Positions 1 to 64,000 of a DNA stretch of 64,000 nt are shown piece after piece (the first letter of the stretch is position 1; each line of letters opens with the position of its first letter). The notes below the pieces were generated by a model. It ran no database searches. It saw only the letters and a list, made by a program, of their open reading frames with translations, and had not been told where the DNA came from. Source of the DNA: Methylicorpusculum oleiharenae. GTDB taxonomy: Bacteria > Pseudomonadota > Gammaproteobacteria > Methylococcales > Methylomonadaceae. The position numbers and the translations under genes are program-made. The DNA is taken from assembly GCF_009828925.2 (NCBI RefSeq), contig NZ_WUTY02000001.1, positions 930,001 to 994,000 on the forward strand. The letters run 5' to 3'.

Positions 1-781
1 TAATAAACGAAGTCTGCTTCTGCCAAAATTCCGGGTAATCACCGCCTTTCTTAATGACAAGTGCCGGAATCAAGGCTTCTTGTGGTGATTCAATGGCTTT
101 GGGTAGCGGCTTTTGACCCTGCCAAAATTGGTGGGAAGTGATTTGTTTGGGTAATTCCTGCGGTTTTGGTTGTGTATAAAAATGCTCTGCCGGAATCAAA
201 CTTGGCTGGGTTGTTTCTTGCCCCTGGGCCAGTATTTTTCCCAATGGCGATTTGAGTAACTCCTTTCTCAGTTTTTCCGGTGACAAGCCGCGCATTTCAA
301 AGAGTAAAAACGGATTATGGTCAAATTGCTGTGCCAAACGGAAACAAACTCCGGCAATGTGTTTGCAAGGTACCGCATAGTCAGGACAATCGCACTGCAC
401 AATAAAGTCCTTGTAACTTTGCGGCAGCAAATGAGTATCCGCCGCTTTGAATTCATTTTCGATCGACTCAGGCATATCGTTAATCAAGAGTTTGGAGATG
501 ACGCTCGCTTTTTGGCTGAACAGTGCAATCACTTGTTCCCATTGGGCTCCGGATAACGGAAGCATTTTTACACTGACGTGATATGTGGGCTCTTTGTACA
601 CACCAAAATAAGGATTGATGTTGCCGCGAAGCGTGGCGCTGGCAATTCCTTTTGCCAGTTTCCAGGTTTTGATTCGATTATCCGTCGAATACGAACGACC
701 TCTTGCCAAACGTCCGCTATCGGTAAAGTTTTCAAGAGCCGCTAAAAATTGTTGTCCCCACCATGTTTTACTGATTTTCAT
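1..781 (-). CDS. SWIM zinc-finger protein (3' end outside window)
   Basis: The reading frame opens at an ATG at 781 on the minus strand (MKISKTWWGQQFLAAL...) and runs open to the window edge, so about 260 N-terminal residues are visible. Around residues 130-155 it has a SWIM-type zinc-binding motif, CDCPDYAVPCKHIAGVCFR, matching CxCx(n)CxH. SWIM domains are thought to bind DNA or protein and often occur in proteins encoded beside SNF2 ATPases. The start lies only 3 nt after the stop of the upstream SNF2 helicase gene, so the two are almost certainly co-transcribed and probably coupled in translation. The C-terminal part is unseen. The biochemical role is unknown; a partner function with the helicase is inferred from the arrangement. 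Confidence 0.88.
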   Translation of the reverse strand, partial: MKISKTWWGQQFLAALENFTDSGRLARGRSYSTDNRIKTWKLAKGIASATLRGNINPYFGVYKEPTYHVSVKMLPLSGAQWEQVIALFSQKASVISKLLINDMPESIENEFKAADTHLLPQSYKDFIVQCDCPDYAVPCKHIAGVCFRLAQQFDHNPFLLFEMRGLSPEKLRKELLKSPLGKILAQGQETTQPSLIPAEHFYTQPKPQELPKQITSHQFWQGQKPLPKAIESPQEALIPALVIKKGGDYPEFWQKQTSFI

Positions 782-784
782 AAT

Positions 785-3700
785 CTAGTCCGCCATTACG
801 CTGTTTTTATTGAGAGCAATCAACGCTCTAAATGCGTCATTATCGAGTTGCGTCAACCAGCTTTCATCGTTGCCGATTATTGTGTCGGCCATTTTTTGCT
901 TGTCTTCGATCATTTGGTCTATGCGCTCTTCCAGAGTCCCAAGCGTAACAAACTTATGGACAAACACATTTTTTTGCTGACCTATACGAAACGCACGATC
1001 AGTAGCTTGATTCTCTACCGCAGGGTTCCACCAGCGATCAAAATGAAAGACATGATTCGCTCGAGTCAAAGTAATACCCACTCCCCCAGCTTTTAGCGAT
1101 AACACAAATACCGAAGGTGGCATGTCGGGATCCTGAAACTGATTGATCATCTGTTCGCGTTTTTGCCGCGCAGTACCGCCGTGTAAATAGTATGTACGTA
1201 CCTGCTTCTCTCTGCGCAAATAACGTTCAAGGCATTCGCCGATTTCAGTGAACTGAGTAAACACCAGCACACTGTCACCCTCGGCCAAGGCTTCTTCCAG
1301 CATATCGCCGAGGCGCTCCAGTTTATTAGAACGATCCGCGGTAAAGGCGCTGCCGTCTTGTAAAAACTGCATCGGATGATTGCAGATCTGTTTCAGTTTC
1401 ATCAAAGTGGATAACATCAAACCTTGTCTTGCAATTCCTTCCGATTGATCCAATTGCCGGTCAACGTCTTTAATCACCGCCTCATAAAGCGACGCTTGTT
1501 CCTTGCTTAAATTGCAATATTGTTTGCCTTCGATTTTATCCGGCAAATCCTTAATGATGTTTTTGTCAGTTTTCAACCTGCGCAGCATGAAGGGTTGAAT
1601 CAGCTTTTTAAGTATGGCTGATTGTTTGACGTCATTATCCCGTTGTACCGGCAGCTCATAGACCTTGCGAAATTGAGCCTGCTTGCCCAGATAGCCGGGA
1701 TTGAGAAAGTTGAAAATCGACCAGAGGTCCATGAGTCTGTTTTCAACGGGTGTCCCGGTTAACGCCAGTCGATGTGGGGCATCCAGCGTCAAAATAGCTT
1801 TGGTTTGGGCCGCTTTAGGATTTTTAATATTTTGCGCCTCATCAAGAACGATGCGTTGCCAGGTGCAGGCATTTATCAGCGCGGCGTCTTTGCGCACCAA
1901 GGTATACGAAGTAATGACCAAATCCACCTCTTGGCTGCCCTTTTGAAAGGCTTGACGCTCTTTTTCCCGGCCGCCTCCATGATGAATAAACGTTTTTAAA
2001 TGCGGCGCAAACTTTTCCACCTCTTTCTGCCAATTGCCCAACACCGAGGTAGGAGCAACCAAGAGTGTTGGGGCTATTTTGTCACCGGCTCTTTCCAGGA
2101 CCAGGCTGGCAATCACCTGCATGGTTTTGCCCAGCCCCATATCGTCAGCCAGACAACCGTTTAAACCCAATGATTCCAAATAACGCATCCAGGCCACGCC
2201 TCGTTTTTGGTAGTCGCGCAGCTTTGCATTAAGTAACTCAGGATCTTCAATCGGCTCAAATTGGCTATTGTCATTCAGCTTTTCCAGCATATTCGCCAAG
2301 CTGTCCTCAACATTGACCTCAAATTCGTCCTGTTCGGCCAATTTTTTGAGAAGTTCCTGAATCGACAGGCGCTGCTGTTCATTTTGCTGCTGATGCCAAA
2401 GCGCCAGCATTTCCTGCATTTTTTCGCGGTCCAGTTGCACCCATTGACCACGAAATTGCACCAACGGGACTTTGGAAGCAACCAGTTGCTGCCATTCTTC
2501 TACCGAAACCGATTGATCGCCAATTGCGAACTCATAGCTGAACTCAATCATGTTATCCAGAGATAAATAGCTTTTGGCCGATGCTGAACCGGTTTTGCTT
2601 TTGCTGCCGGTTTGTAACCGGAGTTTGGCGCGTTGTCTGCCTTTGGGTGTCAGCCAGGCAGGCACGATAATTTTTACGCCTGCATCCTCAAGGACCCAGG
2701 CCTGTTCTTGCAAAAACTCGAAGGCCTCATCCAAGGTCAGAGTCACAGATTCAGGCGTTTGCGTTTCCAGACCGGCCCACAGTTTGGGATAAATTTTGGC
2801 CGCATGCGCCAACTGAGTTAAAACCTGCTGTTCTATATGCGAGCCCAGTTGATTGAAAAGCAAAGGATGATCGTCTTGAGGGTATTGCCAAAATTCACTG
2901 AGCGCCCACTTCAACGAAGGGTCTTGCGTGCTGCTCAGAAAAAACTCCAAAAGCCATGAATCAGGCTGTTCAGCAGGCGCTTCGTGTAATTGCAAGCCTA
3001 ACTGAGAGAGCAGCTCTTGATCATTACCGCTTAGTCTTTGTTGCCATTGGACATAATGCTGCAATGCCGGAGGCAATTTAGCCGGTAAGTTAAAAACCGG
3101 TTTAAATGCGTTGCGGACTGACAAGATATCGGTGATCACTTCATCTTTGATCTTGCTCAGAAATACCTGCGGCAAATCGTGTAATGCCTTTTCTAGAATG
3201 CCGCTGATACAGACTTCCGAAAAATGGCGTAACAACGATTCCGGCTCATATCCCAAATGACAGGCTAAAGGAATCTGTTGCAAAGCATGTTGAATCAACG
3301 CCTCATAGTGAGGGGAAATGATTTTCCAGCTGCGGTAAAGTTCTGTTTTGCCTCTGTTGTTGTGAGCGATCAACGCAGGGATGAACCGATCCTTATAAAA
3401 AATATCTTTGAGGGATTGGGAAAAGTAATACCAGAATAAAAAGTCGCTGCCTATTCGAGTATTAGCCGCCTGATAACAGCATAAAAAATGAATATGATTG
3501 ATGTCTTTAACCGGTTGCTGCAGCCGGTAGCAAGAGACTTGAAATTCGGCTAATTCAACCGGGCCGTCATTCGGTAGATCCAGCCCCAATTCGGGCGATG
3601 GTAAAGGAACACCTTGAAAACTGGGCAAATAAATAGATTGCAGCCTCACACTGTCGGTATTAGCTGCCGTAATACCCAACGTTTCCCTCAAAAATATCAG

Positions 3701-3850
3701 TAACGCTTCATTATGAAGATGTTGCGGATGAAAAGTAGCTTTCTTTTTGGCCTTGACTGCTTCATCGCTTTCAATCCAGAGATAAAATTGCCCATTCTGG
3801 ATAAAATCAGCATTTGATTCAGGCTGCCACCCACCGTGTATGATGTTCAT
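785..3850 (-). CDS. SNF2-family DEAD/DEAH-box helicase/ATPase
   Basis: This 1021-residue protein has the two-lobed SNF2 motor in its C-terminal half. Motif I is LADDMGLGKTMQ near residue 570, motif II is DEAQN near residue 669, LTGTPVENRL follows as motif III, and QATDRAFRIGQ near residue 950 is motif VI. The N-terminal 500 residues lack helicase motifs and resemble the bacterial SNF2-associated region. Such proteins are ATP-driven double-stranded DNA translocases that remodel protein-DNA complexes or RNA polymerase. The bacterial clade differs from RapA by its long N-terminal region and by its association with SWIM proteins, as here. The exact substrate cannot be read from sequence. Confidence 0.93.
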   Translation of the reverse strand: MNIIHGGWQPESNADFIQNGQFYLWIESDEAVKAKKKATFHPQHLHNEALLIFLRETLGITAANTDSVRLQSIYLPSFQGVPLPSPELGLDLPNDGPVELAEFQVSCYRLQQPVKDINHIHFLCCYQAANTRIGSDFLFWYYFSQSLKDIFYKDRFIPALIAHNNRGKTELYRSWKIISPHYEALIQHALQQIPLACHLGYEPESLLRHFSEVCISGILEKALHDLPQVFLSKIKDEVITDILSVRNAFKPVFNLPAKLPPALQHYVQWQQRLSGNDQELLSQLGLQLHEAPAEQPDSWLLEFFLSSTQDPSLKWALSEFWQYPQDDHPLLFNQLGSHIEQQVLTQLAHAAKIYPKLWAGLETQTPESVTLTLDEAFEFLQEQAWVLEDAGVKIIVPAWLTPKGRQRAKLRLQTGSKSKTGSASAKSYLSLDNMIEFSYEFAIGDQSVSVEEWQQLVASKVPLVQFRGQWVQLDREKMQEMLALWHQQQNEQQRLSIQELLKKLAEQDEFEVNVEDSLANMLEKLNDNSQFEPIEDPELLNAKLRDYQKRGVAWMRYLESLGLNGCLADDMGLGKTMQVIASLVLERAGDKIAPTLLVAPTSVLGNWQKEVEKFAPHLKTFIHHGGGREKERQAFQKGSQEVDLVITSYTLVRKDAALINACTWQRIVLDEAQNIKNPKAAQTKAILTLDAPHRLALTGTPVENRLMDLWSIFNFLNPGYLGKQAQFRKVYELPVQRDNDVKQSAILKKLIQPFMLRRLKTDKNIIKDLPDKIEGKQYCNLSKEQASLYEAVIKDVDRQLDQSEGIARQGLMLSTLMKLKQICNHPMQFLQDGSAFTADRSNKLERLGDMLEEALAEGDSVLVFTQFTEIGECLERYLRREKQVRTYYLHGGTARQKREQMINQFQDPDMPPSVFVLSLKAGGVGITLTRANHVFHFDRWWNPAVENQATDRAFRIGQQKNVFVHKFVTLGTLEERIDQMIEDKQKMADTIIGNDESWLTQLDNDAFRALIALNKNSVMAD

Positions 3851-4106
3851 CGATTCAATTTACAAGACATATCAATAAAGCCCTTATTAAACCGCAGGAT
3901 AAGCAGGAGAGGAAACAAAAAATTCGGTGCGTTTCCGTCTATCGTTTGGAATACCCCATCTGAGTTTCGGCCGGGTCTTTATTAAGCTGCTTGAGATTCC
4001 AAATAATCTCTGTTGAGGCAGGCAACATAGAAACATACCGTTATACTTGCCACACTTAATTCAATAATTCCAAAACTCCCGACAAGTCCAAGGCATAACG
4101 CTAAGC

Positions 4107-5357
4107 ATGAACCTGATAAAACTGATCGTATTGCCTGTAATTCTTCTACCCATCATCTTATCCGGCCTACTTATCCTGGCATTGGAAGATGAGCCTAAAC
4201 TAAAAAAACAGGCGGATTTGTCACCGGCACGGATCGCCAGAGCCAAACAACTCATTCAAATGAACGATCCCCGCCGGTTACGGTCAGGCGCGGTTGTCAG
4301 GGCCAGGCTGCGGCAGGAAGAGCTGGATTTGGCCGTCAATTATTTTGCAAATCAATATGCCCAGGCTGTTGCGGGCCTGGTTATCGAAAAAGGCCGGGCT
4401 ATTGTAGAAGCCACGGTCACATTGCCCACCAATCCGCTGGGTCGTTTTATCAATGTCAGGCTAGAAATCAAGCAAACCGAAAAACTGCCGATGATTGAAA
4501 GTTTGAGCCTGGGTAATTTACCTATTCCTGCCTTTTTAGCAAATAGCTGGGTCAATTATGTATTGACGAATAGTCAGACCTTATTCGATTGGCACGAATT
4601 TAACAAAACCGTCAGAAATATCAGGTTTGAACACCGGCAATTGGTCATCACGTATCAATGGCGAACTGACTTGCCTGCCCGGTTAAGCGGCGTAATGCTC
4701 CCCCCTCAGGAACTGAGTCAAATTGAGTTTTATCAAAGGCGTTTGGCCGAGTTGACACAAACCAGCCGTACACCTATTAAACTGACGGACTTGATGCAGC
4801 CCCTGTTTAGCGCGGCAAAAGAGCGCAGTCAAAACGGCGAGGCCATAAAAGAAAACCGGGCAGTCATATTGGTGCTCGCTTTTTATGCTAACCAAAAGAA
4901 TTTGAGCAAACTCATCTCTCAAAGCCAAACCTGGTCACGTCCCAATTGGAGAACAGTAAAGCTCCAGAACCGCGACGACCTAACCAAGCACTATTTGGTT
5001 TCTGCGCTACTGGCCGCTTATGCTGGTACGCCATTGGCAGATGCCGTGGGCTTGTACAAGGAAATAGAGGATTCGAAAGGCGGCAGCGGCTTTTCGTTTA
5101 ACGATATTGCCGCCGATAGAGCCGGAACGCTCATGGGCGAGTTGGCCGTCACCGACGAACAGCAAGCAAGGCAAGTACAATCGCTACTGGCAGCGGTAAC
5201 CGAAAGCGATATTATGCCGAAGACCTCCGACTTACCCGAATTTATCCCGGAAGCCGAATTGATGCGCCGCTATGGCGGTACGCAAGGAAAAGCCTATCTG
5301 CAAATGATGGATGAAATCGAACGGCGCATCTTGGCCTTACCGATCAATCGCAGGTGA
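4107..5357 (+). CDS. membrane-anchored protein of unknown function
   Basis: This is a 416-residue protein that I do not recognise. A single N-terminal hydrophobic segment (about residues 4-26, VLPVILLPIILSGLLILAL) is followed by a long soluble region, which suggests a protein anchored in the inner membrane and facing the periplasm. No catalytic motif stands out. Codon use looks like that of the neighbours and no longer frame competes, so it is probably a real gene. It stands alone between the SNF2 gene (divergent) and rsmD (convergent). The start at 4107 has only a weak ribosome-binding site. Confidence 0.75.
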   Translation: MNLIKLIVLPVILLPIILSGLLILALEDEPKLKKQADLSPARIARAKQLIQMNDPRRLRSGAVVRARLRQEELDLAVNYFANQYAQAVAGLVIEKGRAIVEATVTLPTNPLGRFINVRLEIKQTEKLPMIESLSLGNLPIPAFLANSWVNYVLTNSQTLFDWHEFNKTVRNIRFEHRQLVITYQWRTDLPARLSGVMLPPQELSQIEFYQRRLAELTQTSRTPIKLTDLMQPLFSAAKERSQNGEAIKENRAVILVLAFYANQKNLSKLISQSQTWSRPNWRTVKLQNRDDLTKHYLVSALLAAYAGTPLADAVGLYKEIEDSKGGSGFSFNDIAADRAGTLMGELAVTDEQQARQVQSLLAAVTESDIMPKTSDLPEFIPEAELMRRYGGTQGKAYLQMMDEIERRILALPINRR

Positions 5358-5518
5358 ATGTTATATTCAAAAAACCGGGCCGGCTTTTGTTAGGCCACTT
5401 TTTTGACCAACCGCCGCAATGATTTTTTCTACGGGAAAAGGCATAAATCACTCGGAGTGAAATATCTTGTTCCGATGGACTTCTAATCAGTGCTCTGCTC
5501 GATCCGATAGGAGTCAAT

Positions 5519-6079
5519 CTATGCATACCCGGTTCGTTCAAACAACTGATAACCCACCTCACCTGCTTTTTTTTGTTTGAGCAGGCGCCAGTTGTCCGGT
5601 AATCCGTTTAACGCCAGATTACTCTCCGTCTCTACATAGATTTTGGCCGTTTTCGTCAGCCAGTTTTTATCTTCCAGCCATTGACAGGTTTGCAGGGCCA
5701 TATCTTTAGCAAAAGGTGGGTCAAGAAAAACAACGTTGAAAGGTTCGGAATTGCCCGCTAAAAAACGGAAAACATCACTATTGACGACTTTTATCTGACG
5801 CGCCGCCAAATGAACACTATTTTCATGCAGCTGCCGACAGGCTTCCTGATTATTCTCGACCTGAACCACCTGTGAAGCACCTCGGGACGCGGCCTCAAAG
5901 CCCAGAGCACCACTGCCGGCGAAAAGATCAAGGCAGCGGCAACCCGGTATATCGTATTGCAACCAGTTAAACAGCGTTTCTCTGACTCTGCCGGGAGTAG
6001 GTCTAAGTCCCGGCGCATCGATAAACGTAATTTGGCGGCTTCGCCACTCGCCGCCAATGATTCTGATTTTATTTTTCAC
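5519..6079 (-). CDS. rsmD: 16S rRNA (guanine(966)-N(2))-methyltransferase
   Basis: RsmD (186 aa) transfers a methyl group from S-adenosylmethionine to N2 of G966 in 16S rRNA during 30S assembly. The SAM-binding motif DLFAGSGALGFEAASRGA lies near residues 51-68. The catalytic motif LDPPF lies near residues 120-124. The N-terminus RIIGGEWRSRQI is typical of the family, and the length is usual. The start overlaps the 3' end of the M16 peptidase gene by 11 nt, so it is the last gene of a three-gene minus-strand operon. The familiar downstream neighbour coaD is absent here. Confidence 0.95.
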   Translation of the reverse strand: MKNKIRIIGGEWRSRQITFIDAPGLRPTPGRVRETLFNWLQYDIPGCRCLDLFAGSGALGFEAASRGASQVVQVENNQEACRQLHENSVHLAARQIKVVNSDVFRFLAGNSEPFNVVFLDPPFAKDMALQTCQWLEDKNWLTKTAKIYVETESNLALNGLPDNWRLLKQKKAGEVGYQLFERTGYA

Positions 6080-7379
6080 GCGTTTTGACGGCTTCTCCGA
6101 CCGTTACGGTTTGCAGTAACTTGGGGTTAACACGGCGCTTGAAAGCATCTTTAATATCGTTGACCGTCAACGCCAGCACTTTCTCAGGAAAAGTATCCAG
6201 ATAATCCAAAGGCAAGCCATAAAAACCAATCATTTCTGCATAACCGGCCAGTTTACTGTTGGTATCAAAGCGCATCACAAATCCACCGGTTAAATTTTTC
6301 TTGGCCGCATCAAGCTCAGCCTCTGTCGGTCCTGTCTCAATAAAATCGGCCAGTGTTTGCGTCATGACATCCAGGGCTTGTTGAGTTTGATCATTACGGG
6401 TTTGCAGCCCCATGCTAAAGGCCCCTTTTCTAAACATCGGCGCAAATGAGCTGGATGCACCGTAAGCCAAGCCGCGTTTTTCCCGTACTTCCTCAAACAG
6501 TCTGGAGACTAAACCACCGCCACCCAGAATATGATTACCTACATACAGCGCAAAATAATCTTCATCTTTTCTATGCATGCCGGGTAATCCTGACAACACA
6601 TGGGTTTGCGTGGAAGGAAATTCAATATGCTGCAGCTTTGCATGCTTAGGCAAACTGACTTCGGGAATATCGGTCGGTTTTTGCCCGGCGGGCAGATCGG
6701 CCAATAAATCTTCGGCCGTTTTGGCCGCTTGTTTTTTGGTTAAATCCCCGACGATGACGACCAAGGCATTAGCGGAAACGTAATATTGCTTATAAAACTT
6801 CTTAAGATCGTCAGCAGTCAAGGCGGTAACCGTTTCAATTTCTCCGGCTGAAGAATGCGCATAGGGATGATCTCCGTAAACGACTTTATTAAATGTTAAG
6901 TCGGCTAAAGCAGCGGGGGATGACTCTCGGTGTTTTAACGCCGCCAATGTGCGATTTTTTTCCCTTTCAAAGTCAGCCTGATTAAAGACGGGCTGAATCA
7001 AAATGGTTTTCATCGTTTCAACCGCCTTATCGAACAACGGCGGATCGGTCAATGTCCTCAGTGATAAAGATGCTGTATCTCTGGACACGCTGGTACCGAA
7101 ATTGGCGCCCACGCTTTCAAATCGCCGGGCCAGTTCGTCGGCGCTCCATTTGCCGGCTCCTGTATCGAGTAAACCCGAGGTCAAGGCGGCCAGCCCATGC
7201 TGTGCGCCGTCACGGGCGCTCCCGGCATCGAAGGTAATGCGTATATCGGCCATCGGCAAATCCGGGGCATAAATGTAAAAAACGCGGCTGCCTTTGGGAG
7301 TCTGCCATGTTTCAATTTTTGCGGCAGCCCAGTTCAGCGGACTGATTGTCATCAATACTAACAGTAAAAAAATACGCAT
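6069..7379 (-). CDS. M16-family peptidase-like protein, probably the non-catalytic partner
   Basis: This 436-residue protein has an N-terminal signal peptide (MRIFLLLVLMTISPLNWAAA) and the tandem M16 fold. The position of the zinc motif reads HGLAALTSGLLDTGAGKWS, without the HxxEH residues. The C-terminal domain keeps the substrate-binding type sequence RLFEEVREKRGLAYGASS near residue 300. M16B peptidases often act as heterodimers of a catalytic and a non-catalytic subunit. The catalytic partner is encoded immediately upstream with a 1-nt overlap, so the two probably form one periplasmic protease. Its natural substrates are unknown. Confidence 0.9.
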   Translation of the reverse strand: MRIFLLLVLMTISPLNWAAAKIETWQTPKGSRVFYIYAPDLPMADIRITFDAGSARDGAQHGLAALTSGLLDTGAGKWSADELARRFESVGANFGTSVSRDTASLSLRTLTDPPLFDKAVETMKTILIQPVFNQADFEREKNRTLAALKHRESSPAALADLTFNKVVYGDHPYAHSSAGEIETVTALTADDLKKFYKQYYVSANALVVIVGDLTKKQAAKTAEDLLADLPAGQKPTDIPEVSLPKHAKLQHIEFPSTQTHVLSGLPGMHRKDEDYFALYVGNHILGGGGLVSRLFEEVREKRGLAYGASSSFAPMFRKGAFSMGLQTRNDQTQQALDVMTQTLADFIETGPTEAELDAAKKNLTGGFVMRFDTNSKLAGYAEMIGFYGLPLDYLDTFPEKVLALTVNDIKDAFKRRVNPKLLQTVTVGEAVKTREK

Positions 7380-8740
7380 CAGTTGGCTCCCTCATTGGTT
7401 TTTTCAGTTTTCTGTTCGGCAATCGGTTGGGGATCAAGGTAAGCGACACTTAATGTATCATCCTTGAAGTATTTCTGAGCCACTTCCCGAACTTGTTCTG
7501 CAGTAACCTGACTGACTTTCTTGACATACTCATTCTCTTTTTGCCAGCCTAGTCCAACAGTTTCAAGTATCCCCATTTGCATGCCTTGATAGAACATGGA
7601 ATCGCGCTCGTAAATAGCGTTGGCCAAAACCTGAGCTTTGATCCGCTGCAATTCGTCTTGCTGCACCAGCTCATATTTCAGTTTTTCAATTTCTTCTTTC
7701 AAAGCAACTTCCAAATCATTAACAGTTTTTCCTTGTACAGGAGTTCCCTCCAGCATAAACAATTCATCCAATCGTGACGCCAGTCCATAACCGGCCCCCA
7801 CCGATACAGCCAGTTGCTTGCCCCTGACCAGATTGGTTTCCAGACGTGCGCTGCTGCCGCCATCCAAAATGCCAGCCATGACCTCCAATGCGTAAGCTTC
7901 CCATTCATGCTCGGAAGTCTTTAGCACCGGCACTTTATAGCCCATCACCAAATAGGGAAGCTTGGCAGGAACTTTCACCACCATTCTTCTGATGCCCAAT
8001 TGGGGAACTTCCTGTTGCGGCTTAATGGCTACAATTTCACTGGGTTTGAGTTCGCCAAAATATTTTTCGGCCAGACTGAAAACGGCTTTAGGCTCAACAT
8101 CGCCAACAACCACCAAGGTCGCATTGTTAGGGGCATACCAGCGCTGATACCAGGCTTTTAAATCTTCAATCGAGTAATTCTCGATATCGGACGGCCAACC
8201 GATAATCGGATTTTTATAGGGACTGTTGGAATAGGCCATCGCGGTAAAGTGTTCCTGCGTCTTGGCCCTCGGATTATCGTCCGTGCGCATCCTGCGTTCT
8301 TCATAGACGACTTGCAATTCCTTTTTCAACTCTTCATCCAGCAAATTCAGATTGCGCATACGATCGGCTTCCAGTTCAAAACTCACCGGCAACCGCGATT
8401 TTTCCATGGTTTGAAAATAAGCCGTGTAATCTCTACCAGTAAACGCATTTTCATTACCGCCATTGGCCGCTATGATCCGCGAAAATTCACCGGGTTGCAG
8501 TTTGTCGGTACCTTTGAACATCATATGCTCAAGCATGTGAGAGATACCGGTGATACCGTTTGGTTCGTAGCTGGAACCTACCTTGTACCAGACTTGGGAA
8601 ACTACTACCGGTGAGCGATGATCCTCTTTCACCAAAATTTTTAAGCCGTTTTTAAGCTGATGCTCGTGCACTTTGGTTTCGGCATTCACTGATGATGCGC
8701 CTATGGCCAGCATGAGCCCCAAAATTTTTATATATTTCAT
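7379..8740 (-). CDS. M16-family zinc peptidase, catalytic subunit
   Basis: This 453-residue protein carries a signal peptide (MKYIKILGLMLAIGASSVNA) and the inverted zinc-binding motif HMLEH (HxxEH) within GISHMLEHMMFKG near residue 65. A distal acidic metal ligand follows near residue 140 (VVYEERRMRTDDNPR). It is the catalytic half of a secreted pitrilysin-type metallopeptidase. It is the first gene of the operon with the inactive M16 paralogue and rsmD. The divergent cyoE gene starts about 100 bp away, so promoters for both directions should lie between 8741 and 8841. Confidence 0.93.
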   Translation of the reverse strand: MKYIKILGLMLAIGASSVNAETKVHEHQLKNGLKILVKEDHRSPVVVSQVWYKVGSSYEPNGITGISHMLEHMMFKGTDKLQPGEFSRIIAANGGNENAFTGRDYTAYFQTMEKSRLPVSFELEADRMRNLNLLDEELKKELQVVYEERRMRTDDNPRAKTQEHFTAMAYSNSPYKNPIIGWPSDIENYSIEDLKAWYQRWYAPNNATLVVVGDVEPKAVFSLAEKYFGELKPSEIVAIKPQQEVPQLGIRRMVVKVPAKLPYLVMGYKVPVLKTSEHEWEAYALEVMAGILDGGSSARLETNLVRGKQLAVSVGAGYGLASRLDELFMLEGTPVQGKTVNDLEVALKEEIEKLKYELVQQDELQRIKAQVLANAIYERDSMFYQGMQMGILETVGLGWQKENEYVKKVSQVTAEQVREVAQKYFKDDTLSVAYLDPQPIAEQKTEKTNEGAN

Positions 8741-8841
8741 AACGTCCTCTTTGTAGAAATGTTAGCGCTTCCGACTATTTCATTAATCAATAGTTCACTG
8801 TATTCTATTTCAAAATCACCCCGTTGAGATCGATTAAAAAA

Positions 8842-9735
8842 ATGAATAGCGAGACCATAATTCAGCCACCCCTCTGGAAAAGTTATCTGGTCCTTTGCAA
8901 GCCAAATGTCGTAGCGGAAATGCTTTTTACCGCAGTTGTAGGCATGTTGTTGGCTGTGCCCGGCTTGCCGCCTCTGGATTTAGCCTTTTGGGGACTCATC
9001 GGAATTGCCTTGGCCGCCTCATCGGCTGCTGCGGTCAATCATTTCATCGACCGTGAAATTGATATTAAACTCAACCCTAAACGACCCTTACCCCAGGTTT
9101 TTTTACAACCTAATCAGGTATTGGTTTTCGCAACCATTCTTGGCGTGGCGTCAATGGTTATTCTATTAGTTGGGGTCAACGTGCTGACCGCGGTGCTAAC
9201 CTTTTTATCCATGTTCGGCTACGCGATCATCTACACGCGCTATCTCAAGAGAATGACACCCCAAAATATAGTGATTGGCGGCGCATTCGGCGCAACTCCA
9301 CCTTTATTGGGGTGGTGCGCCATTACCGGTGAGATACACCCTTACGCCCTGCTGCTGGTCTTGATCATTTTTGTTTGGACACCTCCCCATTTTTGGCCGC
9401 TGGCAATCGCTAAAAGAGAAAAATATGCACTGGTCAATATTCCGATGCTGCCGGTTACGCATACCCTTGAATTCACTCGCTTGCAGATTCTTTTGTATAC
9501 CATCCTTTTGCTGATTGTCACCTTGCTGCCCTATTTGACGGGCATGAGCGGGCTTATTTATCTGGGCTTTGCCGTTCCTTTGGGGCTGGGTTTCATTTAT
9601 TTTGCACTCTTGATGATGCGTACCAAAGACGATAAAACCGCGATCCGAACGTTTGTTTATTCCATCGTTTACATTACGCTGATGTTTGCCGGACTTCTTG
9701 TCGATCATTATGTACCAATGCTCAGGGTCATATAA
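8842..9735 (+). CDS. cyoE: protoheme IX farnesyltransferase (heme O synthase)
   Basis: This polytopic membrane enzyme of the UbiA superfamily attaches a farnesyl group to heme B to give heme O, needed by heme-copper oxidases. The first Asp-rich motif NHFIDREIDIKLNPKRPLP lies near residue 65. The second conserved loop, YTRYLKRMTPQNIVIGGAFGA, follows near residue 135. The next, WTPPHFWPLAI, is also typical. About nine membrane segments can be drawn. The frame extends 18 nt upstream to a TTG at 8824, but the ATG at 8842 (MNSETIIQPPLWKSY) is preferred because it fits homologue starts. No cytochrome oxidase genes are adjacent; the next gene starts 2 nt after the stop. Confidence 0.95.
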   Translation: MNSETIIQPPLWKSYLVLCKPNVVAEMLFTAVVGMLLAVPGLPPLDLAFWGLIGIALAASSAAAVNHFIDREIDIKLNPKRPLPQVFLQPNQVLVFATILGVASMVILLVGVNVLTAVLTFLSMFGYAIIYTRYLKRMTPQNIVIGGAFGATPPLLGWCAITGEIHPYALLLVLIIFVWTPPHFWPLAIAKREKYALVNIPMLPVTHTLEFTRLQILLYTILLLIVTLLPYLTGMSGLIYLGFAVPLGLGFIYFALLMMRTKDDKTAIRTFVYSIVYITLMFAGLLVDHYVPMLRVI

Positions 9736-9737
9736 AG

Positions 9738-10745
9738 ATGGCTATGCAGGCTTATGACAAAGAAGAACATCCATTTGCACCGTTTATCCGCATTCTGGGA
9801 AAAGGTAAAAAAGGCACGCGGGCACTGACCCGTGATGAGGCTTATGAAGCCATGCGCATGATCATGGCCGGCGAAGTGCTGCCGTCTCAACTCGGCGCTT
9901 TTTTGATGTTAATGCGGGTTAAAGAAGAAACAAGAGAGGAACTTGCAGGGTTTGTTCATGCAGCACGCGATTCGTTTACTCAGCCTTTAGACGTATCACC
10001 AGCCGACCTGGACTGGTCATCCTACGCAGGTAAACGGCGGCACTTGCCCTGGTTCCTTTTATCCGCATTGCTGCTTGCCGAAAACGGCGTCAGCGTTTTT
10101 ATGCACGGTGCAGGCGGGCATACCAATGGCCGAATTTATACTCAAAACGTATTGGCTTATTTAGGCATTCAAGCGGCTACCTCAATGCAGGAATCGCAAC
10201 AGCAGCTGCTTTCAAACAGATTCAGCTATTTGTCACTGGAACATTTTTGTCCGCAGCTTTTTGAAATCATTGAACTTCGCCGTATTATGGGCTTACGGTC
10301 ACCGGTTCATACCCTGGTCCGCCTGCTCAATCCTTTCAATGCCGCTTACAGTATCCAGGGCATTTTTCATCCAGGCTACCGGCAGGTTCATCAAGAAGCC
10401 GCTTTATTGCTCAATCAGCCGCATGTGTCGGTATTTAAAGGGGAAGGCGGAGAAGTAGAACGAAACCCTGATGGCGATTGTCTTGTTCAAAGCGTCCACG
10501 AAGGCGTTTTGTCAGATGAACTGTGGCCTGCGTTATTTCAACGCCGCCATATGAAACCGGATGATCTTGACCCACAACAATTAGTTTTGCTTTGGCGTGG
10601 AGAGATCAGTGATGAGTATGCCGAAGCAGCGGTAACAGGCACAGCTGCCGTTGCATTAAGGTTGCTGGGCAAAGGGGATAACCAAGAGGACGCTCATGCC
10701 CTGGCGCTTGGTTATTGGAACAACAGAGATAAACAAAGGTTTTAA
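9738..10745 (+). CDS. TrpD-like glycosyltransferase-family protein (YbiB type)
   Basis: This 335-residue protein has the nucleoside-phosphorylase/anthranilate phosphoribosyltransferase fold. An N-terminal helical bundle (LTRDEAYEAMRMIMAGEVLPSQLGAFLMLMRVK) is followed by the alpha/beta domain. The glycine-rich loop is diverged (MHGAGGHTNGR where TrpD has a GTGGD-type motif), as in the YbiB subgroup. YbiB-type proteins bind nucleic acid and no enzyme activity is established for them. So this is not a tryptophan-biosynthesis gene, and no trp genes surround it. It lies 2 nt behind cyoE and is probably co-transcribed. A repeat element has landed directly at its 3' end; one flanking direct-repeat copy contains its stop codon. 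Confidence 0.85.
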   Translation: MAMQAYDKEEHPFAPFIRILGKGKKGTRALTRDEAYEAMRMIMAGEVLPSQLGAFLMLMRVKEETREELAGFVHAARDSFTQPLDVSPADLDWSSYAGKRRHLPWFLLSALLLAENGVSVFMHGAGGHTNGRIYTQNVLAYLGIQAATSMQESQQQLLSNRFSYLSLEHFCPQLFEIIELRRIMGLRSPVHTLVRLLNPFNAAYSIQGIFHPGYRQVHQEAALLLNQPHVSVFKGEGGEVERNPDGDCLVQSVHEGVLSDELWPALFQRRHMKPDDLDPQQLVLLWRGEISDEYAEAAVTGTAAVALRLLGKGDNQEDAHALALGYWNNRDKQRF

Positions 10746-10746
10746 C

Positions 10747-10900
10747 GTAGCTACTCGCCCGCTTGGAATAGCGGGTGTAGGTGATTGATTGAAAAGGCTT
10801 CTGCAACAGGGATGTTGCAGAGAGCTACAGGGAAGTATTAATGCGTCCTTTGAAATCAAGCGCCTACACCCAATAAAACGGGAAAGGGGTGAGCAGATAC
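10747..10900 (+). repeat. MITE-like palindromic element, copy 1 (family A)
   Basis: A 154-bp non-coding element runs from GTAGCTACTCGCCCGC to GGGGTGAGCAGATAC. It is flanked by an exact 8-bp direct repeat, GTTTTAAC, at 10739-10746 and 10901-10908, which looks like a target-site duplication. Inside, GGGTGTAGG pairs with CCTACACCC, and a hairpin CTGCAACA/TGTTGCAG is nested within. Three related copies occur at 21452, 28961 and 62211. No protein is encoded, so movement would depend on a transposase elsewhere. Relative to the arms, the core has the same orientation as in the 62 kb copy. Confidence 0.85.
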
Positions 10901-10907
10901 GTTTTAA

Positions 10908-11537
10908 CTAAACATTACTCGATCTTGGCCGGGCAAATCGAGGAACCCCTTTAACAAAGGTTTTTTCCAAATAAATATACTCCAGCCCCATTAAGGTCTC
11001 GCCATTCTGGTGCTTGACCCACACCACTTTAACTTCACCCAGCATATCCAGGCGTTTAAAATCGAATGCAGCCACAGTTCCCTCATCAACCAGGATGAGC
11101 TGCGGCAAACGAATCATTAAACCGTCTACAGAAACATTTACCGTCATAAAATGGCAGCGCTCACCGTTCAAAATGATAAGCCCAGGCGCTGACAGGCTTT
11201 TACGGTAAACTTGTCTTTCGTAAAACAAATTATCAATGTCATGCTCGATCGTGCGAAACTCCATAGCCAGATACAAATGCCCATCAATGATATCGGATCT
11301 GACAATTTCTACTTCTCCAGCCAATCGCATCTCATGCAGGTAAACATCAGCCAAGGGCTTCATTTTGATCGTCTCGAATAATTCTACGACCTTGTTTTCC
11401 GGCTCTTTGGTGGCAAGTTCAGCCAGCATACCGGTAATAGAGATATTGCTCAGGGTAATCTCATACTCTTCGCCGCCAAGATAAATAAAACCGTGTGAGG
11501 TTAATTTTTTTCGATAAAATCGTTTTTCGTATGACAT
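10908..11537 (-). CDS. tandem PilZ-domain protein
   Basis: This 209-residue soluble protein seems to contain two PilZ-like beta-barrels in tandem. The first begins EKRFYRKKLTSHG and continues to LSNISITGMLAEL. The second begins YERQVYRKSLSAPG and continues to MTVNVSVDGLMIRL. PilZ domains bind cyclic di-GMP through an RxxxR stretch and a D/NxSxxG motif; here the second motif reads NISITG and NVSVDG, so ligand binding is plausible but not certain. The gene stands alone. A GGDEF-domain protein is encoded elsewhere in the window at 40763. The function is inferred as a c-di-GMP effector controlling surface or motility processes. Confidence 0.82.
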   Translation of the reverse strand: MSYEKRFYRKKLTSHGFIYLGGEEYEITLSNISITGMLAELATKEPENKVVELFETIKMKPLADVYLHEMRLAGEVEIVRSDIIDGHLYLAMEFRTIEHDIDNLFYERQVYRKSLSAPGLIILNGERCHFMTVNVSVDGLMIRLPQLILVDEGTVAAFDFKRLDMLGEVKVVWVKHQNGETLMGLEYIYLEKTFVKGVPRFARPRSSNV

Positions 11538-11789
11538 AAATTACCTTGCATCTCTTGGGTACATCAGATTTTGGTGGCATCATTAAAACGGCGATCAGAG
11601 CAAATCTAAAAACGGTGACATGAGGCACTTAGGCATTAAACTCATCGTGCTTGTCCGTCCGACCACTTAATCTCTGTTTTCTAAGGGAGAAACCGGAGTT
11701 TTAAACCCACTATAAAGTTAGAATTATTATTTTAGTTGATTATCCGGCTTTGTTGCCTGTAATGGCTCAGAATTGTTTGGCTACACGAT

Positions 11790-12443
11790 ATGAATATCAA
11801 CAATTCACCCGCACTACAATTTTCTTCTTCATGGATTTTAATCAAATTGAGATACAGTCTACTACTTTTATCTGTTTTTGCCTTATCCGCCTGTACATCC
11901 TCGCCGCCCAAAAACCCTGATAATATCTGCTCAACCTTTGTTGAAAAGAGTGATTGGCTTAAAAGCACCCGCAAAACTCATAAAAAATGGGGCACACCGA
12001 TTCCTGTTCAAATGGCTTTCATTTACCAGGAATCTCGTTTTGTGGCAGACGCACAGCCACCGCGAACCCGTCTTCTGGGCTTTATTCCCTGGTTCAGGCC
12101 GACTAGCGCTTACGGTTATGCGCAGGTACTGGACGGAACTTGGGATGATTATAAAAAAGATACAGGACGCTGGTTGGCCAGCCGCAGTAATTTTGCTGAC
12201 GCAACCGATTTTGTAGGCTGGTATAACCATATTAGTCACACCCGACTGGGTATTCCAATAGGGGACGCAAAACAGCTTTATTTGGCTTATCACGAAGGCC
12301 ATGGCGGCTTCAGACGCAAAACTTATTTGCGCAAAAAATGGTTATTGAATGTTGCCAACAAAGTAGCGGTGCGATCTCAGATGTACCATAATCAAATGTC
12401 ACGTTGTCAAAATGATTTAAAAGGCACATCGTGGTTTTTTTGA
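11790..12443 (+). CDS. lytic-transglycosylase-like lipoprotein
   Basis: This 217-residue protein has a lipoprotein signal, with the lipobox LSAC placing the lipidated Cys at residue 35. A transglycosylase-like domain follows: MAFIYQESRFVADAQP holds the likely catalytic Glu, then TSAYGYAQVLDGTWDDY, and LAYHEGHGGFRRK near the end. Such enzymes cleave the MurNAc-GlcNAc bond of peptidoglycan. It resembles short EsaG/PA-type SLT lipoproteins rather than full-length Slt or MltC. The start is not fixed by a strong ribosome-binding site. The FKBP gene follows after about 38 nt in the same direction. Confidence 0.85.
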   Translation: MNINNSPALQFSSSWILIKLRYSLLLLSVFALSACTSSPPKNPDNICSTFVEKSDWLKSTRKTHKKWGTPIPVQMAFIYQESRFVADAQPPRTRLLGFIPWFRPTSAYGYAQVLDGTWDDYKKDTGRWLASRSNFADATDFVGWYNHISHTRLGIPIGDAKQLYLAYHEGHGGFRRKTYLRKKWLLNVANKVAVRSQMYHNQMSRCQNDLKGTSWFF

Positions 12444-12481
12444 TAGACTATAGGCTCCATTACAATTAGAAAGGAGAATCC

Positions 12482-12961
12482 GTGAGTAAACTTTATACCC
12501 GCGCTTTTTCGATTTTTGCCGCCCTACTGATAGGATTTACTGTGTTTTCCATAGCCAACGCAACCACACCGGAAGAAAATAAAGCGGCAGGCATCGCGTT
12601 TCTAGCCGAAAATGCCAAAAAACCCACCATAAAAACAACCCCAAGCGGTTTGCAATATGAGATAGTCACTGAAGGCGCAGGTGCATCACCCGCAGCAACT
12701 GACAGTGTCACTGTTCATTACAAAGGCACCACGATCGATGGCGCTGAGTTTGACAGTTCATACAGCCGCGGTGCACCTGCTACTTTTCCGTTAAACAGAG
12801 TGATTGCCGGCTGGACAGAAGGCGTTCAACTGATGAAAGAAGGGGCAAAATACCGTTTCTACATTCCTGCTGAATTAGCTTACGGAACCAGAGGAGCCGG
12901 CCCTAAAATCGGTCCTAATTCCGCTTTGATTTTCGATATCGAGCTGATTAAAGTCGAATAA
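12482..12961 (+). CDS. FKBP-type peptidyl-prolyl cis-trans isomerase, exported
   Basis: This 159-residue protein has a signal peptide (to about residue 28, SIANA) and one FKBP domain in the C-terminal two thirds: VTVHYKGTTIDGAEFDSSY, VIAGWTEGVQLMKEGAKYRFYIPAELAYG and NSALIFDIELIKVE. It should catalyse prolyl isomerisation and assist folding in the periplasm. The N-terminal dimerisation domain of FkpA/Mip is reduced to a short linker (EENKAAGIAFLAENAKK). The start is GTG at 12482, preceded by AGAAAGGAGAAT, a strong ribosome-binding site. A terminator follows the gene. Confidence 0.92.
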   Translation: MSKLYTRAFSIFAALLIGFTVFSIANATTPEENKAAGIAFLAENAKKPTIKTTPSGLQYEIVTEGAGASPAATDSVTVHYKGTTIDGAEFDSSYSRGAPATFPLNRVIAGWTEGVQLMKEGAKYRFYIPAELAYGTRGAGPKIGPNSALIFDIELIKVE

Positions 12962-12982
12962 ACCGTCGGACTCACATACAGA

Positions 12983-13028
12983 AAAGCTCAAGGTGCAAGG
13001 CAATCAACTTCACCTTGAGCTTTTTTTT
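12983..13028 (+). terminator. Rho-independent terminator after the FKBP gene
   Basis: The stem GCTCAAGGTG (arm from 12983) pairs with CACCTTGAGC (13011-13020) across a 15-nt loop and is followed by a run of eight T. The apparent upstream TTG start of rlmKL at 13015 lies inside this terminator, which argues for the ATG at 13057. Confidence 0.9.
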
Positions 13029-13056
13029 GCCCAAACCATTGCCCAGCCCCAAGCAT

Positions 13057-15258
13057 ATGAATACGTTTCAATTGTTTGCCACTACACCCAAAGCCATGGA
13101 GCAGATTCTGGCTGAGGAACTTAAACAATTAGGTATAACTGATGCCAAGTTAACAGTAGCCGGTGTTGCCTTTGAAGGCTCACTGGAAACCGCTTACCGG
13201 GTCTGCCTGTGGTCTAGAATTGCCAACCGGGTTTTACTGGTACTGAGCAGCTTTCCTGTCAACCATCAGGATGATCTGTATAACGGCGTAAAACAAATCA
13301 ACTGGTTCGAACATATGAAACCGGACGATTCAATGGCGGTGACTTTCAGCGCCAAAAACTCCAAAGCAATAAACAACACGCACTTTGGTGCGCTTAAAGT
13401 CAAAGATGCTATCGTCGACCAAATGCGCGCCAAATTCAACAAACGCCCCAATATAGACACGGAACAACCGACAATACGCATCAATGTCTATCTGAATGGC
13501 GAAAACGCGCAATTGAGCCTGGATCTTTCCGGAGAAAGCTTACATAAAAGGGGCTATCGTGATACGCAAGTCAAGGCGCCGATAAAAGAAAATCTGGCCG
13601 CCGCCATCCTGCTGCGCGCTGGGTGGCCTGACATAGCCAAACAAAACGGTACACTGATAGACCCGATGTGCGGCTCAGGTACCTTACTGGTCGAAGCCGC
13701 AATGATGGCGGCTGATTATGCGCCCGGCTTGCTGAGAACGCATTATGGCTTTTTAGGCTGGAAAAAACATGACGCCGCATTATGGCAAAATTTGCTCAGT
13801 GAAGCGGAATTACGCAAAAACACCGGCATTGAAAAACTGCCGGTCATTGCCGGTTTTGATAAAAGCAGCCAAAGTATCAATGCGGCATTGACGCATATCG
13901 ATAACGCCGGCTTGAGCCGGAAAATTCATGTCGAACGCCGTGACATTGTCGATGCAGAGCCCGCAGCCGACTGGCAACCGGGATTGCTGGTGTGCAATCC
14001 ACCGTATGGCGAACGCTTGGGGGATGAGGACTCAACATCCGAACTTTACCGGCAATTCGGCGATATATTAAAAAGCCGCTTTACAGGCTGGCGAGTCGCA
14101 CTGATTATCAGCAACTCAGAACTTGGCTTCAGGCTGGGCATACGCTCACAAAAACCCATCACACTTTATAATGGAGCCCTGGAATGCACACTGTTGCGCC
14201 TTACAGTGGATGAGACTGCGTTCTTTATACCGAAGCCCAAAAACAGAGAAGAAAAGCTGTTTCAACTTGCTCAAAACACCCCGTCTGAATCAGTCGACAA
14301 CAGCGCTGAAATGTTTTCCAACCGGGTAAGAAAAAACCTTAAAAAACTGACGAAATGGGCAAAGCTGCAGAATATTCATTGTTATCGCGTTTATGATGCA
14401 GATCTGCCGGAATATGCTGTCGCAGTTGACCTATACCAAGGTGATAAAACCTGGATTAATGTTCAGGAATATGAACCGCCAAAAACGATAGACCCAGACA
14501 AAGCCGATCAGCGGCTGGCCAGCGTTATAGCAGAAATACCCAAGCTGTTTTCGATTCCCGCTGATCAGGTTTTTTTGAAAATCAGGCGTAAAAAGCAAAA
14601 CAAGGATCAGTATGAAAAGCAGGGCGATCAAGGCCGGTTTCATGTCATTGAAGAAGCGGGATGTAAACTGCTGGTCAATTTTGAAGATTACCTGGACACG
14701 GGCTTGTTCTTGGACCACAGGCCGATCCGTGCCAGAATTCAGCGGGAAGCCAAAGGCAAACGTTTTCTGAATCTGTTTGCTTATACCGGGAGCGCTACGG
14801 TTCATGCGGCAATGGGCGGCGCTCAGTCGACTACCACCGTCGACATGTCAAAAACCTACCTGGATTGGGCTCAGAAAAATCTGGCGTTGAATGGCATAAA
14901 AGGCAACCACGAAATTATTCAGGCCGATTGCAAAACCTGGTTACAGACTGAAGCGGACCGGCTCTATAAAAAACGGCAATACGATCTCATATTTCTGGAT
15001 CCTCCTACATTTTCCAACTCAAAACGGATGGAAGATGTGTTCGATATTCAAAACGATCATGTAGAATTGATTTCAGATGCCGCAGCGCTTTTGGCTACGA
15101 CGGGTGTACTCTATTTTTCCACTAACTTTCGACGCTTTAAAATGGACCATGAGGCACTCTCGGGACTGGTGATCGAAGATATATCGGCAGCAACACTGCC
15201 GGATGATTTTGCCAGAAATCCAAAAATCCATTATTGCTGGAGAATTCAAAAATGCTAA
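13057..15258 (+). CDS. rlmL: bifunctional 23S rRNA methyltransferase (m2G2445 and m7G2069)
   Basis: RlmKL (733 aa from the ATG at 13057) is a fusion of two SAM-dependent methyltransferases with a THUMP RNA-binding domain. The RlmL half has DPMCGSGTLLVEAA and the catalytic NPPYGER. The RlmK half has LNLFAYTGSATVHAA and FLDPPTFSNSKRM. The full gammaproteobacterial fusion length is present. It modifies G2445 (N2) and G2069 (N7) of 23S rRNA during 50S maturation. The 14 residues upstream (MSFFLPKPLPSPKH) are read through a terminator and are unlikely to be translated. acyP overlaps the 3' end by 7 nt. Confidence 0.96.
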   Translation: MNTFQLFATTPKAMEQILAEELKQLGITDAKLTVAGVAFEGSLETAYRVCLWSRIANRVLLVLSSFPVNHQDDLYNGVKQINWFEHMKPDDSMAVTFSAKNSKAINNTHFGALKVKDAIVDQMRAKFNKRPNIDTEQPTIRINVYLNGENAQLSLDLSGESLHKRGYRDTQVKAPIKENLAAAILLRAGWPDIAKQNGTLIDPMCGSGTLLVEAAMMAADYAPGLLRTHYGFLGWKKHDAALWQNLLSEAELRKNTGIEKLPVIAGFDKSSQSINAALTHIDNAGLSRKIHVERRDIVDAEPAADWQPGLLVCNPPYGERLGDEDSTSELYRQFGDILKSRFTGWRVALIISNSELGFRLGIRSQKPITLYNGALECTLLRLTVDETAFFIPKPKNREEKLFQLAQNTPSESVDNSAEMFSNRVRKNLKKLTKWAKLQNIHCYRVYDADLPEYAVAVDLYQGDKTWINVQEYEPPKTIDPDKADQRLASVIAEIPKLFSIPADQVFLKIRRKKQNKDQYEKQGDQGRFHVIEEAGCKLLVNFEDYLDTGLFLDHRPIRARIQREAKGKRFLNLFAYTGSATVHAAMGGAQSTTTVDMSKTYLDWAQKNLALNGIKGNHEIIQADCKTWLQTEADRLYKKRQYDLIFLDPPTFSNSKRMEDVFDIQNDHVELISDAAALLATTGVLYFSTNFRRFKMDHEALSGLVIEDISAATLPDDFARNPKIHYCWRIQKC

Positions 15259-15524
15259 AACAAGTCAGGATATTGGTGTCAGGGCGAGTGCAAGGCGTTT
15301 ATTTTCGAGCCTTTACCCAAAAGAAAGCCAAGAATCTCGGTATTACAGGGTATGCGAAAAATCTTTCCGATGGCCGAGTTGAAATCGTTGCATCAGGCTC
15401 AGAAGATGCCGTTGATCAATTGATCAAGTGGTGCTACAAAGGCCCCATCACTGCGCGTGTTGATCATGTTGAAACTGAATCACTGAACGGGGAAGCTATT
15501 CCTCCCGGTTTCAATGTGAGTTAA
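15252..15524 (+). CDS. acyP: acylphosphatase
   Basis: This 90-residue enzyme hydrolyses carboxyl-phosphate bonds of acyl phosphates. The diagnostic N-terminal motif GRVQGVYFRAFTQ carries the phosphate-binding Arg. YAKNLSDGRVEIVASG carries the catalytic Asn. The start at 15252 overlaps the rlmL stop (ATGCTAA), and the longer in-frame start at 15234 would add six residues unlike the family. It is co-transcribed with rlmKL. Confidence 0.95.
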   Translation: MLKQVRILVSGRVQGVYFRAFTQKKAKNLGITGYAKNLSDGRVEIVASGSEDAVDQLIKWCYKGPITARVDHVETESLNGEAIPPGFNVS

Positions 15525-15627
15525 TCCGCCGGACACGGCTTACCCCGTTATCGTACGGTTGCTTAAAACTTAATTACCGAAGCGCTCTACCGGCTTTTCA
15601 ATGAACCATTTACACGAGGGGATCCTT

Positions 15628-16149
15628 ATGTCTGTTAAATCCAAGTGGCTTTTCCCGTGGCTGATACCTGCCATGATGTTCGCATTTGCACAACCGGTTG
15701 CGAGTGAACAAACAAATACTCAGCCAGCACCTAACGGCTTACAAATTCCAAAAAACTATAAGGACTGGCCGGTTTTAGGCATCTCGCATAGAACCGATAA
15801 AAACTCATTACGGGTCATTCTGGGTAATAGTGTAGCGATCAAGGCGGCCCGTAGCGGTCAAACCAATCCTTGGCCGGACGGCACAATCCTGGCCAAACTG
15901 GTATGGAAGGACAGCGAACATCCGCTCTGGCCGGCCGCTACAGTTCCTGGCGATAAAGAACATATTGAATTTATGTTTAAAGACAGCAAAAAGTTTAAGG
16001 CCAATGATGGCTGGGGCTATGCGCGCTGGGTAGGAAAGGATCAAAAACCCTACGGAACGAACGCTCAGTTTGACCATGAATGCCATAGCTGCCATACCAG
16101 CGCAAAAGAGTCAGACTTTGTTTTTACCCGACCCGTCAAACTGCCTTAA
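15628..16149 (+). CDS. cytochrome P460-family c-type heme protein
   Basis: This 173-residue exported protein (signal peptide to about residue 27, cleavage near VASE) has one C-terminal heme c motif, CHSCH. The P460 fold sequence runs from YKDWPVLGISHRTDKNSLR to WGYARWVGKDQKPYG. Cytochromes P460 and c'-beta are periplasmic proteins of methanotrophs and ammonia oxidisers that handle hydroxylamine or nitric oxide. P460 has an extra Lys-heme crosslink; whether a Lys here plays that part (candidates in the 85-105 region) needs alignment. The start is set at the ATG at 15628 because GAGGGG sits 7 nt upstream. It fits a methanotroph coping with ammonia co-oxidation. Confidence 0.88.
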   Translation: MSVKSKWLFPWLIPAMMFAFAQPVASEQTNTQPAPNGLQIPKNYKDWPVLGISHRTDKNSLRVILGNSVAIKAARSGQTNPWPDGTILAKLVWKDSEHPLWPAATVPGDKEHIEFMFKDSKKFKANDGWGYARWVGKDQKPYGTNAQFDHECHSCHTSAKESDFVFTRPVKLP

Positions 16150-16172
16150 TTCTAAAAATGACAGGGCCAAAT

Positions 16173-16199
16173 GGTGCATTAGCGATAGCCTAATGCACC
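16173..16199 (+). terminator. stem-loop after the P460 gene
   Basis: GGTGCATTAG (16173-16182) and CTAATGCACC (16190-16199) form a perfect 10-bp stem with a 7-nt loop, 23 nt after the stop. There is no T tract, so it may stabilise the mRNA end or be a REP-like palindrome. Its sequence recalls the GGTGCATCACC part of the family B repeats. Confidence 0.5.
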
Positions 16200-16311
16200 G
16201 CCATTCTCACGGAAGCACAGTATTTGCGGACAGGTGAAAGCCTCATGTCATCGTAACTACAACGCTATAAGCTCCAGCGATTCACAGTTTGAGCTTTTAA
16301 TGTTGCTTTGA

Positions 16312-16397
16312 GGAAAGGTGTAAGCCTTGCTAGGAACTCCGTAAACCCATCCATGGGAGCTTGACGGCCCGACATCCCCGCAAAGCTTACACCTTCC
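16312..16397. repeat. inverted-repeat element, family C copy 1
   Basis: Arms GGAAAGGTGTAAGCCTTGC and GCAAAGCTTACACCTTCCC pair at 17 of 19 positions. They enclose about 48 bp containing the palindrome-rich core CCGTAAACCCATCCATGGG...TTGACGG. The same core recurs at 21790-21936 (minus) and 48709-48840 (plus). The rest of the 360-bp gap from 16150 to 16509 shows no gene. Confidence 0.75.
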
Positions 16398-16509
16398 CTT
16401 TTTTATCATCAAACCGGGAATTGCTGCTATAAACTCGAAACTTTTGTAATAACTTTCGACGTGTGCTAATAGGTAGTTACAACCCCCACTGCAAATCCGG
16501 TAAATAGCC

Positions 16510-18171
16510 ATGAATGACGACAAAACCGTTATTAAACCCACTTTATCGGCCAACGCCGCAGTGGTTGACGAAGATCGTACCGTGATATTTAAACCGGACG
16601 CGCTAAATGTAAGCTTGGTGGGCTCTCAGGGTGAAACCATTGCCACCTACTCATTTTCCGGCCGATTTACGGCAGGCCGTTCGTTGGATAATTCTATTGT
16701 TATCAAAAGCGATGTGGTCAGCCGTCATCACCTGGAAGTTAAATGGGAAAACGGCGGATGGTGGATTTTTAATCTGCAAAGTGCGAATGGCCTTTATATC
16801 AACGGCAGACTGATTCAACAAAAAGAAAAACTAAATCTGCCCTGCTCTGTTGCAGTGGGTCTTTCCGGTATTCAACTAAAAATCCAACTGGCAAAACACG
16901 CTGAGAATGCCGATCAGACGCAAGTTAAAGTCTTACTTGCTGAACCTTTGCCTGTTGAAAAGAGCCATGCGGCACGAAATTTATCTCAAGACCACATCAA
17001 AGCGCGCTTACTCGCCGAGGAAGCGGCAGACGATATGGGTGACTATACATTGATGGTTCGCAAGCTGATCCATGAAGACCGGGTCGTTCGAAAAAAGGGT
17101 TATAAAAAAATTATAGGGGTCTTAGGAAGTTTATTTTTGTTGTCCGCTGGATTGGTAGCCTATCAGCAGATTGCTCTGAACAATGCCCGCACACTGGCGA
17201 TTGACATGTTCTATGACATCAAAATGCTGGAAGTCGGTTTATCGCAGGCCGATATCAGGCTAGAAGAAAGTGCGGAAACACTGGAAAAGACCCTGCGGGC
17301 CATCAGTACTGAAAAGTTGAGGATCGAACAGGAACAACTGAAATTGGAACAGGAAAAACTGGCTGCGGAAAGAAAACGCATGCTTCAGGACCGGGAAAGA
17401 TTGGCGAATATGAAAGCCAAATACCGCCAGTATGTTGAAGAAGCCAACTCCTTACGCTTAAGGTTTCCAACAAAAGCCCAATACGAGGAAGAATTGATTG
17501 CGAAGGTCGCCAGGGAACTGGGGGAAAGCGAATTAGAACTGCCTGAAGACTTTGTGCTTGAAGTGAGAAAATATATTCAATACTGGCAAAGTTCGTCAAG
17601 AATCCAAAACGCGATAGAAACACTGGAAAAAAACAGTTTACTGCCGATTGTGATCAACACCCTCAAAAAACACGGGATGCCGCTCTATTTTATTTATTTA
17701 CCCCTTCAGGAAAGTAATTACGATACTTATGCAATTGGCCCGGAAACTAAATATGGCGTTGCCAAAGGCGCCTGGCAACTGCTGGCAAGTACGGCGCAGC
17801 AATACGGCGTTGAACCGGGACCTTTGGCAAACGTGCCAGAGTATGATGAACTGGACGGCCGCTTCGATTTTAATCAAGCCACGCAAGCCGGTATAAAATA
17901 TTTGAGGTATATCTACAGCACAGAGGCTCAAGCCTCAGGATTACTGGTTATGGCAAGTTACAACTACGGTGATAACCGGGTGAAGGGAATGATTAATAGA
18001 ATGCCGGATAACCCACGCGAGAAAAACTTCTGGAAATTTCTTCAGCAATATGAACTGCCGAAAGAAACCAAAGACTATGTGTTTTATATTTTTTCCGCTG
18101 CCGTAATAGGCGAAGATCCGCAGCATTTCGGATTTAAATTCAATCCTCCTTTGTTTAATGCAAGCCCATAA
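16510..18171 (+). CDS. FHA domain-transmembrane-lytic transglycosylase fusion protein
   Basis: This 553-residue protein joins three parts. Residues about 35-115 form a forkhead-associated (FHA) phosphothreonine-binding domain (AGRSLDNSIVIKSDVVSRHHLEV; NGLYINGR). A hydrophobic segment near 200-222 (IIGVLGSLFLLSAGLVAYQ) crosses the membrane. A charged coiled coil spans about 250-320. An SLT-type transglycosylase domain lies at about 380-530: YLPLQESNYD with the catalytic Glu near 401, then YGVAKGAWQLLASTAQQYG and VMASYNYGDNRV. The inferred topology is a cytoplasmic FHA and a periplasmic muramidase-like domain. This would let a Ser/Thr kinase signal reach the cell wall; no kinase gene is in the window. 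Confidence 0.9.
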   Translation: MNDDKTVIKPTLSANAAVVDEDRTVIFKPDALNVSLVGSQGETIATYSFSGRFTAGRSLDNSIVIKSDVVSRHHLEVKWENGGWWIFNLQSANGLYINGRLIQQKEKLNLPCSVAVGLSGIQLKIQLAKHAENADQTQVKVLLAEPLPVEKSHAARNLSQDHIKARLLAEEAADDMGDYTLMVRKLIHEDRVVRKKGYKKIIGVLGSLFLLSAGLVAYQQIALNNARTLAIDMFYDIKMLEVGLSQADIRLEESAETLEKTLRAISTEKLRIEQEQLKLEQEKLAAERKRMLQDRERLANMKAKYRQYVEEANSLRLRFPTKAQYEEELIAKVARELGESELELPEDFVLEVRKYIQYWQSSSRIQNAIETLEKNSLLPIVINTLKKHGMPLYFIYLPLQESNYDTYAIGPETKYGVAKGAWQLLASTAQQYGVEPGPLANVPEYDELDGRFDFNQATQAGIKYLRYIYSTEAQASGLLVMASYNYGDNRVKGMINRMPDNPREKNFWKFLQQYELPKETKDYVFYIFSAAVIGEDPQHFGFKFNPPLFNASP

Positions 18172-18212
18172 TTAGCCGCTGTCAAACTATCTGACCGGTA
18201 ACGCTGGATTAC

Positions 18213-19160
18213 TCAGAAATTGCTCTTCAAATCCATACCCACATAGATCGAAGCCACCTCCGAGCCGTATCCGTTAAAAAGTTCGGTGGCTCTTTTAGGC
18301 GTAAAAACGCCTGCTCCCAGGACCCGTTCACGGCTCTGACTCCAGCGAGGATGAGGTACGCTGGGATTGACATTGGCATAAAACCCGTATTCATTAGACG
18401 CACTTTTGTTCCACGCGGTTTGAGGCATGCTTTCCTGAAATTTGATTTTTACGATCGCCTTAATACTTTTGAAACCATATTTCCACGGCACAATCAATCT
18501 CAGTGGCGCACCGTTTTGTTTGGGCAATTCGTCATCATACATCCCGGTTGCCATTAACGTCAGTGGATGCATCGCCTCATCAATTCTCAAGCCTTCTTTA
18601 TAAGGCCATTCCAGCACTTTACTTTTCTGCCCAACCATTACGAAGGGGTTATAAAGCGTTGTAAATTCAACAAACCTGGCTTTTGAGGTGGGCTTAAACT
18701 GTTTTAAAAGACCGGCTAGCGGAAAACCTATCCAGGGTACAACCATCGACCAGGCTTCAACACAACGGAACCGGTAAATACGCTGCTCCAGTGGATTATT
18801 TTTGAGAATATCATCCAGATCAAATACTCCCGGCTTTTCGCATTCACCTTCCACGGTAATCGTCCATGGACGCGTCGTCAGCCGTTGGGCAAGCACACTT
18901 GAATCTGTTTTATTCGTCGAAAATTCGTAGTAATTGGTGTAACCGGCAACATCTTCAAAATCATTGGGCTTCAGATCAGCAGAATAAGGCCCTATCGGCA
19001 CTTTGGCATATTTTTTTTGCTCCGCCACTGATTCGCCCGGCAGAAAAGAGAGAGTAGCCGCTCCGGCGGCGGCTTTAATAATGGCCCTGCGTGCAGCAAA
19101 AACACGTTGATCGGTAACTTCTCGCTCAGGAATTGCGGCTTTCGTTTTGATTATCATCAT
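18213..19160 (-). CDS. msrP: protein-methionine-sulfoxide reductase catalytic subunit (YedY type)
   Basis: This 315-residue molybdopterin enzyme repairs oxidised methionines in periplasmic proteins. A twin-arginine-type leader (FAARRAIIKAAAGAATLSFL) predicts Tat export. The molybdenum-ligating Cys is in YRFRCVEAWSMVVPWIGFPL. The conserved WKYGFKSIKAIVKI and ERVLGAGVFTPKRATELFNGY complete the family pattern. The usual partner MsrQ is not adjacent. Instead the start overlaps the end of a DoxX-family gene by 4 nt, so the electron donor may differ or be encoded elsewhere. Confidence 0.94.
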   Translation of the reverse strand: MMIIKTKAAIPEREVTDQRVFAARRAIIKAAAGAATLSFLPGESVAEQKKYAKVPIGPYSADLKPNDFEDVAGYTNYYEFSTNKTDSSVLAQRLTTRPWTITVEGECEKPGVFDLDDILKNNPLEQRIYRFRCVEAWSMVVPWIGFPLAGLLKQFKPTSKARFVEFTTLYNPFVMVGQKSKVLEWPYKEGLRIDEAMHPLTLMATGMYDDELPKQNGAPLRLIVPWKYGFKSIKAIVKIKFQESMPQTAWNKSASNEYGFYANVNPSVPHPRWSQSRERVLGAGVFTPKRATELFNGYGSEVASIYVGMDLKSNF

Positions 19161-19798
19161 TCATCCTGTTTGTAACGCATTGACAGCCAATAATCGATTG
19201 AAACATAACGGCCACCACCGTAAAAAAACAAAACCAGCAGCATAATAAAATAGGTCGCCGCAAATTCAATTCCGTTATTCAAGACAACGAAACTTCCATT
19301 TTCTGTCAATACATCGTAGTTACTGAATTGCTGCAAAATTGATTTTGCCTGTTCCAAACTTTCAATGGCTGAGCGCGTTCTGTCTGTTGCAAAAAGTCCT
19401 GACCCTGTTGCGATAGCCAGCCAGCCATTTTTAAGATGCACCATAACGCCTGCAACTATCATGATGACCATCAGCGGAATTGAAATAACCCGAACACTAA
19501 AGCCAATCAGCAGGAAAACAGCGCCCAACACTTCTATCAATGCTACCAAAAATACCATCAAATAAGGTAAAGGCAATCCCAGTCCCGAGTCGCTATTACC
19601 GAACCACTCGGCAGTCTCGGTAAAATTCATAAACTTTTTTGATCCTGCCATCCACAAAACAGGGACAAGATAAAGACGTAATGCCAATAAAACAATAAAA
19701 TCAACATAACGTGATTTATCTAACCAGTTATTAAACAGATGTGTACTCTGCAGACATCTTTCGAATAGATGCTTATAGTCAATCTCTTTCAAATTCAT
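19157..19798 (-). CDS. DoxX-family membrane protein
   Basis: This 213-residue protein has about four hydrophobic segments. The DoxX signature runs from LRLYLVPVLWMAGSKKFMNF through LPYLMVFLVALIEVLGAVFLLIGF to SIPLMVIMIVAGVMVHLKNGW. DoxX proteins are small membrane proteins linked to quinone or redox-stress functions, with few tested activities. It is the first gene of a two-gene operon with msrP (ATGA overlap), so a redox role beside MsrP is suggested by position only. Confidence 0.87.
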   Translation of the reverse strand: MNLKEIDYKHLFERCLQSTHLFNNWLDKSRYVDFIVLLALRLYLVPVLWMAGSKKFMNFTETAEWFGNSDSGLGLPLPYLMVFLVALIEVLGAVFLLIGFSVRVISIPLMVIMIVAGVMVHLKNGWLAIATGSGLFATDRTRSAIESLEQAKSILQQFSNYDVLTENGSFVVLNNGIEFAATYFIMLLVLFFYGGGRYVSIDYWLSMRYKQDE

Positions 19799-19862
19799 CG
19801 CCTATCCCCTTAAAAATTCAGTTCTATGAACCACCTGACTGACTTTATAGTAAATTATTTGT

Positions 19863-19998
19863 AACTTATTCAGCGGAGCACCAAAACAAAAGTGATGCAC
19901 CTTGTAGGTTGCGGTTGGCGATAGCCAACCCAACATTTCAAGGCCATGGCGGTAATTGTTGGGTTGTGAAAAAGCAGGCAACTCAACCTACGCTGAAT
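19863..19998 (+). repeat. dispersed repeat, family B copy 1
   Basis: The stretch beginning AACTTATTCAGCGGAGCACC and including GTGATGCACCTTGTAGGTTG resembles segments at 54722-54867 and 60900-60980 on the opposite strand. The shared order is ATTCAG-GGAGCA-(A-rich)-GTGATGCACC-GTAGGTTGG-AGCC-CCCAACA. Internal complementarity (GGTTGGCGATAGCCAACC) makes a strong hairpin. No gene is seen in this gap. Confidence 0.7.
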
Positions 19999-20089
19999 AA
20001 TGACAATTATTTCAAACAACTGACCTCTTAATGCTCAGTAAAACCCCAAGTGATTGCTGTGTCAATCGGCTTATTGCCAGGAAATCAAT

Positions 20090-20413
20090 ATGACAAATAT
20101 TTTTGCCAACATCCCCGCCCAAATACCCGAGGAAATTATCGAAAATCTGATGAATAACGACATTATCAAAATTGAACGCATCATATCCAATGGTCATATC
20201 ACTCCTTATGAAGAATGGTACGACCAAAGCCATGACGAATGGATATTGATACTGCAGGGCCAAGCGTTGCTGCGTTATGAAGAGTCGACTCAACCGCTAA
20301 AACTGGTAAAGGGAGACTATCTGCTGATACCTGCCCATCAAAAGCACCGGGTTGAGTGGACATCGCCGGATGAACTGACTATTTGGCTGGCTATCCACTG
20401 GAAAGCTCGCTAA
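20090..20413 (+). CDS. small cupin-domain protein
   Basis: This 107-residue single-domain cupin has motif 1 (EEWYDQSHDEWILILQGQALLRYEE) and motif 2 (KGDYLLIPAHQKHRVEWTS), with metal-binding candidates His, Glu and His. The start at 20090 follows AGGAAATCA; an upstream in-frame start at 20054 lacks such a site. Family members are often annotated as cupin proteins of unknown ligand. It stands alone. Confidence 0.87.
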   Translation: MTNIFANIPAQIPEEIIENLMNNDIIKIERIISNGHITPYEEWYDQSHDEWILILQGQALLRYEESTQPLKLVKGDYLLIPAHQKHRVEWTSPDELTIWLAIHWKAR

Positions 20414-20463
20414 ATAAATCGCCCCCGCCCCGCGCTGATTCAACGCCTCTACTTCAGCCTGTT

Positions 20464-21192
20464 CTATTCATTTTCATAACTATAGACAGACTGGTTTTTC
20501 GGCTGAGCCTCAAAATACTTTTTGAAAGCAGGCATAAAACTGGCTGTAATAGGAATTGAGTAAAAACAATAGATTGCCGCCGCTTCTCCCGTTGAAACAC
20601 CGAGTAACCATTGCGGCATAAACAAGGTCATGATGGCCATCACCAAATGGTAGGATGAAATTTTCCAGTTATTTTCCCAAAGAAATCCGCTGAATGCCAA
20701 CGCAAATAAGGAGCCATGGGTAACAATCAGTCCAAAGGCGCTTGAAATGGCATAACCGATGTGATACTGCCCCATGAACAAACATGAAAACATCTTACCG
20801 ATAAAATTAGGCGCAATACCAAATAACTGCCAATCATTGGGCAATTGCGTGAACATCAAAAAGCAAATACTCATTGAAGTGCCTATCATTGCCGCTTTCT
20901 TAAGAGCATCTCTATCGGTTGAATAGGTTGCTAAAGCCGGCATAATGGCAAACGCCTGTAAACTGATATGGTAAGCAGATAATTCGCTCAACAATAAATT
21001 GGTCCCATAACCACATTGGTCCGCAACCGGATAAGCAAAGTATTGAATAAATTCCATCAAAGAAAAATGAAAAATCGCATAAGCTCTAGCGAAGCGAACC
21101 CAAAAAGCCTCTTCCTTATCCATGATTGTTAGACTTGAAGCAACCAGCCCCGCGATACCGAGTCCCAAAGACATATTTGCACTAAAACACAT
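20464..21192 (-). CDS. polytopic membrane protein with MCFSA N-terminus (DUF6629-like)
   Basis: This is a roughly 242-residue protein with about seven hydrophobic segments. It begins MCFSANMSLGLGIAGLVAS if started at the ATG at 21192; an ATG four codons upstream (21204) is also possible. The N-terminal Met-Cys-Phe-Ser-Ala block, FHFSLMEFIQYFAYP and later His residues are typical of a poorly described membrane family in bacteria. No activity is known. It is monocistronic, followed downstream by the convergent cupin gene. Confidence 0.78.
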   Translation of the reverse strand: MCFSANMSLGLGIAGLVASSLTIMDKEEAFWVRFARAYAIFHFSLMEFIQYFAYPVADQCGYGTNLLLSELSAYHISLQAFAIMPALATYSTDRDALKKAAMIGTSMSICFLMFTQLPNDWQLFGIAPNFIGKMFSCLFMGQYHIGYAISSAFGLIVTHGSLFALAFSGFLWENNWKISSYHLVMAIMTLFMPQWLLGVSTGEAAAIYCFYSIPITASFMPAFKKYFEAQPKNQSVYSYENE

Positions 21193-21451
21193 AAAAAATC
21201 TCATCAGTCAGTAAAAAAAATCAGCTCACCTTCATCTGCTAGATGCAGGCTATTTGGTTAATTTGCACATATTCAACTATTTTTGATTTGTTTTGGATTG
21301 TTCAGGTTATTACCGCTAACACGGAATTATACCTTTTTGATGAGCGGGCGCGCGCTCTCATCGACTTCTTAAACAACGTAGGTATTTCCTGCGGTTTTTT
21401 TAGCAACGTAAATTAACCAAAATCAGCAAGGCATTTTATATAAAATACAGG

Positions 21452-21604
21452 GTATCTGCTCACCTCCTCCAATTTTATTGGGTGTAGGTGGTTGATTGAA
21501 AAGGCTTCTGCAACAGGGATGTTGCAGAGAGCTACAGGGACGTGTTTACGCGTCCTTTGAAATCAAGCACCTACGCCTATAATTCAAAGCGGGCGAGTAG
21601 TTAC
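21452..21604 (-). repeat. MITE-like palindromic element, copy 2 (family A)
   Basis: Read on the minus strand it begins GTAACTACTCGCCCGC and ends GAGGTGAGCAGATAC, like copy 1. Flanks are AATACAGG (21444-21451) and AATACAGA (21605-21612), a 7-of-8 direct repeat. Relative to these arms the core (CTGCAACA...TGTTGCAG and the GGACG/CGTCC hairpin) is in the opposite orientation to copy 1. No coding content. Confidence 0.85.
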
Positions 21605-21789
21605 AATACAGAACCTTACCGGCAACAAATTTTCATTGGGAACAACCGGGAACAACTCGCGGCAAATCATATAAAAAATATTAATGTTATACTTTCAGCC
21701 GTAACATAACGATCTGCTTATTTACCACCAAAATTATAACTATACTTGGCAGATCCACTGCTCTCTTTACTCCTATCTGATCGAAAAAA

Positions 21790-21936
21790 ATGTCTGGCAT
21801 CAGAGGATGCGGGTACGTTTGGCGAGGATGTTCGGCAGCAGAGAACGCTGCCGTTTAGCCCCCATGGAGGGGTTCACGGCAGTCCTCGACAGGCTCATCC
21901 TGAACCTTTAATAAAGTCAAACAATTTTTCAGTATG
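21790..21936 (-). repeat. dispersed repeat, family C copy 2
   Basis: On the minus strand the segment runs CATACTGAAAAATTG, then CTGTCGAGGACTGCCGTGAA, CCATGG, ACGGCAGC, and CATCCTCGCCAAACG. It matches the order in the copy at 48709-48840 over its full length and the core of the copy at 16312. The inner GGCAGC/GCTGCC and CCGT/ACGG pairs form hairpins. Confidence 0.75.
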
Positions 21937-22123
21937 TAAGGAGTAATTCTCAGGAATTATCCCAAAACTGATATAGCTAATTTAAGCTTTTGCAAATGCC
22001 AAAAGTTTCTGTTTGACTCCAATTGACAGGAGGACAAACCCTTATGCTTAAAATTATCCATTCCCCATGATTTAAAGATACCTTTTAATCATAACCGACT
22101 TTTTTAACTCCTGGAGCAATTGT

Positions 22124-24805
22124 ATGGGTCCCCATTACCTGAGTCCATTTTTCACCCCTAGAAGCGTCGCTGTCGTAGGGGCTACGGAGCGGCCTGAAAG
22201 CGTGGGCCACCGGATCATGATCAACATGCAAGAGGCCGGCTTTAGCGGCGGGCTTTATCCCGTCAATCCGAACCGCGACACGATCTGCGGCTTAAAAGCC
22301 TATCCTGACTTGGCTGCAATACCTGAAAAAATTGAATTGGCCGTTATTGCGACACCGGCACAGACTGTGCCCGGGATTATCCGTCAATGTGGAGAAAAAT
22401 CAATTGGCTCAGTCATCATCATCTCTGCCGGTTTTGGTGAGCAGGACACTGCCGGCAAACATTTGCAGCAAGAAGTTCTCGATATTGCGCATCGCTACAG
22501 CATTAGAATTATCGGGCCTAATTGCCTGGGTATCATTCGTCCAAACGGGCACCTGAATGCCACTTTTGGCGATGGCGTCATTAAAGACGGAAATCTGGCG
22601 CTACTTTCACAATCTGGCGCAGTATGCACCGCCATTCTGGATTGGGCTCAATCCATGGATATAGGCTTTTCGACTGTCGTCTCTATGGGAGGCGCGGCGG
22701 ATGTAGATTTTGGAGAAGTGCTGGATTATCTTGCGTTAGACAGCAAAACTACCGGAATTTTGATGTATGTCGAGGGTATCAGGGATGCAAGGCGCTTTTT
22801 AAGCGGATTGAAAGCGGCAGCCCGGCTGAAACCGGTTATCTTGATCAAATCAGGGCGCCATGAAAGTGGCTGTAAAGCGGCTATGTCTCATACCGGAGCC
22901 ATGATAGGAGGTGATGACGTTTTTGATGCCGCGATTGAAAGAGCCGGCGTGGTAAGAGCTTACAGTATCGCCCAACTGTTTTCTGCCGCAAGGGTGCTGG
23001 CCAACAACTATACGGTTAAACAAAATCGTCTGGCCATCATCACGAACGCGGGGGGACCCGGTGTCATGAGTACCGACCGCGCAGAGGAAGTCGGCGTGAA
23101 AATGGCTGAACTGAGCGATGCGAGTCTGGAAGCACTCAACAAGGTATTGCCGCCTCACTGGTCTCATGCAAATCCGGTTGACATTCTAGGTGATGCTACG
23201 CCTGAACGTTATAAAAACGCGCTGGAGATCTGCCTTAAGGACAAAAATATAGACGGTGCACTGATTATTTTAACGCCGCAAGCAATGACGGATTCCAAAC
23301 AGGTTGCGGAATTAATTATCAGCGCGTCCAAAACCACACAAAAGCCTGTTCTGGCTTCCTGGACGGGTGGCAATCGGGTACAGGAAGGACGACGTCTCTT
23401 TGACAACAGCCGGGTTGCCCACTTCAGTACTCCGGAAGTTGCGGTTGATGCCTTCTCTTTTTTGGCGCGATACACACAAAATCAAATTCTGTTAAAGCAA
23501 ATACCCTCGGCCCAAAACGAACAGGTTACCCATGATGTTGAGGGCTCACGACTGATCATTGAACGCGTTCTGGCTGAAGGACGTCAGGTTATGACTGCGC
23601 AGGAATCAAAAGCTATCCTGGCGGCATTTAAAATTCCGGTCAACCACACTGTCAAGGTGGATAACGCCAAGGAAGCCATTATCGCCGCAGAAACCTTGGG
23701 CTTTCCTGTGGCGCTGAAAGTGAATATGTCTCAGTTCTCACATAAATCCGATATCGGGGGCGTGCGGCTTAATATCAACAGCGCCAAAGATGTATCCATG
23801 CACTATACGGAGATGGAGAACCTGATCAAACAAAAATACCCGGATGTCGATGAAGTGACGATGACCATCGAGCCGATGCATCGCTCTTACAGTGGCAGAG
23901 AACTGATGATAGGCGTCATCAGAGACCCTGTTTTCGGGCCAGCAATATCGGTGGGCCTGGGTGGAACGATGGTAGAAATTCTCAATGATAAGGCGGTGGC
24001 ATTACCACCTTTGAATGAGTATATGGTTGAGCAAATGATTGCCAAAACCAAAGCGGCAAAATACCTCAAACCCTTCCGGCAATTACCGGCAGCGAATATA
24101 AAAGCTCTGGTTAACACCTTGCTCAGCGTATCCAGCATGGTCAGCGAATTACCCGAAATTTTGGAACTTGATATCAATCCGCTCATCGTAGATGACCGGG
24201 GTGTCATGGCGGTCGACGCCCGGATTAAAGTGCAGATATCGCATCAGCTGTCGCCGTACAGCCATATGACGATTCACCCTTACCCGCATGAATTAATCCA
24301 CTATTATCAGTTACCGACCGGTGCCAACATTTGTATCAGACCTGTCCGGCCTGAAGATGCCGATATGGAGAAAGACTTTGTCCATCGTCTTTCCGAACGC
24401 ACCAAATATTTCCGTTTTATGCAGGCATTGCAAGAATTAACGCCTGAAATGGTCGTGCGGTTTACTCAAATCGATTATGACCGCGAAATTGCCTTTATCG
24501 CAGTGACCGAGGAAAAAGGGAAATCCAAAGAACTTGGCGTCGGCCGTTATATGACCAATCCCGATGGGCATTCGGTCGAGTTCGCATTAGTTGTGTCGGA
24601 TGATTGTCACGGCATGGGTATCGGAACCCGTTTGATGAAAACATTAATGCAGACGGCAAAATATAAAGGCTTATCCTTTTTCGAAGGCGAAGTCCTGGCA
24701 ATCAATAAGCCCATGTTATCATTAGTAAAAAAACTGGGATTCTCGATTGAGCCGGTTCCCGGCGATAAAGAAGTTGTTCGTGTGGTAAAAGACCTCAGGA
24801 TGTAG
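22124..24805 (+). CDS. PatZ-type protein lysine acetyltransferase (acyl-CoA synthetase-like plus GNAT)
   Basis: This 893-residue protein combines a CoA-binding Rossmann domain (FFTPRSVAVVGATERPESVG, residues 8-27), succinyl-CoA-ligase-like domains, an ATP-grasp domain (about 490-710, MTIEPMHRSYSGRELMIGV) and a C-terminal GNAT acetyltransferase domain (about 735-890, VSDDCHGMGIGTRLMKTLM with the acetyl-CoA P-loop). The order matches YfiQ/Pat/PatZ, which acetylates lysines of enzymes such as acetyl-CoA synthetase. Confirmation that the ligase half is inactive would need alignment of its phosphorylated His loop; the sequence TNAGGPGVMSTDRAEE is visible near residue 305. It is followed by a terminator, so it is probably a single transcription unit. 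Confidence 0.9.
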   Translation: MGPHYLSPFFTPRSVAVVGATERPESVGHRIMINMQEAGFSGGLYPVNPNRDTICGLKAYPDLAAIPEKIELAVIATPAQTVPGIIRQCGEKSIGSVIIISAGFGEQDTAGKHLQQEVLDIAHRYSIRIIGPNCLGIIRPNGHLNATFGDGVIKDGNLALLSQSGAVCTAILDWAQSMDIGFSTVVSMGGAADVDFGEVLDYLALDSKTTGILMYVEGIRDARRFLSGLKAAARLKPVILIKSGRHESGCKAAMSHTGAMIGGDDVFDAAIERAGVVRAYSIAQLFSAARVLANNYTVKQNRLAIITNAGGPGVMSTDRAEEVGVKMAELSDASLEALNKVLPPHWSHANPVDILGDATPERYKNALEICLKDKNIDGALIILTPQAMTDSKQVAELIISASKTTQKPVLASWTGGNRVQEGRRLFDNSRVAHFSTPEVAVDAFSFLARYTQNQILLKQIPSAQNEQVTHDVEGSRLIIERVLAEGRQVMTAQESKAILAAFKIPVNHTVKVDNAKEAIIAAETLGFPVALKVNMSQFSHKSDIGGVRLNINSAKDVSMHYTEMENLIKQKYPDVDEVTMTIEPMHRSYSGRELMIGVIRDPVFGPAISVGLGGTMVEILNDKAVALPPLNEYMVEQMIAKTKAAKYLKPFRQLPAANIKALVNTLLSVSSMVSELPEILELDINPLIVDDRGVMAVDARIKVQISHQLSPYSHMTIHPYPHELIHYYQLPTGANICIRPVRPEDADMEKDFVHRLSERTKYFRFMQALQELTPEMVVRFTQIDYDREIAFIAVTEEKGKSKELGVGRYMTNPDGHSVEFALVVSDDCHGMGIGTRLMKTLMQTAKYKGLSFFEGEVLAINKPMLSLVKKLGFSIEPVPGDKEVVRVVKDLRM

Positions 24806-24895
24806 CGTTCCGATTTAACAAGTCAACAGACAAACCCGAAGCCGCATCATTTTTATGGTATGAAGAATAATACATAGACAATTTTTCGCATCACC

Positions 24896-24929
24896 CTACG
24901 GCAACCAACTTCTGTTTGCCGTAGTTTTT
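24896..24929 (+). terminator. Rho-independent terminator between patZ-like gene and gcvT
   Basis: CTACGGCAA (24896-24904) pairs with TTGCCGTAG (24916-24924) and is followed by TTTTT. It ends only about 25 nt before the gcvT start, so it could also act as an attenuator of gcvT. No glycine-riboswitch-like sequence is evident here. Confidence 0.85.
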
Positions 24930-24953
24930 CCTAATCATTTATCTTTGTGGTTA

Positions 24954-26054
24954 ATGACTCCAGTGACAAGCTTAAAGAAAACACACCTCAATGATTTGCA
25001 TACCCGATCAGGCGCCCGATTCATTGCCTTTGCCGGTTACGAAATGCCCTTGCAGTATGAAAAAGGCATCATTCAGGAACACCTGCATTGCCGCAATCAC
25101 GCCGGACTATTTGACATTTCCCACATGGGGCAATGCCTGGTTAAAGGCGAGGCTGCAGCCGGTGAATTGGAAAAACTTTGCCCTGGAAATATTACCCGTT
25201 TGAATAACGGCCAGCAGCAATATACTGTTTTCACCAACGCTGACGGCGGCACGATTGACGATATTGTCATCACCAAGTTTGAAAGTCATCTTGCAATCAC
25301 AGTCAATGCTGCCTGCAAGGAAAAAGACTTTCAGCATTTACAAAAACATTTGTCGGACCGTGTCCAATTTCAGATTTTGAATGAGCATGCTTTATTGGCA
25401 TTACAGGGGCCAAAAGCGGCAAACATCCTGTTTAATCTGGCACCGGAGGCTTGCGAACTTAGCTTTATGCACGCCTTTTATACAGAAATTGAAGGCATCC
25501 GCTGCATGATCAGTCGCAGCGGTTATACCGGTGAAGACGGTTTTGAAATCTCTGTTCCCAACAAACATGCCAATCAATTAGCCGAACTGATTTTAAACGA
25601 ATCCGATGTGGAGCTTATCGGCTTAGGCGCCAGAGATACCTTAAGACTGGAAGCCGGGCTTTGCTTATACGGCCATGAGCTCAATGAAACCATCACGCCA
25701 GTGGAAGCCGGTTTAAACTGGATTATTCATGGCAATAATCGGCGCTTTCCGGGTGCCGGCACGATTCTTTATCAATTGCAAAACGGCTCTGAACGTCAAC
25801 GTACTGGACTTATTGTCAAAGCCCGAACGCCGGTCCGTGAAAATGCGCTTATCGTTGATGAACAAGGCAGCCATCTGGGCCATGTAACCAGCGGCGGCTT
25901 TTCTCCCAGCCTGGGCAAACCCATTGCCATGGCCTTAATCAATTCGGATGCAGCAATTATTGGTTCTACGGTTTACGCTCAAGTACGCAACAGCAATGTG
26001 GAATTAACCGTATGCGACTTACCTTTTGTTCCTCGCCGTTACTTTAGAGGCTAA
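24954..26054 (+). CDS. gcvT: glycine cleavage system T protein (aminomethyltransferase)
   Basis: GcvT (366 aa from the ATG at 24954) transfers the methylene carbon from the aminomethyl-lipoyl H protein to tetrahydrofolate and releases ammonia. Family sequences are HCRNHAGLFDISHMGQ near residue 45, GYTGEDGFEISVP near residue 190 and GLGARDTLRLEAGLCLYGHEL with the folate-site acidic residues. The frame extends to a TTG at 24945, giving only three more residues. gcvP starts 2 nt after its stop, so the two are one operon. gcvH is not between them, unlike the common T-H-P order. Confidence 0.95.
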   Translation: MTPVTSLKKTHLNDLHTRSGARFIAFAGYEMPLQYEKGIIQEHLHCRNHAGLFDISHMGQCLVKGEAAAGELEKLCPGNITRLNNGQQQYTVFTNADGGTIDDIVITKFESHLAITVNAACKEKDFQHLQKHLSDRVQFQILNEHALLALQGPKAANILFNLAPEACELSFMHAFYTEIEGIRCMISRSGYTGEDGFEISVPNKHANQLAELILNESDVELIGLGARDTLRLEAGLCLYGHELNETITPVEAGLNWIIHGNNRRFPGAGTILYQLQNGSERQRTGLIVKARTPVRENALIVDEQGSHLGHVTSGGFSPSLGKPIAMALINSDAAIIGSTVYAQVRNSNVELTVCDLPFVPRRYFRG

Positions 26055-26056
26055 CT

Positions 26057-28951
26057 ATGCAGGGCTCAAGACCACAACTACAAGACCTTGAAATGCGCGG
26101 CAATTATATAAACCGGCATATTGGCTCTAACGAAACGCAACTGAAGGAGCTATTGGAAACACTGGGATTGACGTGTCTTGAGGATATTGTCGAGCAAGCT
26201 TTTCCCAGCAATATAGTCAATCAGGAACCGTTAAAACTGACGGAAATCATCAGCGAAAGCGCCGTATTCAAGCATTTGGCGAAAATGCGGCAGAACAACA
26301 AGGTGTTAACTTCGCTAATTGGCATGGGCTATTACAACACCGATATGCCCGCAGTCATCAAACGGAATGTGCTTGAAAACCCGGGCTGGTATACCGCCTA
26401 TACGCCTTATCAGGCTGAGGTAAGCCAGGGGCGGCTGGAAGCGCTGATCAACTTCCAGCAGATGATCATTGATCTCACCGGCATGGAATTGGCCAATTCA
26501 TCGTTGCTGGACGAAGCTACGGCAGCAGCTGAAGCTATGAGCATGTCCAAAAGACTCTCAGAAACTACCGCAAATACTTTCTTTGTCGATCAAGACTGCT
26601 TTCCCCAAACCATCGCTGTAATAAAAACCCGTGCCTGCTCGCTGGGATATGAAATTATTACAGGTCCGGTTGAAAAACTGAATGAACATCAAAACCTCTT
26701 CGGTATTCTGGTTCAGAATCCAGACTGCTCGGGAGCAATCAAAGACCTGACGAGCATTGTCGCAGAAGCTCGTAAACAATCGGCTTTAGTTACGGTAGCA
26801 ACCGATTTGTTAAGCCTTGTCCTGTTAAAACCACCGGCAGCTTTTGGCGCAGACATTGTCGTAGGTAACACGCAGCGTTTTGGTGTGCCTATGGGTTATG
26901 GCGGTCCTCATGCCGCTTTCTTTGCCACCAAAGAGGCTTACAAACGTTCAGTTCCGGGCCGAATTATCGGTGTGTCCAAAGATAACCAGGATCAGACCGC
27001 GTTTCGCCTGGCTTTACAGACCCGCGAACAACACATCCGCCGTGACAAGGCGACCAGCAACATTTGCACGGCGCAAGTCTTATTAGCGGTTATTGCAGGC
27101 TTTTATGCTGTCTATCATGGCCCTGAAGGGCTGCGAATGATTGCGGGCCGCGTTCACCGCTACACACAAATTCTTGCAGCCGGTCTTGAACAACTGGGTT
27201 TTCAGCTTCAAACACACAGCTATTTCGACACCGTCGTTGTCTCTACTCCAGGATGTGCCGCAAGCTATCTGGCCAAAGCAGAATACGCAGGAATAAACTT
27301 ACGATTCATCGACGAAGACCATCTGGGCATGTCGCTGGATGAAACCAGCAATCGGGAAATAATTCGCAAACTTTGGCGTATTTTTGCAGCGGACAATGCG
27401 CCAATGCCCGATATCAACCTTCTGGACGAACTCACCGGTGAGTGCATTCCCAACGAGCTGCTGCGCTCCGATCCGATTCTGCAACATCCTGTCTTTGCCA
27501 AATATCATTCGGAAACCGAAATGATGCGTTACATGCGGCGACTGGCGAGACGCGATATTGCGTTGGATAGAGCCATGATACCGCTAGGCTCGTGTACGAT
27601 GAAGCTCAATGCAGCAACCGCCATGCAAACGATTTCCTACTCCAGCATCAACGGCCTGCATCCTTTTGTACCTTTACATCAGGCTGAAGGCTACCGGCAG
27701 TTGTTCGATGAACTGGAGGATATGCTGTGTGACCTGACCGGTTTCGATGCCTTTTCATTTCAACCCAACGCCGGGTCACAAGGCGAATATACCGGCCTGC
27801 TGGTCATACGCAAATATCATGAAGTGATGGGCCAGGGGCAACGTGATATCTGTCTGATTCCGGCATCCGCGCACGGCACCAATCCGGCCAGCGCAAGTTT
27901 GGCCGGTCTTAAAGTCGTCGTTCTGGCCTGTGATGATCAAGGCAATGTCAGTCTGGATGATTTACGCGATAAAGCGGCCTTATACAAAGACACCCTCGCC
28001 GCAATCATGATTACTTACCCTTCTACACATGGCGTGTTCGAGGAGGCATTCTGTGAAATATGCACCCTAGTCCATGAAAATGGCGGTCAGGTTTATATGG
28101 ACGGGGCCAACTTTAATGCTCTAGTCGGCATCAGCCGTCCCGGCAAACTGGGTGCCGATGTGGCGCATCTGAATCTTCACAAAACCTTCAGCATTCCTCA
28201 CGGCGGAGGCGGACCTGGCGCCGGACCTATTGGGGTTGGCGCTCATCTGGCGCCTTATCTACCCGATCATCCGGTCGTCAAAGGCGTCAATCGCTTCGCA
28301 ACAGAACAGGGCACCGTCGGCACTGTTTCGGCAGCGCCATGGGGTTCAGCCAGTATATTGGCCATTTCATGGGCTTATATAGCAATGATGGGGGCGGTCG
28401 GTCTTAGAAAAGCCACGCTGGCGGCCATTTTAAATGCAAACTATATTGCAAAGCGCCTGGCGCCTCATTTTCCCATTTTGTACACCGGTAAAAACGGCTG
28501 GGTGGCTCATGAATGCATCATTGATTGCAGTGAATTTAAAAAAACCGCCGGCGTTTCAGTCGATGATATCGCTAAAAGGCTGATTGACTATGGTTTTCAT
28601 GCACCCACAGTTGCCTTCCCGGTTGCTGACACGTTAATGATTGAACCCACGGAGAGTGAATCCAAAATTGAGATAGATCGATTTTGCGACGCTTTAATCT
28701 CGATACGCCTGGAAATTGCCGAAATTGAAAACGGTAGCGCCGATCTCCACAATAACCTGCTTCATAATGCGCCCCATACTCACCGGTTATTGCTGGCTGA
28801 ATGGCAATTGCCCTATTCAAGGCAACAGGCATTTTTTCCTGATAACCATCAGCATGATGATAAATACTGGCCCCCGGTTGGCCGTGTTGATAATGTTTAC
28901 GGCGACCGCCATCTGATTTGCAGTTGTCCTCCGCTATCCGATTACGAATAA
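26057..28951 (+). CDS. gcvP: glycine dehydrogenase (decarboxylating), single-chain P protein
   Basis: This 964-residue PLP enzyme decarboxylates glycine and loads the aminomethyl group onto lipoyl-GcvH. Both halves seen as separate subunits in some bacteria are fused here. The N-terminal half holds RHIGSNETQ and MGYYNTDMPAVIKRNVLENPGWYTAYTPYQ. The C-terminal half holds the PLP-lysine motif HLNLHKTFSIPHGGGGPG near residue 710. Together with glyA and ftfL further right it feeds the H4F C1 pool. A repeat element lies about 10 bp behind the stop. Confidence 0.96.
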   Translation: MQGSRPQLQDLEMRGNYINRHIGSNETQLKELLETLGLTCLEDIVEQAFPSNIVNQEPLKLTEIISESAVFKHLAKMRQNNKVLTSLIGMGYYNTDMPAVIKRNVLENPGWYTAYTPYQAEVSQGRLEALINFQQMIIDLTGMELANSSLLDEATAAAEAMSMSKRLSETTANTFFVDQDCFPQTIAVIKTRACSLGYEIITGPVEKLNEHQNLFGILVQNPDCSGAIKDLTSIVAEARKQSALVTVATDLLSLVLLKPPAAFGADIVVGNTQRFGVPMGYGGPHAAFFATKEAYKRSVPGRIIGVSKDNQDQTAFRLALQTREQHIRRDKATSNICTAQVLLAVIAGFYAVYHGPEGLRMIAGRVHRYTQILAAGLEQLGFQLQTHSYFDTVVVSTPGCAASYLAKAEYAGINLRFIDEDHLGMSLDETSNREIIRKLWRIFAADNAPMPDINLLDELTGECIPNELLRSDPILQHPVFAKYHSETEMMRYMRRLARRDIALDRAMIPLGSCTMKLNAATAMQTISYSSINGLHPFVPLHQAEGYRQLFDELEDMLCDLTGFDAFSFQPNAGSQGEYTGLLVIRKYHEVMGQGQRDICLIPASAHGTNPASASLAGLKVVVLACDDQGNVSLDDLRDKAALYKDTLAAIMITYPSTHGVFEEAFCEICTLVHENGGQVYMDGANFNALVGISRPGKLGADVAHLNLHKTFSIPHGGGGPGAGPIGVGAHLAPYLPDHPVVKGVNRFATEQGTVGTVSAAPWGSASILAISWAYIAMMGAVGLRKATLAAILNANYIAKRLAPHFPILYTGKNGWVAHECIIDCSEFKKTAGVSVDDIAKRLIDYGFHAPTVAFPVADTLMIEPTESESKIEIDRFCDALISIRLEIAEIENGSADLHNNLLHNAPHTHRLLLAEWQLPYSRQQAFFPDNHQHDDKYWPPVGRVDNVYGDRHLICSCPPLSDYE

Positions 28952-28960
28952 GCGATACCA

Positions 28961-29113
28961 GTAACGTCTCATCCGCTTTCGAATTGAGAGGGCAGGTGCT
29001 TGATTCAAAGGACGTGTCAATACGTCCCTGTGGCTCTCTGCAACAACCTTGTTGCAGAAGCCTTTTAAATCAACCACCCGCACCCAATAAAATGGGAGGG
29101 GGTGAGCAGATAC
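28961..29113 (+). repeat. MITE-like palindromic element, copy 3 (family A)
   Basis: It runs from GTAACGTCTCATCCGC (a worn version of GTAACTACTCGCCCGC) to GGGGTGAGCAGATAC. The core is inverted relative to the arms compared with copy 1, as in copy 2. Flanking bases match only weakly (TACC shared), so any target duplication has decayed. The left end is the most diverged of the four copies. The remainder of the 336-bp gap to 29288 shows no gene. Confidence 0.8.
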
Positions 29114-29287
29114 TATTACCTGTTACTAACCCTTTAGACTTTTTACTTTCTGGTGTTAACAGTTGAGGGGCATTACGTTCAAAATACGAATCAAACAGCA
29201 TTGCCTCCCTCTTTAGCCGCGAACTAGTTATCGAGGCACATCACCGCAATCCGCACCCCTTCGCTGTAATCAATTCGGGAGAAACAC

Positions 29288-29761
29288 ATGAAGAAAATAC
29301 TGCCAATTACATTCATCCTGGTTTTGTCCGCTTGCGCTCATCAGCACGACGAACAGTCAAATCTGGGAGGAGAAAGCACAACAGGTCAGCCTGCACTGCA
29401 TTCGATTCATGATAGCCAATTGCGCCTCATGATGGACCGAATGGACACGTTGATGCATGAGCGCTTTATGACCGAAACTCAACTTGATAGCGAGCGGCGT
29501 AAATATGCGCAACGCATCGCTGACAGTGCGCAGAAACTGTCTCAAACCGTCGATACCATCATTTCCAAAATGCCCGGTTTGACCTTAACACCCAGCGAAC
29601 AAACCACGTTTTTAGCGTTGGCAAATAAACTGCATGATCAAACCGGGCAACTTTATGATCTTGCCAGCCGCAATCGCCTGGAAGATATTAATGTGAGGTT
29701 GCACCAAATTAATACAACCTGTATTTCCTGCCATGCGCTTTTTAGAGAAATGGATAATTAA
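29288..29761 (+). CDS. c-type cytochrome lipoprotein, single heme motif at C-terminus
   Basis: This 157-residue protein has a lipobox (LVLSAC, lipidated Cys 16) and a mostly helical body, and ends with the heme c motif CISCH about ten residues from the C-terminus. Helical proteins with a C-terminal CxxCH resemble class II cytochromes (cytochrome c' or c-556). It should be a membrane-tethered periplasmic heme protein. The gene lies 3 nt upstream of a porin gene in the same operon. Its role is unknown; gas binding or electron transfer are the plausible options. Confidence 0.83.
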   Translation: MKKILPITFILVLSACAHQHDEQSNLGGESTTGQPALHSIHDSQLRLMMDRMDTLMHERFMTETQLDSERRKYAQRIADSAQKLSQTVDTIISKMPGLTLTPSEQTTFLALANKLHDQTGQLYDLASRNRLEDINVRLHQINTTCISCHALFREMDN

Positions 29762-29764
29762 TCT

Positions 29765-31189
29765 ATGAACCTCTTTTATCTTCTCTCGCTGATATTATTC
29801 TTATGTTTATCGGGTAACGCGGCCAGTGCAGACAATGAGGTATTGAGCTTACTCAAGGAATTAAAGGCTGAGGTGGGAGAACTTAAACAGCAACTGGACC
29901 GGTCCAATTCGCGAATCGGTGAACTTGAAAAAAAGCTTGGGGAATACCGCGCCGAAAAGCCGGACATGAAACTAACCCAGTCGCCAGTAGCGGTAGCTTC
30001 AAGTCCAGCTAAACAGGATGATAAACCCCTGGTGACCCTGGGCGATGTCAAAGGAACATTTAAAATACCCGGAACGGATACATCAGTTGGTATAGGCGGC
30101 TATGTCAAAACCGATTTGCTTTTAAACAGCATCAGTGCCGGAGCTGATAAGTTGGGCGATCAAAAATTGCTGTTGTCGCAAATACCGGTTGGCGGTGCGT
30201 CTGGCGAACACAGCCAGCTGACGTTCCATGCCAAAGAGAGCCGCTTGTGGTTCAAGTCGTTTACACCTAGCGCCTGGGGTGATATCAACACCTATATCGA
30301 AATGGACTTTTTCGGTAATGCCGGCACTTATAATTACACCCCGCGTTTGCGACATGCCTACGGTTCAATTGGGCATTTTTTGGCGGGCCAGACCTGGCCA
30401 ACATTTTTGAATGCGGAGGCAATACCGGATATTCTCGATAACGGCGGTTCGGCTGGTTCTCTGTTCCTGTTTAGACAACCCTTGGTACGGTGGACTCAGC
30501 CCTTCTCTTTGGCCGGCACGGCGATGGAATGGCAAACCGCAATCGAGGCGCCCAGATCTCGAATCTGGGATTCTAATTCGAAGTCTGCGAACGACATCGA
30601 TCCTAATGCCTATTCCTTTTTCAGCAACCCTGATGCCGACCGCTATCCTGATCTGGTGACGCGGTTGAATTTCTCACCGGAATGGGGCACGTTGTCGATA
30701 GCGGCGCTAGGCAGACAGATACGTTACACCAATAGCAAATTAGGCCTGAAACAGGATGCCTGGGGCGGAGCTGTCAGCTTGGCGGGTAAAATCAACGTTT
30801 TTAATCTCGATAACATTCGTTTCATGGCGCATTACGGCAACGGGCACGGCAGATATGTCGGCACGGACAATACGTTCAGCGATGCCTCTCTGGATAATGA
30901 AGGCAATTTATACCTGACCACCAGCTACGGCGGTATGTTGGCTTACCAGCATTGGTGGAACAAACAATGGCGCTCGACGGTGGTCTACGGGTATGCCCAA
31001 GCTGAACAGCCGGATTGGGTCAATCAGGTTCTAAATCAGGAAGTGCAGTCGTTACACGCCAATTTATTATGGAGCCCGGTTAGTCAGGCGGTGATGGGCT
31101 TAGAGTATATTTACGCCAATCGCGAGTTGTTAGACGGACGGGAAGGGGATTTACAAAGGCTGCAGTTTTCGGCGCGCTATAATTTTTGA
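29765..31189 (+). CDS. DcaP-like outer-membrane porin
   Basis: This 474-residue protein starts with a signal peptide (cleavage near NAASA). A short coiled coil follows (about residues 25-60, LLKELKAEVGELKQQLDRS), and then a beta-barrel opens with IPGTDTSVGIGGYVKTDLL and ends in an aromatic residue (ARYNF), as outer-membrane proteins do. This layout fits the DcaP family of trimeric channels for dicarboxylates or other small anions. The substrate cannot be read from sequence. It follows the cytochrome lipoprotein gene by 3 nt. Confidence 0.88.
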   Translation: MNLFYLLSLILFLCLSGNAASADNEVLSLLKELKAEVGELKQQLDRSNSRIGELEKKLGEYRAEKPDMKLTQSPVAVASSPAKQDDKPLVTLGDVKGTFKIPGTDTSVGIGGYVKTDLLLNSISAGADKLGDQKLLLSQIPVGGASGEHSQLTFHAKESRLWFKSFTPSAWGDINTYIEMDFFGNAGTYNYTPRLRHAYGSIGHFLAGQTWPTFLNAEAIPDILDNGGSAGSLFLFRQPLVRWTQPFSLAGTAMEWQTAIEAPRSRIWDSNSKSANDIDPNAYSFFSNPDADRYPDLVTRLNFSPEWGTLSIAALGRQIRYTNSKLGLKQDAWGGAVSLAGKINVFNLDNIRFMAHYGNGHGRYVGTDNTFSDASLDNEGNLYLTTSYGGMLAYQHWWNKQWRSTVVYGYAQAEQPDWVNQVLNQEVQSLHANLLWSPVSQAVMGLEYIYANRELLDGREGDLQRLQFSARYNF

Positions 31190-31198
31190 ACTATTTCC

Positions 31199-31238
31199 CG
31201 GTGTGAATTAGCAGATATTAGCTTGAAATATCACACCG
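31199..31238 (+). terminator. stem-loop after the porin gene
   Basis: CGGTGTGA (31199-31206) pairs with TCACACCG (31231-31238) across a 24-nt loop, starting about 10 nt after the porin stop. No T tract follows, so termination is uncertain. Confidence 0.45.
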
Positions 31239-31248
31239 ATTAATAACT

Positions 31249-31298
31249 GGGGGTCAGGGTAATATTAACTTAACTTAACTTAATGTTACTCTGACCCC
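31249..31298. repeat. palindromic REP-like element, family D copy 1
   Basis: GGGGTCAGGGTAA at the left pairs with TTACTCTGACCCC at the right (12 of 13), around an AT-rich TTAACTTAACTTAA centre. A similar palindrome lies at 32432-32479. Together they bracket the RAYT fossil and the two-gene module in between. Confidence 0.75.
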
Positions 31299-31444
31299 GA
31301 TTATTACAATCAGAACTTGCCGAATGTTGAAATGCCGTGTACCTGACAATCGGGCCGACAATGTTACGAGAAAATCGTAAGCTGCAACCTGCCAAAAAGG
31401 AACGAACAGGAACTGGTTTTTAAAGACGAGTAGGGGACATAAAT

Positions 31445-31601
31445 CGGTCGTCTAACAAAAAGAAATCAAGTCAAAACACAACTCGGTGGCAAAGTCCAAA
31501 TGCCGTGGAGATGTTAGGGCAACAGCACAATGGCGTCGACAGTGAATGGATGGCGCATTTTTTGTGATGTGGAACGCCGTTTTGGCGCGGCGATATTGCA
31601 T
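31445..31601 (-). pseudogene. decayed REP-associated tyrosine transposase (RAYT) fragment
   Basis: On the minus strand an ATG at 31601 starts MQYRRAKT, the usual N-terminus of RAYT (Y1 transposase) proteins. In a shifted frame further on the sequence reads MRHPFTVDAIVLLP, then an in-frame TAA at 31514-31516, then HLHGIWTLPP. This is the HUH metal-binding motif region (PDHLH) with the Asp codon turned into a stop. Much of the middle and the whole C-terminus with the catalytic Tyr are missing, so the gene is dead. RAYTs move REP palindromes, and REP-like palindromes sit on both sides. Confidence 0.75.
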
Positions 31602-31617
31602 ATCAACACTCCCAAGT

Positions 31618-31750
31618 GTAGGTCGGGCAACAGTTTTATCGTTGCCCGACATTGCGGTGCTCAATGATAAAATGGCAGCATCAAAACCACAAATCGTTGC
31701 CACATTGAAATATTGAAATGTCGGGCACGAAAAGCATGTGCCCGACCTAC
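31618..31750. repeat. double-hairpin repeat (REP/BIME-like), family E
   Basis: The 133-bp unit has perfect 12-bp ends, GTAGGTCGGGCA and TGCCCGACCTAC. Each end also folds on its own: GTCGGGCAAC/GTTGCCCGAC (31622-31650) and GTCGGGCAC/GTGCCCGAC (about 31720-31747). It lies 17 bp from the start of the RAYT fossil, as REPs commonly flank RAYT genes. Confidence 0.75.
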
Positions 31751-31839
31751 CGGTCTGCAATTTCGCAACTTGTTTATGTGAAAAATAAGCGTATTATTTG
31801 CATATAAATAGCGCCTTTTTAACGCAATTGGAGAACTGT

Positions 31840-32061
31840 ATGGCAAACGATAAAGAAACAATTCGCCTCAGCTTGAGTGTGTCACCTGAGCTAAACGAAC
31901 GTCTGGAACAACTGGCTTCTTCGGGGCACACCACTAAAACCGAGATTCTACGTAAAGCCATTGCCTTGTATGACGTGGTCGCTGAAGCTAAATCGGAGAA
32001 AAAAAGATTAGGTATCCTTGATCAAAACAAACAATTATTGACCGAGATCGTAGGCATCTAG
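31840..32061 (+). CDS. ribbon-helix-helix (CopG-like) DNA-binding protein
   Basis: This is a 73-residue protein with MANDKETIRLSLSVSPELNE (beta-strand and first helix) followed by RLEQLASSGHTTKTEILRKA (turn and second helix), the ribbon-helix-helix pattern of CopG/MetJ-like repressors. The start at 31840 follows TTGGAGAACTGT with GGAG 7 nt upstream; the longer frame from 31798 has no such site. Its stop overlaps the GTG of the next gene by one base (TAGTG). It is probably the autoregulator of this two-gene unit. Confidence 0.8.
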   Translation: MANDKETIRLSLSVSPELNERLEQLASSGHTTKTEILRKAIALYDVVAEAKSEKKRLGILDQNKQLLTEIVGI

Positions 32062-32393
32062 TGAACGGGATAAGCGACGAAAAACGCAGCGACTCCCAGA
32101 TCAACCTGGGACAAATTGTCGGTAACGATCATAAGTACGAGTTGTCAGTCAGCAACGAAACACCCGAGGATGCAACTGCCAGACGTGCAAGGGAAATGGC
32201 AGAGGCCGAACTGAAACGAAAGATGACCTATTCGCTATTTTGTTTTGCACTTCTCGTCGTGGGTGTTGTTTTTGGCGGCTGTGTTTATCTCTTCGCGGTA
32301 GGAACGGTGGAAGACAAAAAATGGGCCGCCGGCATTATCAGCGCAATTGCATCCGGCTTAATCGGATTTTTGGTAGGGCAAGGGAGAAAATAA
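32061..32393 (+). CDS. small two-helix membrane protein paired with the RHH gene
   Basis: This is a 110-residue protein starting at a GTG that overlaps the preceding stop by 1 nt. The first 55 residues are charged and soluble (DATARRARE MAEAELKRK). Two hydrophobic segments follow: MTYSLFCFALLVVGVVFGGC and AAGIISAIASGLIGFLVGQG. I do not recognise a family. The fusion-like pairing with a DNA-binding RHH protein, inside a repeat-bounded island, recalls toxin-antitoxin layouts with membrane toxins. That is inference only; a simple membrane protein with its regulator is equally possible. Confidence 0.68.
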   Translation: MNGISDEKRSDSQINLGQIVGNDHKYELSVSNETPEDATARRAREMAEAELKRKMTYSLFCFALLVVGVVFGGCVYLFAVGTVEDKKWAAGIISAIASGLIGFLVGQGRK

Positions 32394-32431
32394 TTGCTGT
32401 TAATGGACGAGCGGCCGCGACGATTAATAAA

Positions 32432-32479
32432 TAACTGGGGGCAAAGTAAACTTAGATTCACTTAACTCTGCCCCCAGTT
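32432..32479. repeat. palindromic REP-like element, family D copy 2
   Basis: TAACTGGGGGCA at the left pairs perfectly with TGCCCCCAGTTA at the right, with AAGTAAA/TTAACTC continuing the arms imperfectly. It resembles the palindrome at 31249-31298 in outline (ACTGGGGG(T)CA...AGTAA) but differs in detail. It may double as a bidirectional terminator between the small membrane gene and rnd. Confidence 0.72.
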
Positions 32480-32527
32480 ACTGAATGTCACGCTCTAGGA
32501 CAACTTGCCAATCCAATTCAGATTGAA

Positions 32528-33685
32528 TTACTCCGGTTTATTTACGCTGTACACTTTTTCCGCTTCTATGCCTAAAAGTTGCTCGCCTTTTAAAAGGCCT
32601 TCCAACTCCTGTCCGACCATGCTGTAACGCCAGCCCTGCCTGAGCAAGGAATCCGGGTCATCAAACAGCAACAGTTCCAGATCTTTCCGGCTGGCAAGAA
32701 TCGCTGGATTTAAATCGTTTTCATCAGCTCGAATGCGGACCAGGGCGGTTAAAATGTCAAGAATCGCTTCTTGATGCTGAGACTTTTTTGCTGACCGTCC
32801 TTTCTCATTGAGTGGAACCGGCGGCCTTTGTTTTGCCTCGTCAATCAACCGGCAAATGGTTTTGCCGTGCTTCATCGCGATGCGTTCATTAAAGCCCCGC
32901 ACGGCAATCAACTCGTCTACACCTGAAGGTTGAAGCTTAGCCAATTCAAACAGCATATCGTCCCGCAACAACCAGTTTCTTGGCCTGTCTTCGTTCTGTG
33001 CGGTTTTCTCCCGCCATTCGCATAAGGCTTGCACAATGGATAACTGTTTGCCGGTCAATTTATTTTTGCCGCGTACTTTAAGCCAGGCATTTTTGGGGGA
33101 TACATCATATAACTCTGTGTTTTGTAAGAGCTCAAAATCGAGTTTCAGCCAATCCAGACGGTTCAATTTTTCCAGCTTTTCCAGCATGAGCTTATAAATT
33201 TGACACAGATAAATCACATCATCTGCTGCATACTCCAACTGAGCCTCGCTCAAAGGGCGCACCGTCCAATCCGTGCGCGTATGGGCTTTGCTGAGGTTTA
33301 CATTCAATAAACTGGATACCAGCATGGCATAGCCCGGATTTTCCTGAAACCCCAGCAATGGTGCTGCGATTTGGGTATCAAAAACCGGTGAAGGAACCTT
33401 ACCGGTGATTTGGTAAAAGATTTCCAGATCCTGCCTGCAGGAATGAAAGACTTTAATGATGTCCGGGTTGTAGATGGCGTCGAACAATTCATTCAGACTA
33501 TCCAAAGCCAAAGGATCTATGCAGGCAACCCAATCGGGCGTTGCAATCTGAAGCAGGCAAAACTTTGGATAATACGTTTTTTCTCTGAGAAACTCGGTAT
33601 CCAGAGCCAACCAGGATTCTTTACTGATTTGCCTGCAGAGTTCGCTTAATTTGGGTGCTGTGTCTATGTATTGAATAATGGGCAT
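32528..33685 (-). CDS. rnd: ribonuclease D
   Basis: RNase D (385 aa) is a 3'-5' exoribonuclease that matures tRNA and other small RNAs. The DEDD exonuclease motifs are visible: LALDTEFLREKTYYPKFCLLQ (Exo I), VFHSCRQDLEIFY (Exo II) and YAADDVIYLCQIY (Exo III). An HRDC domain follows near residues 205-290 (LCEWREKTAQNEDRPRNWLL). The length is usual for the family. It is transcribed from its own promoter region, at least 200 bp from the next minus-strand gene. Confidence 0.95.
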   Translation of the reverse strand: MPIIQYIDTAPKLSELCRQISKESWLALDTEFLREKTYYPKFCLLQIATPDWVACIDPLALDSLNELFDAIYNPDIIKVFHSCRQDLEIFYQITGKVPSPVFDTQIAAPLLGFQENPGYAMLVSSLLNVNLSKAHTRTDWTVRPLSEAQLEYAADDVIYLCQIYKLMLEKLEKLNRLDWLKLDFELLQNTELYDVSPKNAWLKVRGKNKLTGKQLSIVQALCEWREKTAQNEDRPRNWLLRDDMLFELAKLQPSGVDELIAVRGFNERIAMKHGKTICRLIDEAKQRPPVPLNEKGRSAKKSQHQEAILDILTALVRIRADENDLNPAILASRKDLELLLFDDPDSLLRQGWRYSMVGQELEGLLKGEQLLGIEAEKVYSVNKPE

Positions 33686-33888
33686 AAAAAGTTAAAAAAA
33701 TTAATGTGTTCAGCATATCGCCTCAATCAAAAGCGTCTCTTGCTATCTGGTAATAAAGGTTAGGACATTTTCTGGAAAACTGTCAGTGCAAATCAAGAAA
33801 ACCAGAGCCGGAAAAAATTAACGACTGCGAACGCTTAAAAAACGCAGCAGGCTTGACCATTCAGAACCGGGAACTTTTGCTATCCGCC

Positions 33889-34446
33889 TCATTCGACGGG
33901 ACTTTTCTGAGATTGACCTGAACTCTGTTTTGATCGCTTAAAATTATGATGTCTTTTTTTTCTAGAACTGCTGCCGGTGCGTTTGATATTCAGCCGGTGT
34001 TGATTGAACTCTACACATTTTAAATGCTGGAAAATATCTTCAGGCATGCCCTCCGGCAATTCAACCAAAGTAAAAGCCAATCGAATATCCGGGTTGCCAA
34101 TCATTTTTCGTTCAACGCCGGATTCTTCTACTAATAGATCAGTTAACGATTCTTTTGATAAACCCTGCTTACGTCCGACATCCAGCCGATAGCGGACCAT
34201 TCTGGCCGGTGGGTTTATACTTGGAACATTGACCGCTTCATCATCAACAAGGCTGATGTCTTTCTCAGATACAGGGGGTTCAATGGAATTGACCCAATAC
34301 AGCAAGGCTGCAGCGCATTCCAGTGCATCGATTTGCAGTTCCTTCACAAGGTCACCGATGGCAGCTCTATGTGCCGACAATGACTGTGTTTCTAGAATAT
34401 TTTTTAGTTTCAGGACTAACTGGTCATCCATTTTCATATTGGTCAT
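33889..34446 (-). CDS. stand-alone DeaD/DbpA-type RNA-binding domain protein (no helicase core)
   Basis: This 185-residue protein looks like the C-terminal portion of a DEAD-box helicase of the DeaD/CsdA type without the motor. Residues about 8-55 (LKNILETQSLSAHRAAIGDL... ALECAAALLYWV) resemble the DeaD dimerisation segment. Residues about 80-155 (MVRYRLDVGRKQGLS... GMPEDIFQHLKCVEFNQHRLNI) match the DbpA-type RNA-binding fold. A basic Ser/Lys/Arg tail closes the protein (SSSRKKRHHNFKRSK). No helicase fragment lies upstream: surA occupies that DNA. It is probably an RNA-binding accessory or ribosome-assembly protein; the function is inferred. Confidence 0.78.
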   Translation of the reverse strand: MTNMKMDDQLVLKLKNILETQSLSAHRAAIGDLVKELQIDALECAAALLYWVNSIEPPVSEKDISLVDDEAVNVPSINPPARMVRYRLDVGRKQGLSKESLTDLLVEESGVERKMIGNPDIRLAFTLVELPEGMPEDIFQHLKCVEFNQHRLNIKRTGSSSRKKRHHNFKRSKQSSGQSQKSPVE

Positions 34447-34491
34447 CCGTTATGGAAACTATTGTCAATCGACGCCAAGACAGCAAATTGC

Positions 34492-35781
34492 TTATAACCT
34501 GTCGTGAAAAATTTCAACGTAGCCCTCATCTCTGAGCCTGCGCAACCAAAGCTCTGTTTCTTCTTCAATTTTACGTTTGCGTATCGTCTCCCTGACCTGC
34601 TCTTTTTCAAATTCGGAACTGTTATCCTGTTGTTTTCTGTCCAATACCTGGATCAAATGCCAGCCAAATTGCGTTTGTATCGGCTCACTGATTTCATTAA
34701 TTGCCAATTTATTCATGGTCTCTTCAAATTCAGCTACTAATGCACCCGGTGCTACCCAATCTAGACTTCCTCCATTCAATGCCGAGCCTTTATCATCCGA
34801 GTGGGCTCTCGCCAGACTTTCAAAACTATCGCCGTCTGAAATCCGTCCCTTCAGGTTTATCAGTCTTTTCTTAGCCTCTTCATCATTAACCAATTCATTG
34901 GTTTTAATCAAAATATGCCTGACCTGGGTTTTCGTGATCATGTGCTGGCCACTCCCTCCGCCTTTGGTCTCCAATAACTTGATCACATGGACGCCACTTG
35001 GACTTCTTATAGGATCAGAGATATCGCCTTGTTTCATTTTAACCACTTCATCAACAAACAAAGTAGGTATCTGGCTGATCGGGCGCCAGCCCAAATCGCC
35101 ACCTTTCAAAGCATCACCACCTTCCGATTGCTCCATGGCGACCTGTCCGAAATCCTGGCCTTCCCTTAACTGTTTAACTATCCCTTGCACTTTACTGTTT
35201 GCTTTCTGGATAGCCGATGCCGATGCGCCCTCCGGCAAAGACACCAGAATATGTCCCAACCGGTACTGAACTGCATCACCGCCTAATTTACCTTCGGTAT
35301 CCTGATAATGCTCGACTTCCCTGTCGGTTACTTTGACCCGTTCGCCGATCTCGCGGCCACGCAGCTGATTGATAATAATTTCATTACGCAGGTTATCCAG
35401 AAAACTCTGATAGGAGATAGACTGCTTTTCCAGCTCGTTACGAAATTGCGCCGTGGTCATATTATTTCTTCGGGCAATATCGTTGGCAGCATTGGCCAAT
35501 GTTTCCTCATTGATGTTAATGCCGGACCGCTCAGCCAATTGCCGCTGCAATTTGTCCATGATGAGTTTATCCAGTACCTGTTTACGGAGAATGTAATCAG
35601 GCGGCATCATCGTTTTGCTCTCTTTAATCCGCTGCGAAATTATGGCGACCTCATTTTGTAACTCCCTTTCCAGAATGACATCTTCCTCAACAATCGCGAC
35701 TATTCTATCCAGTACTTGCGCTCCCACAGGGGCAATAAAAAAACAACGCAAGAACAGGAAAATCACTAACGCTAATTTCAT
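34492..35781 (-). CDS. surA: periplasmic chaperone and peptidyl-prolyl isomerase SurA
   Basis: SurA (429 aa from the ATG at 35781) escorts outer-membrane proteins such as LptD to the BAM complex. A signal peptide (MKLALVIFLFLRCFFIAPVGAQ) is followed by the N-terminal chaperone domain (LDRIVAIVEEDVILERELQ). Two parvulin domains follow: YRLGHILVSLPEGAS to VHVIKLLE, and VRHILIKTNELVND to GWHLIQVLD. The open frame continues upstream into lptD, so starts above 35800 are unlikely. An ATG at 35796 (MYYIF) is an alternative. The gap to lptD is 19 nt. Confidence 0.95.
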   Translation of the reverse strand: MKLALVIFLFLRCFFIAPVGAQVLDRIVAIVEEDVILERELQNEVAIISQRIKESKTMMPPDYILRKQVLDKLIMDKLQRQLAERSGININEETLANAANDIARRNNMTTAQFRNELEKQSISYQSFLDNLRNEIIINQLRGREIGERVKVTDREVEHYQDTEGKLGGDAVQYRLGHILVSLPEGASASAIQKANSKVQGIVKQLREGQDFGQVAMEQSEGGDALKGGDLGWRPISQIPTLFVDEVVKMKQGDISDPIRSPSGVHVIKLLETKGGGSGQHMITKTQVRHILIKTNELVNDEEAKKRLINLKGRISDGDSFESLARAHSDDKGSALNGGSLDWVAPGALVAEFEETMNKLAINEISEPIQTQFGWHLIQVLDRKQQDNSSEFEKEQVRETIRKRKIEEETELWLRRLRDEGYVEIFHDRL

Positions 35782-35800
35782 AAAAATGTAATACATCCTC

Positions 35801-38680
35801 TTATTGGGGCTTACGATACCCATAGATATTTTTCTCAAAAAACGTATCCAGACTGGTTCCAAAAGATGACAGTCCCTTCAATTCAAGCTGAACAAACACA
35901 CCCGTTTGACTTTCACCGGTATAAGCCTGCTCGGCGACTGACAGATCATTAATCGCGTTGATATAACGGCGGCCGATGATACGAAAACGCCAGCAACAGC
36001 TTTCTTTTTCAAATCCGGCAAAACTTTCAACCGTTGAGTTGAACAACATTGAGTATTGCCACCTGCCCACAACATACCAGTTGTCTACAATCGGCCAACG
36101 GATAGAAACATCGGTTTGTTCCAACAGATCCTGCCGGTAACGATAACCAAGATTAATGATCTGATCAGCTCTGTTGTTGTACCTCAAAGCCACTTCAGTT
36201 CGGGTGACATCATTTTGATAATGATCCCATTGCAAAGCCGTTATCAGCTTGAAATGATCAGTCAACTGAGCATCAAACTCGGTGACCAGATTTGATAAGC
36301 TGGTGTCCAACGGTTGAGGCGCTTGCACCTGATAGCCCGCGATGGATTGATTTCTGAGAATTTCACTTGTGGGGATATCAACACGGCGATCTTGAAAATA
36401 AAATATTTCGCCGACACTCAATTTTAGCTGTTCCCTGCCTGTACCCGCATCAATCAACCGTGAAGTCAATGCCGTAGTGATCTGATTCGCATCCTGCACT
36501 CTGTCTTCGCCACTGAAACGATTTTCCCTGAACATACTACTGAAGTTAAAGTCGTATTCAGCGCTGTCAAAAATAGGAATATCATTCTGATCGGTATTGG
36601 GTATATATAAATAAAACAGGCGAGGTTCGATGGTATGCGTATAAGCCGACTGACCCAGGTTAAGATCACGCTCCATAATCACGCCGCTGTCTACCGATAC
36701 AATCGGCAAAGTACGGGAAATACTGTCAGACACCCCTACAGCCTGGTTGTTCAGTGAATACTGAGTATGTTGCAAGGAAAACTTGGGCGTCAGAAAAGTG
36801 CCTGGCGTTGCCAAAGGCAGACTCACTGAAGGTTTCACATTAAACCGGGCTCCTTCAACGATCTCATCATGCTGAAAATACACAAACTCCGATCCCATCG
36901 CCACATCCAGGGGCATAAAATCAAAAGAGTGCCCCAGGTCCAGCCTGGTTTGCGGCAATCGGCGGTACGGTTCCTGTTCCGGCAGAATCGTTTTATCAAT
37001 GGTTTGATAACTTTCAAGCTGAGAAAAAAACGACACCCCCGGTAAATTGTAGCGAACGTCTCCGTGACTCCTCAAAAAACGCCTGTTGTTAAAACTAAAC
37101 GTATTACCCATGTCGTCTATGTAATCATCATCCGATACATAATTGGCATCAATGGTAGAAACCAAATTAGGCATAAAGGTTACGTTGTTTCTGAATGAAC
37201 CTTGAAATCGCGTCTCATCATCGCGCAACGCATCAGTCGTTAATACATCCAAGCTTAATTCGCTCAGGCTCATGCGGGATAAATACCTGGCATCACCCCC
37301 TATCATCATCCCCCGTTTGGAAATATAACGAGGACGGAATGTCGCGTCATAATCCGGCGCCAAATTGAAATAATAAGGAGCGGAAACATCAACTCCGTTT
37401 CTGTCATTGTAACTAAAGTTGGGCGACAAAAGACCGGACTTCCGGCGATTGTCGATAGGGAATGAAATGTAAGGCGTGTAAAAGAAAGGCACCCCCTTAA
37501 ATTCCAGCCAGGCGTTTTTAGCCGAACCTTCACCCGATTCTTTATTCAGCTTTAAATTGGAAGCATGCATTAACCAGTCCTGATTTCCGGGTGCACAACT
37601 GGTGAACGCCACATCAGTGAATCTGGAAAAATATTTACTGTCCCGGTAAACCGCTTTTGCAGAACCCCGGATGGGGGTAGATGGCGAAATAAACAGGGCG
37701 TTTCTTAACCTGGCTTCATCTGATCCCAGTTTCAACATCATCGTGTCACTGTACAGTGACAATTCATCTTCGCTGTAAAAAGAATGCCCCTGAGCATCCA
37801 TTGTCTGGGAGACCGTATCATAGTGAACCATATCGGCAGTCAAACGTTGATCAGCTCGGGCCAAATCAACATTGCCAAAAAAACCGGTCACTTCATTATC
37901 AAAAATTTCGGAATAATCGGCATTCACTTCCATTGGCGTCTGTTCTCTTAAATCCTTACTGGATTTAAAATCAGGCGGCATTCCCAATGACGTGGTGCAA
38001 GTCGCCCAAGGATCATAACTGAGCCTTGACTGAAGAATATCGAAAGTCTGCTCTTGGTCATGATCAAATGTCGGCGTTAACAGAGTGAACCCGGTGTCAC
38101 TGTCCTCCATCACGCTCGCCTTCCCTCTGGGGTCTGTTCCACTCAGCTTGCAATTCCAGTTATCATTGTCGCCTTTGACATCACAATTCCACCCTTTTTG
38201 ATCGTTTGCTGAAACGGTCGGCGGCGTTGCTTTTGGCTTGGCGCCAGTGTAATTCACCATGACCGGAGGCTTTTCCGGCTTGGCTTTTTCTTCGGCAACG
38301 GGTTCACTCAGCAACTCAGAAGGCTTTTCATCAGCCAGTTCCTGATCTGGCTGTTCAATTTCAGTTGAAGCGACGCCTTCTGCCTCCTCACTGAACGATT
38401 CAGACGGTAAAGTCTTTATTTCGGGGGCTTCGGCTGAATCTATGACGTTATCTACAGGCGGTTCAGGAACCTTATCGATGGGGCGTTGTTCAGAAACCGG
38501 AGGAACCGGATTTGCCTGCACAGGAGGAGGCGTGACGACTTGAGTAGAAGCGGGCTTTTCGGTTACACATTCCCATTCCTCGCTTTCACTGGTTTTTTCA
38601 CAATCCCAAATTGCATCATCAGCCAATACAGTCTTGGCAGCAGCAAAAAAAAATAAATAGAGAAAAAAACGGAAATGCAT
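35801..38680 (-). CDS. lptD: LPS-assembly outer-membrane protein LptD
   Basis: LptD (959 aa, longer than the about 780 residues of E. coli) forms with LptE the translocon that places lipopolysaccharide in the outer leaflet. After the signal peptide comes a Pro/Glu-rich low-complexity stretch (about residues 40-140). A Cys-bearing segment WDCEKTSESEEWEC near the start is echoed by WNCDVKGDNDNWNC near residue 165. The OstA-like N-terminal domain follows (about 245-350), then the barrel. The adjacent CC pair in KESCCWRFRIIG near the C-terminus corresponds to the Cys pair used in the essential disulfides. lptD-surA is the usual order. Confidence 0.95.
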   Translation of the reverse strand: MHFRFFLYLFFFAAAKTVLADDAIWDCEKTSESEEWECVTEKPASTQVVTPPPVQANPVPPVSEQRPIDKVPEPPVDNVIDSAEAPEIKTLPSESFSEEAEGVASTEIEQPDQELADEKPSELLSEPVAEEKAKPEKPPVMVNYTGAKPKATPPTVSANDQKGWNCDVKGDNDNWNCKLSGTDPRGKASVMEDSDTGFTLLTPTFDHDQEQTFDILQSRLSYDPWATCTTSLGMPPDFKSSKDLREQTPMEVNADYSEIFDNEVTGFFGNVDLARADQRLTADMVHYDTVSQTMDAQGHSFYSEDELSLYSDTMMLKLGSDEARLRNALFISPSTPIRGSAKAVYRDSKYFSRFTDVAFTSCAPGNQDWLMHASNLKLNKESGEGSAKNAWLEFKGVPFFYTPYISFPIDNRRKSGLLSPNFSYNDRNGVDVSAPYYFNLAPDYDATFRPRYISKRGMMIGGDARYLSRMSLSELSLDVLTTDALRDDETRFQGSFRNNVTFMPNLVSTIDANYVSDDDYIDDMGNTFSFNNRRFLRSHGDVRYNLPGVSFFSQLESYQTIDKTILPEQEPYRRLPQTRLDLGHSFDFMPLDVAMGSEFVYFQHDEIVEGARFNVKPSVSLPLATPGTFLTPKFSLQHTQYSLNNQAVGVSDSISRTLPIVSVDSGVIMERDLNLGQSAYTHTIEPRLFYLYIPNTDQNDIPIFDSAEYDFNFSSMFRENRFSGEDRVQDANQITTALTSRLIDAGTGREQLKLSVGEIFYFQDRRVDIPTSEILRNQSIAGYQVQAPQPLDTSLSNLVTEFDAQLTDHFKLITALQWDHYQNDVTRTEVALRYNNRADQIINLGYRYRQDLLEQTDVSIRWPIVDNWYVVGRWQYSMLFNSTVESFAGFEKESCCWRFRIIGRRYINAINDLSVAEQAYTGESQTGVFVQLELKGLSSFGTSLDTFFEKNIYGYRKPQ

Positions 38681-38789
38681 AGATAGAGTTTTGTATGATT
38701 GGCTGGATCGGTCTAAGCGAATAAAATGCCGGACACCTATTCTAACCGTTTTTTTACCTGATTTATAAACTTAAGTAACACCCGACCCT

Positions 38790-39785
38790 ATGACCACAGA
38801 TGACCCCCGTGTAAACCTTATGCTCGATTGGCTAGAAAATGATTTATCGCTGACGCTCGATGAATTTGGCCCGGCCTCAAACGACGCCAGTTTTCGCCGG
38901 TATTTTCGAATTTCCACCTCAAAAAAAAGCTTTATCGTGATGGATGCGCCACCCGATAAGGAAAACACCGCTAACTTCATAAAAATAGCCGAATTAATGC
39001 GCAAGGCATCGATTCATGTCCCTGAGATTTTCGAAAATAATCACGCGCTAGGTTTTATGTTGCTTGAGGATCTGGGCTCAACCAGCTTTCTGGATATTCT
39101 CAGCGAAGAGAATGTTGATGCGCTTTATGGGCAGGCATTGGACAGTTTGCTTCGTCAACAAAAGTATTTTATGAATGCAACCGTGGACATTCCTCATTAC
39201 GACTCGCCGCTTTTGACTCGTGAACTGGCAATTTTTGACGAATGGTTTTTGCAGAAGCTATTGGATATTGCCATTCCGGACACTATCAGATCGGATCGGG
39301 ATGAACTTTTGATAAGCTCAGCCCTCTCACAACCGGTCACATTTGTTCATCGCGATTACCATTCGCGAAATCTTATGGTTACCGGTGCTAACGGACCAGG
39401 CATTATAGATTTCCAGGATGCCGTAATGGGCCCCATCACTTACGATGCCGTCTCATTACTCAAAGATTGTTATATCAGCTGGCCGGAAGCCGCCGTTGAT
39501 GGCTGGCTCAAAAACTATTTCCAACGACTGAAACAAGTTCATCCCTTCGAGGCCGACTATCCGCAATTCCAACGCTGGTTCAACCTGATGGGCTTACAAC
39601 GCCACCTTAAAGCCATTGGCATTTTTAGCCGCTTGCATCTTCGCGATGATAAATCCGGCTATCTGGCAGATATTCCCCGCACGCTGAACCACGTCGTATC
39701 GGTAGGCCGACTTTATCCCGAGTTATCCGGATTTTCAGACTTTCTGATGCAATCCGTGCTTCCTATTTATGAGCGTCGAGCATGA
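38790..39785 (+). CDS. amgK: N-acetylmuramate/N-acetylglucosamine 1-kinase
   Basis: AmgK (331 aa) phosphorylates the anomeric OH of MurNAc or GlcNAc during peptidoglycan recycling. The aminoglycoside-phosphotransferase fold is seen in ASNDASFRRYFRI, FMLLEDLGSTSFLD, the catalytic FVHRDYHSRNLMV near residue 190 and the metal-binding GIIDFQDAVMGP. murU overlaps its stop by 4 nt (ATGA). The gene is divergent from lptD, the same arrangement as in Pseudomonas, where amgK-murU adjoin lptD. Confidence 0.92.
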   Translation: MTTDDPRVNLMLDWLENDLSLTLDEFGPASNDASFRRYFRISTSKKSFIVMDAPPDKENTANFIKIAELMRKASIHVPEIFENNHALGFMLLEDLGSTSFLDILSEENVDALYGQALDSLLRQQKYFMNATVDIPHYDSPLLTRELAIFDEWFLQKLLDIAIPDTIRSDRDELLISSALSQPVTFVHRDYHSRNLMVTGANGPGIIDFQDAVMGPITYDAVSLLKDCYISWPEAAVDGWLKNYFQRLKQVHPFEADYPQFQRWFNLMGLQRHLKAIGIFSRLHLRDDKSGYLADIPRTLNHVVSVGRLYPELSGFSDFLMQSVLPIYERRA

Positions 39786-40459
39786 AAGCGATGATACTTG
39801 CCGCCGGTCGCGGCGAACGTATGAGGCCATTGACCGACCATACGCCCAAACCTCTGCTGCCGGCAGCTGATAAGGCTTTGATCGTCCACACCATTGAACA
39901 ACTCTGCCAGGCGGGTTTCACTGAAATTGTTATCAATCTCGCACATTTAGGCGAACAGATAAAGCATTTCCTGGGCAATGGCAATCGATTCAATGTTGCC
40001 ATTGAATATTCCGATGAAGGTGATGGCGCACTCGAAACTGCAGGAGGTATTATCAAAGCCTTGCCCTTGCTGGGATCATCCCCTTTTCTTGTCGTCAATG
40101 GCGATATTGCAACCGATTTTCCGTTTGCTTCACTCAGAACACTGGAAATCAATCTCGCGCATCTGATACTGGTCAATAACCCCGCCCACCATCCTGATGG
40201 TGATTTTGGTCTTGACCAATCGAACAATGTCGTGAATGATGCCCCTGTCAAGTTGACTTTCAGCGGCATAGGCGTTTACAGCCCTGCATTATTCGAAGGC
40301 TGTCTACACGGTAAGCAGAAATTGGCACCCCTACTCAGATCAGCTATCGAACTGCAGCGGATAACAGGCCAAAAATTCGAAGGATTTTGGCTGGATATAG
40401 GCACACCCGAAAGGTTACTCGAACTGGATCACCACTACCGAAGAGGCACACACTCATGA
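39782..40459 (+). CDS. murU: N-acetylmuramate alpha-1-phosphate uridylyltransferase
   Basis: MurU (225 aa) makes UDP-MurNAc from MurNAc-1-phosphate and UTP, the second step of the AmgK-MurU recycling route that bypasses de novo UDP-MurNAc synthesis. The nucleotidyltransferase signature [20 protein letters not shown] opens the protein. [11 protein letters not shown] carries the metal-binding Asp. [16 protein letters not shown] lies near the C-terminus. The start overlaps amgK and the end overlaps the dodecin gene by 4 nt each, so all three are one operon. Confidence 0.93.
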
Positions 40460-40662
40460 GCGATCATATCTATAAAAAAATTGAACTCACCGGCTCATCA
40501 TCCGTTGGCTTACAACAAGCCATTGAAAATGCGATTGAAAAAGCGAGCCAAACCATTCCCAATATGCGCTGGTTTGAAGTCGTTGAAACACGGGGCCACA
40601 TTGAGCAAAACAAAATTGCACATTGGCAAGTGACCATTAAAGTAGGCTTTAATTTGGGTTAA
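40456..40662 (+). CDS. dodecin (flavin-binding protein)
   Basis: This is a 68-residue protein with the dodecin pattern [35 protein letters not shown] and [10 protein letters not shown]. Dodecins form hollow dodecamers that store or buffer riboflavin and related flavins; the Trp in MRWFEV stacks on the flavin. The start at 40456 (ATGAGCGATC) overlaps the murU stop by 4 nt; a longer frame from 40387 lies within murU and is not used. A terminator follows. Confidence 0.92.
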
Positions 40663-40672
40663 AAACAGCGCT

Positions 40673-40716
40673 ATCCTGATCCGGAAGCATCGAGAAGCGT
40701 GCTTCCGGTGCAGGAT
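40673..40716. terminator. bidirectional terminator between dodecin and GGDEF genes
   Basis: CCGGAAGCA (40681-40689) pairs with TGCTTCCGG (40700-40708), extended by ATCCTG/CAGGAT on the outside, and TTTT follows. It separates two convergent transcription units. Confidence 0.7.
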
Positions 40717-40762
40717 TTTCAAGTTAAGGAAATTTTGAGAACAGTCAGCAAACTCGAATTTT

Positions 40763-41698
40763 CTATCCGTTATTGTTCATTCCAGCCACAACAATCCGGT
40801 TACGGCCCTGCTGCTTTGCTTGATACAGCGCAATATCGGCACGTTTGAGAATGGCTTCCGGCGTCAGGTCGCCGTCTTCAAGTTGAACCACACCGCCGCT
40901 GACTGTAAAGTTGATTTGATGATGATCTGTAGCAAGTTGGGTTTCGGCCACTTTTTCACATAGTCTTGCGGCGATTTGCGCGGCTTCTTCCAGTGTTGTT
41001 TCAGGCATCAGGATAGTGAACTCTTCCCCCCCGAAACGGCTAAAGACATCGTTTTTCCTCAAGACTTCCGCACTGGTTTTAACAACTTCCATGATCACCT
41101 GGTCACCGGCATCGTGACCGAAACTGTCGTTGATATTTTTGAACCTATCAATATCGATCACCATTAAACTCATCGGATGCTGGTAGCGTCTGGCGCGAGA
41201 CATCTCGTTTTTAAGCATATCGATAAAATAGCGACGATTATGGGCACCGGTTAGCGGGTCTGTCATGGCAAGCAGAGTCAACCGGGCATTCGCATCCTTT
41301 AAGGCCCGGGTCAAGCGCTGAAGCTTCAGTTGATGCCTGACACGCGCTTTAACAACCGCCGAGGAAAACGGCTTGGTAATGTAGTCAACAGCGCCTAATG
41401 TTAATCCTTTTTCTTCGGTATCACTGTCGGGAATACCGGTAATAAAAATAACCGGCAAATCGGCGGTAGAAGGCGACTGCTTCAAGTGCATCAAGACTTC
41501 AAAACCGTCCAATCCCGGCATTGAGATATCGAGCAAAATCAGATCCGGTATGCTTTGCATAGCTGAAAGCAAGCCCTCTTCACCGTTTTGCGCGAAGATG
41601 ATATTGCCGTGCGATTTGAGTAAGCGGGATAGCACAACGATGTTTTCCTTGGCGTCATCGATAATCAAGATAGTCTGTTGATATTCTTTAACCGGCAT
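40763..41698 (-). CDS. response regulator with diguanylate cyclase (REC-GGDEF)
   Basis: This 311-residue protein has an N-terminal receiver domain (ILIIDDAKENIVVLSRLLK, then LILLDISMPGLDG with the phospho-accepting Asp) and a C-terminal GGDEF domain. The catalytic loop is GGEEF (RFGGEEFTIL). The inhibitory RxxD site RKND lies five residues upstream, so it should make cyclic di-GMP with feedback control. The start at 41698 has GGGGGATTTAT just upstream. The hybrid kinase gene ends 22 nt before it, which makes the kinase its likely phosphodonor. Confidence 0.94.
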   Translation of the reverse strand: MPVKEYQQTILIIDDAKENIVVLSRLLKSHGNIIFAQNGEEGLLSAMQSIPDLILLDISMPGLDGFEVLMHLKQSPSTADLPVIFITGIPDSDTEEKGLTLGAVDYITKPFSSAVVKARVRHQLKLQRLTRALKDANARLTLLAMTDPLTGAHNRRYFIDMLKNEMSRARRYQHPMSLMVIDIDRFKNINDSFGHDAGDQVIMEVVKTSAEVLRKNDVFSRFGGEEFTILMPETTLEEAAQIAARLCEKVAETQLATDHHQINFTVSGGVVQLEDGDLTPEAILKRADIALYQAKQQGRNRIVVAGMNNNG

Positions 41699-41720
41699 AT
41701 AAATCCCCCGTTTACTTAGT

Positions 41721-44700
41721 TCAAATCGGAGCGTGCAAGCGCTCTCTGAGTTTGCGCACACAATCGGCTGCAGCTTGAAACTCCAAATCCTCAAGATGGT
41801 TTTTAATCCGCTTCATTTCATGAGCATACACTTCGCCCAAGCGCACGTTGATATGTTCCAGACAATCCTCTGCATGCCAATTGTTGGCCTCCAGAAAACC
41901 GATTAATTTATCGAATAACGTCACGATTTCATTGAGATCGGTTCCGGTTAACAGGATTTCATCGGTGTCGGCAACATGAGTGTGCAGCTCAGGCTCTTCA
42001 AAACGCCAATGTGCTATTTCGTTAACAAATCCGTGGATTGCAGCAGCATAATCAGCCAATAAACGGCTTAGCTCTGCATTTTCATGATTGCGGAACGCGG
42101 TTTCCAGCTTTTTAGCCACATCAAAAACAGCGGTAATTTGCAAGTTGCCGGCAACGCCTTTGATTTGATGTGCTTTTTCGGCAGCCTTGTCCCATTCGTT
42201 ATCGTTCAGCAATGCTTTAAATTGCTCCGGTGTCTCTTTTTGTTCACCGGCAAATTTCAGCAATAAGCGCAACAGGAGTTTTTCGTCACCCTGCAAAAGA
42301 TGTAATGCGGAATAAACATTGACCGATACAAGATTTTGTAACGGATATGGATTAGTCGATATGACTTCAGGCGGGCGGACCGAAGTGGCAGACGTCGGAT
42401 CTGAAGGATATTGGTGACGGCTGGTGGTCCATTTCGCCAATTTTGAAAAAAGCAGTTCCGGTTCTATCGGTTTTCCGACATGGTCTTGCATACCGGCTTC
42501 CAGACATTTCTGCTTGTCCGATTCTATGGTGTGCGCTGTCATCGCGATAATCGGCAAATTATCGAAGCGCGGATTTTTGCGCAAGGTTAATGTCGCCTCG
42601 TAGCCATCCATTTCCGGCATCTGCAGATCCATCAGCACGGCATTGTAATAGCCATCGGCTGCGCTTGACAAACAATCAACAGCTTCTCGTCCGTTGCCGG
42701 CAATGTCAATGCTGACCCCTGCAGCCTCCAACGTTTTACGCACCACGACCTGATTGATTTCATTATCCTCCACGACTAAAACGCGAGTACCCCGCACTGA
42801 TGCCTCGTAGAAAGCCAAATTCCTGGAATCATGTTTGGCTTGTATGGTCCTTATCAACGCTTCCTTGCCGCTGGCGTTCAGAATGGCGTCCATCAAACAC
42901 GAAGGCGTGCTGGGTTTGTTAAGAAATGAAATATTGCTGAAGCGATGCGACAGTTTTTTGATGCTTTCGGATTCGAGTGAAGAAATATTGATGATGATCG
43001 GCGTTTGAGAGCCAAATCCATCCGATTCCAGCGCATTAATGATGACCTGTTTTTGATTCGCCGGCATGTTCCAATCCAACAGCACCAATTCATGGGGAAC
43101 GTGTTGGGACTTCTGCTGATTATCCAGGATTTGTTCCAGCGACATGGCGCGCAAGGAGCAGACTGTCACTTTAAAACGCAAATCGTGCAGCATTTTTTCG
43201 AAAATGGCACAGCCCGTTTCGTTTTCCATAATCAATAAAACATGCCAGCCCTCCAATTCAGCGGGCATGACACTTCCTGGCTGGGCGTCAGGAAGGACAT
43301 TCAGCGGTAACGTAAAATAAAATTCGCTGCCGACACCTTCAATACTGTTAACCCCGATTTCACCTCCCATATGCTCGATCAAATGCTTACTGATCGACAA
43401 TCCCAGCCCGGTCCCTCCGTAGTTACGGGTTGTGGAGCTATCGGCTTGAGTAAATGACTCAAAGATCCTGCTTATCTGCTGTTCCGACAATCCGATGCCG
43501 GTATCTTTAACGCTGAACCTCAGCGCCTCCTCCCCTTTGTTGAAAACCGATTCAACGGCAATAATGACTTCGCCTTGCGAGGTAAATTTGATCGCATTAC
43601 TGCACAGATTGGTTAACACCTGAACAATCCGAAGCGGATCGCCGATCATGAGTAAAGGCACGCCGATGCCCCGGTCAACCAATAACTCCAGGCGTTTTTC
43701 CGCCGCAATCGGTTCGAGCATGGTGCCGATATTTTCCAATACCTTGTCAAGGTTGAATTCGATATGCTCGATGACCAATTTTCCGGATTCAATCTTGGAA
43801 AAATCGAGAATGTTATTGATGATACCCAACAGATTTTCTGAAGAAAGTTGAACTTTATTCAAATAATCACGCTGGACTTTGGTCAACTCGGATTTTAGAA
43901 CCAGGCGATTCAATCCGATAATGGCGTTCAACGGTGTTCTTATTTCATGACTCATATTGGCTAAAAAATCCGCCTTGGCCGAGGCGGAAGCTTCGGCGGC
44001 CAATTTGGCTTTGGCGAGCTCCTCTTCCACTTTCTTACGCGAGGTGACATCCATCACCAAGCCTTCCCAAATGATATCGCCGTTGTCCTGCAATTGCGGT
44101 CTGGAAGCGGCATGAAACCATTTCCATTCACCATTGCTGGTTTTCTGACGGGCTTCGAAATTCCAAGGGTTAAGGTGCATGGCCGATTCCAGAATGCTCT
44201 CCTGAAACATCGGAAAATCGTCAGGGTGAATCGTGTTTACGATAGGGGTTGCGTCGTTTTTGACACTGGCCGGCTCAACACCAAAGACTTCTTTACAGCC
44301 CCTGCTGGCATAGGGAAAAGAAAACAATCCGTCCGGCGTCATGCGAAATTTGTAAATGAAACCGGGAACATTAGACGCCAGTCTCTCAAAACTGCCGTTT
44401 TGTAACTCTAATTCCCTGGCGATTTTAATCTGCTCGGTGATATCGACAAAACTGACCAGATAACGCGCGAAGTCGGATTCATTGTCCGACAGTTGCACGA
44501 CCGTCATTCTGACATGCACTGTTTTTCCAGCCAGGTTTCGAAATTCATACTCGGAATTGGAGCGTTGCTGCTGCAGAACATCCCAAACCCGGGTTAAATA
44601 TGATTTGGTCGGAGAAATAATTTCCAGCAAGGGTAATCCCATCAAATCAGACTCTAAACCGCCGGCAAGTTTACAAAAAGCGGTATTGGTAAAACGGATG

Positions 44701-45170
44701 ATGCCCAGCGTATCCAAAAGACACACGCTTTCACCGAGGTTTCGCAAAAAAAACATCTGATCATGCTTTTGCAGTGATTCTGTTGCTTTTGGCGGGCAGT
44801 GCTTGGGCCATAAATAAAATACCGCAAAATGGAGACCCGACACTTCAACCAGAGAAACCGAAGCCGTATATTCCAGAGCGATGCCTTTAGCATGGCGCCA
44901 GGTCAGAGGAAATACCGGAAGATAACGTTCGGTCTCAATAATTTTCCACCATTCCTGTTGCCATTGGTTCAGTTCGATGCCGGGCACTAACTGATCCAAC
45001 GAAGTGCCTTGCAAGGCGTTGGGTCCATAGCCCATCGTTTCAGCAAAACGCTGATTAAAATAACCGACGATGCCGGCCTGATCCACCCATAAACTCGCAA
45101 CCGGAGCCTGCTCCAAGGCAGCCAGTTTGGCGACCGTTTTGGGCAATTTTGACCATACCGAGGTGTTCAT
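41721..45170 (-). CDS. hybrid sensor histidine kinase (PAS x3, HisKA, HATPase, REC x2, HPt)
   Basis: This 1149-residue protein has three PAS-like domains (about residues 12-110, 125-240, 260-380). The dimerisation and phosphorylation domain follows, with FLANMSHEIRTPLNAIIG (His near 405), and then an ATPase domain with SSTTRNYGGTGLGLSISKHL. The first receiver is degenerate (LLIMENE in place of the acidic pair, LLDWNMP kept). The second is intact (VLVVEDNEINQVVV, LMDLQMPEMDGYEA). An HPt domain (AHQIKGVAGNLQ) ends the relay. No membrane segment is evident, so it should sense a cytoplasmic signal. It probably feeds the REC-GGDEF protein 22 nt downstream. Confidence 0.93.
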   Translation of the reverse strand: MNTSVWSKLPKTVAKLAALEQAPVASLWVDQAGIVGYFNQRFAETMGYGPNALQGTSLDQLVPGIELNQWQQEWWKIIETERYLPVFPLTWRHAKGIALEYTASVSLVEVSGLHFAVFYLWPKHCPPKATESLQKHDQMFFLRNLGESVCLLDTLGIIRFTNTAFCKLAGGLESDLMGLPLLEIISPTKSYLTRVWDVLQQQRSNSEYEFRNLAGKTVHVRMTVVQLSDNESDFARYLVSFVDITEQIKIARELELQNGSFERLASNVPGFIYKFRMTPDGLFSFPYASRGCKEVFGVEPASVKNDATPIVNTIHPDDFPMFQESILESAMHLNPWNFEARQKTSNGEWKWFHAASRPQLQDNGDIIWEGLVMDVTSRKKVEEELAKAKLAAEASASAKADFLANMSHEIRTPLNAIIGLNRLVLKSELTKVQRDYLNKVQLSSENLLGIINNILDFSKIESGKLVIEHIEFNLDKVLENIGTMLEPIAAEKRLELLVDRGIGVPLLMIGDPLRIVQVLTNLCSNAIKFTSQGEVIIAVESVFNKGEEALRFSVKDTGIGLSEQQISRIFESFTQADSSTTRNYGGTGLGLSISKHLIEHMGGEIGVNSIEGVGSEFYFTLPLNVLPDAQPGSVMPAELEGWHVLLIMENETGCAIFEKMLHDLRFKVTVCSLRAMSLEQILDNQQKSQHVPHELVLLDWNMPANQKQVIINALESDGFGSQTPIIINISSLESESIKKLSHRFSNISFLNKPSTPSCLMDAILNASGKEALIRTIQAKHDSRNLAFYEASVRGTRVLVVEDNEINQVVVRKTLEAAGVSIDIAGNGREAVDCLSSAADGYYNAVLMDLQMPEMDGYEATLTLRKNPRFDNLPIIAMTAHTIESDKQKCLEAGMQDHVGKPIEPELLFSKLAKWTTSRHQYPSDPTSATSVRPPEVISTNPYPLQNLVSVNVYSALHLLQGDEKLLLRLLLKFAGEQKETPEQFKALLNDNEWDKAAEKAHQIKGVAGNLQITAVFDVAKKLETAFRNHENAELSRLLADYAAAIHGFVNEIAHWRFEEPELHTHVADTDEILLTGTDLNEIVTLFDKLIGFLEANNWHAEDCLEHINVRLGEVYAHEMKRIKNHLEDLEFQAAADCVRKLRERLHAPI

Positions 45171-45243
45171 CAGAAAAATCGACTCCGTAATGACATTAAA
45201 AACTCAGGAACGCGCACGAAACAAATCAAGCAAAACGAACGGC

Positions 45244-46986
45244 TTAATCACTGGGCTCATCAAGTGTGGGCCGAAGATTAAAAATAGTGGGTAACCGAAA
45301 GTTCATCATACCGAGTGCAATTAGCCAGGAAAAAATGGCGCCAATCAATGCGATTTTTGCAGCGCTCCACCCACCCACCAATGCAGCGGGAATGGCCGCC
45401 GCCAAACCGAATAACGCCAGTGTCAATAAACCGAATGAACAACCCACGACAAAAAACAGTTGTCTGCGCCACCGGGTCAAACGCACCTGATAAGCTTGAT
45501 CGACGCCCGGCTGGCGGACCCAGGTTGACGCATCTGCCGGCACAAAAAACGGCTTGCGTGAGTAGGCATCGCGCCAGCTGTCAATCAACAACTCACTCAC
45601 TTCATTTAAACGATGTGCGGTTATCCAGCCTAAGTGTTTGAAGCGTTTATAAAATCTGGCGCGCAACCACAGACTGCAACTAAAAATGCCCCCAGCCAAT
45701 GTATAAAAAGGTTTACGCCAAAAAACCCGGGTTTCCTTGATTAAGGTATTGTCCAGCAAAAATGACGCATTCGTCATTCCAATCTGACTGATGATCATGG
45801 CGGCCGACAAGCGATGTGCAAAACCGGGCACATCCGGCAAGTAATCACCTAAAAAGCCGATCAGAGCCGAAGTCAATACGGCGCCTTCTTCGGATGCAGC
45901 GGCTTGTCTACTGTGAATCGCATCAAAAAGCGCTTCTGCATCCTGCCAGTTATCTGTCAATAATTCCGACCGGATACCCATGATGTAACCCGTCACTTTC
46001 CATAAATGCAAAAAAGCTTCCTTTTGTTCCAGATTAAGCGGTAAGCCCCATTTTTCCAAGCCCCGGGGAATGACCAGACCAAAGGTCAACAAGGTATAAG
46101 CCAGGTCCTCCTGATTAACGGGAACACCCAGTTTTTCTGAATCCCAAGGCGTTTGCACCTGACTTAACTGTTCAGCGAAGGTCTGCGGCTGCTCTTTGTT
46201 GCCCCAGGGTTTGAAACTGTCCGGTTCCGTGAGCATGAAACGCATTGAGGCATGCAGAAAACGCACTTTTTTAGCGGTGATATAGCCTTTTCCCCACAGA
46301 TAACGTTTCGGTTTACCGCGTAACAGCTCAATCTGCTCGGCTATTTTTTCGGAGTCGGCCGGAGTGCCGGTTTCACCTGCCGTGCGAATCAGGCGAGAGC
46401 CTTGCTGTTGCCATCGCCCCTCGGCATCAAGCATGTTAAGCGCTTCCAAAAGTAAAACATCGTCCTGAACCGCAGCATCTTCAGCAACTTTGATTCCACC
46501 TTTATCCATACAGGCCGCCAGCATCAAACCGGTTTCATAAATACGTTGAAAAATATATTGGTGATCACGCAGTTTATCGGTTTTGTACAAAGCCGGAATG
46601 CCGTTTTTCATCAAATAACAAGCGGGCAAACTGCCTGAATACAAAATAAGCAACATTATCAACGAGTTCTGTTGCCATAATTTAGAGCCTTGTTCAAGCT
46701 TTGCGGCATCGACCCAATCCGGCGCTTCCATCGGATCAAAATAATCAACAATCTCCTCGGGCATGTTTTTCAGCCAGTTCGCAAGTCGCGAATCATTGAC
46801 CAAAGCCAACTCAGGGTCTTGAATCAGTTTATCGGCCATCAGCAGCATCGAGTTATAACCCAAGCGGCCGATAGACTCGCTGCCTTTTTTAGGCAGCAGG
46901 GCGGCCACTAATGCGTCCACTTCCGGATCGGCCAATTGCCGATAAGCATCAAGGTCGATATTTCCCCAAATTGACTGGCTACCCAT
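45244..46986 (-). CDS. MpaB/DUF2236-family oxygenase-like protein
   Basis: This 580-residue protein has the DUF2236 pattern: VRFLHASMRFMLTEPD near residue 243, NQEDLAYTLLTFGLVIPRGL near residue 300 and FLHLWKVTGYIMGIRSELL near residue 345. The family contains heme b oxygenases of the latex-clearing/rubber-oxygenase type and fungal MpaB. Two hydrophobic segments near the C-terminus (LFFVVGCSFGLLTLALFGLAA; AALVGGWSAAKIALIGAIFS) suggest membrane association. The substrate is unknown. It reads in the same direction as the kinase gene, with a 73-bp gap. Confidence 0.82.
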   Translation of the reverse strand: MGSQSIWGNIDLDAYRQLADPEVDALVAALLPKKGSESIGRLGYNSMLLMADKLIQDPELALVNDSRLANWLKNMPEEIVDYFDPMEAPDWVDAAKLEQGSKLWQQNSLIMLLILYSGSLPACYLMKNGIPALYKTDKLRDHQYIFQRIYETGLMLAACMDKGGIKVAEDAAVQDDVLLLEALNMLDAEGRWQQQGSRLIRTAGETGTPADSEKIAEQIELLRGKPKRYLWGKGYITAKKVRFLHASMRFMLTEPDSFKPWGNKEQPQTFAEQLSQVQTPWDSEKLGVPVNQEDLAYTLLTFGLVIPRGLEKWGLPLNLEQKEAFLHLWKVTGYIMGIRSELLTDNWQDAEALFDAIHSRQAAASEEGAVLTSALIGFLGDYLPDVPGFAHRLSAAMIISQIGMTNASFLLDNTLIKETRVFWRKPFYTLAGGIFSCSLWLRARFYKRFKHLGWITAHRLNEVSELLIDSWRDAYSRKPFFVPADASTWVRQPGVDQAYQVRLTRWRRQLFFVVGCSFGLLTLALFGLAAAIPAALVGGWSAAKIALIGAIFSWLIALGMMNFRLPTIFNLRPTLDEPSD

Positions 46987-47301
46987 GGATTCCCCTCTCT
47001 AAAGTAATCACGTTTATTATGGCTAAAGTTTCATTGATCAAGCTGTAAACCCATCCGGGTAATTAATCTGATAGCTCTGATGCCCTTCTGGGATCAGACT
47101 GATTTACTACCCTTTGAAATTCAGCGTGTTAAGCGGGTAATCATAGTCAATCAAAGCAAACATGCCAGAAAACAGGTATTGACTTCAGCTTTTCCCAACT
47201 TGAAGGAAAAAAAGGTAACGGTGATGATATGGACTCCTCCTCTCCCCTAAACGGTGTCAAAATACACCGACTAATTTAACCGGAAGAAAGAGGAGCCTGT
47301 C

Positions 47302-48315
47302 ATGAATCGTAACGTAATGGGTTTGGATATTGCAAAGCAAGTATTTCATTTGTTCTCGATGAAAGATGGCAAAGCCGTGAAAAAGAAGTTGAAGCGTTCT
47401 GAGTTGTTGGCGTTTATCGCACAACTGCCAGTGAGCTTGATCGCGATGGAAGCGTGTGGTGGAGCGCATCATTGGGCTCGGGAGTTTGCAGCCTTGGGCC
47501 ACGAAGTGGTGTTATTGAACGCCCGCTTCGTTAAGGCCTTCGGAGTCGGCAACAAAAACGATTTCAATGACGCCGAAGCGATTTTCACCGCAGCCTGTCA
47601 GCCGAACAAACGCACCGTGGCAGTAAAAACGATCGAGCAACAAGATTTAACGATGTTACACGGTATTCGCCGAGGCAGGGTCGACGAACGAACGGCCTTG
47701 GCCAACCAAATACGTGGGCATTTGGCCGAACGGGGCATGGTGTTGCCGCGTGGCGTAAATCAGCTCAGAAAACAACTACCGGAGATACTGGAGGATGGCG
47801 ATAATCAGCTCAGTGCGCTAAGCCGCCGGCTTGTGGCCACGCAGTATCAGGCCCTGAAAGACTTGGACGAAGCAATCAAAGCACTGGAACGGGAAATTAG
47901 CGCGGTCTGTCAGCAACATGCCTTAAGCCGTCGCTTGGTCGATATACCGGGTATCGGCCCTTTGACCGCCGTGTTGGCGGCAGCCGATGTCGGGGACGGC
48001 AAGGACTATCATTCGAGCCGTGATTACGCGGCCAGCTTGGGCGTGGTGCCCCGGCAACACAGTAGTGGGGACAAACAGGTCTTGCTGGGCATCAGTAAGC
48101 GCGGCAATCGGTCGTTGCGGACCTCGTTGATTCACGGCGCACGGTCGGTGCTGAAATACTGCGGCGATAAAAGCGATCCCTTGAGCCTGTGGCTCAAACG
48201 CCTGATCGAACGGCGCGGTTTCAATAAAGCAGCCGTGGCGCTAGCCAACAAGAATGCCCGGATCATCTGGGCCTTGGCAACGCGCGACGGGGACTATGTA
48301 CCGCAAACGGCCTAG
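47302..48315 (+). CDS. IS110-family DEDD/serine transposase
   Basis: This 337-residue transposase has the RuvC-like N-terminal domain (VMGLDIAKQVFHLF, then SLIAMEACGGAHHWAREFA and NDFNDAEAIFTAA carrying the acidic residues). The C-terminal Transposase_20 domain (LVDIPGIGPLTAVLAAADVG, YAASLGVVPRQHSSGDKQV) holds the likely catalytic Ser. A coiled coil lies between (about 175-210). The frame is complete, with a strong ribosome-binding site (AGAGGAGCC). It is more GC-rich than the neighbouring genes, as expected for recent arrival. Confidence 0.95.
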   Translation: MNRNVMGLDIAKQVFHLFSMKDGKAVKKKLKRSELLAFIAQLPVSLIAMEACGGAHHWAREFAALGHEVVLLNARFVKAFGVGNKNDFNDAEAIFTAACQPNKRTVAVKTIEQQDLTMLHGIRRGRVDERTALANQIRGHLAERGMVLPRGVNQLRKQLPEILEDGDNQLSALSRRLVATQYQALKDLDEAIKALEREISAVCQQHALSRRLVDIPGIGPLTAVLAAADVGDGKDYHSSRDYAASLGVVPRQHSSGDKQVLLGISKRGNRSLRTSLIHGARSVLKYCGDKSDPLSLWLKRLIERRGFNKAAVALANKNARIIWALATRDGDYVPQTA

Positions 48316-48666
48316 TAACTGAAAGACCGGGTTATCCACCCTTGCCCCACCGCCTCCACGCGATGGAAGGGTTCCGGCGCTGGGCCAAGCGTGGATAACC
48401 CTCAAACCGGTGATGTAAAAGAGTTCAACAGATTGCGGAGGCAAGAGAACTTAATGTGATGACGATCAACAGGTCAGACCGGTGCTTTTGAAGTCCGTTT
48501 TACCCAGAGATTCTTGGAAATCGTTACGGTGGTTGAGACAAAAGCACGCGGATAGATTCATCAGGGCCCGAAGGTCATAAGTGCCTTCACAAAGAGGCCG
48601 AATATATGGCGGCAATCTCGATCTCTGTTGGAAACATCATTTTTTAAGCAATCTTGGCTTGCAATT
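48316..48666 (+). ncRNA. probable guide (bridge/seek) RNA region of the IS1111-type element
   Basis: The 350-bp non-coding right end has strong secondary structure. GGGTTATCCACC (48329-48340) pairs with GTGGATAACCC (48391-48401), and CCTTGCCC/GGGCCAAG extend the stem, giving about 17 of 20 paired. Known IS1111-type elements encode their target-specifying RNA in this position. The RNA ends and the target-pairing loops are not determined here. Confidence 0.55.
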
Positions 48667-48708
48667 GGGGAGGAGTCCATATATGGGTAAAAGAGGAATG
48701 AATCCTTT

Positions 48709-48840
48709 CATACTGAAAAATCGTTCGACTTCATTATAAGGTACGGGGTGTCTGTCGAGGACCGCCGTGAACCCATCCATGGAGGCTTGACGGCAGCATC
48801 AATGCTGCCGACATCCTCGCCAAACACCTCGCGCTTTATA
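48709..48840 (+). repeat. dispersed repeat, family C copy 3
   Basis: The sequence CATACTGAAAAATCG, CTGTCGAGGACCGCCGTGAA, CCATGG, TTGACGGCAGC and CATCCTCGCCAAACAC repeats the order of the copy at 21790-21936 on the other strand. It begins about 30 bp beyond the insertion sequence. Confidence 0.75.
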
Positions 48841-48869
48841 GATACCAGAGGTTTTTTTGATTTGATAGC

Positions 48870-48902
48870 AGCAAGGAAGCGCTGATCAAGGCGCTTCCTG
48901 CT
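48870..48902. terminator. stem-loop downstream of the membrane-protein gene
   Basis: GCAAGGAAGCGC (48871-48882) pairs with GCGCTTCCTGC (48891-48901) with one bulge and an 8-nt loop. It lies just beyond the minus-strand stop at 48920. No T run follows on that strand, so the call is tentative. Confidence 0.45.
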
Positions 48903-48919
48903 CAAAGGGGGTTCGGGAA

Positions 48920-49966
48920 CTAGCGAGTAAAGCGAATATACTGACGATAAGGCGAATCATTTTTCCAGGTGAAGGCTTCCGTGTAGTAATGCAAAAGCCC
49001 CAGATAACCGATCAAACCCAGCGTAACGGCTTTTCGAATTTCAAACCCGAACAGGTATTCACTCAGCACACTGACAAACGCATCACCGTATTGCTGCAAG
49101 AAAAAAGTAATCAGTACCGACAATAACGGTAACACGACAAACACAGGGATATTCCACCGCTTCGCCCAGCGGTAAATTGAATTCTTAGGCTCAAGGTTAT
49201 GGCGATTGTAATCGTGCGTCACGTAAAACAGATACGCAGTCATGTCATGGACCAGGCGCGGCACTAAAATGGCTAAAAGAAAATACTGGTGTACGAAAAG
49301 ATAAAAACTGCTGACGACCAGCAAGGTATTGGCCCATAGAAAAAGCCAGCCGAAGCGGGTCTGAACATAGCGCTGACAAATGGCCGTTACTAATATCAAC
49401 CCGGCACAGAGCGCACCGGATGAGTATTGCAGCCATTCAGACTGTTGTCCGGTAAGGCTGTTTTTCAAAAAAATGCCTATATAAATCAAAACACCGGCCG
49501 CCACGCTCAACCCCAATAAAACATGAAAAGCCCAAGACGGAAGCTTGCAAATGCCTCTTGCTACTCCATGCTGCTGTTTTAACACATGAAAAACAGTCCA
49601 GGCCGCTACCATGACATAAAGCGCTTTATAGGGTAAATACAAACTGCCCAACCCGAAAAATACCGCAACAAAGGCTGTCATCCAAAGGATTTTGTGTTTG
49701 TAAAATCCAAAATACTCCCGGTTAGTGGTTAGCAACAGCGCACTGGCAATGATATGTGGAGTACCAAAAAAAAGTGAGAACAGAATAAAGTGTGTGGGAC
49801 TGCTGGGCAGGTTATCTCGCAAATAATGACCCCAAAACAACGCATCCGAAAATTGCAGGGAAAGGCATAAAGGGATAATCAGGTATAAACCTAACAGAAG
49901 ACGGAATGACACCGCCACGTTTTCTTGAACGGCGATCGCGTTTTCGTAAAGACCTTGAGCCGACAT
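48920..49966 (-). CDS. polytopic membrane protein of unknown function
   Basis: This is a 348-residue protein with about nine hydrophobic segments. Notable conserved-looking polar patches are FFGTPHIIASALLLTTNREY, AAWTVFHVLKQQHGVARG, VHDMTAYLFYVTHDYNRHN and HYYTEAFTWKNDSPYRQYI at the C-terminus. Several His and Asp residues lie at membrane borders and could bind a metal, as in membrane di-iron or carotenoid-cleavage enzymes, but no named family is recognised. It stands alone, with its own promoter region. Confidence 0.78.
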   Translation of the reverse strand: MSAQGLYENAIAVQENVAVSFRLLLGLYLIIPLCLSLQFSDALFWGHYLRDNLPSSPTHFILFSLFFGTPHIIASALLLTTNREYFGFYKHKILWMTAFVAVFFGLGSLYLPYKALYVMVAAWTVFHVLKQQHGVARGICKLPSWAFHVLLGLSVAAGVLIYIGIFLKNSLTGQQSEWLQYSSGALCAGLILVTAICQRYVQTRFGWLFLWANTLLVVSSFYLFVHQYFLLAILVPRLVHDMTAYLFYVTHDYNRHNLEPKNSIYRWAKRWNIPVFVVLPLLSVLITFFLQQYGDAFVSVLSEYLFGFEIRKAVTLGLIGYLGLLHYYTEAFTWKNDSPYRQYIRFTR

Positions 49967-50095
49967 GATGTTTAACCTGATTCTAATGATGAAAGAAAAA
50001 GCAATCGAGGATGAATTTCTTAAATAATTTTGCCACGATTGATTAGAATGAAGTTTAAACTTACACCCAATTCCAGGACGCTATCAAGTTTAAAA

Positions 50096-50509
50096 ATGAA
50101 TTTTGAATTACACCCGCAACTGAATCGCGACTGTTTTTTTATTGGCCGTCTTGATCTATGCCAGATTTTATTAATGAATGACAGTCAATATCCCTGGTTC
50201 ATTCTGGTACCTGAAAGTGCCGGTATTCAGGAAATCTATCAACTCAATCCTGCACAAAGAGCGCTATTGCAAGACGAATCATGCCGGGTTGCCGAGTATT
50301 TGGCAGATCATTTTAAAGCGGACAAAATGAATATCGCAGCAATTGGCAACGTAGTATCGCAACTGCATATTCATCATATCGTCAGGTACCGGACCGATAA
50401 GGCCTGGCCTTCACCGGTATGGGGTAAATATGATGCAGTGCCTTATAATCCGGAGAGAAAAGCGGAATTAATAACACTTGTAAGGCAAGATCTGGGGTTT
50501 TCTTTTTAA
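50096..50509 (+). CDS. HIT-family protein
   Basis: This 137-residue protein has the HIT fold with the motif VVSQLHIHHIVRYRTDKAWPSPVWG near residues 85-110, in which QLHIH takes the place of the HxHxH triad. This is typical of a bacterial subgroup of nucleotide hydrolases or transferases with the first His replaced by Gln. The start is taken at the ATG at 50096 (MNFELHPQLNRDC) because the family starts this way; in-frame starts at 50030 (TTG) and 50048 exist. The physiological substrate is unknown. Confidence 0.85.
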   Translation: MNFELHPQLNRDCFFIGRLDLCQILLMNDSQYPWFILVPESAGIQEIYQLNPAQRALLQDESCRVAEYLADHFKADKMNIAAIGNVVSQLHIHHIVRYRTDKAWPSPVWGKYDAVPYNPERKAELITLVRQDLGFSF

Positions 50510-50616
50510 GAGGTCTTTCACTTTCCGGTTTTGTTCAGATTCTGCAGTGACGGTTATAAACAGCCACTACAGATTCCGTCAGCTTGATTTACGATGACTA
50601 TCGAAAACGTCTTGAT

Positions 50617-51009
50617 CTAGTTGAGTAAAAATTCGGTGAAAAACAAATCACGGAAACCGTCACTGTTTTCGTATTTATCCAGCGCGGCCCTGATCGCATC
50701 AAGCGTTTCTTTTCTTAAGGCTTCACGCTGTTCCATGGTGGCAAGATCTGCTTCATTTCTGCCGCTAAACAACATAATCAGCTCATGCCTCAAAGCCGGC
50801 ATATGTTTTTTTATTTTCTCTACATTTTCTTTGCCTTCGACCAGTAGCTGAACATTGATCAACAAATATTTTTTTTGTCCGGCCAAATTCACGGTAAACT
50901 TGGGCGTCATCTCCAAATATTCAAGGACAGGCTCTACTTTTTCTTCATCTTCGGCAACTGCAAAACCGGGCACGATAAAAAAACATAACAGTAACAAAAA
51001 AATGTGCAC
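50617..51009 (-). CDS. orphan FliL-like protein
   Basis: This 130-residue protein has a signal sequence (MHIFLLLLCFFIVPGFAVAE) and the FliL domain: YLEMTPKFTVNLAGQKKYLLINVQLL, then RHELIMLFSGRNEADLATMEQREALRKE and FFTEFLLN. Flagellar FliL is an inner-membrane protein supporting stator function. No flagellar genes are nearby, so this is a dispersed FliL-domain protein like those linked to surface attachment or motility in other gammaproteobacteria. Confidence 0.85.
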   Translation of the reverse strand: MHIFLLLLCFFIVPGFAVAEDEEKVEPVLEYLEMTPKFTVNLAGQKKYLLINVQLLVEGKENVEKIKKHMPALRHELIMLFSGRNEADLATMEQREALRKETLDAIRAALDKYENSDGFRDLFFTEFLLN

Positions 51010-51089
51010 AACGAACTCCTAAACATATTAATTCAATGAGCCTAAGTATAGGCTAACTCCATCCAACTGACGATTTCATCACTAAGCAC

Positions 51090-52109
51090 ATGAAAAAACC
51101 CATTCCCATCGGCCCTATCATGATTGATGTTGAAGGCATCAATTTGACAGCTTACGATCGAGAAAAACTGAGCCACCCGAATACCGGAGCCCTGATTCTT
51201 TTTTCAAGAAATTATGAGCACCCAAAACAAATTGTGGAACTGATCACCGCAATCCGTTCCGCACGCAAAGGTCCCCTGCTTATTGCGGTGGACCAGGAGG
51301 GTGGCAGGGTTCAGCGATTCAAAGAGGGTTTTACCCGTTTGCCCCCAGCTTGCCGTTATAAAAACCATCCGGATCTGGCCGAACAGGCCGGATGGCTGAT
51401 GGCCGCTGAATTACTGGCTGTTGGCGTCGACTTGAGTTTTGCACCGGTACTTGATATTGATTGTGGTATCAGCGAAGTCATCGGTGATCGTTCTTTTTCC
51501 GAAGACTCAACCCTCGCCACACAACTGGCAGGTGAATTCCGGTCTGGAATGAACAGAGCCGGCATGGCGGCTGTTGGCAAACATTTTCCTGGGCACGGTG
51601 CGGTCGCAGCCGATTCGCACCTTGCCTTACCGGTGGACGAACGCGATTTTTCCGAAATCTGGGAAAATGATATTCAGCCCTTCAAAAAGCTCATTGCGGA
51701 TGGACTAGAAGGCATTATGCCCGCCCATGTGGTTTATCCGGCTGTGGACGATAAACCGGCCGGATTTTCAGTCAAATGGATTCAGCAGATATTGCGACAG
51801 GAATTACAGTTTAACGGCACTGTTTTCAGTGACGATCTGAGCATGGAAGGTGCCGCTTTTGCCGGTAGTATTTCAGATCGCGCTTTTCTGGCTCAAGAAG
51901 CCGGCTGCGATATGATATTGGTCTGCAATAATCCAAAAGGTGCAGAACAAGTCCTGGATGCGTTGCCGATTAAAACCGACCCACTTCGTGAACACCGCTT
52001 AATAGCCATGCTCGGCAAACCGCAAATGAATGCTGAAACACTGAAAGCCAACACTCAATGGCAGACTATTTCGCAACAAATCAATCAAATGACCCATGAA
52101 CCTGCTTGA
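51090..52109 (+). CDS. nagZ: beta-N-acetylhexosaminidase NagZ
   Basis: NagZ (339 aa, family GH3) removes GlcNAc from anhydro-muropeptides in the cytoplasm during cell-wall recycling. The family pattern is clear: LIAVDQEGGRVQRFKEGFT near residue 65, the catalytic loop KHFPGHGAVAADSH near residue 165 and VFSDDLSMEGA near residue 245 with the nucleophile Asp. There is no signal peptide, as expected. hpt overlaps its 3' end by 14 nt. It complements AmgK/MurU encoded about 11 kb to the left. Confidence 0.95.
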   Translation: MKKPIPIGPIMIDVEGINLTAYDREKLSHPNTGALILFSRNYEHPKQIVELITAIRSARKGPLLIAVDQEGGRVQRFKEGFTRLPPACRYKNHPDLAEQAGWLMAAELLAVGVDLSFAPVLDIDCGISEVIGDRSFSEDSTLATQLAGEFRSGMNRAGMAAVGKHFPGHGAVAADSHLALPVDERDFSEIWENDIQPFKKLIADGLEGIMPAHVVYPAVDDKPAGFSVKWIQQILRQELQFNGTVFSDDLSMEGAAFAGSISDRAFLAQEAGCDMILVCNNPKGAEQVLDALPIKTDPLREHRLIAMLGKPQMNAETLKANTQWQTISQQINQMTHEPA

Positions 52110-52638
52110 AGAAATCGAACACGTAAAAGCAACTGCCGAGTTATTGCATAATCAACATGAGGTCGATGCCGCAATCGATACTATGGCGGAAAAAATCAAC
52201 CTGCTGCTGGCGGACCGGAATCCGGTCTTTTTATGTGTCATGAATGGCGGCATGGTCATTGGCGGCAAACTGTTGACTCGCCTCACGATGCCGTTGACTT
52301 TAGATGCCATTAACGCCAGCCGTTATCAGAACAAGACGGTTGGTAATACCATTGAATGGATTCTAAAACCCAAGACACCTTTGCAAGGTAGAACGGTGCT
52401 GATTGTTGACGACATTCTGGACGAAGGACTGACGCTGGCGGCTATCGGCCGATATTGCAAGGAAGAGGGCGCAACGTCGGTTTACAGCGCTGTTCTGGTT
52501 GATAAAATGATTGACCAGACAAAACCCATACAAGCCGATTTTGTGGGACTTGAAGTAGAAAACCGTTATTTGTTCGGCAACGGCATGGATTACAAAGGTT
52601 ATCTGCGTAATGCCCCCGGCATTTATGCCTGCCGGTAA
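52096..52638 (+). CDS. hpt: hypoxanthine-guanine phosphoribosyltransferase
   Basis: This 180-residue purine-salvage enzyme makes IMP or GMP from the base and PRPP. The PRPP-binding motif VLIVDDILDEGLTLA lies near residue 100 and the flexible-loop region ALVDKMI follows. The overlap with nagZ and the 32-nt gap to mtiP suggest one transcription unit. A likely link: MtiP releases hypoxanthine, which this enzyme salvages. Confidence 0.92.
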   Translation: MNLLEEIEHVKATAELLHNQHEVDAAIDTMAEKINLLLADRNPVFLCVMNGGMVIGGKLLTRLTMPLTLDAINASRYQNKTVGNTIEWILKPKTPLQGRTVLIVDDILDEGLTLAAIGRYCKEEGATSVYSAVLVDKMIDQTKPIQADFVGLEVENRYLFGNGMDYKGYLRNAPGIYACR

Positions 52639-52670
52639 ATGCCCGTTCCTCACCTTCCGGAATACAAAAC

Positions 52671-53411
52671 ATGACACAACTTGCAATCATTGGCGGCACG
52701 GGCCTTACCCAGCTGAGTGAACTCACTATCGTTCATAGGGAACACCTTACCACGCCTTATGGAGACCCTTCCGCAGAATTTGTAACCGGTGAACTGCACG
52801 GAAAAAAAATTATCTTCCTCGCTCGACATGGCAATCCGCATACCATTCCACCCCACCGGATAAATTACCGGGCCAATTTATGGGCATTACACAAACTGGG
52901 GGTCAGGCAAGTTCTGGCCGTTGCCGCAGTAGGCGGCATTACACCGCTTATGGAACCTGCACATATCGCGATTCCCGATCAGATCATTGACTACACCTAC
53001 GACCGCAAGCACACTTTTTTCGAAGACGATCTAACCGAAGTCACTCATATCGATTTTACCCACCCTTACTGCCGGGAACTTCGAACCCGACTGCATAAAG
53101 CAGCAAATCACGCCAATATTGCCATTACCGAAACAGGTACTTACGGTTGCACGCAAGGACCCCGACTGGAAACACCTGCCGAAATCCGGCGCATGGAGCA
53201 AGACGGCTGTGATTTAGTCGGCATGACGGGTATGCCTGAAGCCGCTTTGGCAAAAGAATTGGGAATGAGCTATGCCGCAATTTCCGTTGTTGCCAATTGG
53301 GCGGCGGGAAAATCGGAAGGGGAAATCACCATGGCTGAAATTGAGCAGCATCTGCACCACGGCATGGCGAAAACCGCGAAATTATTGAAGGCCTTTGTCG
53401 AATTGTCTTAG
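52671..53411 (+). CDS. mtiP: S-methyl-5'-thioinosine phosphorylase
   Basis: This 246-residue enzyme of the MTAP/PNP family has LAIIGGTGLTQL at the N-terminus, ARHGNPHTIPPHRINYRANLW, TYGCTQGPRLETPAEIRRME and VGMTGMPEAALAKELG. The last stretch determines base specificity. The Pseudomonas protein of this type, also beside nagZ and hpt-type genes, prefers methylthioinosine, so that name is used; methylthioadenosine phosphorylase is the alternative. It salvages the methylthio-nucleoside left by polyamine synthesis. A terminator follows. Confidence 0.88.
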   Translation: MTQLAIIGGTGLTQLSELTIVHREHLTTPYGDPSAEFVTGELHGKKIIFLARHGNPHTIPPHRINYRANLWALHKLGVRQVLAVAAVGGITPLMEPAHIAIPDQIIDYTYDRKHTFFEDDLTEVTHIDFTHPYCRELRTRLHKAANHANIAITETGTYGCTQGPRLETPAEIRRMEQDGCDLVGMTGMPEAALAKELGMSYAAISVVANWAAGKSEGEITMAEIEQHLHHGMAKTAKLLKAFVELS

Positions 53412-53419
53412 TTTAAGTC

Positions 53420-53447
53420 AGTAGCGCTGAATTTAATCAGCGCTACT
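53420..53447. terminator. bidirectional terminator between mtiP and mdh
   Basis: AGTAGCGCTGA (53420-53430) and TCAGCGCTACT (53437-53447) form a perfect 11-bp stem with a 6-nt loop in the 47-bp gap between two convergent genes. Confidence 0.75.
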
Positions 53448-53458
53448 TATCAAACTAA

Positions 53459-54448
53459 CTACCCTTCGCTGCCAAACAAATGTCGGACCGCATTCCGCTC
53501 TTCTCTTAATTCAGCTTCATTGCTTCTCAAGCGTTGCAAACTAAAGTCGTTTATCGGCAAGCCTTTGACAATGCTGACCTTACCGTCCTCAATAGTGACA
53601 GGATATGAAAAAACCAGACCTTTCTCGATGCCGTAACTGCCATCGGAAGCAATGGCCATGCTGATCCAGTCATTTTCATCAGTACCGTAAATCCAGTTAC
53701 GCATCAGATCCAAGGCAGCACTGGCGGCCGACGCGGCACTGGACTTACCTCTCGCCTGAATCACCGCCGCACCTCGTTGCTGAACAACAGGAATAAACTC
53801 ATCCACAAACCAGGCTTCATCAACCAAAGACAGTGCCTCCTGTCCTTTTACCCGGGCATGGTGAATGTCAGGATACTGGCCTGCAGAATGATTACCCCAA
53901 ACGATGACATTTTTAACATCCGAACACAAAACCCCGCATTTTTCAGCCAGCTGATTTTTAGCGCGGTTATGGTCCAACATTGTCATGGCTGAAAAATTAT
54001 CCGGACTCAAATCCGGTGCATTATTCAATGCAATCAAGGCATTGGTATTGGCTGGATTTCCGGTTACCAAGACTTTTACATCCCGGCTTGCCACTTTGTT
54101 TAACGCTTTTCCTTGTGTTGAAAATATTTCCGCATTGGCTGTCAATAGATCACTACGCTCCATTCCCGGACCACGGGGCGTCGCGCCAACCAGAAAAACA
54201 TAATCGGCCTGCTTAAAAGCAACTTCCGGGTTATCCGATACCACCACTTTGTGGAGGAGTGGAAATGCGCAATCATTTAACTCCATGACCACGCCCTTCA
54301 AAAAAGGAATCGCTGCCGGAATTTCCAGAAGATGCAGAGAGATTGGCTGATCCTGTCCTAATAAATCTCCTGCCGCCAACCGGAATAACAGAGAATAACT
54401 GATCTGTCCCGCCGCTCCGGAAACAGCAATATTGACTGGCGCTTTCAT
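53459..54448 (-). CDS. mdh: malate dehydrogenase
   Basis: Mdh (329 aa) interconverts malate and oxaloacetate with NAD(H). The Rossmann start is [20 protein letters not shown] and the substrate Arg loop is [28 protein letters not shown] and the catalytic His in [14 protein letters not shown] complete the pattern of the longer two-domain (cytosolic-like) type. The ATG at 54448 is chosen because GGGGAACC precedes it and the 20 residues upstream do not look coding. It serves the TCA cycle and the serine pathway; it is divergent from the mtdA cluster. Confidence 0.95.
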
Positions 54449-54565
54449 AGGTTCCCCTTGGTTAAATTTTCGGTTTGGCCATAGGCTTTGTTTTTCATGC
54501 GGGTCCACTCAGCGATTTTGCCGTAGGGGCATTATCTATGCATGAATAATCAAAAGGCTTAGCGA

Positions 54566-54691
54566 TCAATGATAGCCACATCGGGTAACTCCTGCAAGCT
54601 TGTCAACAAGCGCCAAGACTATTAACGCTTGCTCTTCATCAGTGTCGAGGAGTCTTAATAACTTAATCAGGTTATATCTTTCGCTCTTCAA
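54566..54691 (-). CDS. possible small protein (41 aa)
   Basis: A short frame with an amphipathic sequence (KLLRLLDTDEEQALIVLALVDK) opens at a TTG near 54691 and ends at TGA at 54566. There is no clear ribosome-binding site. It may be a small gene or a remnant. It lies in the 730-bp gap between mdh and mtdA. Confidence 0.25.
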   Translation of the reverse strand: MKSERYNLIKLLRLLDTDEEQALIVLALVDKLAGVTRCGYH

Positions 54692-54721
54692 ATTTTCGAA
54701 CTATATGGTTATCTATTAATT

Positions 54722-54867
54722 CGGCGTAATTATTCAGCAAAATGGGTACATGTTATTAACAACCCTATCATGAATGCCATGGAGCTGAATGTTGGGCTGG
54801 CTATCGCGCCCACCTTAACCAACACGATGCATCACCTTTGTGTTGTTGCTCCGCAAAATAGCTACCC
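54722..54867 (-). repeat. dispersed repeat, family B copy 2
   Basis: Read on the minus strand, GCTATTTTGCGGAGCAACAA, then AAAGGTGATGCATCGTGTTG, GCGATAGCC and CCCAACATTCAGC follow the order of the copy at 19863. The right part ends CTGAATAATTACG, also shared. No gene here. Confidence 0.7.
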
Positions 54868-55006
54868 GTCATCCATTTTAAAGATACGGGCAGGCAATCT
54901 AAATATCCTTTTTCCCGCCATTCTTATGTTTAAATTCAGGCTTTCGAATATATACAGCTAGCCATTTCGCTGAAGCAGACTCAGCTTTTTTAAGCCTTGC
55001 ACCAAT

Positions 55007-55036
55007 GAGACACGGCGTAGGTTAATACGGTATAAT
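55007..55036 (+). promoter_or_regulatory. candidate sigma70 promoter for mtdA
   Basis: GAGACA (55007-55012) and TATAAT (55031-55036) with an 18-bp spacer lie about 150 bp upstream of mtdA. The -10 box is consensus, the -35 box matches 4 of 6. No experimental support. Confidence 0.4.
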
Positions 55037-55182
55037 TTGCGCCTGAATGAAGCCCCAAAAGAGCCCCGCAAGGATTTTTCAAAAATTAGCTTATTAGGCC
55101 GGGCCTACTGATTCTGAAACATCAAGTCTGGCTGTATTTTACTTTTAGATTTTTACACTAACCCCGCTCCGCGAATAATCGA

Positions 55183-56040
55183 ATGAAAAAACTGTTGTTC
55201 CAATTTGATACCGATATCCACCCTTCCGTTTTTGACACGGTCGTTGCCTATGATGGCGGCGCGGATCATGTTATCGGTTATGGCGGAGTAAGACCTGATA
55301 ATGTCAAAGCCTTGGTAGAAGGAACAATATTTACCCGCGCGCCCAAAGACAAAAAAAATACAGCGATTTTTATTGGCGGTAGCGATATGGTGGCCGGTCA
55401 ACGTTTATTCACGGCCGTACAAAATCATTTTTTTCAAAATTTCCGTGTGTCTATCATGCTGGACAGTAACGGCAGTAACACTACCGCAGCCGCCGGCGTT
55501 GCCAAATTGGCTGGTAGCGGTGCTTTGCAGGGAAAAAATGCGATTGTTTTGGCTGGCACGGGCCCTGTGGGTCAGCGTGTCGCTGTCATGCTGGTTCAAG
55601 AAGGCTGTCACGTCAGCATCACCTCACGTCAATTCGCCAGAGCTCAACACGCCTGTGAAGACATGAAAAACCGATTTGGCGTTGACCTGACGCCTTTGGA
55701 AGCAGTGGATAACGAAGCCAGAGGCAAAGCCATTCAAAACGCGCACATTGTTTTCGCAACAGGTGCAGCCGGAGTCAATTTGCTCGATCTGCAGCATTGG
55801 CAAGACAATATGACCTTGGAACTGATCGCTGATGCCAATGCAACGCCGCCGCTAGGCATTGGCGGGTCTGACATGATGGATAAAGGTACAGAGCGTTTCG
55901 GCAAAATCATCTGGGGCGCGATAGGTTTCGGCACGCTGAAACTGGGGCTACACCGGGCTTGCATTGCAAAACTGTTTGAAAGTAACGATCAAGTGCTTGA
56001 TGCCGAGACCATTTTAAGTCTCGCCAAAGAAATGGCCTGA
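55183..56040 (+). CDS. mtdA: NADP-dependent methylene-H4MPT/methylene-H4F dehydrogenase
   Basis: MtdA (285 aa) oxidises methylene-tetrahydromethanopterin and methylene-tetrahydrofolate with NADP, linking formaldehyde oxidation and assimilation in methylotrophs. The sequence runs closely along the known Methylobacterium protein: KKLLFQFDTDIHPSVFD, YDGGADHVIGYGGV, MLDSNGSNTTAAAGVA, VLAGTGPVGQRVA and LGIGGSDMMDKG, ending LHRACIAKLFES. MtdB, the NAD(P) paralogue, is less similar in the N-terminal block. The glycerate kinase gene starts 34 nt after the stop. This is the best single indicator of methylotrophy in the window. Confidence 0.95.
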   Translation: MKKLLFQFDTDIHPSVFDTVVAYDGGADHVIGYGGVRPDNVKALVEGTIFTRAPKDKKNTAIFIGGSDMVAGQRLFTAVQNHFFQNFRVSIMLDSNGSNTTAAAGVAKLAGSGALQGKNAIVLAGTGPVGQRVAVMLVQEGCHVSITSRQFARAQHACEDMKNRFGVDLTPLEAVDNEARGKAIQNAHIVFATGAAGVNLLDLQHWQDNMTLELIADANATPPLGIGGSDMMDKGTERFGKIIWGAIGFGTLKLGLHRACIAKLFESNDQVLDAETILSLAKEMA

Positions 56041-56074
56041 TCCTCGCTTTGACCCTTTATATCAGAAGCTCTTA

Positions 56075-57466
56075 ATGCTGAATCCTATTGATGGCTCCCT
56101 ATCCGGCCTGAGAAATAGCGCCGCCAGAATATTCCAGGCCGGTGTTGAAGCAGCCGACCCTTATTATGCCGTAAAGCGCTGTTTATCAATTGCCGGCCAA
56201 GATGTGGTGATTGGCCTGGATTTAACAGATCCGTCATTAACGCGAACAAAACCGTGGTCAGCTGTCCATGTCTTTGCTTTCGGAAAAGGGGCCTGCGCCA
56301 TGGCTCAGGCAGTGCAGAACAGCATTCCTTTCAGTCTGTGGGCTGGCCCCGGCATTGCAGTGACCAACGATGAGAATGTTCGGCCTATCGACCACTTTAC
56401 CGTTCTTGCCGCCTCGCATCCGCTGCCCGGCCAGTCAGGTCTTGAGGCCGCAAACTTGATTGCTGATCGTATCCGGCAAGCCAAACAAGGCGAGTTAGTC
56501 CTTATTTTGGTTAGCGGCGGCGGTTCGGCTTTGCTTCCCTTGCCCGTTGCCCCGATCACCCTGGATGATAAAATCGCCACCACACAGTTGTTGCTGGCCT
56601 GCGGCGCAACTATCAATGAGGTCAATTGTGTGCGTAAGCATCTTTCGCAGATTAAAGGCGGAGGCATTGCCCGGCTTGCTGCACCCGCTGATCTGCATGC
56701 GATGATTCTTTCCGATGTCCTGGGGGATGATTTAAGCGCAATTTCCAGCGGACCTACCGTCCCGGATGACAGTACTTTTTCCGATGCGGTCAGTATTTTA
56801 AAAACCAAAGGCATTTGGGAACGAGTACCCAAACCTGTACAAGCGCATTTAATCCTTGGCCTGCAAGGTGCCATACCGGAGACACCCAAAACCGGTGACC
56901 CGATTTTTGTTAATACGTCGCATACCTTGGTAGGCAGTAACAGTATCAGTGTTGCTGCCATCCATCAGGCGGCTCGTGAACAAGGCTATGAAACGATTTT
57001 GTACAGCGACCATCTAACGGGTGAGGCAAAGGATCAAGCCGAAGCGCTAGTCCTGTTTGCCAAACAACAGATGAGCATCAATCATGCTCGCCCCGTCGCT
57101 ATACTGGCTGGCGGAGAGACAACGGTGACACTGAAAGGCACAGGCAAGGGCGGCCGTAATCAGGAAATGGCTCTGGCTTTTGCTTTAGCCGCGAAACATC
57201 ATGACTTGCAAGGCTGCTGGGTTTTTCTGAGCGGCGGCACAGATGGCCGGGATGGCCCCACCGATGCCGCCGGCGGCCTGGTTGACAACACTACATTGGA
57301 TCGTCTGCACAAAGCCGGTATTGATCCACTGGCACGGCTAAGCGACAATGACGCTTACCATGCCTTGCAAGGCTCGCAGGATTTACTTATTACGGGCGCT
57401 ACCGGTACTAATGTCGCCGATTTACAAATTTTGCTGATCGCACCCCATAAAAAGATAAAACTATAA
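56075..57466 (+). CDS. glycerate 2-kinase, MOFRL family
   Basis: This 463-residue kinase belongs to the MOFRL/GckA family, which makes 2-phosphoglycerate from D-glycerate in the serine cycle. An N-terminal DUF4147 domain ([45 protein letters not shown]) is followed by the MOFRL domain near residues 335-455 ([36 protein letters not shown]). The position between mtdA and glyA supports a role in C1 assimilation. No hydroxypyruvate reductase or serine-glyoxylate aminotransferase gene is present in this window. Confidence 0.93.
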
Positions 57467-57486
57467 CGCTTCATTTGGAGATAGCT

Positions 57487-58743
57487 ATGTTCAACAAATC
57501 ACAAACAATTGCCGGTTTCGACGATGAACTTTTCCACGCGTTGGAAGAGGAGCGTCAGCGCCAGGAAGATCACATCGAACTGATTGCTTCGGAAAATTAT
57601 TGCAGCCCACGGGTAATGGAAGCGCAAGGCACTGTCTTGACCAACAAATATGCAGAAGGCTATCCCGGCAAACGCTATTACGGCGGTTGTGAATTTGTTG
57701 ATAAAGCCGAACAACTGGCTATCGATCGCGCCAAGGAATTATTCGGCGCAGATTACGCCAATGTTCAACCGCATTCCGGCTCTCAAGCCAACATGGCCGT
57801 GTTCATGGCTTTGATCCAGCCCGGCGATACGATTTTGGGTTTAAGCCTGGCTGATGGCGGACACCTGACTCACGGCGCCAAACCCAATTTTTCCGGCAAA
57901 ATCTACAATGCGATTCAGTATGGATTGCATCCTGAAACCGGCTTGATCGATTATGATCAGGTCGAACGCCTTGCAATCGAACACAAGCCTAAAGTATTAA
58001 TCGCCGGATTTTCTGCCTACTCCCGCATCTGGGACTGGCAACGTTTTCGCGAAATTGCCGATAAGGTCGGCGCTTATTTGTTTGTCGATATGGCCCACGT
58101 TGCCGGACTGGTTGCGGCCGGTTTATATCCAAATCCCGTGCCCATTGCCGATGTTGTGACCAGTACAACCCATAAATCCTTGCGCGGGCCCAGAGGCGGG
58201 CTGATTTTATGCAAGAGCAACCCGGAACTTCAGAAAAAGTTTGATTCAAACATTTTCCCCGGCATTCAAGGCGGCCCTTTAATGCATGTGATTGCGGCCA
58301 AAGCGGTTGCTTTTAAAGAAGCAATGCAACCGGAATTTCGCGCCTATCAGGAACAAGTCATCAAAAATGCCAGGGCCATGGCCGAAGTCTTTGTCAATCG
58401 CGGCTTTGATGTCGTTTCCGGCGGAACGGACAACCACCTGATGCTGGTTTCTTTAATTCCCAAAGGCATTACCGGTAAAGCGGCCGATGCCGCTCTGGGC
58501 AGGGCACATATCACTGTCAATAAAAATGCAGTGCCTAATGACCCTGAATCACCTTTTGTCACCAGCGGCATTCGCGTCGGAACACCCGCGCCCACTACTC
58601 GCGGTTTCAAGGAAGAGCAAATGCGGGAAATTGCCGGGTTGATGTGCGATGTAATGGAAAATATGGAAGATGAAACCTTAATTTCAGCCGTGCGCGATAA
58701 GGTCAGTATTTTGTGCTCCCGCTTCCCGGTTTATGCTGATTAA
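57487..58743 (+). CDS. glyA: serine hydroxymethyltransferase
   Basis: GlyA (418 aa) interconverts glycine plus methylene-H4F and serine, the entry step of the serine pathway. The PLP-lysine motif is [15 protein letters not shown] near residue 229. [30 protein letters not shown] and [12 protein letters not shown] complete the pattern. The start at 57487 follows TTTGGAGATAGCT; a frame four residues longer lacks the spacing. It follows the kinase gene within 20 nt. Confidence 0.96.
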
Positions 58744-59197
58744 TCAGGCACTGCTGTAAACCGGCAGCCTTGCCATCGCTGCAAGCTTTAACAAGTAAAA
58801 CTGTCCCGTAAATGCCTTACAGCAAGCGGGGCAGAATCAATCCTTGAGAAATACTCATAGAAATCAATGTCAGTAAGCATTTTTTGCAACCGGTTTTTCG
58901 TTGTGCTTAAACACGAGGCGCTGATTCAAACTGTCCGGTTTACCGAAGATGAAAATTGAGTGCCGTGCTTGAAGAGATAAAAAATCCGGTTCTTTTCAAG
59001 CCTGTTTTATGAAAAAGCCTTGCGATTGCCCCTAAACCATTGAAAAAGTTTACAAGCCACATGAGTCATTGAAGACATTAAATAACGGTATGACTTTTTC
59101 CAAACTTACTTATGTAATTGTGATGGCAAATGAATGTTGCCGCCTTTGAGCAGGCCTAACCACTCATTTATCACTCTTTTTCGATCAGGAACCCTTT
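58744..59197. other. 454-bp non-coding gap between glyA and ftfL
   Basis: No open frame with a ribosome-binding site, tRNA or known riboswitch is visible. It is AT-rich near 59030-59110 and probably contains the promoter of the next gene. AGGAAC lies 8 nt before the ftfL start. Confidence 0.6.
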
Positions 59198-60871
59198 ATG
59201 TCAGATATAGAAATCGCCCAACAAGCGAAGATGCAACCGATCATTGGCCTCGCCGCTGAAAAGTTCGGCATTCCAGCCGAACATTTGGACCCTTATGGCC
59301 ATTACAAAGCCAAATTATCGCTGGAATATGTCAACAGTTTGGCCGATCAACAAGACGGCAAACTGATTCTCGTCACCGCTATCAGCCCGACACCGGCCGG
59401 TGAGGGCAAAACGACGACAACGGTAGGCTTGGGCGACGCCATAAACCGCTTAGGCAAAAAAGCCATCATGTGTTTACGTGAACCGTCGCTAGGCCCCTGT
59501 TTCGGTGTCAAAGGCGGAGCCGCTGGTGGAGGCTACTCTCAAGTCGTGCCCATGGAAGATATTAATCTGCATTTTACCGGCGATTTTCATGCCATCGGTG
59601 TCGCGCATAACTTACTCTCTGCATTGATTGACAATCATATCAATCACGGCAATGCCCTGAATATTGATTCCCGTCGCATCCAATGGAAACGCGTAGTCGA
59701 CATGAATGACCGGGCATTACGTAAAATCACGGTGGGCATGGGCGGGCCGGCTAATGGCTATTTACGTGAGGATGGCTATGACATTGTCGTGGCTTCCGAA
59801 ATCATGGCCATCTTGTGCCTGGCCACCAGCCATAAGGACCTGAAAGAACGCTTGGGCCGTATCGTCATCGCCTATAAAACCGATAAAGTGACACCGGTTT
59901 ACGCCAGCGACCTGAACGCCCAAGGCGCAATGGCAGCATTATTGAAAGATGCGATCAAACCGAATCTGGTTCAAACGCTGGAAAATAATATCGCCATCAT
60001 TCACGGCGGCCCTTTTGCCAATATTGCCCATGGTTGTAATACTGTGACGGCAACAAAAACGGCGTTAAAACTGGCCGATTACGTCATTACCGAGGCCGGT
60101 TTCGGCGCTGACCTGGGCGCTGAAAAATTTATTGATATCAAATGCCGTATGTCCGGTTTAAAACCCTCGGCAGTCGTCCTGGTTGCAACCGTGCGTGCGC
60201 TTAAATTTCACGGCGGCGTTGCTAAAGACGAACTCAATACCGAAAACCTGGAGGCTTTACAAAAAGGCTTTGCGAACATTGAGCGCCATATTTTTAATAT
60301 AACCCGGCATTACGGATTACCTTGCATCGTTTGTATCAATCATTTCACGTTCGATACCGATGCCGAAATTGCGCTACTCAAAGCAAAATGCGAAGCCCTG
60401 GGCTCAAAATGCGTGGTATCGCGGCATTGGGCCCAAGGTGGGGCGGGTGCAGAGGAACTGGCGAAAGAGGTACTCGAAATTGCCGACAGCCGTGAACCCG
60501 GTTTCAGCTATGTCTACGAAGCTGAAACCCCTCTTTGGGAAAAAATTGAAACCATCGCCACAAAGCTTTATGGTGCAGCAGGCATTACAGCCAGTCCCAA
60601 GATAAAAGCAGAAATCAAAGCCTTGCAAACCAGCTACGGTCACTTTCCGGTTTGCATCGCTAAAACGCAGATGTCATTTTCAACCAATCCCAACACCAAA
60701 GGTGCGCCCTCCGGGCATACCGTTGAAATCAGCGAAGTGCGTCTGGCAAACGGTGCTGGATTTGTTGTTGCCATCGCGGGCGATATGATGACGATGCCCG
60801 GTTTACCAAAAACTCCCGCCGCCGAGCGTATCGATATTACCGATGAAGGTGTAATAACCGGTTTGTTTTGA
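59198..60871 (+). CDS. fhs: formate-tetrahydrofolate ligase
   Basis: FtfL/Fhs (557 aa) makes 10-formyl-H4F from formate, H4F and ATP, feeding formate carbon into the H4F pool. The ATP-binding motif [15 protein letters not shown] lies near residue 66. [21 protein letters not shown] and [15 protein letters not shown] are typical of the family. It completes the route from formate through the H4F enzymes to GlyA. MtdA supplies the methylene-to-methenyl step; no fch (cyclohydrolase) gene is in the window. Confidence 0.96.
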
Positions 60872-60899
60872 TTGTCAGTCCAGACCCTGTTTGTTTCGA

Positions 60900-60980
60900 T
60901 TGTTGGGTTAGACTCTCCGAGCTAATCCAACCTACCCGGTGCATCACCTTGGTTTAATTGCTCCTCTGAATAGTTACCTT
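60900..60980 (-). repeat. dispersed repeat, family B copy 3
   Basis: On the minus strand, GGTAACTATTCAGAGGAGCA, AAGGTGATGCACCGGGTAGG and CTAACCCAACAATCG match the left part of the copy at 19863. The right part is missing, so this copy is shorter. Confidence 0.65.
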
Positions 60981-61000
60981 TTCTTAACTGACTTGTAACA

Positions 61001-62059
61001 TCATTCCAAGTCTTTATGTTCCGGCTCGTCCAAAGGGTTAGTCGCGTTATTGTATCGACTCTTTTTCGGTTTTCCAGACTTGAGTGTCAGGTAACCGCCA
61101 CCGGCTATTATTAAAGCCAGTGATGCGAACACCGTTAACCCGACATAGAATGCGTCTCCTAGCTCTAACTTTTCAGGGGCATCCTGATGGACTTCCGGTT
61201 CTACAACAACCACTTTGACCGTTGTATTACTTACTGTCTTTTCATCTTCTTCGGGAGGATCCCATTTATCAATATAATTTTGCTTTTCTTCTTCACTCAA
61301 AGAAGCCAGGCCTTTTTCAAGGATTGAAACCAACTCCGGCCAATCTTTGCGGATTGCGATACTCTGTCTCATGTTTTCATGATCGTAAACAGAAGCAATT
61401 TTTAAATTATTAAAACGCGCATCACTCAACAAAAAGTAACGTGCGCCTGAAAACAGCACTGCCGCATCGGCTTTACCCGCTTGAACGGCTTTTAATCCAT
61501 TTTTAAGTGATGAAACCAAAACAGGCTTGATTTTGGGATAATCTTCCCGAACCTGATAGCTGTATTGATAATTGGCAATTAATGCTATTTTTTTGCCTTT
61601 GATTGATTCACGATCACTAAACCGGTCATCATCTTCTCTTGAAACAACGACCAGTGACTGTGTTAAATAAGGTTCGGTAAAATTAAACCAAAGCAAGCGC
61701 TCCGGCCGTTTAACCATAGTAGCAATGACATCCACGTTACCCATTACGGCTGCTTTAAACAGCGTTTTCCAATGAGTACTCGGATAAGTTACAAACTTAA
61801 TACCCAACCGCTGACTAAGCAACTTCATAATCTCTACGGCAGAGCCTCTTAGAGCCCCTTTTCGGCCGACAAAACTATAAGGATGCAGGTCACCATCGTA
61901 GGCTATCCGTATCGTTTTATGCTGTTTCAACCAGTTTTTCTCTGCTTGGGTCAATTGAATGCCGGCCACGGATTCATTTGTTACATCAGCGAATGAAAGA
62001 TGCGCCGAAGTTATTATCAAAAGCAAAAAAACCAGTCTGACTGACTGCAATAATTTCAT
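61001..62059 (-). CDS. membrane-anchored solute-binding protein (family 3 type)
   Basis: This 352-residue protein has a signal peptide (LVFLLLIITSAHLSFA) and one family 3 extracellular solute-binding domain (about residues 45-265): WLKQHKTIRIAYDGDLHPYS, GSAVEIMKLLSQRLGIKFV, VIATMVKRPERLLWFNFTEPY and AVQAGKADAAVLF. An acidic linker follows, then a membrane segment near 310-330 (AFYVGLTVFASLALIIAGGG) and a short basic tail. The domain resembles the periplasmic sensor modules of EvgS/BvgS kinases, but no kinase part exists. No ABC transporter genes are adjacent. Ligand and signalling partner are unknown. Confidence 0.82.
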   Translation of the reverse strand: MKLLQSVRLVFLLLIITSAHLSFADVTNESVAGIQLTQAEKNWLKQHKTIRIAYDGDLHPYSFVGRKGALRGSAVEIMKLLSQRLGIKFVTYPSTHWKTLFKAAVMGNVDVIATMVKRPERLLWFNFTEPYLTQSLVVVSREDDDRFSDRESIKGKKIALIANYQYSYQVREDYPKIKPVLVSSLKNGLKAVQAGKADAAVLFSGARYFLLSDARFNNLKIASVYDHENMRQSIAIRKDWPELVSILEKGLASLSEEEKQNYIDKWDPPEEDEKTVSNTTVKVVVVEPEVHQDAPEKLELGDAFYVGLTVFASLALIIAGGGYLTLKSGKPKKSRYNNATNPLDEPEHKDLE

Positions 62060-62210
62060 ATGTCTGAATATAAGTCCTTAAAACTGTATAAAAGCATAGG
62101 ATAATCCTGAATATAAACTATCACTCCTGCACTCAAAATCGTTAAACCGGTTTAAAAATGACTGTAGCTAAGTTGCCAGCAAGAACTACTTACAAGTCTC
62201 AAATACAAAC

Positions 62211-62341
62211 TTATCTGCTCACCCCTCCTGTTATATTCGGTAGAGGTGCTTAATTTCAAAGGACACATTAATACGTCCCTGTTGAAGATGCCTTTTCAAT
62301 CAATCACCTACACACTCAATTTCAAGCGGGCGAGTAGTTAC
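62211..62341 (-). repeat. MITE-like palindromic element, copy 4 (family A)
   Basis: On the minus strand it begins GTAACTACTCGCCCGC and ends GGGGTGAGCAGATAA. The core orientation is that of copy 1, but the CTGCAACA/TGTTGCAG hairpin has been lost by a deletion of about 24 bp. AAATACAAAC occurs immediately left (62201-62210) and again at 62347-62356, five bases beyond the right tip, so it looks like a slightly extended target duplication. The rest of the 480-bp gap to 62544 shows no gene. Confidence 0.8.
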
Positions 62342-62543
62342 ATAAAAAATACAAACAAGGAGCGGGGCGTCATTTTTAAACGATGTCACTATTCCACTCC
62401 TTCGCTGTGAAATCACCCTCAGAAATCACCGACTGTGTTGAGTATGATTCAGTTCAGCTTAATCCCTGTGCTATTTAATGATCGCTCCAAGAATAATCCC
62501 GCTTTTCAATTTTACTGAAACCTTCTATTCAAATTAAACGAGC

Positions 62544-63527
62544 ATGTACACACAGTTTTTTGGTTTAACAAAAGCCCCTTTTTCACTGACTCCTGATCAG
62601 AATTTTTTGTATCTGAGTGAACAGCATAAAGATGCTTTAAGTTCGCTCAAATTCGGCATTCTTCAGCAATCCGGTTTTAGCGTTCTTACGGGTGAAATTG
62701 GTTCCGGAAAAAGCACGTTGCTTCGAAATCTGGTCAATGACCTTGATTCAACGTGTGAGGTGGGCGTTATCACTAATACGCACGCCTCTTTTGGTCATTT
62801 GCTTGAATGGGTATTGTGCGCATTCAATCTGAAAAATGTGGCGGATAGCGAAGCCGAGCGATATCAACAGTTTTGCGGATTTATTGCCAAACAAAAACTT
62901 AAAAACCGGCGGGCAGTGCTGGTCATAGATGAGGCCCAGAATATGACCATTTCTAAATTAGAAGAACTTCGCTTACTTTCCAATCTTAATGACGGCCAAG
63001 AAACGACCCTGCAGATCATTTTGTGCGGTCAAACCGAACTGCTGAAAAAACTGAATGATCCCGAATTAACTCAATTCGCTCAGCGGATTGCAATCGAATA
63101 TCATCTCAACCCTCTAAACCATGAAGAGACTGCACGCTATATAGCACATCGACTGAAAGTGGCAGGCGCTCAATCCGGTATTTTTAGCCCGCAAGCCTTA
63201 CTCGCTGTCTATCAACACAGCGGCGGCATTCCCAGAGTCATTAACAATATCGCTGATATGGCGATGGTATTTGCCTTTGCAAATGACTCAAAAGTGGAAT
63301 ATGAAACAGTCATGGAAGTTGTCAATCAAAGAAGAACCGGCGGCATCATAAAACCCAGTTCATCTACCGGATCAAACGTTGAATCCATTAGCAAAAACCG
63401 TGGCCTAAAACCAACCAGTCAAGCTCTTGTTAAAAGACCCAAAACTGAGTTAGTCAGCTTATCATTGATAACGTCTTATCCGGGTGTTCAATCCATTTCA
63501 CGCATAGCAGCCAATGCGGATTCATAG
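62544..63527 (+). CDS. ExeA/MshM-type AAA ATPase
   Basis: This 327-residue ATPase has YTQFFGLTKAPFSLTPDQNFLY at its start. The Walker A motif is GEIGSGKSTLL (near residue 52), the Walker B motif AVLVIDEAQN (near residue 128), and GGIPRVINNIADMAMVFA (near residue 230) is in the sensor region. Proteins of this kind (ExeA, MshM) drive secretin or pilus-machine assembly. The C-terminal peptidoglycan-binding domain and membrane segment of ExeA are missing. No secretion genes are adjacent in the window. It overlaps the convergent tpx gene by 40 bp. Confidence 0.88.
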   Translation: MYTQFFGLTKAPFSLTPDQNFLYLSEQHKDALSSLKFGILQQSGFSVLTGEIGSGKSTLLRNLVNDLDSTCEVGVITNTHASFGHLLEWVLCAFNLKNVADSEAERYQQFCGFIAKQKLKNRRAVLVIDEAQNMTISKLEELRLLSNLNDGQETTLQIILCGQTELLKKLNDPELTQFAQRIAIEYHLNPLNHEETARYIAHRLKVAGAQSGIFSPQALLAVYQHSGGIPRVINNIADMAMVFAFANDSKVEYETVMEVVNQRRTGGIIKPSSSTGSNVESISKNRGLKPTSQALVKRPKTELVSLSLITSYPGVQSISRIAANADS

Positions 63528-63994
63528 TCGGGCTCATCCGTCAGTTCATCGACCAGCTCGCTATAAACAATCCTGTCTTTCTCATCAATGACAATAATGG
63601 CCCGGGCCGTAAGACCGGACAACACACTGTCAACCAGTTCTACGCCATAATCACGCGCAAATGACGAGCGAAACGTCGACAATGGCACGACGTCCCTTAT
63701 CCCTTCAACCTGGCAGAAACGTGACTGCGCAAAAGGCAAATCGGCTGAGATGACCAATACGACGCCATTTTCAAGGCTGGCCGCTTTTTGATTGAATTTA
63801 CGCGCCGATGCAGCACACGTTGGCGTATCCAGGCTGGGAACAATATTAAGGCATTTCTTTTTTCCCGCGTAGGTACTCAAAGAAATCTGGCCCAGCTTGC
63901 CATCGGTTAATGAAAAATCCGGTGCGTGCGAACCGATTGCAGGTAGTTCGCCACAGGTATTGATTGATTTGCCTTGAAAATTAATGCTGGCCAT
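63488..63994 (-). CDS. tpx: thiol peroxidase Tpx
   Basis: Tpx (168 aa) is an atypical 2-Cys peroxiredoxin that reduces hydroperoxides using thioredoxin. The peroxidatic Cys is in SLDTPTCAASARKFN near residue 60. The resolving Cys is in SRFCQVEGIRDVVPLS near residue 94. The N-terminus ASINFQGKSINTCGELP and length are normal. Its 3' end lies inside the ExeA-like gene (40-bp convergent overlap). Confidence 0.95.
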   Translation of the reverse strand: MASINFQGKSINTCGELPAIGSHAPDFSLTDGKLGQISLSTYAGKKKCLNIVPSLDTPTCAASARKFNQKAASLENGVVLVISADLPFAQSRFCQVEGIRDVVPLSTFRSSFARDYGVELVDSVLSGLTARAIIVIDEKDRIVYSELVDELTDEPDYESALAAMREMD

Positions 63995-64000
63995 GCGTTC

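What the first reader, a model, noticed from the sequence alone, without database searches (positions are those of the whole stretch)
21452..21604. Core of the family A element is inverted relative to its arms in two of four copies
With every copy turned so that the CTACTCGCCCGC arm is on the left and GAGCAGATAC on the right, copies 1 (10747) and 4 (62211) continue GTAGGTGATTGATTGAAAAGGC. Copies 2 (21452) and 3 (28961) continue AGGTGCTTGATT(T)CAAAGGACG instead, i.e. the reverse complement of the core. The change happens at the inner inverted repeat GTAGGTGxTTGATT. Either the core flips by recombination between these repeats, or two element subtypes arose and spread. A switchable 85-bp segment within a MITE would be unusual.
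Basis: seen in the sequence. Interest (0 to 1): 0.8.

Follow-up and report, generated by a model that had tools for sequence, protein, structure and literature searches.

The report
Jumping DNA hairpin with recurrently inverted core
A short mobile DNA element of methane-eating bacteria, built like a forked hairpin, has had its middle part turned around relative to its ends several separate times during evolution, in one case with no other base changed.

Summary
Copies 1 and 4, and copies 2 and 3, carry the same ~150-bp element with the two-hairpin core in opposite orientation relative to the arms. Copies 1 and 2 differ by 50 edits as they stand and by 19 after inverting the inner ~100 bp.

The element looks like an IS66-type MITE: 8-bp target duplications (83 of 134 copies; 1.1 expected), and a tip, GTAACTACTC, shared with an IS66-family transposon of this genome. 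It folds into a stem with a two-hairpin fork, supported by covariation.

In this genus the two orientations are old subfamilies. Orientation follows arm sequence, and 8 orthologous insertion sites keep it, so ongoing switching is not supported here.

Elsewhere in the family the flip recurs: mixed orientations occur in G017, G089, G083, G020 and G033. In G089, copies L408 and L409 differ by one exact inversion and nothing else in 154 bp, with breakpoints inside a 10-bp inner repeat.

Most likely mechanism: rare template switching or strand exchange at the inner repeats; some flipped forms then spread by transposition. The inversion is shown; the enzymology is inferred. New variant of a known kind.

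The parts
10747..10900 (+). Copy 1 of the element, class I orientation (A arm left; 8-bp flanking duplication GTTTTAAC at 10739-10746 and 10901-10908)
   Evidence: duplication read directly
21452..21604 (-). Copy 2, class II orientation; strand given with the A arm at the left (flanks AATACAGG / AATACAGA, 7 of 8 identical)
28961..29113 (+). Copy 3, class II orientation, decayed A arm, no clear flanking duplication
62211..62341 (-). Copy 4, class I orientation, 131 bp, most of the GCAACA..TGTTGC hairpin deleted
21484..21497 (.). Inner repeat of copy 2, B-arm side (GTAGGTGGTTGATT)
   Evidence: read
21561..21574 (.). Inner repeat of copy 2, A-arm side (AATCAAGCACCTAC)
   Evidence: read
21507..21528 (.). 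Hairpin 2 of the core (TCTGCAACA..TGTTGCAGA)
21538..21555 (.). Hairpin 1 of the core (GGACG..CGTCC)

Best explanation
The element is a non-coding, near-palindromic IS66-type MITE of methanotrophs in the window's family. Outer arms carry slightly different terminal inverted repeats, inner repeats lie inside them, and a fork of two different hairpins sits at the top. Because the inner repeats are inverted, a replicating or cruciform strand can switch template within them and copy the fork the other way round, which turns the core relative to the arms with no other change. Such flips are rare and have happened several times in the family. Flipped copies stay mobile, so one flip can found a subfamily: this explains classes I and II in the window's genus, which arose before its three sampled species parted. 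Shown: the structure, the target duplications, the exact inversion in G089, mixed orientations in five further genomes, and co-inheritance of orientation with the arms in this genus. Inferred: mobilisation by an IS66 transposase, and template switching as the mechanism.
For: Exact inversion: L409 with bases 28-126 (to 38-116) inverted equals L408 with 0 differences in 154 bp; the two differ by 18 otherwise. They alone, of 27 G089 copies examined, share an arm variant, and both carry a core variant found in 9 of 27, so this was an inversion within one lineage and not a swap between subfamilies. Recurrence: flipped copies 1 of 27 in G089, 1 of 10 in G083, 1 of 16 in G020, 3 of 10 in G033, 4 of 14 in G017. 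Over nine genomes inversion shortens the distance in 91 of 92 opposite pairs and 0 of 770 same-orientation pairs. In G017 the four flipped copies need 4 changes on the tree (3 on arms alone, 3 on core alone); one clade is rejected weakly, p-AU 0.041. Old split in Methylicorpusculum: both classes in all three genomes, diagnostic arm sites, arms tree compatible with one class I clade, 8 orthologous sites unchanged. MITE. Structure: z -8.8 and -6.7; 14 of 28 pairs with two-sided changes, 0 of 500 shuffles reaching it.
Against: The enzymology is not tested. Free trees on short pieces disagree with a single old flip: 5 changes on arms, 12 on core, 6 on the A arm, 20 on the B arm; one clade is not rejected for the core (p-AU 0.326), but that is no proof. 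Hybrid copies exist (L143 has a class II A arm and core with a B arm identical to that of class I copy L172), so arms may also be exchanged between copies; three further class II copies with the same B-arm motif may simply keep an ancestral state. Flips are weak for two copies: L525 (49 to 37 edits) and L381 (31 to 18). Repeat length does not predict flips simply: G061 and G011 share the 18-bp repeat of G083 and show 0 of 20. G107 (0 of 18) and G127 (0 of 17) show none.
Confidence: 0.75

Rival explanations
1. Only one old inversion happened. Two subfamilies spread from it, were inherited across the family, and no later flip took place.
For: In Methylicorpusculum orientation follows the arms, and 8 orthologous sites are unchanged.
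Against: L408/L409 in G089 are identical apart from the inversion, in G017 the sister copies L309 and L313 share arm and core variants but differ in orientation, and each flipped copy matches the arms of its own genome.
Confidence: 0.08
2. A regulated, reversible switch: a host or element recombinase inverts the core at a fixed locus, as in phase variation.
For: The inversion is exact and recurrent, and inner inverted repeats flank the inverted part.
Against: 0 of 8 orthologous sites differ in orientation; no recombinase was found because none was looked for beyond IS66; no known recombination-site sequence is conserved, since the inner repeats differ between genomes; the element holds no gene or promoter shown to be switched.
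Confidence: 0.07
3. Arms are exchanged between different copies by recombination or gene conversion at the inner repeats, in two steps, so that the core ends up reversed.
For: L143 looks like a class II element with a class I B arm; L144 and L152 are mosaics of two element types.
Against: L408 has both arms, with a private variant, and the core of one parent lineage.
Confidence: 0.2
4. Homologous (RecA) recombination between the two inner repeats inverts the segment.
For: Breakpoints lie in the repeats; the highest flip fractions were seen where perfect repeats reach about 18 bp (G017, G033).
Against: In L408 the breakpoint window is a 10-bp perfect match, short for RecA (recalled); G061 and G011 with 18-bp repeats show no flips among 20 copies.
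Confidence: 0.2
5. Assembly artefact: repeats joined wrongly make apparent flips.
For: G089, G020 and G033 are drafts of 80 to 520 contigs.
Against: The G083 genome is one contig and its flipped copy L457 is flanked by an 8-bp duplication; L408 also has matching flanks; both classes in the window's genome lie in one 5.24-Mb contig with 8-bp duplications.
Confidence: 0.05

Closest known systems
IS66-family MITEs (miniature inverted-repeat transposable elements)
   Same: Short, non-coding, many copies, terminal inverted repeats beginning GTAA, 8-bp target duplication, tip shared with a resident IS66-family element
   Different: Forked two-hairpin core with covariation, and a core that occurs in both orientations; I found no report of such core inversion in the searches listed in Tried and rejected
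Loop inversions by replication template switching (Monttinen and Loytynoja 2022, PMC8794818; abstract and passages seen)
   Same: A hairpin's loop is inverted when synthesis switches strand in the stem; the paper lists 69 loop-only inversions in rRNA genes and bacterial examples
   Different: Those loops are typically four bases; here about 77-100 bp holding two hairpins, in a mobile element, with products that multiplied
Flip and flop of the terminal hairpins of adeno-associated virus (recalled; only a search listing seen)
   Same: Palindromic stem carrying two small hairpins whose order is reversed relative to the stem
   Different: There the two forms are a regular product of hairpin-primed replication; here flips are rare and no such replication is known
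Invertible segments of phase variation (recalled)
   Same: Segment between inverted repeats is turned around exactly
   Different: No recombinase, no switched gene, no mixed orientation at one locus seen

Membership tests
IS66-type MITE | Terminal inverted repeats beginning GTAA (recalled for the family) | tested here: met
   GTAACTACTCGCCC / GTATCTGCTCACCC (one end GTAT); G089 arms and the IS66-family element L301 share GTAACTACTCAGCGTAA
IS66-type MITE | 8-bp target duplication (recalled for the family) | tested here: met
   83 of 134 copies match at 7 or 8 of 8 flanking bases, 1.1 expected; lengths 6, 7, 9 and 10 give 6, 3, 1 and 0
IS66-type MITE | Resident transposase of the IS66 family | tested here: met
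   PF03050: 4 matches in the own genome, two with a 484-codon open frame; L301 shows end repeats and an 8-bp duplication by eye
IS66-type MITE | Mobilised in trans by that transposase | not testable with these tools
   Needs a transposition assay
Phase-variable invertible element | Both orientations occur at one locus in relatives or in a population | tested here: not met
   8 orthologous sites, all concordant; reads not available
Known structured RNA family (Rfam) | Reaches a family's gathering score | tested here: not met
   0 matches in the window; in six loci only sub-threshold hits: Ysr224 21.8-23.1 bits and P11 32.2 bits, each against 70
REP/BIME elements | RAYT transposase partner and REP tetranucleotide | not tested
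   No search for a RAYT gene was made

The most novel reading that the evidence does not exclude
Core inversion is a built-in by-product of how these elements move: a single-stranded or hairpin intermediate is copied through its fork and re-resolved at either inner repeat, so that each round of transposition can give flip or flop, as at the ends of hairpin-replicating viruses. The conserved two-hairpin fork would then be the part read by the copying machinery, and one fork could be served by different ends (G033 elements have other ends, GTACAyGACAAAA, with the same kind of fork).
Probability: 0.12. Interest if true: 0.8.

Novelty: new variant of a known kind. Interest (0 to 1): 0.55.

Why it matters
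It shows inversion of a whole forked structure inside a bacterial mobile element, caught with no other change (L408/L409) and repeated in several genomes of the family. The many copies per genome make it a natural assay of rare strand switching at short inverted repeats, and they show how one mutation can found a new MITE subfamily. It also warns that MITE copies with reversed cores can be one family, which simple consensus building would split or misread.

Tried and rejected
Rfam: no match in the window at gathering scores; weak hits in loci were not followed. Plasmid and phage collections, distant mode: no match. A candidate orthologous flip, L037/L192 against L179 in G001, was rejected after alignment: the G001 copy sits about 11 bp further along, next to bases that the empty site would have, so I read it as an independent insertion. 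Other near pairs with opposite core direction (L138 with L104/L106; L032 with L182) were not accepted because the junctions do not coincide on both sides or the flanking duplications differ (L032/L182 was not aligned further).

Outgroup polarity of classes I and II: arms of G034, G017 and Ca. Methylobacter oryzae copies are too diverged to decide; left open. A rule linking flip frequency to perfect repeat length was not upheld.

Dropped rows: of 188 core hits 53 were left out of the 135-copy analysis (truncated, ambiguous or outside the three genomes). In G017, 3 of 17 hits (L310, L320, L321) were left out as truncated or degenerate, and only 10 of the 14 entered. In G033, L380 (other type) and L524 (cut by the contig end) were left out. 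G127: 11 of 17 and G020: 13 of 16 entered; the rest were judged by eye. Only the best 10 of 78, 97 and 126 matches were read in G083, G061 and G011, 16 of 82 in G020, 12 loci of 33 matches in G033, 18 of 20 in G107. In G121 six loci were read; the four of one type share one orientation.

Literature: searches found no description of this element or of MITE core inversion; the library holds open-licence papers only, one search was left unused, and only PMC8794818 was opened (abstract and passages).

Not used: protein family libraries, structure prediction, viral and metagenome contig scans, the E. coli collection.

Full report
What is there. They lie between open reading frames of 80 codons or more except that copy 3 is crossed by one 82-codon TTG-started frame that looks spurious. 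Copy 1 starts 1 bp after a stop codon. Copies 1 and 2 have 8-bp flanking duplications (8 of 8 and 7 of 8, read); copy 3 and the shortened copy 4 show no clear one.

How many and where. A pattern for hairpin 2 with up to 3 mismatches finds 70 places in the own genome, 108 in G001 and 32 in G002, against 1, 3 and 1 for the reversed control pattern. From fetched loci I extracted 188 core hits: own genome 26 class I and 43 class II, G001 35 and 56, G002 8 and 17, three from other genomes (fragments and a few hits of a related type included). A covariance model built from 29 copies finds the element in 29 of 151 genomes of the family drawn evenly, 12 of 29 genera, at E <= 1e-5.

What kind of element. 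Of 134 copies with both flanks, 83 have an 8-bp duplication at 7 or 8 of 8 bases; 1.1 expected. The own genome has four IS66 transposase matches. One of them, L301, ends in GTAATTACTCAGCG and GTAACTACTCAGCG with GTTTTTTC on both sides (read), sharing the tip GTAACTACTC with the A arm; elements of G089 share 17 bases, GTAACTACTCAGCGTAA. I take it as an IS66-type MITE; mobilisation is not tested.

Structure. Single strands fold to a long stem with a fork of two hairpins, z -8.80 and -6.73 against shuffles. On 29 diverse copies the inner stem and fork have 95.2% standard pairs and 14 of 28 pairs with changes on both sides, against 6.7 in shuffles, 0 of 500 reaching it; slid controls give 3 to 5. 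The structure was derived from the same alignment and the rows are related, so this is support rather than proof of selection, and part of it may come from the symmetry of the repeats themselves. The outer arms are not in that consensus structure.

The two classes in Methylicorpusculum. In 135 near-complete copies, arm site A29 is T in 81 of 81 class II and A, T, G in 43, 10, 1 of class I; A23 is G in 50 of 54 class I and T in 77 of 81 class II, with no class II copy having G. On the arms, holding class I together gives a better tree than the free search found (log-likelihood 21.8 higher, p-AU 0.81); on the core it is 14.9 lower but not rejected (p-AU 0.33). Free trees need 5, 12, 6 and 20 changes on arms, core, A arm and B arm; these pieces are 37 to 80 bases long and weak. 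Eight insertion sites shared between species, found by flanks meeting at the same junction, all keep class and direction: L006/L122, L011/L070, L016/L135/L068, L018/L108 (and L096 on one side), L034/L191, L035/L190, L037/L192 (right flank displaced by about 220 bases), L213/L195. So in this genus orientation is old and stable.

The flip elsewhere. In G089, 26 of 27 copies have one orientation and L408 the other. L409 with its inner segment inverted anywhere from 28-126 to 38-116 equals L408 exactly; without inversion they differ at 18 of 154 places. The pair alone shares the arm variant GTTTGGAGCTG (2 of 27), and both carry the core variant TGTAAACTCTG (9 of 27). Flipped copies also occur in G083 (L457, 1 of 10; 22 edits as is, 3 after inversion), G020 (L381, 1 of 16; 31 and 18), G033 (L490, L522, L525, 3 of 10; 47 and 11, 44 and 13, 49 and 37) and G017 (L306, L313, L314, L319, 4 of 14; 25 and 12, 27 and 6, 26 and 6, 31 and 13). 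In G017 the four need 4 changes on the combined tree, 3 on arms, 3 on core; branch supports are modest (11 to 83) and one clade is only just rejected, p-AU 0.041. As a control, inversion shortens the distance in 0 of 770 same-orientation pairs over nine genomes and in 91 of 92 opposite pairs. No flips were seen among 18 copies of G107, 17 of G127, 10 each of G061 and G011, 13 of a second G017 subfamily or four of G121.

How it most likely works. Shown: exact inversion with breakpoints inside the inner repeats, without other change. Inferred: that a strand switches template within the hairpin stem during replication or cruciform resolution. A 10-bp window is short for RecA (recalled), and loop inversions by template switching are described for rRNA hairpins, bacterial ones included (PMC8794818, passages). 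Arm exchange between copies also occurs or has occurred (hybrid L143; mosaics L144, L152) and is the main rival for some flips. Whether inversion happens in place or during transposition is open.

Verdict. Observation confirmed. A switchable segment is not supported. Interest is moderate: a new variant of a known kind of element, with a clean natural case for a rare mutation.

Noticed in passing
window 48713-48863 and 16281-16427: Two weaker members of the same fork superfamily (model E 2.1e-06 and 0.0038) with CATCCATGG-type loops and other arms.
   Followed up: partly
window 62211-62341: Copy 4 has lost about 20 bases of hairpin 2, apparently between two CAGGGA repeats.
   Followed up: no
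L131, L206: A second element type with the same two-hairpin core but other ends (TATACCT..TTTCGGCA) sits inside or beside family A copies; L144 and L152 are mosaics of the two.
   Followed up: partly
L483, L486, L490, L495, L499, L503, L522, L523, L525, L526 (G033): Elements with a different end repeat (GTACAyGACAAAA) share the fork and also show both core orientations, so one fork is served by more than one kind of end.
   Followed up: partly
L143 (G001): Class II A arm and core with a B arm identical to that of class I copy L172: a likely hybrid made at the inner repeat.
   Followed up: partly
both hairpins of the core, many genomes (e.g. L307, L325, L381): The two hairpins often carry the same apical motif, CATCCnTG, so the core may have begun as a duplicated hairpin; similar hairpins in other gammaproteobacteria are recalled, not checked.
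   Followed up: no
L065, L131, L206 (Ysr224); L004 1852-1991 (P11): Sub-threshold Rfam matches: Ysr224 to the related core (four places, 21.8-23.1 bits) and P11 beside a copy (32.2 bits), gathering score 70 for both.
   Followed up: no
window 10745-10747: Copy 1 starts 1 bp after the stop codon of the 335-codon frame 9738-10745 and lies between it and a convergent frame; it could act as a terminator hairpin.
   Followed up: no
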